A DNA stretch of 33,294 bases from Xanthomonas translucens pv. translucens DSM 18974 (lineage in GTDB: Bacteria; Pseudomonadota; Gammaproteobacteria; Xanthomonadales; Xanthomonadaceae). Position numbers and translations under genes: made by a program. How positions within the stretch are numbered: position 1 is the stretch's first letter; every line of letters begins with the position of its first letter. Positions 1-33,294 of this stretch are shown here, one piece after another. The notes beneath the pieces are model-generated. The model ran no database searches and had not been told where the DNA came from. It worked only from the letters and a program-made list of their open reading frames with translations. The stretch is taken from positions 1 to 33,294 of the forward strand of contig NZ_CAPJ01000529.1 in NCBI RefSeq assembly GCF_000331775.1, written 5' to 3'.

Positions 1-17
1 CGCCAGCGCCGCTGGCG
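1..17. terminator. GC-rich hairpin just downstream of the GMC oxidoreductase gene
   Basis: Positions 1-7 (CGCCAGC) and 11-17 (GCTGGCG) form a perfect 7-bp stem with a 3-nt loop, 16 bp past the stop of the minus-strand oxidoreductase gene. No T-tract is visible on the minus strand because the window starts here. It could be the stem of an intrinsic terminator or chance GC symmetry. Confidence 0.3.
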
Positions 18-32
18 CGTGCTCGCCGCCGC

Positions 33-1628
33 TCAGTCGCGCAGCACGCCGTGGCCGCGGATCAGGTCGGCGGCGCGCTCGGCGATCATCATCGTCGGGC
101 CGTTGGTGTTGCCGCTGACCAGGCGCGGCATCACTGAGGCATCGACCACGCGCAATCTTTCCAACCCGCGCAGGCGCAGCTGCGGATCGACCACCGCCTG
201 CGCATCGTTGCCCATGCGGCAGGTGCCGATGGGGTGGTAGATGGTCTCGGCCTTGGCGCGGATGTAGGCGATCAGGCCGGCTGCGTCCAGGTCCTCGCGT
301 TCCGGCAGCAACGGCGCGCCGCGCCAGGCATCGAATGCCGGCTGCCGCAGGATGCGCCGCGCCAGGCGCGCGCATTCCACCAGCATGCGCAGGTCGAAGC
401 CGTCCGCATCGCTGAGGTAGTTGGCCTGGATCCGCGCCGGCGTGCGCGGGTCGGCGTCGTTGAGCGACAGACGGCCGCGGCTGCGCGGCTGCAGGTGGCA
501 GGCGTGTAGGGTGAAGCCGTCGCCGGGCAGCCGGTGGCGGCCGTGGTCGTCGAGCATCGCCGGCACGAAATGCAGCTGGATGTCGGCGCGCGCGTCCGGC
601 GCCAGCGGCGAGCGGATGAAACCGCCGGCCTCGGCGATGTTGCTGCTGCCGGCGCCGCGGTGGCCGCGCAGGAAATAGTCGAAGGCGATCTTCAGCTGGT
701 TGCGGCGGTCGTAGCTGATGCCCGGGCGGGTGCGGTACAGCGTGCACACGTCCAGATGGTCCTGCAGGTTGGCGCCGATCTGCGGCTGGTCCAGGCGCAC
801 GTCGATGCCATGGCGCTGCAGTTCGTCGGCCGGGCCGATGCCCGAGAGCATCAGCAGTTGCGGCGAGTTCACCGCGCCGGCGCTGAGCAGCACCTCGCGT
901 GCGGCCCGCGCCTGCACTTCGGCGCCGCGCTGCGCGTAGGCCACGCCGACCACGCGTTCGCCCTCGAGCAGCAGGCGCAGCACCAGCGCGTCGGTGATCA
1001 CCTGCAGGTTGGGGCGCGCCTGCGCCGGCGCCAGGTAGGCGACCGCCGCCGAGCAGCGCGCGCCGTCCTTCTGGGTGACCTGGTACAGGCCCACGCCCTG
1101 CTGCTGCGGGCCGTTGAAGTCGCGGTTGTGGGCGAAACCGGCCTGCTCGCCGGCAGCGATGAACACGTCCGACAGCGGGTTGTGGTAACGCAGATCGGAC
1201 ACGTGCAGCGGACCGTCGCCGCCGTGCAGCGCATCGCCGCCGCGGCTATTGCGTTCGCTGCGCCGGAAATACGGCAGCACGCCGCGCCAGTCCCAGCCCT
1301 CGGCGCCGTGGGCGGCCCAGTCGTCGTAGTCGGCTGCCACGCCGCGCACGTAGCACATCGCGTTGATCGAACTGGAGCCGCCCAGCACCTTGCCGCGCGG
1401 CCACCACAGGCGCCGATCGTTCAAGGCCGGCTCGGGCGCGGTGAGGTAGTTCCAGTTGATGCGGCGGTTGCTGGTCAGCCGCGCCAGGCCCGCCGGCATG
1501 TGGATGAAGGGATTGCGGTCGCGCGGCCCGGCCTCGATCAGCAGCACCTTGCAATCGCGATCCTCGCTGAGCCGGTTGGCCAGCACGCAGCCTGCCGAGC
1601 CTGCGCCGATGATGATGTAGTCGTACAC
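33..1628 (-). CDS. GMC-family FAD-dependent oxidoreductase (choline/alcohol dehydrogenase-like)
   Basis: This 531-residue protein has the full length of the GMC (glucose-methanol-choline) flavoenzyme family. The N-terminus carries the Rossmann FAD-binding motif GAGSAG at about residues 8-13, right after the start. Next comes the GMC signature region with PRGKVLGGSSSINAM at about 78-92. The C-terminal domain has the active-site segment HPIGTCRMG (His465) and the NTNGP segment (Asn507/Asn509), which supply the usual His/Asn catalytic pair. Such enzymes oxidise primary alcohols, from choline to medium-chain alkanols (AlkJ type), using FAD and often passing electrons to the respiratory chain. The substrate cannot be read from the sequence. 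No betaine-aldehyde dehydrogenase or BetI regulator is adjacent, so choline is not favoured. The gene is divergent from a membrane transporter with 80-176 bp between starts, depending on which transporter start is used. The ATG at 1628 is the first in frame before the FAD motif. Confidence 0.9.
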   Translation of the reverse strand: MYDYIIIGAGSAGCVLANRLSEDRDCKVLLIEAGPRDRNPFIHMPAGLARLTSNRRINWNYLTAPEPALNDRRLWWPRGKVLGGSSSINAMCYVRGVAADYDDWAAHGAEGWDWRGVLPYFRRSERNSRGGDALHGGDGPLHVSDLRYHNPLSDVFIAAGEQAGFAHNRDFNGPQQQGVGLYQVTQKDGARCSAAVAYLAPAQARPNLQVITDALVLRLLLEGERVVGVAYAQRGAEVQARAAREVLLSAGAVNSPQLLMLSGIGPADELQRHGIDVRLDQPQIGANLQDHLDVCTLYRTRPGISYDRRNQLKIAFDYFLRGHRGAGSSNIAEAGGFIRSPLAPDARADIQLHFVPAMLDDHGRHRLPGDGFTLHACHLQPRSRGRLSLNDADPRTPARIQANYLSDADGFDLRMLVECARLARRILRQPAFDAWRGAPLLPEREDLDAAGLIAYIRAKAETIYHPIGTCRMGNDAQAVVDPQLRLRGLERLRVVDASVMPRLVSGNTNGPTMMIAERAADLIRGHGVLRD

Positions 1629-1674
1629 CCGCGGTTCCCCCGTTTCGTGGCGCCGACGCTAGCCGCCGGGGATA

Positions 1675-1686
1675 GAGCATATGCTC
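1675..1686. promoter_or_regulatory. 12-bp perfect palindrome between divergent genes
   Basis: GAGCATATGCTC reads the same on both strands and lies 47 bp upstream of the oxidoreductase start and about 120 bp upstream of the preferred transporter start. Position and symmetry fit an operator for a dimeric regulator shared by the two divergent genes. No regulator gene is adjacent and the binding protein is unknown. Confidence 0.3.
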
Positions 1687-1804
1687 GGCCGCGCCGCGGG
1701 ATGCCGACGTGCCGAGGAGCGTGGGTCTGCGCGTGGCGGCGGCGCTGGCGATGTTGCAGTGCATCGGCTACCGTGCGCGCAACCACCCGGCGAACGGCAG
1801 GCCG

Positions 1805-3112
1805 ATGCAAGCGGAAAACAAGCGCGTCCAGACCGGCGAGCTGCGCGCGGTGCTGCTGTCCTTCGTCTATTTCTTCTGCGTGCTGGCGGCGTACTACGTG
1901 ATCCGACCGGTGCGCGAGCAGCTGTCGGCGGCGGTCGGCTCGACCCAGTTGCCCTGGTTCTTCATGGCCACCTTCGTCGCCACGTTGCTGCTGACCCCGC
2001 TGTTCGCATGGATGGCGGCGCGCTGGCCTCGGCGGATCGTGGTGCCGGCGGTGTACGTGTTCTTCGCGCTGTGCCTGCTCGGCTTCGTGCCGCTGTTCAG
2101 CGGTCACGGCCGGCTCAGTCCGCGCGTGCTGGGCATCGTGTTCTTCGTCTGGGTCAGCGTGTTCAACCTGTTCGTGGTGTCGGTGTTCTGGAGCTTCATG
2201 GCCGATATCTGGAGCAATGAACAGGCACGGCGGATGTTCCCGTTGATCGGCTTGGGCGGCACTGCCGGCGCGTTGGCCGGGCCCCTGCTGACCCGCGGGC
2301 TGGTCGGGGTGATCGGCGTGGCGCCGCTGCTGGTGGTGTCGGCGGCGCTGCTGTGCGTGGCGCTGGCCTGCGTGATTCTGCTCGGGCGCTGGGCGCGGGT
2401 GCATGGCGCGCGCCGTCATGACGTCGGCCACGAGGCGGCGGTCGGCGGCGGCATGTTCGACGGACTCAAGCAGATCCTGTCCAATCCGTTCATGCGCGGC
2501 ATGGCGTTGCTGATGCTGCTCGGCGATTGCATCGGTACGGTCGGCTATGCGCTGATGACCGATTACTCCGGCGCCACTTTCCACAACGCGGTCGAGCGCA
2601 CCCAGTTCGCCGCCAATATCGACATGGCAACCAACGTGCTGCAGGTCGTCGTGCAGATCAGCGTGACCCGCTGGCTGCTGATGAAGAAGGGGGCCGGCGC
2701 GGTGATCGCGCTATGGGCGCTGATCAGCGTCGGCACGCTGGTGGCGACTGCGTTGTCGCCCGACCCGTACGCGCTGGCGGTGTGGATCGTGCCCTGGGTG
2801 GTGCTGCCGCTGGTGATCACCCGTTCGCTGACCTACGGCATGGTCGGACCGGCGCGCGAATCGCTGTACACGCGGGTGCCGCGGCAACTGCGCTACCAGG
2901 GCAAGAATGCGGTGGATACGGCGGTGTGGCGTGCCGGCGACGTGGCCGTGGCCTCGGCGATGAACGGCCTGCGCGGGCTGGGCATGGGCGTGCCCGGTTT
3001 CGCCGCGTTGGCCGCGCTGGCGGCGACGCTCTCCGGTGTCATCGGCTGGCGCCTGGCGCGTGCGGTCGAAAGCACCGCGCCTGCCGCGTCGGAGACGGCG
3101 CCCACGCGTTGA
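1805..3112 (+). CDS. MFS-type multi-pass transporter (ATP/ADP translocase-like TLC subgroup)
   Basis: This is a polytopic inner-membrane protein with about 10-12 hydrophobic segments across its length. The first helix ends in AAYYVIRPVREQ, a signature of a transporter subgroup often annotated as MFS or NTP/NDP-exchange-like. A second signature, FVWVSVFNLFVVSVFWSFMAD, lies at about residues 115-135 and is followed by a glycine-rich GLGGTAGALAGP turn. The substrate is unknown; the link to nucleotide exchange is by family resemblance only. The ATG at 1805 gives 435 residues. An in-frame ATG at 1709 would add 32 Arg/Pro/Ala-rich residues that do not look like a leader, so I prefer 1805, with GGCAG a few bases upstream as a weak ribosome site. 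The gene stands alone and is divergent from the oxidoreductase. Confidence 0.8.
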   Translation: MQAENKRVQTGELRAVLLSFVYFFCVLAAYYVIRPVREQLSAAVGSTQLPWFFMATFVATLLLTPLFAWMAARWPRRIVVPAVYVFFALCLLGFVPLFSGHGRLSPRVLGIVFFVWVSVFNLFVVSVFWSFMADIWSNEQARRMFPLIGLGGTAGALAGPLLTRGLVGVIGVAPLLVVSAALLCVALACVILLGRWARVHGARRHDVGHEAAVGGGMFDGLKQILSNPFMRGMALLMLLGDCIGTVGYALMTDYSGATFHNAVERTQFAANIDMATNVLQVVVQISVTRWLLMKKGAGAVIALWALISVGTLVATALSPDPYALAVWIVPWVVLPLVITRSLTYGMVGPARESLYTRVPRQLRYQGKNAVDTAVWRAGDVAVASAMNGLRGLGMGVPGFAALAALAATLSGVIGWRLARAVESTAPAASETAPTR

Positions 3113-3196
3113 GTCTGCGCGCGGCCGCGCGGCCGCGGTGCCTGCCGCTGCGGCAACGGCTATGCTGTGCATCCTGTTTTGCCAACGGACGCGCGC

Positions 3197-3550
3197 ATGA
3201 CCCTGCTGGCCTCGATCCTGGTATGCCTGGTGGCGTTGCTGCACCTCTACATCCTGGTGCTGGAGATGTTCCTGTGGACCCGCCCGCTGGGCATGAAGGT
3301 GTTCCGCAACACGCCGGACAAGGCGCAACTGACCAAGGTGCTGGCGGCCAACCAGGGCCTGTACAACGGCTTCTTGGCGGCAGGACTGTTCTGGGCATTG
3401 CTGGCACAGCGTCGCGACGTGGCGACCTTCTTTCTGATCTGCGTGGTGATGGCCGGGATCTACGGCGCGATGAGCGTCAGCCGGCGCATCTTGTTCGTGC
3501 AAGCTATGCCGGCATTGCTGGCATTGCTGCTGGTCTGGTACGGCGGGTAA
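3197..3550 (+). CDS. DUF1304 family small inner-membrane protein
   Basis: The 117-residue protein has four hydrophobic stretches, at about residues 2-24, 49-66, 72-92 and 98-116. The conserved pattern HLYILVLEMFLW, then NQGLYNGFLAAGLFWAL, matches the DUF1304 family of small four-helix membrane proteins, whose biochemical role is not known. The ATG at 3197 fits the family's N-terminus. An upstream in-frame ATG at 3167 would add ten non-conserved polar residues. It lies 84 bp after the transporter stop, so the two could be co-transcribed. It is the last ordinary chromosomal gene before the gibberellin cluster. Confidence 0.85.
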   Translation: MTLLASILVCLVALLHLYILVLEMFLWTRPLGMKVFRNTPDKAQLTKVLAANQGLYNGFLAAGLFWALLAQRRDVATFFLICVVMAGIYGAMSVSRRILFVQAMPALLALLLVWYGG

Positions 3551-4138
3551 AACCCAGGTAAGTATCGCCGCCGATGTGCCCGCATCGCGGTGGGGCCGGC
3601 GTCGATCGGGGATCTGAGGCGCCTGGCGAAGGCAGGAGGCGGCAACTGCGCGCGCCTGCAAGCAACAGCATCAGAGCATCCAGGCAAAGACCATCTGCTA
3701 CGGAACATGGCGCGCGCCATCGCCGCCGCGCCACGGGCGTGCGCGTGCCGATCGGAAACGCGCGGGGCGAGGCGTTTTGTGCACAGGCGCGCCGGCCCAG
3801 CCGATCCGTTCCTGCGCAAGCGTGGCTGGGCATTGGCCACATCGTGAGATGGCGAAGGACAAGATCGGATTAAGTCCAGATCGCATTTTACGAAATTCTG
3901 GCGAACCTTTATTGGCTAAACGATGGCCGTGCGTCGCTGAATCGCGATGGATCGCAATATTTTTGTCCAATTTGTATCTACTATGTATCTTGGTTTTTTT
4001 GAACGAATGATAATTTTTCTAAGAAACAGCTGGATATGATGGGGATGTCAGCGAACGTTTCATTGAATTGAAGCTGCCGGAGTGAGCTCTTTCCGTTGCA
4101 AAAGCTATGCATCTGCAAAGATTCGTGTGCTTATATTT

Positions 4139-4158
4139 TTTGTGCGCTTTCGCACAAA
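4139..4158. promoter_or_regulatory. Inverted repeat upstream of the gibberellin operon
   Basis: TTTGTGCG (4139-4146) and CGCACAAA (4151-4158) form a perfect 8-bp dyad around a CTTT loop. It lies about 85 bp upstream of the TATAAT box. It could be an operator, or the terminator of a transcript entering from the left, since short A/T runs flank both sides. The binding protein is unknown. Confidence 0.4.
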
Positions 4159-4243
4159 GAAAATGTACTGGCGTGGCTGATGTAATTGAATTTCGCGCAC
4201 GTAATCCTGCTACGCTGCGATATTTCGAGGGCTTTGCATAAAA

Positions 4244-4262
4244 TATAATTATTTTGTAAGGA
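4244..4262 (+). promoter_or_regulatory. Candidate -10 box and ribosome-binding site of the gibberellin operon
   Basis: A perfect TATAAT at 4244-4249 would place the transcript start near 4256. A Shine-Dalgarno AAGGA at 4258-4262 follows, 9 nt before the CYP115 ATG at 4272. No good -35 box stands at the normal distance (TATTTC at 4221-4226 is weak), which suggests that transcription may need an activator. The implied 5' leader is very short. Confidence 0.45.
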
Positions 4263-4271
4263 TCTATTGGT

Positions 4272-5507
4272 ATGCGCTTGGAAAGCGAACGTTGTGATGT
4301 GATCGATATGTCGATCGCTCAGTCGCAATTGGATAATGCATCGTTTTCGATTCTGCAGTGGGATGGGGTGGCTAGGGTGGCGCTGCCCGGCAATGTCGTG
4401 ACCTGGGCCGCGGGCCGTCATCAGACGCTCAAATGCATCCTTGCCGACCAGCGCTTCAGCAGAGACTGGCGGCATTGGCGAGCGCTGCAGGATGGCGAAA
4501 TCCCAGAGGATCACCCGCTGATCGGAATGTGCAGGCTGGATAACATGGTCACTGCGCACGGTGCCGATCACCAGCGCCTGCGCGGACTGTTGGCCAGAAG
4601 CTTCGCGCCCAGCCGCATCGCCTTGCTGGCTCCCGATATCGAACGCCGCGTCGACCAGCTCCTCGCCGGGATCGCCGCGCGCGGCAGCGCCGATCTGATG
4701 CAGGAGTTCGCCGTCCCGCTGCCCGCCAGCGTGATTGCCGAACTGTTCGGCTTGCCGGAGGAAAACCGTGCCGAGATCATCCTGCTCACCAACAGCCTGG
4801 CCAGCACCTCCGCGTCGGCCGCCGAGGTGCAGCAGACGCGGCAACGCATTCCGGATTTCTTTCGCTGGCTGATCGCGCTCAAGCGGCGCCTGCCCGGCGA
4901 CGACCTGGCGTCGGCGTTGATCGCCGCGCGCGATAGCGGCGAACTCGTTTCCGACACCGAACTTATCGACATGCTGTTCATGGTGCTTTCGGCGGGTTTT
5001 GTGACCACCACCGGCGTCATCGGCAATGGCGTGCTGGCATTGCTGACGCATCCGCAGCAGCTGCGCCTGGTGCTGAGCGGCCAGGTTCCGTGGGCGCAGG
5101 CGATCGAGGAGATTCTGCGTTGGGGCAGCAGTGTGGCCAACCTGCCGTTCCGCTATGCCACACAGGATGTGGAAATCGACGGCTGCACGATCCGGCGTGG
5201 CGAGGCCATCCTGATGGCGTTCCACGCGGCCAACCGGGACGAGCGCGCGTTCGGGCCGGGCGCCCAGGCCTTGGATGTCACCCGGCAGCCCAATCCCCAT
5301 CTGTCGTTCGGGCAGGGGCCGCATTTCTGCCTGGGCGCCGCGCTGGCACGCCTGGAATTGCTATGCGCGTTCCCGGCGCTGTTCGCGCGGCTGCACGAGC
5401 TGGCGTTGGCCGTCGCCCTGGAAGACATCGCCTATCAGCCTTCTTACGTGATCCGTTGCCCACAACGGCTGCCGGTCACCTTCCGCCCTTCCATCGCCAG
5501 AGAGTGA
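4272..5507 (+). CDS. cyp115: CYP115 cytochrome P450, gibberellin 3-oxidase (GA9 to GA4)
   Basis: This 411-residue soluble bacterial P450 has the K-helix ExxR at Glu280-Arg283 and the haem loop FGQGPHFCLG with the thiolate ligand Cys353. Its place at the head of a CYP112-CYP114-Fd-SDR-CYP117-GGPS-CPS-KS-IDI series identifies it as CYP115. In the established bacterial pathway CYP115 3-beta-hydroxylates GA9 to the bioactive hormone GA4. Full length and an open frame argue that it is functional; many rhizobial operons lack it or keep only a fragment. The I-helix reads AGFVTT (241-246), so the acidic residue usual in the oxygen-activation motif is replaced by Val. The start is set by AAGGA 9 nt upstream. 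The first 25 codons are lower in GC than the rest. The next gene begins 8 bp after the stop. Confidence 0.88.
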   Translation: MRLESERCDVIDMSIAQSQLDNASFSILQWDGVARVALPGNVVTWAAGRHQTLKCILADQRFSRDWRHWRALQDGEIPEDHPLIGMCRLDNMVTAHGADHQRLRGLLARSFAPSRIALLAPDIERRVDQLLAGIAARGSADLMQEFAVPLPASVIAELFGLPEENRAEIILLTNSLASTSASAAEVQQTRQRIPDFFRWLIALKRRLPGDDLASALIAARDSGELVSDTELIDMLFMVLSAGFVTTTGVIGNGVLALLTHPQQLRLVLSGQVPWAQAIEEILRWGSSVANLPFRYATQDVEIDGCTIRRGEAILMAFHAANRDERAFGPGAQALDVTRQPNPHLSFGQGPHFCLGAALARLELLCAFPALFARLHELALAVALEDIAYQPSYVIRCPQRLPVTFRPSIARE

Positions 5508-5515
5508 GTCCTGTC

Positions 5516-6718
5516 ATGTCGCAAAGCGAATTGGTAACTCTACCCATGTGGCGCGTGGAGCATATCGAGCCTTCGCCTGCAATGCTGATGTTGCGCGCGG
5601 ACGGGCCGATCCACCGCGTACGCTTTCCCTCCGGACACGAAGGCTGGTGGGTGACGGGCTACGACGAGGCCAAAGCGGTCCTGTCCGATGCGACGTTCCG
5701 CCCGGCGGGAATGCCGCCAGCCGAATTCACGCCGGATTCGGTGATCTTGGGTTCGCCGGGGTGGCTGGTCTCGCATGAGGGCATTGAACACGCCAGGCTG
5801 CGCACGATCGTCGCGCCGGCCTTCAGCAACCGGCGGGTGAAGCTGCTCGCGCAACAGGTCGAGGCGATCGCCACGCAGTTGTTCGATGCGCTGGAGACCC
5901 AGCCGCAGCCCGCCGACCTGCGGCGCGCGCTCTCCTTCCCGCTTCCGGCCATGGTCATCAGCGCGCTGATGGGCGTGCCTTATGAGGATCATGCCTTCTT
6001 CGCCGGACTGTCCGACGAAGTGATGACGCACCAGCACGAAAGCGGCCCGCGCAACGCGTCGCGCCTGGCCTGGGAAGAACTGCGCGCCTACATCCGCGGC
6101 AAGATGCGGGAAAAACGCCAGGCTCCGGGCGACAACCTGTTGACGGATCTGATGCAGGCGGTCGATCGCGGCGAAGCGACCGAGGAGGAAGCGATCGGCT
6201 TGGCAGCGGGCATGCTGGTTGCAGGGCATGAGAGCACGGTCGCGCAGATCGAATTCGGGCTGCTGGCGTTGTTCTGCCATCCGCAACAACGCGAGCGTCT
6301 GGTCGGCGATCCGTCTCTGGTCGAGAAGGCGGTTGAGGAAATCCTGCGCATGTACCCGCCGGGCGCCGGCTGGGACGGCATCATGCGCTATCCGAGGACC
6401 GACGTGACCATCGCAGGGGTGCACATTCCCGCGGAGAGCAAGGTGCTGGTCGGCCTGCCGGCGACCGCGTTCGATCCGCGCCATTTCAACGACCCGGAAG
6501 TCTTCGATATCGGACGCGACGAAAAGCCGCATCTGGCGTTCTCCTACGGTCCGCACTATTGCATCGGCGTCGCGCTGGCCAGGCTGGAGCTCAAGGTCGT
6601 GTTCGGCTCGATCTTCCAGCGCTTTCCCGGATTGCGCCTGGCGGTGGCGCCCGACGAACTCAGACTGCGCAAAGAGATCATCACCGGTGGATTCGAGGAG
6701 TTCCCGGTGCGCTGGTGA
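5516..6718 (+). CDS. cyp112: CYP112 cytochrome P450, gibberellin 20-oxidase-type (GA12 to GA9)
   Basis: The 400-residue P450 has I-helix AGHEST, K-helix ExxR (Glu275-Arg278) and the haem loop [10 protein letters not shown] with Cys349. Order in the operon identifies it as CYP112. In characterised bacterial gibberellin operons this enzyme carries out the successive C-20 oxidations that turn GA12 into the 19-carbon GA9 through GA15 and GA24. No membrane anchor is seen, as expected for a bacterial P450 using soluble redox partners. The ATG at 5516 lies 8 bp after the CYP115 stop. A longer upstream frame would overlap CYP115 and lacks P450 features. A 92-bp gap separates it from CYP114, the loosest join among the P450 genes at the front of the operon. 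Confidence 0.88.
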
Positions 6719-6810
6719 GGACGAATACCAGCGGACACGGCGATCTTCCGCCAGTCGCCGGCGCGCTTGCCGCGCGCCGGGCAGATCAACCAGCCAAGCA
6801 GGGAAAGACG

Positions 6811-8100
6811 ATGGACGTGCAAAACACCACGGCAGTATGCCGGGACGCATTCGCCGAACTGGCATCGCCAGCGTGCATCCGCGACCCGTACCCATTCATG
6901 CACTGGCTGCGCGAGCACGATCCGGTGCATCGCGCGGCCTCGGGCATCTTCCTTTTGAGCCGTCATGCCGACATCTACTGGGCGCTCAAGGCGACCGGCG
7001 ATGCATTCCGCGGACCGGCGCCGGGCGAGCTGGCGCGCTACTTTCCGCGTGCGGCGACCAGCCTTTCGCTCAACTTGCTGGCATCCACGCTGGCAATGAA
7101 AGAACCGCCGACGCACACGCGCCTGCGTCGGCTCGTTTCCCGTGACTTCACCGTGCGCCAGATCGACAGCCTGCGGCCCAGCATCGTGCGGATCGTCGAA
7201 GCGCGCCTGGACGGCATGGCGCCCGCGCTGGCGCGCGGGGATACCGTGGACCTGCATCGGGAGTTCGCGCTCGCCTTGCCGATGCTGGTCTTCGCCGAAT
7301 TGTTCGGCATGCCGCAAGAGGACATGTCCGGCCTGGCTGCCGGCATCGGCAACATTCTGGAAGGTCTGAGCCCGCATGCCAGCGACGCGCAGCTGGCCGT
7401 GGCGGATGCCACCAGCGCCAAAGTCCAGGCCTACTTCGGTGCCTTGATAGAGCGCAAGCGGACCGAGTCCCGTCAGGACATCGTGTCGCTGCTGGTCGGC
7501 GCGCACGACGACGATGCCGATGCGCTGTCGGATGCCGAACTGATCAGCATGCTCTGGGGCATGCTGTTGGGCGGTTTCGCGACGACTGCCGCGACCATCG
7601 ACCACGCGGTCCTGGCCATGCTGGCCTATCCCGAGCAGCGGCACTGGCTGCAGGGCGATGCCGCCGCGGTGAAGGCGTTCGTCGAGGAGGTCCTTCGCTG
7701 CGAGGCGCCGGCGATGTTCAGCTCCATTCCGCGCATCGCCCAGCGCGACATCGCACTGGACGGCGGCGTGATCCCGAAGAACGCGGACGTGCGCGTGCTG
7801 ATCGCGGCCGGCAACCGCGATCCGAATGCGTTCGCCGACCCCGACCGCTTCGATCCCGCGCGCTTTCACCACACCAGTCCTGGCATGTCGACGGAGGGAA
7901 ACATCATGTTGAGCTTCGGCCACGGCATCCATTTTTGCCTCGGCGCGCAACTGGCCAGGGTGCAGTTGGCAGAGAGCCTGCCGCGGATCCATGCGCGCTT
8001 TCCCACGCTGGTGTTGGCCGAGGAGCCGACCCGGGAGCCGTCCGCCTTCCTGCGCACGTTCCGCGTGCTGCCGGTGCGGCTGCATGCGGTGGGGGCCTGA
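6811..8100 (+). CDS. cyp114: CYP114 cytochrome P450, ent-kaurenoic acid oxidase (ring contraction)
   Basis: The 429-residue P450 has K-helix ExxR at Glu293-Arg296 and the haem loop [10 protein letters not shown] with Cys376. In the known pathway CYP114, helped by the ferredoxin encoded just downstream, hydroxylates ent-kaurenoic acid at C-7 and then contracts ring B to give GA12-aldehyde, the step that creates the gibberellin skeleton. The I-helix is GGFATT (254-259), with no acidic residue at the position before the Thr pair, like CYP115 and unlike CYP112 and CYP117. The ATG at 6811 follows AGGGAAAG by a few bases; longer in-frame starts fall inside CYP112. The stop at 8098-8100 is one base from the ferredoxin start, consistent with translational coupling of P450 and partner. 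Confidence 0.88.
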
Positions 8101-8101
8101 G

Positions 8102-8404
8102 ATGCGCGTCTTGGTCGACCAGCATCTGTGCGGAACCACCGGGCAGTGCATGCTGACCCTGCCGCGCATCTTTCGCCAGCGCGCGTCGGACGGCATCGCC
8201 GAAGTGTGCGTGGCGGTCGTGCCGGACGCCCTGCATGCCGCCGTGCGGCTCGCGGCCAGCCAGTGTCCTGTCGCCGCGATTCGCCTCATCGAGCGCGACG
8301 CTGTCGATGACGCCGATCACGGCAATGCCCCGCCGTCGTCGTCGGTCGCGCGACAGACGGCGACCGACCAACCGATCCCGGGAGGACGCGATGAACCGGT
8401 TTGA
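8102..8404 (+). CDS. 3Fe-4S-type ferredoxin partner of CYP114 (Fd-GA)
   Basis: The 100-residue protein has a ferredoxin core in residues 1-62. Cys10 and Cys16 (CGTTGQC) and Cys55 (CPVAAI) give the three-cysteine pattern of 3Fe-4S ferredoxins that serve bacterial P450s. An extra Cys36 lies outside the pattern. Residues 63-100 form a polar, Asp/Ser/Pro-rich tail with no cluster ligands. In the gibberellin pathway this ferredoxin is needed for efficient ring contraction by CYP114. It starts 1 bp after the CYP114 stop and overlaps the SDR gene by 14 bp, so the unusual tail is in part the sequence that also carries the SDR ribosome site. Confidence 0.87.
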   Translation: MRVLVDQHLCGTTGQCMLTLPRIFRQRASDGIAEVCVAVVPDALHAAVRLAASQCPVAAIRLIERDAVDDADHGNAPPSSSVARQTATDQPIPGGRDEPV

Positions 8405-9233
8405 AGGCAAGGTGGCGGTGGTGACCGGTGCAGGCGCCGGTATCGGCAAGGCATGCGCGCTCGCCATCGCGCGCGAAGGCGCCAGGGTGGTGGTGGCCGA
8501 TATCGATGGTCCGGCGGCCACGGCGTGCGCCGCGCAGATCGCATCCGCCGCGGGCCAGGCGCTGGCCGTCACCACGGACATCGCCGATGCGCAGGCGGTG
8601 GCCGCACTGTTCGAGGCGGCACAACGGCACTTCGGCGGGGTCGATCTGTTGGTCAACAACGCGAGCGCGATGCAGCTGACGCCGCGCGACCGCGCGCTCC
8701 TGGAGCTGGACATGGAGGTCTGGGACCAGACCATGGCGACCAATCTGCGCGGCACGCTGCTGTGCTGCCGGCAGGCCGTCCCGCGCATGATCGCCCGCGG
8801 CGGCGGCGCGATCATCGTCATGTCCTCGTGCCAGGGGCTGAGCGGCGATACCGCACAGACCTCCTATGCCGCGTCGAAGGCCGCGATGAACATGCTGTCG
8901 ACCTCGCTCGCCACCCAGTACGGTCACGCGCAGATCCGCTGCAATGCGGTCGCGCCGGGCCTGATCATGACCGAGCGACTTGTCGCCAAACTGGACGACG
9001 CCACGCAACGGCACTTGCGCCGGCACCAACTGCTTCCACGCGTCGGTCGTGCGGAGGACGTGGCGGCGCTGGTGGCGTTTCTGCTGTCCGACGATGCCGC
9101 CTTCATCACCGGCCAGGTCGTCTGCATCGATGGCGGCATGCTGGCGCATGTGCCGACGTATGCGGACGGCGGCAACAGCCGCGCTGCTGCGCATGTTGCC
9201 GCCCCCGACGCGGCCGCGGCACCGCACCGCTGA
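8391..9233 (+). CDS. Short-chain dehydrogenase/reductase, GA12-aldehyde oxidation (SDR-GA)
   Basis: The 280-residue classical SDR has the cofactor motif TGAGAGIG at residues 12-19, NNAS at 89-92, catalytic Ser145/146, and Tyr159/Lys163 in YAASK. The C-terminal DGGM segment is also typical. In the bacterial gibberellin operon the SDR oxidises GA12-aldehyde to GA12 after CYP114 has made the ring contraction, probably using NAD+. A strong GGAGGA at 8381-8386 lies 4 nt before the ATG at 8391, inside the end of the ferredoxin gene. The last 30 residues are Ala/His-rich beyond the normal SDR fold. The stop TGA shares its A with the ATG of CYP117, so the two are translationally coupled. Confidence 0.88.
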   Translation: MNRFEGKVAVVTGAGAGIGKACALAIAREGARVVVADIDGPAATACAAQIASAAGQALAVTTDIADAQAVAALFEAAQRHFGGVDLLVNNASAMQLTPRDRALLELDMEVWDQTMATNLRGTLLCCRQAVPRMIARGGGAIIVMSSCQGLSGDTAQTSYAASKAAMNMLSTSLATQYGHAQIRCNAVAPGLIMTERLVAKLDDATQRHLRRHQLLPRVGRAEDVAALVAFLLSDDAAFITGQVVCIDGGMLAHVPTYADGGNSRAAAHVAAPDAAAAPHR

Positions 9234-10576
9234 TGGCCATGCTGCTCAATCCGTTGGACCGTCGTGCGCGGCTGCGCCACGACATCCCGGTCATGCGCGG
9301 CGCATTTCCTCTGGTCGGGCATCTTCCTGCCATCGTGTGTGATCTGCCGAACTTGCTGCAGCGCGCCGAGCAGACGTTGGGCAACCACTTCTGGCTCGAT
9401 TTCGGCCCTGCCGGGCAACTCATGACCTGCCTCGATCCGGAGGCGTTCGCGCTGCTCCGGCACAAGGACGTGTCGTCGGCGCTGATCGAAGAAATCGCAC
9501 CCGAACTGCTTGGCGGAACGTTGGTCGCACAGGACGGCACCGTGCATCGACAGGCGCGCGATGCGATCAAGGCGGCGTTCCTGCCCAAAGGGCTGACCCA
9601 GGCCGGAATCGGCGAACTGTTCGCGCCGGTCATCCAGACGCGGTTACAGGCGTGGCGCGACCGGGGCGAGGTGGCCATCCTGCGCGAGACCGGCGACTTG
9701 ATGCTCAAGCTCATCTTCAGCCTCATGGGCATTCCGGCGCAGGACCTGCCGGGATGGCGTCGCAAGTACCACCAGCTGCTGCAGTTGATCGTCGCTCCGC
9801 CTGTCGATCTGCCTGGCCTGCCGTTGCGGCGCGGCCGCGCCGCACGCGAATGGATCGATGCACAGTTGCGCCAATTCATCCGCGACGCGCGCGCGCATGC
9901 CGCGCGCAATGGCCTGCTCAACGACATGGTGAACGCCTTCGACCATGGCGACGATGCCCTCTCCGACGACGTTCTGGTCGCGAACATCCGATTGCTGCTG
10001 CTCGCCGGCCACGACACCACCGCTTCGACGATGGCCTGGATGGTGATCGAACTGGCGCGGCAGCCCGCATTGTGGGACGCGCTGGTCGATGAGGCGCAGC
10101 GCGTCGGGGAGGTGCCGACCCAGCCTGCGGACCTTGCACAGTGTCGGGTCGCCGAGGCGCTGTTCCGCGAAACGCTGCGCGTGCATCCGGCGACCACGCT
10201 GCTGCCGCGCCGCACACTGCAGGAACTGCAACTAGGCCAGCGGCGGGTTCCGGCAGGCACCCGCCTGTGCATCCCGCTGCTGTACTTCTCGACCTCGGCG
10301 CTGCTGCACGAAGAGGCGGATCGGTTCCGCTTGGAGCGGTGGCTGCAACGCACCGAACCGATCCGGCCGGTGGACATGCTGCAGTTCGGTACCGGTCCGC
10401 ATGTGTGCATCGGCTACCACCTGGTGTGGCTGGAATTGGTGCAGTTCTGCATCGCCCTGGCACTGACCATGGACAAAGCCGGGGTACGGCCGCGGTTGTT
10501 GGGCGATGTCGAAAAGGGCCGTCGCTATTACCCGACCGCGCATCCGTCGATGAGCATCCATATCGGCTTTTCGTGA
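9233..10576 (+). CDS. cyp117: CYP117 cytochrome P450, ent-kaurene oxidase
   Basis: The 447-residue P450 has a complete I-helix AGHDTT (258-263), K-helix ExxR at Glu313-Arg316, and the haem loop FGTGPHVCIG with Cys392. In characterised bacterial gibberellin pathways CYP117 oxidises ent-kaurene at C-19 in three steps to ent-kaurenoic acid. It looks more like general CYP families (long I-helix with acid-alcohol pair) than CYP114 or CYP115. The ATG at 9233 overlaps the SDR stop by one base; a second ATG two codons later (9239) is also possible. The gene is followed by a 142-150-bp gap with a strong hairpin, which separates the tailoring genes from the terpene-backbone genes. Confidence 0.88.
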   Translation: MAMLLNPLDRRARLRHDIPVMRGAFPLVGHLPAIVCDLPNLLQRAEQTLGNHFWLDFGPAGQLMTCLDPEAFALLRHKDVSSALIEEIAPELLGGTLVAQDGTVHRQARDAIKAAFLPKGLTQAGIGELFAPVIQTRLQAWRDRGEVAILRETGDLMLKLIFSLMGIPAQDLPGWRRKYHQLLQLIVAPPVDLPGLPLRRGRAAREWIDAQLRQFIRDARAHAARNGLLNDMVNAFDHGDDALSDDVLVANIRLLLLAGHDTTASTMAWMVIELARQPALWDALVDEAQRVGEVPTQPADLAQCRVAEALFRETLRVHPATTLLPRRTLQELQLGQRRVPAGTRLCIPLLYFSTSALLHEEADRFRLERWLQRTEPIRPVDMLQFGTGPHVCIGYHLVWLELVQFCIALALTMDKAGVRPRLLGDVEKGRRYYPTAHPSMSIHIGFS

Positions 10577-10629
10577 GGTTACACAGCGTGCGCTCGGTCG
10601 GGACATCGACGCTGACGAGCCAAGACATT

Positions 10630-10663
10630 CCGGCGCCCACGGCCATGGCCGATGGGGCGCCGG
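10630..10663 (+). terminator. Long nested hairpin between CYP117 and GGPP synthase genes
   Basis: Arms CCGGCGCCC (10630-10638) and GGGCGCCGG (10655-10663) pair perfectly over 9 bp. Their loop contains a second stem, CGGCC (10640-10644) with GGCCG (10647-10651). Together they make about 14 bp of GC-rich pairing. No U-tract follows, so a full intrinsic terminator is unlikely. It may be an mRNA processing or stability element, or a weak attenuator. Confidence 0.45.
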
Positions 10664-10727
10664 CACCATCGCGGCGGTTCGTCTTCCGCCGTGGCCGTTT
10701 CCTTGCAGGTACAAGGACATGAACAAC

Positions 10728-11726
10728 ATGCACACCGGTTCCACGATGTACGACCCACGATCGGATGCTCCCGCTGCTGGGAGTACGCAGATGCAGGCGC
10801 GCGATGCCTCTGCCACGTCGCTCCAGGAGCCGTGGGCGCAGGCTGGCGCAAGGCGGGTCGAGCAGGCGATGGCGCGGTTGCTCTGCGTCGAAGACGACGG
10901 AGGGACGAAACTGGTGGCGGCGATGCGTTACGCCACCTTGCAGGGCGGAAAGCGTACCCGCGCCTTGCTTTGTCTGGCTGCCGGCGCACTGGCCGACGCG
11001 CCGGCGCATGTGCTCGACGATGTCGGCGCCGCCATCGAACTGATGCACGCCTGCACGCTGGTCCACGACGACCTGCCGGCGATGGACGACGACGTGCTTC
11101 GTCGCGGTATTCCGACCGTGCACGTCGAGTTCGGCGAAGCCACCGCGATCCTGGTCGGCGATGCGTTGCAGGCGCACGCGTTTCTTACCCTCGCGCAACT
11201 GGATGCGCCCGGCGACATTCGCGTCGCGCTCGTCCGCGAGCTGGCGCATGCCGTGTCCGCTGCCGGCGCCGCCGGCGGGCAGGCACTGGATCTGGCCTTG
11301 GTCGGACAGTATGTGGAGCTGGACAAGATCGTCGCGATGCACAGCATGAAGAGCGGCGCGCTGGTGCGTGCTTCCGTGCGCATGGGCGCCTTGTGCGCGA
11401 TCGCCGAAGACGGCGCGCACGCCGAGCTGTACCGTGCGCTCGATCGCTACAGTTCCTGCTTCGGCTTGGCATTGCAGGTGGTTGACGACATCCTCGATGC
11501 GACCGCCGATACCGCGACGCTGGGCAAGACCGCGGGCAAGGATGCGGCGGCGCAGAAGCCGACCTGCGCGTCGATCATGGGGCTGCAGGCCGCGCGCGCG
11601 TTCGCGCTTGAGCTGTTGCGCGATGCCGGAGCGGCGATCGCGCCGCTGGGGCCGCGCGCGGAACGGCTGGCGCAGATGCTGCGGCGGGCCGACCTATATC
11701 TGGCCGAGCACGCGCCATGCGCATGA
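10728..11726 (+). CDS. ggps: Geranylgeranyl diphosphate synthase (short-chain trans-prenyltransferase)
   Basis: The 332-residue protein is an all-helical isoprenyl diphosphate synthase. The first Asp-rich motif DDLPAMD begins at Asp114 and the second, DDILD, at Asp253. GGKRTRALL near 70-80 binds the homoallylic diphosphate. The DDx4D form of the first motif is common in bacterial enzymes. Sequence alone cannot separate GGPP from FPP synthase, but the place before CPS and KS, which need GGPP, makes GGPP the product. An ATG at 10719 lies only 1 nt after AAGGA (10713-10717), whereas the ATG at 10728 has a proper 10-nt spacing, so I prefer 10728. The first 35 residues are polar and poorly structured. 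A 266-bp gap follows before CPS. Confidence 0.87.
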   Translation: MHTGSTMYDPRSDAPAAGSTQMQARDASATSLQEPWAQAGARRVEQAMARLLCVEDDGGTKLVAAMRYATLQGGKRTRALLCLAAGALADAPAHVLDDVGAAIELMHACTLVHDDLPAMDDDVLRRGIPTVHVEFGEATAILVGDALQAHAFLTLAQLDAPGDIRVALVRELAHAVSAAGAAGGQALDLALVGQYVELDKIVAMHSMKSGALVRASVRMGALCAIAEDGAHAELYRALDRYSSCFGLALQVVDDILDATADTATLGKTAGKDAAAQKPTCASIMGLQAARAFALELLRDAGAAIAPLGPRAERLAQMLRRADLYLAEHAPCA

Positions 11727-11992
11727 AACGTCCTGCCTGCCTCGATGCACCCCGCCGCCGTGGCAGCCGGCCGCGGCAGCGGGGCCGCCCTGGCCCGGGT
11801 CGGGGCCACCGATCGCCTCGGTCGCCTGGCGTGGAAACGCTGCAGGCGCCGCGTTGCGCGCCGCCGTGCCCAAGCGCGTTGGCGGTGTGGCGATGCACGC
11901 AGGCGCGCGGCGAACCACGGCGGGCGTATCGCCGCGTGCGCGGCATGCGCCAGATCCAGTTTCTCGTCTCCCACTGTCAGAAGGAAGCCCGC
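11727..11992. other. GC-rich gap between GGPP synthase and CPS genes
   Basis: The 266 bp between the two terpene genes is long for this compact operon. Several Arg-rich open frames cross it but none resembles a known protein, and the frame leading into CPS has no Shine-Dalgarno site before its ATGs at 11717 and 11945. Only the last 12 bp, carrying AAGGA at 11981-11985, have a clear function as the CPS ribosome site. Confidence 0.5.
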
Positions 11993-14439
<2,447 letters not shown>

Positions 14440-14524
14440 ACGTGCGGATGCGGCGGCGCATGCAGTGACACCTGCGATCCAAGACGATGCCATGCGATCG
14501 TGCGACGGCGCGAAGGACGCGAGC

Positions 14525-15580
14525 ATGAGCGATTGCGGTCTGAGCCGGCGCAAGGACGATCATCTGGATATCGTGCTGGATCAACGCATGACATCGGCCA
14601 CCGCCGCGGCTGCGGCCGGCTGGGACCGCATCCGTTTCGAACACTGCGCATTGCCCGAGTTGGCTCTGGCGCAGATCGATCTGCGCGCCTCGCTGTTCGG
14701 CAAGGCGCTGCGGGCGCCGTTGCTGATCAGTTCCATGACCGGCGGCACGGCGCGTGCGGAAGCCATCAATCGGCATCTGAGCGAGGCGGCGCAGGCGCTG
14801 GGGATCGCCATGTGCGTCGGGTCGCAGCGGGTGAGCTTGCGATCCGGGAACTCGCAAGGCCTGACGCGCGCGCTGCGGCGCCTCGCGCCGGACGTTCCCT
14901 TGTTGGCCAATCTCGGTGCCGCGCAACTGTGCGAAGCCGACGGTCTGGACCTGGCGCGTCGCGCAGTGGAGGCGCTGGAGGCCGATGCGCTGATCGTCCA
15001 TCTCAATCCATTGCAGGAAGCGGTGCAGCCGGAGGGCGACCGCGATTGGCGCGGGGTCCTGGCTCAGATCGCACGCGTCGTGCGCAGCGTCGGAGTGCCG
15101 ATCGTGGTCAAGGAAGTAGGCTCCGGACTGTCGGCATCGGTGGCGTGCGCGCTGGTCGATGCGGGCGTGGCGGCGATCGATGTCGCCGGAGCCGGCGGCA
15201 CCAGTTGGGCCGCAGTGGAAGGCGCGCGCGCCAGCGATCCCGCCGACCGTGCGGTGGCGATGGCGTTCGCAGATTGGGGCATCCCGACCCCGCTCAGCGT
15301 GCAGGCAGTCCGTGAGGCGTTGCCCGCGGTGACGCTGATCGCCTCGGGCGGGGTCCGCGACGGTGTCGATGTGGCCAAGGCCATCCGCCTGGGGGCGGAC
15401 ATCGCCGGGCAGGCAGCCGGCGTGCTGCGTGCCGCGGCGCTATCCACCGAGGCGGTCGTCGCGCATTTCGAAATCGTGATACGCCAGTTGGCGGTCGTGT
15501 GTTTCTGTACCGGCTCGGCAGATCTGGCCGCGTTGCGTCAGGCGCGTCTGCTGCCTTCGGCGCATCCGCCCGCCGACTGA
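14525..15580 (+). CDS. idi: Type 2 isopentenyl diphosphate isomerase (FMN-dependent)
   Basis: The 351-residue protein has the type 2 IDI opening RKDDHLD, the MTGGT segment, [15 protein letters not shown], and the FMN phosphate region [19 protein letters not shown] in a TIM-barrel order. It interconverts IPP and DMAPP with reduced FMN and Mg2+, balancing the two precursors from the MEP pathway for GGPP synthase. The ATG at 14525 follows AAGGA (14513-14517) by 7 nt. Upstream in-frame ATGs at 14408 and 14426 fall in or near the end of KS and add unconserved residues. It ends the operon. IDI is an accessory gene found in some but not all bacterial gibberellin operons. Confidence 0.88.
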
Positions 15581-15683
15581 GGCCCGCGTCGGCGGCGCTG
15601 GCCGGTGGCAAGCGCACAGCGACGACAGGCGCGTGCCGCAGGATTCAGTCGAGGGGCGAGGCCCCGCTCGGGCAGCGAACGAG

Positions 15684-15718
15684 CGCCGCCAGCGATGCTG
15701 CAGGCGCTGCTGGCGGCG
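15684..15718. terminator. 10-bp stem hairpin between convergent genes after the operon
   Basis: CGCCGCCAGC (15684-15693) and GCTGGCGGCG (15709-15718) pair perfectly with a 15-nt loop. A smaller stem, GGGGC/GCCCC, lies at 15653-15665. Both sit in the 246-bp space between the end of IDI (plus) and the end of the acyl-CoA dehydrogenase gene (minus). No T-tract follows on either strand, so termination would need another factor. Apart from these stems I see nothing in the gap. Confidence 0.35.
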
Positions 15719-15826
15719 GCGGGAGTCGCGAGGCGCCGCACAGCGGTGCAAGCAACGCGACAGCGCGCAGCTGTCGCGCTCTGCGCCGACGGGCAGACCC
15801 AGGTCCGCCGGCGCAGGGCGCTGCGA

Positions 15827-18307
15827 TCAGGCTGCTTCGCGCGAGTGGTCGTCGCCGGCCGTGGCACGCTGGTAGTAGCTGGCCGAGCGCAATTCATCGG
15901 CGTCGAAATCGTCCACGCTGATCGTGTCCATGGTGATCTCGCGCAGTTCCTCCAGCTGGCGGCGCTCGTCGGCCGAGAGCACGCCTTCGCGCACCGCCTC
16001 GTCCAGCTGCGCCGCGAAGTCCAGCGCCTCGATGCCCTTGCTCTTGAGCGCCTTCAGGAACTTGCGCTCGACCGGCTCGGCCAGCACCGCCTTGGTCAGG
16101 TAGCTGGCGATGCGGCCGCCCGGATTGTTCTCGCACGGTGTCAGGAACACGTCATGGCCGAGGCGGTCGCGGGCTTCGTTCGGGGTCATCAGCAGCGCAG
16201 CGACGCGGTGGCCCAGGCGGTCGCCCGGGGCTTCGGCGCGGCGGCCCCACGGAAAGATCAGCGCCCACATCAGCCAGCCCACCGGGCGGATCGGGAAGTT
16301 GCGCAGTGCCGCCGACAGCGCCAGCTCGATCTTGTGCACGCTGTCGTGGAACGCCCAGGCCAGCAGCGGCTGGTCGGTCGCCGGGGCGCCCTCGTCGTGG
16401 TAGCGCTTGAGCATCGCGCTGGTCATGTAGATATGGCTCAGCACGTCGCCCAGGCGGCCGGACAGCGATTCCTTGAACTTCAGCTTGCCGCCGAGCATCA
16501 GCATCGACACGTCGGCCATCAGCGCCAGGTTCGCCGAATAGCGGTCCAGCTTGCGGAAGAAGCGGCGGGTATAGGCGTCGCCGGGGGCCGCGCCGATGCG
16601 TGCGGCGGTCAGGCCGAACCACAGCGAGCGCACCGCGTTGGAGATCGCGAAGCCGATATGGCCGAACAGGTTGCGGTCGAACGCGTCGACGCCGGCCTTG
16701 TGGTCGGGGTTGGCGGCGGCCTTCATTTCCTTCATCACCCACGGATGGCACAGGATCGCGCCCTGGCCGAAGATCAGCAGGCTGCGGGTCATGATGTTGG
16801 CGCCTTCCACGGTGATCGCGATCGGCGCCGCCTGCCAGCTGCGGCCGGCGAAATTGCGCGGGCCGAGGATGATGCCCTTGCCGCCGACCACGTCCATCAC
16901 GTCGCTGATGACTTCGCGGCTCATCGAGGTGCAGTGGTACTTGGCGATCGCCGACGGCACCGACGGCACGTCGCCGCGATCCACCGCCGCGGCGGTGGCC
17001 TGGGCCAGCGCGCTGATCGCATAGGCCTTGCCGCCGATCCGCGCCAGCGCCTCTTCCACGCCTTCGAAGCGGCCGACCGACAGGCCGAACTGCTTGCGGA
17101 TGCGCGCGTAGGCGCCGGTGACGATCGCGCCGTACTTGGCGCCGCCGCTGGCGGTGGAGGGCAGGGTGATCGAGCGGCCCACGGCCAGGCACTCGTTGAG
17201 CATGTTCCAGCCCTTGCCGACCATGTCCACGCCGCCGATCAGCTGGCTGAGCGGGATGAACACCTCGCGGCCGTGGATCGGGCCGTTCTGGAACGGCGAG
17301 TTCAGCGGGAAGTGGCGGCGGCCGATTTCAACGCCGGGCGTTTCGCGCGGCAGCAACGCCAGGGTGATGCCGATGTCCTTGGTGTCGCCGATCAGGCCGT
17401 CCGGGTCGTACATGCGGAACGCCAGGCCGACCAGCGTAGCCACCGGCGCCAGGGTGATGTAGCGCTTGTCGAAGGTCAGCTTGACGCCGAGCACGTTGGC
17501 GCCGTTCCACTCGCCCTTGCAGACGATGCCGTAGTCGGGGATCGAGGTCGCGTCGGACCCGGCGAACGGGCCGGTCAGGCCGAAGCACGGCACTTCCTGA
17601 CCCACCGCCAGGCGCGGCAGGTAATAGTCCTTCTGTTCCTTGGAGCCGTAATGCAGCAGCAGTTCGCCAGGGCCCAGCGAGTTCGGCACGCCGACGGTGG
17701 AGCTGACCACGCTCGATACCGAGGCGATCTTCTGGATCACCTTGTGGTGGGCCAGCGCCGAGAAACCCAGGCCGCCGTATTCCTTGGGAATGATCATGCC
17801 GAAGAATTTGTGCTTCTTGACGAAGCTCCACAGCTCAGGCGGCAGGTCGGCGTGGACGTGGGTGATTTCCCAGTCGTTGGTCATCCGGCACAGCTCTTCC
17901 ACCGGGCCGTCGAGGAAGGCCTGCTCCTCGGCGGTCAGCTGCGGCTTCGGGTAGTCGAGCAGCTTCTGCCAGTCCGGATCGCCGGTGAACAGTTCGCCCT
18001 CGAAACCGACCGAACCGGTTTCCAGCGCGATCCGCTCGGTCTGCGACAGCGGCGGCAGCACCTTGCGGAACACCTTCAGCATCGGCGCGGTGAGCAGCGG
18101 CTTGCGCACGAACGGCAGCAGCAGCGGCACCGCGACCAGCGCCAGCAGCACCGCGGCGGCGATGGTGGCGGTGTGGCTGGCGCCGAGCAGCCAGCACGCG
18201 ACCAGCAGCGTGGCGCTCAGTGCGGCCCAGACGGCGAGCCGCATGCGGTGATAGGCGGCGAAGGCGCCTGCCAGCAACAACACGAGGAAGGGTGCGACGA
18301 TGCTCAT
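15827..18307 (-). CDS. fadE: FadE-type acyl-CoA dehydrogenase
   Basis: At 826 residues this matches the long FadE family (E. coli FadE is about 814), not the 380-residue soluble dehydrogenases. Residues 1-65 hold two hydrophobic segments that would tie it to the inner membrane. The acyl-CoA dehydrogenase core follows, with the substrate/FAD region LTGPFAGSDATSIPDYG near 245-260 and a long C-terminal FadE domain. It catalyses the FAD-dependent first oxidation of fatty-acyl-CoA in beta-oxidation, with electrons passing to ETF. Its ATG overlaps the stop of the upstream hydrolase gene in ATGA, so the two are translationally coupled, and the pair lies opposite a TetR-type regulator. It is convergent with the gibberellin operon. 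Confidence 0.92.
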   Translation of the reverse strand: MSIVAPFLVLLLAGAFAAYHRMRLAVWAALSATLLVACWLLGASHTATIAAAVLLALVAVPLLLPFVRKPLLTAPMLKVFRKVLPPLSQTERIALETGSVGFEGELFTGDPDWQKLLDYPKPQLTAEEQAFLDGPVEELCRMTNDWEITHVHADLPPELWSFVKKHKFFGMIIPKEYGGLGFSALAHHKVIQKIASVSSVVSSTVGVPNSLGPGELLLHYGSKEQKDYYLPRLAVGQEVPCFGLTGPFAGSDATSIPDYGIVCKGEWNGANVLGVKLTFDKRYITLAPVATLVGLAFRMYDPDGLIGDTKDIGITLALLPRETPGVEIGRRHFPLNSPFQNGPIHGREVFIPLSQLIGGVDMVGKGWNMLNECLAVGRSITLPSTASGGAKYGAIVTGAYARIRKQFGLSVGRFEGVEEALARIGGKAYAISALAQATAAAVDRGDVPSVPSAIAKYHCTSMSREVISDVMDVVGGKGIILGPRNFAGRSWQAAPIAITVEGANIMTRSLLIFGQGAILCHPWVMKEMKAAANPDHKAGVDAFDRNLFGHIGFAISNAVRSLWFGLTAARIGAAPGDAYTRRFFRKLDRYSANLALMADVSMLMLGGKLKFKESLSGRLGDVLSHIYMTSAMLKRYHDEGAPATDQPLLAWAFHDSVHKIELALSAALRNFPIRPVGWLMWALIFPWGRRAEAPGDRLGHRVAALLMTPNEARDRLGHDVFLTPCENNPGGRIASYLTKAVLAEPVERKFLKALKSKGIEALDFAAQLDEAVREGVLSADERRQLEELREITMDTISVDDFDADELRSASYYQRATAGDDHSREAA

Positions 18308-19224
18308 GGGCTTGCTCCGGGGACATGCTCGGTAACGGCGGACGGTGCGCCGGCGCTAGCCGGTGGCAGTGCGTCCAGATAATGCAACACAGTGGCGGTA
18401 AACGCGGCGTTGTCGTCGCCGGCCAGCATATGCGTGGCCTCGGGCAGGTGTGCATGCTGCGCATGCGGCACCAACGACAGGAATTCTGCGATGGTCTGCG
18501 GGGTGACCAGATCGCTGCGCCCGCCGCTGACCAGCAACACCGGGCAATGCACCTTGCTGGCCGCCTGCGCGATCGTGTCCTGGTGCCGCTCGCTGTCGCG
18601 CTCCAGTTCTTCCACCAGGCGCGGATCCCAGTGCCAGTACCAGCGGCCGTCGGCGTGCCGGCGCAGGACGCTGCGCAGCGCTTCGGGCGACTTGCGCGCG
18701 CGTTGCGGCAGATAGGCGGCGATGGCATCGCCGGCGTCGTCCAGGCTGGCGAAGCCGTGCGGATGCGCGGTCATGAACGCAAGGATGCGCTCGACCCCGG
18801 CCGGCTGCCAGCGCGGGGTGATGTCGACCAGCACCATCGCGCGGAACAAGCCCGGCCAGCGCGCCTCGGCCATCAGCCCGAACAGTCCGCCCATCGAGGC
18901 GGCCACCAGCACCGGCGCCGGCGCCATTTCGCCGGCGACCACGATCAGGTCGTCGGTGAACTGTTCGCCGCGGTAGGGCAGGGCGGCGGGATTGCGCGTG
19001 GAGTCGCCATGCCCACGCGCGTCGTAGGCGACGCTGCGGTAGCCGTGGGCCTGCAACGCCGCGGCGCTGGCCATCCAGGCATGCCGGGTCTGCCCGAAGC
19101 CATGCGCGAACAGCACGCTGCCTGCAGCGCCGGGCTCGGTGACGGTCGCGGCCAGCTGCATGTCGTGCGCGCCGGCGAGCAGGGCGGATGCCGCAATCGG
19201 GATGCTGGAAGGAGAGGAAACCAT
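18304..19224 (-). CDS. Alpha/beta hydrolase fold protein
   Basis: The 306-residue protein has an alpha/beta-hydrolase order: HGFG oxyanion loop at 41-44, nucleophile Ser110 in AASMGG, Asp238 in RSDLVTP and His265 in ATHML. The usual first Gly of the nucleophile elbow is Ala. The likely role is ester, lactone or thioester hydrolysis; the substrate is unknown, though co-transcription with fadE suggests fatty-acid chemistry. The ATG at 19224 has no Shine-Dalgarno site. A TTGACA and a CATACT box stand so close that the transcript should begin at or next to the ATG, that is, a leaderless message. Longer in-frame starts would pass through the promoter. The Met at residue 22 is a weaker alternative. 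Confidence 0.82.
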   Translation of the reverse strand: MVSSPSSIPIAASALLAGAHDMQLAATVTEPGAAGSVLFAHGFGQTRHAWMASAAALQAHGYRSVAYDARGHGDSTRNPAALPYRGEQFTDDLIVVAGEMAPAPVLVAASMGGLFGLMAEARWPGLFRAMVLVDITPRWQPAGVERILAFMTAHPHGFASLDDAGDAIAAYLPQRARKSPEALRSVLRRHADGRWYWHWDPRLVEELERDSERHQDTIAQAASKVHCPVLLVSGGRSDLVTPQTIAEFLSLVPHAQHAHLPEATHMLAGDDNAAFTATVLHYLDALPPASAGAPSAVTEHVPGASP

Positions 19225-19274
19225 ACGAACTAGTATGGAGTAGACGCCAGCGATGTCAATACGATGCAGTATGG
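19221..19274 (-). promoter_or_regulatory. Promoter with two dyad operators, likely TetR-controlled and leaderless
   Basis: On the minus strand TTGACA (19254-19259) and CATACT (19232-19237) are 16 bp apart and predict a start near 19225, at the hydrolase ATG (19224). Two similar dyads overlap these boxes: CCATAC-N6-GTATGG (19221-19238, perfect) and CAATAC-N6-GTATGG (19257-19274, one mismatch). A repressor bound there would cover both promoter elements. The divergent TetR gene begins 90 bp away. Confidence 0.6.
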
Positions 19275-19324
19275 AAACGAAAAGCCAGTGCTGCCGGGCA
19301 TTTGCGTGCGATTCATGAAAAACA

Positions 19325-19357
19325 CATACTGCAATCGGCTTCCCCGTATGGTTAAAT
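19325..19357 (+). promoter_or_regulatory. Third dyad and candidate leaderless promoter of the TetR gene
   Basis: CATAC (19325-19329) and GTATG (19346-19350) repeat the half-sites of the two upstream dyads, but with 16 bp between them instead of 6, one helical turn more. A TTAAAT box at 19352-19357 lies 6 nt before the regulator ATG (19364), again consistent with a leaderless message. The -35 region is poor. Confidence 0.4.
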
Positions 19358-19363
19358 CGACGG

Positions 19364-19975
19364 ATGAACAATGTCTCCGTGTCTTCCATAGACGAGGCCG
19401 CCGCTCCCAGCGGTAGCCGCAACAACCGACTCAGCGCCGAGGATTGGGCGCAGGCCGCACTGGACCTGATCGCCGAACAGGGGGTCAACTCGGTGGCGGT
19501 GGAGCCTCTGGCACGGCGACTGGGCGTGACCAAGGGCAGCTTCTACTGGCACTTCCCGTCGCGCGATGCGCTGCTGCAGGCGGCGCTGGAGCGCTGGGAG
19601 TTGGTCGAACAGCAACAGGTGTTCGGCAGCCTGGAGGAAGTGCCGGATCCGCGCACCCGCTTGCGCGCGCTGTTCCAGCTGGTCGCACACGAGGTCAAGC
19701 CGCACATCATCTACAGCGAGTTGCTGAAGGCGCTGGATCATCCCGCGGTGCGCCCGGTCATCGACCGGGTGTCGCAGCGGCGCATGGAGTACCTGATCGC
19801 CTCGTTCCGCCAGGCCGGACTCAGCCGCACCGACGCCCAGCACCGCGCCCGGCTGGCCTACGCGGCCTACGTCGGCTTCCTGCAGCTGTCGCTGCAGCTG
19901 CACCAGCCCAAGCAGGCGCGCGAGGAATTCGAGGCCTACGTCGAACACGTGATCGTGACCCTGATCCCCGGCTGA
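19364..19975 (+). CDS. TetR/AcrR-family transcriptional regulator
   Basis: The 203-residue protein has an N-terminal TetR DNA-binding domain at about residues 22-70, with the helix-turn-helix VEPLARRLGVTKGSFYWHF ending in the typical YxHF segment. The C-terminal two thirds are helical and would form the dimer and ligand pocket. The first 20 residues are Ser/Ala-rich. It is divergent from the hydrolase-fadE pair, and dyad repeats in the shared promoter region point to local repression and autoregulation. The ligand is likely an acyl-CoA or fatty-acid-like compound given the target genes, but this is inference. The ATG at 19364 lacks a Shine-Dalgarno site and may be leaderless. Confidence 0.88.
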   Translation: MNNVSVSSIDEAAAPSGSRNNRLSAEDWAQAALDLIAEQGVNSVAVEPLARRLGVTKGSFYWHFPSRDALLQAALERWELVEQQQVFGSLEEVPDPRTRLRALFQLVAHEVKPHIIYSELLKALDHPAVRPVIDRVSQRRMEYLIASFRQAGLSRTDAQHRARLAYAAYVGFLQLSLQLHQPKQAREEFEAYVEHVIVTLIPG

Positions 19976-20280
19976 TGTGCCCAACCGACTGATCGCGGCG
20001 ACACGACGGTTGCCTGGGCAGCAGCGCCCGCTGCAATCGGCACGCAGTGGCATCGGCAACCGATGCTGCGCTGCGCAGAAGGCGTAGGTGTAGGCAGCGG
20101 ACGTTCTGGAAACGCGCGTAGGATCGCCCCCATCGCGTAGTGCGCTTTTCGGTGGAGTGCGCGGCTGCGCCTTGTCTTGGTTGATCGCAGCGAGCGTCTT
20201 GCTCCGTAACGATTTCGCTATGCAGGGCAGGGTATGCCGATACCCTCAGCGACCCGTGACGACCTGCCCGCATGCGGCAC
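19976..20280. other. Gene-free stretch with four small hairpins
   Basis: No convincing gene lies in these 305 bp. Four inverted repeats stand out: GCAGCG-CC-CGCTGC (20021-20034), GCATCGG-CAA-CCGATGC (20050-20066), TGCGC-T-GCGCA (20067-20077) and AGGGTAT-GCCG-ATACCCT (20229-20246). None has a T-tract. They may end the TetR transcript or form part of a structured RNA. Confidence 0.4.
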
Positions 20281-20310
20281 AAAAAACAACGGCTCCTTGC
20301 GGAGCCGTTG
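20281..20310 (-). terminator. Intrinsic terminator of the TonB-dependent receptor gene
   Basis: CAACGGCTCC (20287-20296) and GGAGCCGTTG (20301-20310) form a perfect 10-bp stem with a 4-nt loop. Read on the minus strand it is followed by six T (20286-20281). It lies 30 bp past the stop of the receptor gene. Confidence 0.93.
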
Positions 20311-20339
20311 GGGTGGTGTGCGTACGGATCGCTAGGCGA

Positions 20340-23264
20340 TCAGAAACGCTGCTGGTACTTCATGTAGATGAAACGGCCGATGTCGTAGCCGCCGTAGTAC
20401 GAATAGCCGGAACTCGGCTGTGAGTACGACGGACCGGCGTAGTGCTCGAACACGTTGTTGGCACCGACAGCGATGGTCGCATTCCACGGGGTGCTGTAGC
20501 TGACCTGCAGATCGTGGAAGGTGTTGGCACCGATGCGGTTGACCGGGTAGGTCGCGCCCGAGTACTCCGGAGCGGTGAAGTTCGGCTCGCTGCAACGGTC
20601 GTCGAAGTAGCACTGCTCCTTGGTGCTGGAGTAGTAACGCGTGCTCCAGGTGACCGCCCAGTCGTTCATCTGCCAAGTCAGGCTCACGTTCGAGCGCAGA
20701 CGGAAATAGCTGCCGTTCTGGTTCTGGTAGCCGTTCAACTGGCTCGCCGGGGTGTCCGAGTTGTCCTGCTTCAGCTCGTTCTTGGCCACATAGCTGCTCA
20801 GCCACGCCGCGGTGAAGTTGCCGAACGCGGTGTCGAAGCGGTATGTGATATCCAGGTCGTAGCCTTCCGTCTCCTGGTAACCGGCGTTGCGCAGGCCGAA
20901 GGCCAGCGTGGAGATGTTGCCGGCGGCGTTGCGGGTGAAGCCGGTGCAACGCGAGGCGATGCCGCGCAAGTAGCAGTCTTCCAGCAGGCTGGTCGGGTCA
21001 TCCGCGACGATGGTGTTCTCGATGCGGACCTTCCACCAGTCCAGCGACGCGTTGAGGCCGCTGACGAATTCCGGGCTCCATACCAGACCGAGGGTCTTGG
21101 AGGTGGAGGTTTCCGGGGTCAGGGTCGGCGTGGAGCCGGCCACGAACGGCACATTGCTCTGTTCGCCCGGACCGTCAGCCGGCCGGGTGCCGGAGGAGTT
21201 GAGCTGGCGGAAGCCCGCCGGCACCGCCGCCGCGCAGCGCGCATTGCCGGCTGCCGTACCGAACTGGGTATCGCACGGATCGGTGTAGTTCTCGAAGCTC
21301 TGGGACAAGCCGCCGTAAAGATCGGCGATGGTCGGCGCACGGAAGCCCTCCGCCCAGGTGCCGCGGACCAGCAGCGAATCGATCGGCTTCCACTTGAAGC
21401 CGAACTTGCTGTTCACGGTGTCGCCGAAATTGTCGTAGTCGGAGTAGCGGGTGGCCAGCGACAGGCTCAGTTCCTTGGCAAAGGCCATGTCGGCCAGCAG
21501 CGGCACTTGGAACTCGGCATAGACTTCGTCAAGGCTGTACTTGCCGCGGGTCGGACCGGCGGCCAGGTCGGTGGAGATGCCCGACTGCGCCATCGCGTCC
21601 GGAGAGAAGTTGCCGCTTTCCTGGCGGTGTTCGACGCCGACCGCCACACCCAGGTCGCCCGCCGGCAGGGTCACGATGCTGCCGGAGATGTTGGCGAAGA
21701 AGTTCTTCGTCTCGGTCTTGGAGATCGCTTGGCCGTCCTGATACAAGAACGCACGCACGTTCGGATCGCTCAGGCCGTTGGCGCCCTTATAGCCTTCCGG
21801 CAGCAGCGGATTCCACGGGGTGCAGTTGCCGCCCGAGGTGCCCAGCCCGATCGGGTCGGCGGCCGAGCCGCACTGCGCCACGCCGTTGGCGTTGATGAAG
21901 GACGGGCCGGTGGCCTGGCCTACGGCGTAGGTGTTCAGGTTGCCGGTGCTGATCTGCACGCCCTTGTTCTGGTTGTACAGATAGCCCGCGTCCCAATCCC
22001 AGAACTTGCCTTCGCCCAGCTCGAAGGTGCCGCTGAACGCGCCGGTGAAGCGATAGGTGGTGAGGCTGTTGCGCACTTCGCGCGGCACTTCCCAGCCGCG
22101 ACGCACGTACTGCACGGCCTGCGGCGCGACGCCCGCGGGCAGCCCGCCGGTGGCTTGGTTGCCGACTGGATTGAACACGCTGTCTTCCGACAGGCCGTTC
22201 TGTGACAGCAGGAAGCTGGCGCTGTTGAACGGATAGCCGGAGTTCTGAGCGAACGACTCGCGATCGGTGTACAGGACGCTGGTGTCGAAGCGGAGATTGT
22301 CGGTGAAGTTGAAGGTGCCGTTCAGGAATGCCGACTTGCGCTCAATGCCGCTATACACGGTCGAAGCCAGCGCCGGGTTGGACACATCGGAGCCGTCCAG
22401 CGCGCGGTAGCTGTTGATGTTCGCCGGATCCAGACCTGGGACGTCGCGGCGCAGGGTGCGGGTCACGGTCGTACCATCGGCGTCCGTGTAGGCGAAGCGG
22501 CCGTACTGGCTGGTACCAGACAGGCCGCCAGGGCGTGCATCGGACTTTTCTCCGGTCGGGAAGCGATCGCGGCTGAACCAGCGGTTGCGCGCCCACACCG
22601 GATCTTCCTTGGTGTACTCGACGCCGGCTGTCAGCGAGCCGCGATCACCGGCAGCACCGAGGATGAAATCATAGACCTGACGCTGGCCGTCGCCCTGGCC
22701 CCACTGGCCGACGTAGGCATTGGCTTCGGCGCCATTGAAGTTCTTGCGGGTGATGATGTTGATCACGCCGGCGATGGCGTCGGAACCGTAGATGGTTGAG
22801 GCGCCGTCCTTCAGCACTTCGATGCGCTCCACCGCCACGGCGGGGATCGAGGACACGTCCTGCAGGCCGCCGTTGGTGGCGCCCAAGCGCTTGCCGTCGA
22901 CCAGCACCAGGGTGCGGCTGGCGCCCAGGTTACGCAGGTCGATGTAGTAGCCGCCCACGTTCTCGCCGGTGGAGAGCGGAGCGGTGCGGCTGATCGCCGG
23001 CGAGCCGGCGGTAGGAATGTTCTGCAGGATGTCGGCGACGGATTTGAAGCCCTGCTTCTCGATCTGGTCGCGGCTAATCAGCATGACTGGCTGCGCGGTC
23101 TCGGTGTCGACTTGGCGGATGCGCGAACCGGTGACTTCGATGCGATCCAGATTGGTCGCGCCGGTGCCGGCGTCCTGTGCCGAGGCAGTGTTGATGCTGA
23201 CGCCCGCGCCCGCGACCAGCGCGAGCACAACGGCGTCGCGCAGTTTGTTGGTCTTACAATTCAT
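20340..23264 (-). CDS. TonB-dependent outer-membrane receptor
   Basis: The 974-residue precursor has a signal peptide of about 29 residues (Lys/Arg start, ALVAGAG core, cleavage after ASA or SAQ). The plug domain follows at about 50-165, from EVTGSRI through QNIPTAG to TIYGSDAIAGVINIITRK. The rest is a 22-strand barrel ending in Phe, as outer-membrane proteins usually do. There is no FecA-type signalling domain and no carboxypeptidase-like N-terminal repeat. The family imports siderophores, sugars, peptides or cobalamin; the substrate cannot be told, and xanthomonads carry many paralogues. A strong GGAGAGAGAG lies just before the ATG at 23264. It has its own terminator and stands alone. The next upstream gene encodes a secreted protein with a similar C-terminus. 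Confidence 0.93.
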   Translation of the reverse strand: MNCKTNKLRDAVVLALVAGAGVSINTASAQDAGTGATNLDRIEVTGSRIRQVDTETAQPVMLISRDQIEKQGFKSVADILQNIPTAGSPAISRTAPLSTGENVGGYYIDLRNLGASRTLVLVDGKRLGATNGGLQDVSSIPAVAVERIEVLKDGASTIYGSDAIAGVINIITRKNFNGAEANAYVGQWGQGDGQRQVYDFILGAAGDRGSLTAGVEYTKEDPVWARNRWFSRDRFPTGEKSDARPGGLSGTSQYGRFAYTDADGTTVTRTLRRDVPGLDPANINSYRALDGSDVSNPALASTVYSGIERKSAFLNGTFNFTDNLRFDTSVLYTDRESFAQNSGYPFNSASFLLSQNGLSEDSVFNPVGNQATGGLPAGVAPQAVQYVRRGWEVPREVRNSLTTYRFTGAFSGTFELGEGKFWDWDAGYLYNQNKGVQISTGNLNTYAVGQATGPSFINANGVAQCGSAADPIGLGTSGGNCTPWNPLLPEGYKGANGLSDPNVRAFLYQDGQAISKTETKNFFANISGSIVTLPAGDLGVAVGVEHRQESGNFSPDAMAQSGISTDLAAGPTRGKYSLDEVYAEFQVPLLADMAFAKELSLSLATRYSDYDNFGDTVNSKFGFKWKPIDSLLVRGTWAEGFRAPTIADLYGGLSQSFENYTDPCDTQFGTAAGNARCAAAVPAGFRQLNSSGTRPADGPGEQSNVPFVAGSTPTLTPETSTSKTLGLVWSPEFVSGLNASLDWWKVRIENTIVADDPTSLLEDCYLRGIASRCTGFTRNAAGNISTLAFGLRNAGYQETEGYDLDITYRFDTAFGNFTAAWLSSYVAKNELKQDNSDTPASQLNGYQNQNGSYFRLRSNVSLTWQMNDWAVTWSTRYYSSTKEQCYFDDRCSEPNFTAPEYSGATYPVNRIGANTFHDLQVSYSTPWNATIAVGANNVFEHYAGPSYSQPSSGYSYYGGYDIGRFIYMKYQQRF

Positions 23265-23396
23265 TAGCTCTCTCTCCGAATGAGATCTTGGTTTGACCCA
23301 TGGTGTGTTGTGCCTGCCGGTGGAGTCGAAAGAGCGACGCCAATTCCTTCAGGGTGACCCGATGGTATCTCGCCTTGCCGAAGAATTAAAGTAGCG

Positions 23397-23405
23397 TTAA
23401 CAAGT
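23397..23405 (-). promoter_or_regulatory. Shared 9-mer in the receptor promoter region
   Basis: TTAACAAGT (ACTTGTTAA on the minus strand) occurs here, 133 bp upstream of the receptor start, and again at 24448-24456 upstream of the neighbouring outer-membrane-like gene. In the second place it carries a -35-like TTGTTA. Here no matching -10 is present 17 bp away; a TTTAAT (23385-23390, minus strand) could be the -10 of a different promoter. Confidence 0.25.
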
Positions 23406-23452
23406 TGATGGAATTGGGTGAACGTCGGAGGTGGGGACACCGGCCATTCATC

Positions 23453-23482
23453 AAAAAAAAGCGCCTATGGGCGCTTTTTTCA
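23453..23482. terminator. Bidirectional intrinsic terminator
   Basis: AAAAAAGCGCC (23455-23465) and GGCGCTTTTTT (23470-23480) make a perfect 11-bp stem with a 4-nt loop. On the minus strand it ends in a run of eight T and lies 30 bp past the stop of the gene at 23510-24370. The T-run on the plus strand would let it work in that direction too. Confidence 0.93.
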
Positions 23483-23509
23483 ACAAAAATTTCATTGAAG
23501 ATTAAGGGC

Positions 23510-24370
23510 TTACAAATCCTGTTCGTAGCGCACGTAAGGGATGGTGCCTTCCTCGGTGCTGATGTTGTTCGGGGCGAACGGATTCTTGCCGCTGGTGACC
23601 ACGTTCTCGGCGCCGACGGTCAGCTGTCCACTCCATGGAGTGCGCCAGGTCAGGCCCACGCCGAGACCGGACCACTTGCCGGGCTGGCCCGGTGCGTCGA
23701 CCACGCGGCCGATCACGTTGGCGCTGAAGGAGCCGTAGCCGCCGCCGATGCTCAGGCTCTTGCTGTCCCACTGGTCGACCAGCGCCTGCGAGGCGTCGGC
23801 GATCGGGACCAGGCGCGCTCGGGCGTAAGTGCCGCCGATCGAGACGAAGCCTTCGCGGCCGATATTCTGCTGCGCGAACACGGTCAGGTCGTTCTGCTCC
23901 ATGCGCAGCGATGGGGTCTTGTTGGCTCCCGCCAGCCATGGCGGCATGTTCTCGCGGCCGGTCCCCGCCGATAGCGACAGGCGCCCGCCGGGACGGTTGA
24001 AGGTGGTGGTCGCAGCGACATGGTGGCCGACATCGCCGTCGTCGTCGCCAAGGCTGGCGAGCATGCAATGGCTGGCCAGCCCGCTGATGCTGCTGCCGCT
24101 GGCGCTGTTGCACAGCAGGCCGAGCGAGTCGCCGGACGACAGGCCGAAGGCGGCGTCGAGCGAATTGCGGCCGAAGTGCCAGCGTGCGCCGACCGCCTGT
24201 TCGCCAGTCGGTTCCAGGTACAGCAAGGCTTCGACCTTGCCGCTGCCCTTGTTCCACACCGGCAGCACGGTGCGGTCGTGGGTGCCGGCGGGCTTGCTCT
24301 GCGCGTGCGCGCCCGTGCTCGCCGCAAGGGCGATCAGCAGGGCAAGTGGTAGGCGCAGTAAGGCTCGCAT
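23510..24370 (-). CDS. Secreted, probably outer-membrane protein of unknown function
   Basis: I do not recognise the family. The 286-residue precursor has a clear signal peptide (Arg at 2 and 6, Leu/Ala core, cleavage after AHA at about 23). The mature part alternates short polar and aromatic strands with Gly-rich turns, such as VGARWHFGRNSLDAAFGL and GFVSIGGTYARARL, as in beta-barrels. The last 50 residues (TPWSGQLTVGAENV to YVRYEQDL) resemble the end of the adjacent TonB-dependent receptor (TPWNATIAVGANNV to IYMKYQQRF). There is no plug domain, so it is not a receptor by itself. Two cysteines at about residues 87 and 102 could form a disulfide. It has its own promoter and a strong terminator. 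Confidence 0.72.
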   Translation of the reverse strand: MRALLRLPLALLIALAASTGAHAQSKPAGTHDRTVLPVWNKGSGKVEALLYLEPTGEQAVGARWHFGRNSLDAAFGLSSGDSLGLLCNSASGSSISGLASHCMLASLGDDDGDVGHHVAATTTFNRPGGRLSLSAGTGRENMPPWLAGANKTPSLRMEQNDLTVFAQQNIGREGFVSIGGTYARARLVPIADASQALVDQWDSKSLSIGGGYGSFSANVIGRVVDAPGQPGKWSGLGVGLTWRTPWSGQLTVGAENVVTSGKNPFAPNNISTEEGTIPYVRYEQDL

Positions 24371-24393
24371 CGGCAGTGTATGACTCTCGGGCA

Positions 24394-24454
24394 GGAACTA
24401 AAGTTCCCGCCGGGCAGGGGCAATGATGCTAGAGGATTTATGTTTCTTTAACAA
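24394..24454 (-). promoter_or_regulatory. Promoter and leader palindrome of the secreted-protein gene
   Basis: On the minus strand TTGTTA (24449-24454) and TAGCAT (24426-24431) are 17 bp apart, each matching four of six consensus bases, and predict a start near 24419. A perfect dyad, GGAACT-AA-AGTTCC (24394-24407), would then lie in the 5' leader, 24 bp before the ATG, as an operator or an RNA hairpin. Confidence 0.4.
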
Positions 24455-24486
24455 GTCGGACTCCCCGTCCTAATCCCCATTTCCGA

Positions 24487-25383
24487 CTATTGCAAGCGCT
24501 CGGGAGGCGTCGGTTCAGCCGGTGTTGCAGCGAACAATACGCCGAATTCCGTCAAGGGGAAGTCATAGCGACGGCCGCAGAACTCGCACCGTATCTCAAC
24601 TTGGCCGCTTGTCTCGGCGGCGGCGCGCGCTTCTTCCTCGCCCAGCGAGCGCAGCATGGCCGCCACCCGCTCGCGCGAGCAGGAGCAGCCGAAGCGCAAC
24701 GGCCTGGTGCCCAGCAGTTCCGGCGCTTCCTCGTGGAACAGCCGGTGCAGCAGGGGCGCCGCCGGCAGGGCCAGCAATTCCGCTTCGCTCACCGTCTCGA
24801 ACAAGGCCCCGGCGCGGTTCCAGCCGTCTTCGTCGCCGCTGTCGCCGGGCAGCTTCTGCAACAGCAGGCCGGCCGCCTGGTGGCCGTCGGCGGCCAGGAT
24901 CAGGCGCGTTGGCAGCTGTTCGGACTGGCGGAAATAGTCTTCGAAGGCCTCGCCCAGTTCGGCCGCCGACAGCGCCACCAGGCTCTGGTAGCGCTGCGGT
25001 TCGCGCGGATCCAGGCCCGGGTTCTCGATGGTGATCGCCAGCAGTGCGCCGGTGCCGAGCGCGCGCAGGTCGCGCGGCGCGTCGCTGCCTTCGGTCAGCT
25101 GGACGATGCCGCGCAGGGTGCCGGCCGCGGTGCATTCGGCGAACAGGGTGCGCAGCGCGCCCTGGCTGCGCAACTGCACCGACAGGCGCCCGTCGACCTT
25201 GGTGTGGCCGGTGAACAGGGCGGCGGCCACGCAGGCCTCGCCGAGCAATTCGGTGGCCGCGGCGGGATAGCTGGCCGGCGCGAGGATCTCGCGCCAGGCC
25301 GATTGCAGGCGCACGTGCACGCCGCGCACGCCGGCGCCGGGCAGCAGGAAGCGGGTCAGGTGATCGTGATCGGAAGAATGCAT
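24487..25383 (-). CDS. hslO: Hsp33 redox-regulated chaperone
   Basis: The 298-residue protein is a typical Hsp33. The C-terminal redox switch has CSC (in FGCSCSRERV) and CEFC (in RCEFCGRRY), the four cysteines that bind zinc when reduced. Under oxidative stress they form disulfides and turn the protein into an ATP-independent holdase. The N-terminal domain holds the conserved GEACVAAALF and KVDGRLSVQLRSQGAL segments. The ATG at 25383 is preferred; an in-frame ATG at 25401 adds six residues. A very long in-frame extension further upstream overlaps the divergent mtgA gene and is not real. The start faces mtgA, 54-81 bp away. Confidence 0.95.
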   Translation of the reverse strand: MHSSDHDHLTRFLLPGAGVRGVHVRLQSAWREILAPASYPAAATELLGEACVAAALFTGHTKVDGRLSVQLRSQGALRTLFAECTAAGTLRGIVQLTEGSDAPRDLRALGTGALLAITIENPGLDPREPQRYQSLVALSAAELGEAFEDYFRQSEQLPTRLILAADGHQAAGLLLQKLPGDSGDEDGWNRAGALFETVSEAELLALPAAPLLHRLFHEEAPELLGTRPLRFGCSCSRERVAAMLRSLGEEEARAAAETSGQVEIRCEFCGRRYDFPLTEFGVLFAATPAEPTPPERLQ

Positions 25384-25464
25384 CGCGGCCTCGCTGCGCA
25401 TGGGAAGATGGCGACCGCAGGATAGTGGGTCATCACGGTGGACAAAGTCGAAGAACGCATAGCA

Positions 25465-26208
25465 ATGGGGGCGACGCGGGACGTTGCAAGTGGCGCGGCC
25501 GTGCCGCGGCCGCGGCGCAGGCGCTGGCTGCGCTGGTTGCTGGCGGCGCCGCTGCTGTTCGCGCTGGCGAGCGTCTCGCAGGTGATCATGCTGCGCTTTG
25601 TCGATCCGCCCTTCTCGGCGATGATGCTGGAGCGCCAGCTCGGCGCCTGGGGCGAGGGCGACTGGTCGTTCCGCGTCGCCTACGACTGGCGCGACAGCGC
25701 GCAGATCGCGCCGAGCCTGCCGATTTCGCTGGTGGCGGCCGAGGACCAGCGCTTTCCCAGCCATCACGGTTTCGACCTGGAGGCGATCGAGAAGGCGCGC
25801 GACCACAATGCGCGCGGCGGGCGCCTGCGCGGCGCCAGCACGATCAGCCAGCAGGTGGTCAAGAATCTGTTCCTGTGGCAGGGCCGCAGCTGGCTGCGCA
25901 AGGGGTTGGAGGCCTGGTACACGGTGTTGATCGAGGCGCTGTGGTCGAAGCAGCGGATCCTGGAGGTGTATGCCAACGTCGCCGAGTTCGGCGATGGAGT
26001 CTACGGCGCGCAGGCGGCGGCGCGCAGTTTCTGGGGCAAGGATGCGGCGCAGCTGAGTCCGGCGCAGAGCGCGCTGCTGGCGGCGGTGCTGCCGGCGCCG
26101 CAGCGCTACGCCGCCACGCGCCCGGGGCCGTACGTGCAGCGCCGCGCCAACTGGATCCAGCGGCAGACGCGGCAGTTGGGCGGGCCGGCGTATCTGCAGG
26201 CGCCTTAG
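25465..26208 (+). CDS. mtgA: Monofunctional peptidoglycan glycosyltransferase MtgA
   Basis: The 247-residue protein is a GT51 transglycosylase without a penicillin-binding domain. An Arg-rich cytoplasmic start is followed by one membrane anchor (about residues 21-41) and then the periplasmic domain. This carries the catalytic Glu in AAEDQRF with HHGFD after it, then [16 protein letters not shown] and [21 protein letters not shown], all hallmarks of the family. It polymerises lipid II into glycan strands. The ATG at 25465 has GAAGAA 9 nt upstream; a GTG at 25438 would add nine residues but has a poor ribosome site. The gene is divergent from hslO and ends in an intrinsic terminator. Confidence 0.94.
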
Positions 26209-26252
26209 AAACATTTGCGCTACGGCGCGTGCGACACAGCGCGTGCGACGTT

Positions 26253-26272
26253 CGCCGCGATGCGGCGTTTTT
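26253..26272 (+). terminator. Intrinsic terminator of mtgA
   Basis: CGCCGC (26253-26258) and GCGGCG (26262-26267) pair around a GAT loop, followed by five T (26268-26272), 45 bp after the mtgA stop. Confidence 0.8.
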
Positions 26273-26295
26273 GTAGCGCAGGCGCTGCGTTTTAG

Positions 26296-26460
26296 CCCCT
26301 CTCCCATCGGCAGAGGGGTGAGGATCCGGCGCGAAGCGTCTGGCGGATTTGGGTATGCGAGGCTTCGCCCGTCCCCTCATCCGGCGCTGCGCGCCACCTT
26401 CCCGCAAAAAGGCGGCCATGGTCCCGAGGGGAGAAGGAACAGCCGTTGCCGGTGGGAGAA
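26296..26460. repeat. Intergenic mosaic repeat element, probably multicopy
   Basis: The 327-bp space between mtgA and the next gene holds a patchwork of short repeats: CCCCTCT/AGAGGGG (26296-26302 with 26312-26318), ATCCGGCGC twice in direct orientation (26324 and 26379), GCGAAGC/GCTTCGC (26331-26337 with 26362-26368), and GGGAGAAGG-like tracts near 26430 and 26453. This resembles non-coding repeats scattered in Xanthomonadaceae genomes; copy number cannot be seen here. No gene is evident in it. Confidence 0.5.
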
Positions 26461-26535
26461 GGGAGCGACTCCGGATTCTCGTCAGGTGGCGCGCTGCCGC
26501 TGGTGAACGCGCAGTCCGCTCCGTACCATCGGCCC

Positions 26536-27558
26536 ATGGAACCCGAGCGCCTGACCGTCGTCGTCACTGCCTTCAACGAGGCGCAGACCCTGCCGTTGCT
26601 GCAGCCGCGCATCCTCGCCGCGCTCGATGGCGTGGATGGCCTGGAGGGGCGGGTGCTGTACGTGGACGATGGCAGCCGCGATGCGACCTGGGAGGTGATC
26701 CTGGCGCTGGCCGCGGCCGATCCGCGGGTCGGCGCGCTGCGCCTGTCGCGCAATTTCGGCAAGGAGCTGGCGCTGACCGCCGGCCTGGATTTCGTCGAGC
26801 ACGGCGCGGCGATGCTGCTGGACGCCGACGGCCAGGATCCGCCGGAGCTGATCGCGCAGTTCGTCGCGCAGTGGCGCGCCGGCTACGACGACATCTACGG
26901 CACCCGCATCGCGCGCGAGGGCGAGAGTTGGCTCAAGCGCGGCACCGCGTCGCTGTTCTACCGCGTGATCGGGCGCCTGTCGAAGACCCCGATCCCGGCC
27001 GATACCGGCGATTTCCGCCTGTTGTCGCCGCGCGCGCTGGCGGCGCTGGCGCAGTTGCGCGAACGCCATCGCTTCATGAAGGGGCTGTTCGGCTGGGTCG
27101 GTTTCCGCCAGCTGGCGTTGCCGTACCGGCGTGCGCCGCGCCTGGCCGGGCGCAGCAAGTACGGCCTGTGGCGGCTGTGGAACTTCGCGCTGGAAGGCAT
27201 CACCGGTTTTTCCACTGCGCCGCTGCGGGTGGCGACCTATCTGGGACTGGCGACCGCGCTCGGCGCCTTTCTGTTCGGCACCTGGATCGTGGTCAAGGCG
27301 GCGTTATGGGGCGATCCGGTCGCTGGCTGGCCGACGATGATGGCGGTGATCCTGTTCCTGGGCGGCACGCAGCTGATCGCGCTTGGCCTGATCGGCGAAT
27401 ACCTGGGCCGGTTGTACGAGGAATCCAAGCAGCGGCCGCTGTATCTGGTCGATACCTGGCGTGCGCCGGGCGGAGGAGTATGCTCGGCCGTGCGATCCAG
27501 CGAACCGGGAGGCAGCGATGCGTACGGTACGACAGTTGTTGGGCGACAAGGGCGGTGA
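26536..27558 (+). CDS. Polyprenyl-phosphate glycosyltransferase (GtrB/DPM1-like, GT2)
   Basis: The 340-residue protein has a GT-A domain in residues 1-230, opening with LTVVVTAFNEAQTL. VDDGSRD lies near 53-59 and the metal-binding LDADGQDPPE near 95. Two C-terminal membrane helices follow (about 235-258 and 270-295). This is the build of bactoprenol glucosyltransferases (GtrB), ArnC and dolichol-phosphate mannose synthases, which move a sugar from a nucleotide donor to undecaprenyl phosphate at the inner membrane for later transfer to lipid A, O-antigen or other glycans. Sugar and acceptor are unknown; no flippase or GtrC-like gene is adjacent. The ATG at 26536 is chosen because translation upstream is repeat DNA. 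The end overlaps the CBS gene by 41 bp, and the last 30 residues are unconserved. Confidence 0.88.
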   Translation: MEPERLTVVVTAFNEAQTLPLLQPRILAALDGVDGLEGRVLYVDDGSRDATWEVILALAAADPRVGALRLSRNFGKELALTAGLDFVEHGAAMLLDADGQDPPELIAQFVAQWRAGYDDIYGTRIAREGESWLKRGTASLFYRVIGRLSKTPIPADTGDFRLLSPRALAALAQLRERHRFMKGLFGWVGFRQLALPYRRAPRLAGRSKYGLWRLWNFALEGITGFSTAPLRVATYLGLATALGAFLFGTWIVVKAALWGDPVAGWPTMMAVILFLGGTQLIALGLIGEYLGRLYEESKQRPLYLVDTWRAPGGGVCSAVRSSEPGGSDAYGTTVVGRQGR

Positions 27559-27946
27559 GATCCATGCGGTGGCGCCGGATGCGGCGGTGGTCGATGCGCT
27601 GCGGCTGATGGCCGACAAGGGCATCGGCGCGGTCCTGGTGATGCACGACGGGCGCCTGGCCGGGATCCTGTCCGAGCGCGATTACGCGCGCAAGGTGGTA
27701 CTGCAGGACCGCTCTTCGGCGACCACGCCGGTGCGCGACATCATGAGCGCGAAGGTATACACGGTGGACCCGTCGCAGAGCGTGCAGCAATGCATGGAGC
27801 TGATGACCGGCCAACGGATCCGCCATCTGCCGGTGGTGCAGGCCGGCGCGGTGGTCGGAGTGATCTCGATCGGCGACCTGGTCAAGGCGGTGATCGAGGA
27901 GCAGCAGCGGGAACTGGATCAGTTGCAGCGCTATATCAGTAGTTGA
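27518..27946 (+). CDS. Twin CBS-domain protein
   Basis: The 142-residue protein consists almost only of two CBS motifs, at about residues 10-62 (ending GILSERDYARKV) and 72-128 (ending GVISIGDLVKAVI). A short helix rich in Gln and Glu follows. Paired CBS domains form a Bateman module that binds adenosine nucleotides such as AMP, ATP or SAM and regulates a partner; stand-alone proteins of this type are common and mostly uncharacterised. The ATG at 27518 follows GGAGG (27508-27512) and starts inside the end of the glycosyltransferase gene, so the two are likely co-translated. Confidence 0.9.
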   Translation: MRTVRQLLGDKGGEIHAVAPDAAVVDALRLMADKGIGAVLVMHDGRLAGILSERDYARKVVLQDRSSATTPVRDIMSAKVYTVDPSQSVQQCMELMTGQRIRHLPVVQAGAVVGVISIGDLVKAVIEEQQRELDQLQRYISS

Positions 27947-27953
27947 CGGGACT

Positions 27954-28020
27954 CGGGACCCGGGACTCGGAAAAGCAAGAGCGCAATATGAGCTTTTGAT
28001 TTTCCGAGTTCCGAGTCCCG
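27954..28020. terminator. Long imperfect hairpin made of GGGACTCGG repeats between convergent genes
   Basis: The arm ACTCGGAAAA (27965-27974) pairs with TTTTCCGAGT (28000-28009), and pairing continues outward with one mismatch and a G-U or two to 27954/28020, about 20 bp in all. An inner AAAAGC/GCTTTT (27971-27976 with 27992-27997) offers an alternative fold. The arms are built from GGGACTCGG and GGGACCC repeats, a sequence seen often between genes in Xanthomonas. A/T runs on both sides of the loop suit termination of the CBS gene and of the convergent AsmA gene. Confidence 0.6.
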
Positions 28021-28021
28021 G

Positions 28022-30001
28022 CTACTTAGAGCGGTGACCGACGCAATCGACGTCCTTGCCTGGCCCCGTCTCGAAGGTCGCCAGCAGGGCCGCCGGCGGG
28101 GCGATGGCGCCCAGCGCCAGGGCGACGGCGCCGCGCATGCCCAGGGCCTTGAAGTCGGGGCGGAAGGTCGGGTCCTTGAAGGTGCCGGCGACGCGCAACG
28201 GCGAGCGCAACGACAAAATGCTGTGGTCCTTCGGGCGCGCCTTCAGCAGCAGGTCCAGTGTTTCGTCGCCCAGGTCGATGTTGCCGCTGCCGACGAGCAA
28301 CGTGTCGGTGGTGTCGAAGGCTAGGGCGCGCGCGTCCATCACCCCGTCCCTGACCGCGAAATCGCCGAACGCGCAGCGCACCGGAATCTGCCGGTCCTTG
28401 GTGACGAGGAACTTCAGCGATTCGGCAATGTCCAGCCCGGCCAGTTCCATGACCAGGTTGCTGACGTGGCCCTTGCCCATGCCGACGGCGACGCTGCCGT
28501 CGGCGCTGCCGAGCATCTGCGCGATCGAGTTGCCGGTGCCGGCCAGTGCGATCTCGCCGCCGATCGCGCCGGAGGCTTCCTTGGCCAGTTGCCCGTCCGG
28601 GAACAGCTTGCCCAGCTGCATGCCGCGCACCGAGATCTGCGCGCGGGTGGCGATGGTCGATTTGCGCGCATCCATGCGGATGTCCGAGCGGATGTTGCCG
28701 CCGGCTACGCCGAAGTCGAGCGGCTGCAGCAGCAGGACGCCGTCGTTGAGCTTCAGGTGCGCGTCCATGGCGTCCAGCGGCAGTGTCTGCGCGTTGATCC
28801 GCTGCGCCTTCCAGCGCACGTCGGCGTCCATCGCGCGCAGCTTGCCGAGGTCGTACGGGGTGGACGGCAGCAGCTTGGCGCTGGCCGCGAGCTTGGCCGC
28901 CTGCGCTTTCTGTTCGTCGTTGGCGGTCTCGCCGGCGCCGGTGCGCGGCGGTGCGCCGACGAAGCCGCCCAGGTCGTCGAAGTCCAGGCGCCGCGAGCGC
29001 AGGTCGGCGCGCAGGAACGGGCGCTGTCCGGCGCTGTCGATCTGCACGGTGCCGGCCAGGTCGCTGTCGCCGGCGCGGCCGTTGAAGTCCTCGTAGCGCC
29101 AGATTTCGCCATTGCGCTTGAGCCGGCCGTCCAGTTGATAGGGCGGGGTGGAGGGCATGGCGATGCCGAGCAGCGGATACAGGTGTTGCATGTCGGTGCC
29201 GGCCAGGCTCAGCTGCAGGTCGAACACGCGCAGCTGGAACGGATTGGTCAGGGTGCCGCGCATGTGCGCGCGGGTGCTGCCGGCGCTGCCGCGCAGGTCG
29301 ATCTTGAACGGGTGGTCGCTTTCGCTCAGTTCCAGCGGCGAAGCGGTGCTGCCCTTGAGCGTGAACGGGTTGCCGCGCCAGCGGCCATCGCCGGCGACCG
29401 CGATCGGCGGCGCTGCGTCGCCGCGGCGTCGCTGCGAGGTCAGGCTGTCGACGCTGACGTCGATATCGGTGCGGCCGGGCACGTCCTGGAAGCGCAGCCG
29501 TCCCTGTTGCACCAGCATGCGGCCCAGGACCACCTGGGTGCCGCCATCGCTGCTGCCGAAGTTCCAGTTGCCGGGTTGCCCGTTCGGCCCGGTTTCGAGC
29601 AGCAGGTTCGGCTGGGTCAGGCGGATCTCGGGAATGCGCAGCTTGCCGCGCAGCAGCGGCCACAACGCGAGGTCGATCTCGGCACGCTGCGCGCTGGCCA
29701 TTTGCGGCTGTTTCGACCAGTCCGCGTTGGCCAAGCGCAGACGATCGCCGCGGAGGGTGACGGTGCTGCCGAGGTCGACGTCGAGGTTGCCGTCGATGTG
29801 GAATGCGCGGCCGGTCCTGGCCTGCACGGCACGTTCGACCGGACCCTTGAACCAGTTCCAGTCGAACACCAGGATGACGATCAACAGAACCAGTATCAGC
29901 GCGCCGAGCACGAACGGCCAACGCCGCAGGCGGCCATCGTTGCGGCGCCAGGCCCAGGAGCGGCGTCGGCCACGTTGTGTAGAAGTGGGTTCGCGATCCA
30001 T
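28022..30001 (-). CDS. AsmA-family protein
   Basis: The 659-residue protein has an Arg-rich N-terminus, one membrane helix at about residues 29-51 (LGALILVLLIVILVF) and a long beta-rich periplasmic part. The N-terminal AsmA domain is seen in RTGRAFHIDGNLDVDLGS and WSKQPQMASAQRAEIDLALWPLL. The C-terminal AsmA_2-like region has LVMELAGLDIAESL, LAFDTTDTLLVGSGNIDL and LRVAGTFKDPTFRPD. AsmA-like proteins are tied to outer-membrane assembly and, in the TamB/YhdP branch, to phospholipid transport; the exact role here is unknown. The ATG at 30001 is preferred over one at 30052, which adds 17 residues with no family match. It is downstream of the hemolysin III gene on the same strand. Confidence 0.85.
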   Translation of the reverse strand: MDREPTSTQRGRRRSWAWRRNDGRLRRWPFVLGALILVLLIVILVFDWNWFKGPVERAVQARTGRAFHIDGNLDVDLGSTVTLRGDRLRLANADWSKQPQMASAQRAEIDLALWPLLRGKLRIPEIRLTQPNLLLETGPNGQPGNWNFGSSDGGTQVVLGRMLVQQGRLRFQDVPGRTDIDVSVDSLTSQRRRGDAAPPIAVAGDGRWRGNPFTLKGSTASPLELSESDHPFKIDLRGSAGSTRAHMRGTLTNPFQLRVFDLQLSLAGTDMQHLYPLLGIAMPSTPPYQLDGRLKRNGEIWRYEDFNGRAGDSDLAGTVQIDSAGQRPFLRADLRSRRLDFDDLGGFVGAPPRTGAGETANDEQKAQAAKLAASAKLLPSTPYDLGKLRAMDADVRWKAQRINAQTLPLDAMDAHLKLNDGVLLLQPLDFGVAGGNIRSDIRMDARKSTIATRAQISVRGMQLGKLFPDGQLAKEASGAIGGEIALAGTGNSIAQMLGSADGSVAVGMGKGHVSNLVMELAGLDIAESLKFLVTKDRQIPVRCAFGDFAVRDGVMDARALAFDTTDTLLVGSGNIDLGDETLDLLLKARPKDHSILSLRSPLRVAGTFKDPTFRPDFKALGMRGAVALALGAIAPPAALLATFETGPGKDVDCVGHRSK

Positions 30002-30062
30002 CCGGCCATAGTAGGCGGTGCGCGTGCACGGGGCGCGAAAGCCGCGCGTCATGCCAGGCGCG

Positions 30063-30707
30063 CTAAAGCACTTGCGCGGTCACCGCAACGAAATGGCAGA
30101 CGCTGCCGGCAAGTACGAACAGGTGCCAGATCGCATGGAAGTAGCGCACCGTGTCGCGTTGATAGAAGTAGGTGCCCAGCGTGTAGAACAGGCCGCCGGC
30201 CAGCAGCCAGCACAGGGTGCGCATATCGACCGAGTGCAGTAGCGGCTCTATCGCGACCACGATCAGCCAGCCCATGGCCAGGTAGAGGATGGTGGACAGC
30301 AGCCGGAAGCGGCCGGTGCAGAACAGCTTGAACACCACTCCGGCCAGGGCGATGCTCCAGATCGCCGCGAACAGGCCCCAGCCCCAGGGGCCGCGCAGGC
30401 TGATCAGGGTGAACGGGGTGTAGGTGCCGGCGATCAGCACGTAGATCGCACAGTGGTCCAGCACCTGCAGCCGCGCCTTGGCGCCTGGATGCGGGATGGC
30501 GTGGTACAGCGTGGAGGCGGTGTACAGCAGCAGCAAGGCGACCCCGAACACGATGGCACCGGCCAGTTGCCAGCCGTCGCCGTAGATCGCGGCGAGGGTG
30601 ATGAGGACCGAGCTGCCCGCCAGTGCGGCGACTGCGCCCAGGCCGTGGGTCAGCGCGCTGGCCAGTTCGTCGCGCCAGTCCGTAGAAGGCGGCGCGTCGG
30701 CATTCAT
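30063..30707 (-). CDS. Hemolysin III/PAQR-family membrane protein
   Basis: The 214-residue protein has seven hydrophobic segments and the conserved family residues: HGLGA near the N-terminus, STLYHAIPH, LDHCAIYVLIAGTYTPF and, at the end, HAIWHLFVLAGSVCHF. The His residues of the second and last of these are expected to bind zinc in PAQR-type proteins. Bacterial members (YqfA/TrhA) affect membrane energetics and lipid balance; haemolytic activity is a historical label and is not implied here. The ATG at 30707 gives the usual family length. In-frame ATGs at 30734 and 30788 add polar residues of no known function. It lies 128 bp downstream of prfC on the same strand. Confidence 0.88.
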   Translation of the reverse strand: MNADAPPSTDWRDELASALTHGLGAVAALAGSSVLITLAAIYGDGWQLAGAIVFGVALLLLYTASTLYHAIPHPGAKARLQVLDHCAIYVLIAGTYTPFTLISLRGPWGWGLFAAIWSIALAGVVFKLFCTGRFRLLSTILYLAMGWLIVVAIEPLLHSVDMRTLCWLLAGGLFYTLGTYFYQRDTVRYFHAIWHLFVLAGSVCHFVAVTAQVL

Positions 30708-30835
30708 GAGCGAGGGCCGTGGGTCTGCTTCCATGGCGCGAAAAGGTACCTCAACTGCGAGCGATTCGCATCCGTTGCGGCGCAGCACGTGGCGCGCGGT
30801 TCATGCCCGCGCGCTGGCCGCTGCAGACCGGCGCC

Positions 30836-32440
<1,605 letters not shown>

Positions 32441-32486
32441 GGCAACGGCGCCCACTGGGCGATCACGGCGACAGGGAAGAGCGCGA

Positions 32487-33294
32487 TTATAGCGCCGCGC
32501 CGCCGGGCACGGGTTGCGTGGCGTCCGTGGCGTCCTCGCTGCGCGGCAGCCTGAGTTCGCCCAGCGCGCCGGCCATGCGGAACGGGATCGCGTCCAGGCG
32601 CATGCCGCGGTTGACCTGCACCGCGAAGTGCAGGTGTGGCGCGCTGCTCAGGCCTGTGTTGCCGGACAGCGCCAGGCGTTGTCCGGCGGCGACGCGCTGG
32701 CCCGCACGCACCGCCATGCCCTGCGGCGCCAGGTGCGCGTACAGCGCCATGCTGCCGTCGGCATGCAGGATGCGCACGAAGTTGGCGCGGCCGCCGAAGC
32801 GTTCGCGGTCCAGCCCGGCCGCGGCGAAACCCGCTTGCACCTGCATCACCGTGCCGGCGCGCGCGGCCAGCACCGGGGTGCCTTCGGCCAGGGCGAAATC
32901 CAGCGCGTAATAGTTCTGCGCGTCGTGGTGGCTGAAACGGCCGCCCACGCCCTGGTCCACGCGCACCGGGGCGACGTCGAACGGCAGCCGGTACAGCGCG
33001 TCCTGCGGCTTGGCGCCCGGGTCGCCGGGCACGGCCTCCAGGATCAGCTCGAATGGGCTGGGGTGGCGCGGGTCGCCGGGATACAGCCGCGACAGCAGCG
33101 CGCTGCCGCGGGCGGGCAGCAGCGCGCGCAGCGGCAGTGCAGGAACCGCGGTGAGGTTGTCGGCGCGGCGGGAGCGCAGTTGCACCTGCACCGGCCCGTC
33201 CACGCGGTTGTCGGCCCAGGCCTGCTGGCGCGGGAGCTGGCCGACCACGCGCAGCTGTGCCAGCGGCAGTTCCGCCACCGCTGGCTGCGGCTGC
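32487..33294 (-). CDS. M23 (LytM/DUF-type) metallopeptidase, N-terminus beyond the window
   Basis: The visible 269 residues include a peptidase M23 domain at about 120-245, with LAARAGTVM, the ligand region LYAHLAP and the HLHF metal site. These enzymes cut peptidoglycan peptides in the periplasm or activate amidases. The frame stays open to the window edge (QPQPA precedes a GTG at 33278, not a clear start), so the signal peptide and start lie outside. The first metal-ligand motif, normally HxxxD, reads YYALD here, with SHHD seven residues earlier. Such a change might alter or abolish catalysis, but it may also be normal in this subfamily. Confidence 0.85.

Follow-up and report, generated by a model that had tools for sequence, protein, structure and literature searches.

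The core gibberellin (GA) operon of bacteria is a contiguous run of cyp112, cyp114, fd, sdr, cyp117, ggps, cps and ks; it leads to GA9, which CYP115 converts to GA4 (PMC7273348, available portion). The same portion of that paper names S. fredii among the species with characterised operon genes, describes operon function as conserved across several distant gammaproteobacterial lineages, and states that cyp115 and idi are essentially always present in the GA operons of gammaproteobacterial phytopathogens. It also reports that the IDI of Erwinia tracheiphila interconverts IPP and DMAPP, and it attributes suppression of jasmonate-induced defence to the GA of X. oryzae pv. oryzicola. As the available portion of PMC6278637 reports a GA operon in every one of the 48 X. 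translucens genomes available at the time, the operon in X. translucens is known biology.

In the window (the whole stretch of DNA that was analysed, 33,294 nucleotides), we observed ten plus-strand genes spanning positions 4272-15580 in the order CYP115-CYP112-CYP114-Fd-SDR-CYP117-GGPS-CPS-KS-IDI, with the eight core genes contiguous. The locus and its immediate surroundings comprise the following features.

3197 to 3550, plus strand: left neighbour, a membrane protein that we take to be DUF1304-like, at the left edge of the insertion gap; adjoins fadE in 18 of 18 operon-free genus mates.
3870 to 4271, plus strand: AT-rich upstream region, presumed promoter or leader; 40% GC for 3870-4270.
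4272 to 5507, plus strand: CYP115, predicted GA9 to GA4 hydroxylase, 411 aa, haem Cys353; Pfam p450, intact frame.
5516 to 6718, plus strand: CYP112, 400 aa, haem Cys349; Pfam, 90% to the S. fredii NGR234 counterpart.
6811 to 8100, plus strand: CYP114, 429 aa, haem Cys376; Pfam, 86% to the NGR234 counterpart.
8102 to 8404, plus strand: operon ferredoxin, 100 aa; Fer4_15/Fer4_13, 68% to the NGR234 counterpart.
8391 to 9233, plus strand: operon short-chain dehydrogenase/reductase (SDR), 280 aa, YAASK; adh_short_C2, 87% to the NGR234 counterpart.
9233 to 10576, plus strand: CYP117, 447 aa, haem Cys392; Pfam, 87% to the NGR234 counterpart.
10719 to 11726, plus strand: geranylgeranyl diphosphate synthase (GGPS), 335 aa, both Asp motifs; polyprenyl_synt, 81% to the NGR234 counterpart.
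11993 to 13540, plus strand: ent-copalyl diphosphate synthase (CPS), 515 aa, DADD; SQHop_cyclase_C below threshold, 98% to X. translucens, 80% to X. theicola.
13537 to 14439, plus strand: ent-kaurene synthase (KS), 300 aa, DDCND; match to PDB 4w4r, Terpene_syn_C_2.
14522 to 15580, plus strand: type 2 isopentenyl-diphosphate isomerase (IDI); TIGR02151, 93% to G001.
15827 to 18307, minus strand: right neighbour, an acyl-CoA dehydrogenase, presumably fadE, at the right edge of the gap; Pfam ACDH_C, in 20 of 20 genus genomes.

The first-pass annotation had read this locus as a GA4 operon with an intact CYP115 and IDI, and our analysis bears this out. All ten frames translate without an internal stop in the order it gave; a full-length cyp115 opens the series (5') and idi closes it (3'). 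The haem cysteines lie where it had placed them, at residues 353 (CYP115), 349 (CYP112, counted from ATG 5516), 376 (CYP114) and 392 (CYP117), each being the eighth residue of a motif that starts at 346, 344 (CYP112, counted from 5510), 369 and 385, respectively. Its aspartate motifs were likewise recovered: DADD in CPS and DDCND in KS, which are the DxDD and DDxxD signatures of class II and class I diterpene synthases, and DDLPAMDDD and DDILD in GGPS. CYP115 also contains the I-helix sequence SAGFVTTxG, a pattern observed in this analysis rather than a published criterion, which is common to 18 of the 21 aligned rows; L005, L014 and the Lonsdalea CYP115 each depart from it by one residue. Domain matches agree with the assignments, although CPS scored 22.4 bits against Pfam SQHop_cyclase_C, under the cut-off of 26.1; IDI is a type 2 (FMN-dependent) isomerase (TIGR02151, 378 bits, cut-off 281.3). 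GTG 11993 and GTG 13537 are the most likely starts of CPS and KS, and the CYP112 start was taken as ATG 5516, two codons inside the ORF start at 5510. For IDI, ATG 14522 is likelier than 14408, because the TIGR02151 match begins at residue 47 of the longer ORF. Internal TAG codons listed for an AsmA-like gene in 17 of 18 relatives were set aside, as the TAG falls at query residue 14, before the alignment start used (16 rows); a second stop, present in two rows at the very end, was also dropped.

The operon proteins were closest to operon members and not to other P450s or terpene synthases, in searches that covered a large protein set for CYP115, CPS and KS, plasmids for CYP117, and operon loci and NGR234 only for the rest. 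Best hits outside the CYP112, CYP114, CYP115 and CYP117 operon genes, named beforehand as counting against the assignment, were not obtained in these P450 searches (broad for CYP115; plasmids for CYP117; operon loci and NGR234 only for CYP112 and CYP114). Operons of the same order in other bacteria contain true counterparts at 63-99% identity (from 53% with Lonsdalea counted), which argues that the operon match is not due to chance. KS aligned over 300 of 300 residues (E 2.5e-149) with PDB 4w4r, named blr2150, which we take to be the characterised Bradyrhizobium ent-kaurene synthase.

The CYP115 of G001, the nearest genome compared, which shares 36% of the window's sampled 31-mers, is 96% identical to the window's, and that of X. 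translucens pv. undulosa 95%. Among named CYP115s from beyond X. translucens, the highest identities are about 80% (X. oryzae pv. oryzicola, 81%; X. theicola, 80-82%; rhizobial copies covering at least 90% of the length, 76-81%), and a metagenomic protein, P0002, is at 88%. The X. oryzae pv. oryzicola operon, reportedly that of Nagel et al. 2017 (cited in PMC6278637), is more diverged from the window's, with CPS at 73% and KS at 71% to an X. oryzae record, and the operon copies of X. bromi and of genome G348 are about 80% alike in DNA. The X. theicola operon has all ten genes in the same order. The core operon of S. fredii NGR234 (pNGR234a) runs from CYP112 to KS in the window's order at 68-90% protein identity, with CYP112, CYP114 and CYP117 at 86-90%; it has no annotated CYP115 or IDI gene and by the literature leads to GA9, and an idi fragment is mentioned for it (PMC7273348, available portion). 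The operons of E. tracheiphila (CYP115 64%) and Lonsdalea (CYP115 69% over part of its length; KS 53%) hold the same genes and are the most diverged of those compared; Lonsdalea copies are reported as broken in the available portion of PMC6278637. When compared with the X. translucens operon described in that portion, the window's shows no difference of substance (CPS 98% and 92% to two X. translucens records). These protein names, with the 97.0% DNA likeness of seven coding flank genes to G001, place the host in the X. translucens group, as a further strain or a closely related species.

Searches for CYP115 recovered it from 2 of the 20 genomes in the genus of G001 (E <= 1e-30) and from 4 of 395 sampled across the family (E <= 1e-120); CYP117 was recovered from 4 of 398 sampled across the order. 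Among 72,556 plasmid records, 101 carry CYP117 relatives (E <= 1e-100), and the first word of every such record's name is Rhizobium, Sinorhizobium, Bradyrhizobium or Mesorhizobium. As side observations, an operon-type KS at 70% (P0243) carries a name that places it on a plasmid of Xanthomonas axonopodis pv. vasculorum, and the longest contig of its cluster is of chromosome size (4,809,560); such a plasmid is a possible vehicle for transfer among Xanthomonas. Three CPS relatives at 41-51% identity (P0150, P0154 and P0156, in Trinickia, Burkholderia pyrrocinia and Mesorhizobium retamae) sit between GA-operon CPS and other class II cyclases and may come from other diterpenoid clusters. A CYP115 at 76% identity (P0008) is recorded as coming from Paracidovorax avenae (longest contig 5,608,535 bases), and no Paracidovorax occurs among the named CPS and KS matches, where names were given for part of the proteins. 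If true, this full-length betaproteobacterial CYP115 would contrast with the absence of CYP115 reported for beta-rhizobial operons (PMC6278637, available portion).

Taken together, we consider it very probable, from sequence comparison, that this is a chromosomal GA operon of an X. translucens group member that would make GA4, and that it was acquired horizontally by the ancestor of the group and has since been inherited with the chromosome. With proteins akin to those of the characterised GA operon and no broken frame, GA4 would be the expected product, as the first-pass annotation had proposed. In the predicted pathway, IDI would balance IPP and DMAPP, GGPS would supply GGPP, and CPS and KS would convert GGPP to ent-kaurene. 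The steps from ent-kaurene to GA9 are divided among CYP117, CYP114, the SDR and CYP112; here these enzymes, CYP114 with the ferredoxin, would carry ent-kaurene to GA9, from which CYP115 would form bioactive GA4. We infer that GA4 would be made by the window strain and would act on its host plant. By analogy, the jasmonate-defence role of X. oryzae pv. oryzicola GA might extend to this strain.

Upstream of the operon, positions 3506-4280 are 91.6% alike between the window and G001, and the match to X. theicola is confined to 3507-3571, the end of the left neighbour gene. No sigma-70 promoter or terminator was recognised at 3540-4300. Control of the operon by a PIP box was rejected, as a search of the whole window for the exact consensus gave 0 matches (0.61 expected by chance). 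A perfect inverted repeat, TTTGTGCG-CTTT-CGCACAAA, lies at 4139; it was rejected as an operator because its right arm is altered in G001 and the stretches of X. theicola and of X. bromi that were searched do not contain it.

This upstream region, with neither a recognised promoter-like site nor a PIP box, would fit an operon that is intact but silent, or one that halts at GA9, with expression or CYP115 activity lost beyond the level of the reading frame. So would the apparent CYP115 stop reported in three of five pv. poae strains, owing to which CYP115 appears dispensable in some of the X. translucens group (PMC6278637, available portion). Against such a loss, all ten frames are kept and dN between the window and G001 is 0.025 versus a dS of 0.111, a difference that points to purifying selection on the whole operon; we regard a silent or GA9-only operon as improbable. 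It is more improbable still that GA4 is not the main product and that a different GA, or some other kaurene derivative, takes its place. That proposal draws on the fact that function is read from homologues, the nearest named CYP115 outside X. translucens being at about 80%, and it is opposed by the presence of all genes required for GA4 and by the conservation of operon function in distant gammaproteobacterial lineages (PMC7273348, available portion). The window operon is best described as a real, intact and ordinary member of a system that is already known.

In the window, in G001 and in X. theicola alike, the operon occupies one and the same intergenic gap, flanked by the DUF1304-like gene and fadE. 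This site is empty in 18 of 20 genus mates, and in all 18 the two genes are direct neighbours, 162-619 bases apart; these empty sites hold no operon remnant, the matches there amounting to the two flank genes plus two chance hits of 26 bases. Near the X. bromi operon (~10.8 kb upstream, 2.2 kb downstream) and the G348 operon (~5 kb upstream, 3.6 kb downstream), nine flank genes were sought and none was present, and both operons therefore sit elsewhere. A Pfam scan of 30 window proteins revealed no integrase or transposase. The available portions of PMC6278637 and PMC7273348 contain no statement on a gap shared by X. translucens and X. theicola, and a search for the exact phrase 'Xanthomonas theicola' with gibberellin found no paper (PMC6278637 abbreviates the genus). 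Further to the left, an MFS gene at 1709-3112 exists in two unlike versions at one place in the genus: 92-96% identical to the window's in nine genomes, G001 among them, and 34-39% identical in a second set of nine to which X. theicola belongs (most comparisons covering part of the gene), with none in the stretches examined of the remaining two.

The codon make-up of the operon is foreign, as GC3 is 80.0-85.4% in nine operon genes (ferredoxin left out) versus 90.2-92.9% in four flank genes. A rise in overall GC, reported elsewhere as at least 7% above the surroundings (PMC7273348, available portion), is absent here as a mark of transfer (operon 67.6%, left 69.5%, right 67.4%), as may be expected because the host is so GC-rich. 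Between the window and G001, dS is 0.111 for the ten operon genes versus 0.090 for seven flank genes, which are 97.0% alike in DNA; this divergence of 1.2 times the flanks indicates that the operon travelled with the chromosome inside the group. These observations are consistent with a horizontal gain by the translucens-group ancestor, after which the operon would have been carried inside the chromosome.

The comparison with X. theicola differs. Operon dS between the window and X. theicola is 0.479, twice that of the chromosome, where the G001-X. theicola comparison of 68 genes gives a median of 0.222 (95th percentile 0.41); three of these genes attain 0.479, of which two were aligned over 70 and 81 codons. 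These 68 genes admitted ORFs from 120 aa and alignments from 40%; a stricter set of 57 (median 0.224) excluded ORFs under 150 aa, alignments below 60% of the ORF or 60% identity, and those with a stop. Both sets came from one 400 kb stretch and excluded overlapping ORFs and genes with dN/dS of at least 0.6. On the operon side, the NGR234 CYP115 row and the S. terangae CYP112 row proved to be paralogue matches, and these two operon totals were left aside. dS and GC3 are uncorrelated in the chromosomal genes (-0.005), although 1 of 16 genes with GC3 under 87% in the 400 kb exceeds dS 0.48. The operon's roughly twofold divergence makes plain vertical descent unlikely, and for the operons of X. 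translucens and X. theicola we favour either two arrivals at one site or the replacement of one operon there.

A single insertion in the common ancestor of X. translucens and X. theicola, followed by loss in the other species of the genus, would place both operons in one intergenic gap, and it gains from the seven window flank genes, whose dS to X. theicola ranges from 0.11 to 0.44 with three of the seven above 0.30. The operon tree is root-dependent in this respect: without the long Lonsdalea branch, both operons fall on one side of a fully supported split, and once that branch is included, X. theicola does not form a clade with the window group (AU p 0.005). Trees that unite X. theicola with the rhizobia and leave X. 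bromi and G348 outside were rejected in both the 11-row and the 10-row set (AU p 0.0009 and 0.003). A single insertion nevertheless sits poorly with an operon dS of 0.479 against the chromosomal median of 0.22 when the operon is only 1.2 times its flanks inside the group, and with the clean state of all 18 empty sites. Moreover, operon carriers do not form one clade in a three-gene species tree (AU p 0.004; 21 rows, two lacking one gene, X. theicola placed with weak support). The X. theicola core operon is also nearer to five alpha-rhizobial ones (87.9-89.4% in nucleotides) than to the window's (84.6%), so that its reported position, closer to alpha-rhizobia than that of X. translucens (PMC6278637, available portion), is visible in raw identity. 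We regard a single insertion as unlikely, and lean slightly towards the gap between the DUF1304-like gene and fadE being a recurrent operon home, at which two separately diverged operons arrived in independent events, or recombination across the shared flanks exchanged one for the other. The fadE gene is unusually close between the window and X. theicola (dS 0.109), which could hint at a trace of such recombination; fadE is a slow gene. The raised dS of the left neighbour to X. theicola (0.44-0.50) was considered as the mark of a transferred block and is not decisive, since this gene is fast genus-wide: its window dS to the 18 operon-free mates is 0.25-1.47, or 2.2-3.5 times that of fadE, versus 4.1 times for X. 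theicola.

From these comparisons, we conclude that the window strain carries every gene needed to make a bioactive plant hormone, in line with what is reported for its group. As an evolutionary lead, the insertion gap that it shares with X. theicola is a modest one: an operon that occupies a common site and is too diverged for plain inheritance offers a concrete case in which to study how it moves between plant pathogens.
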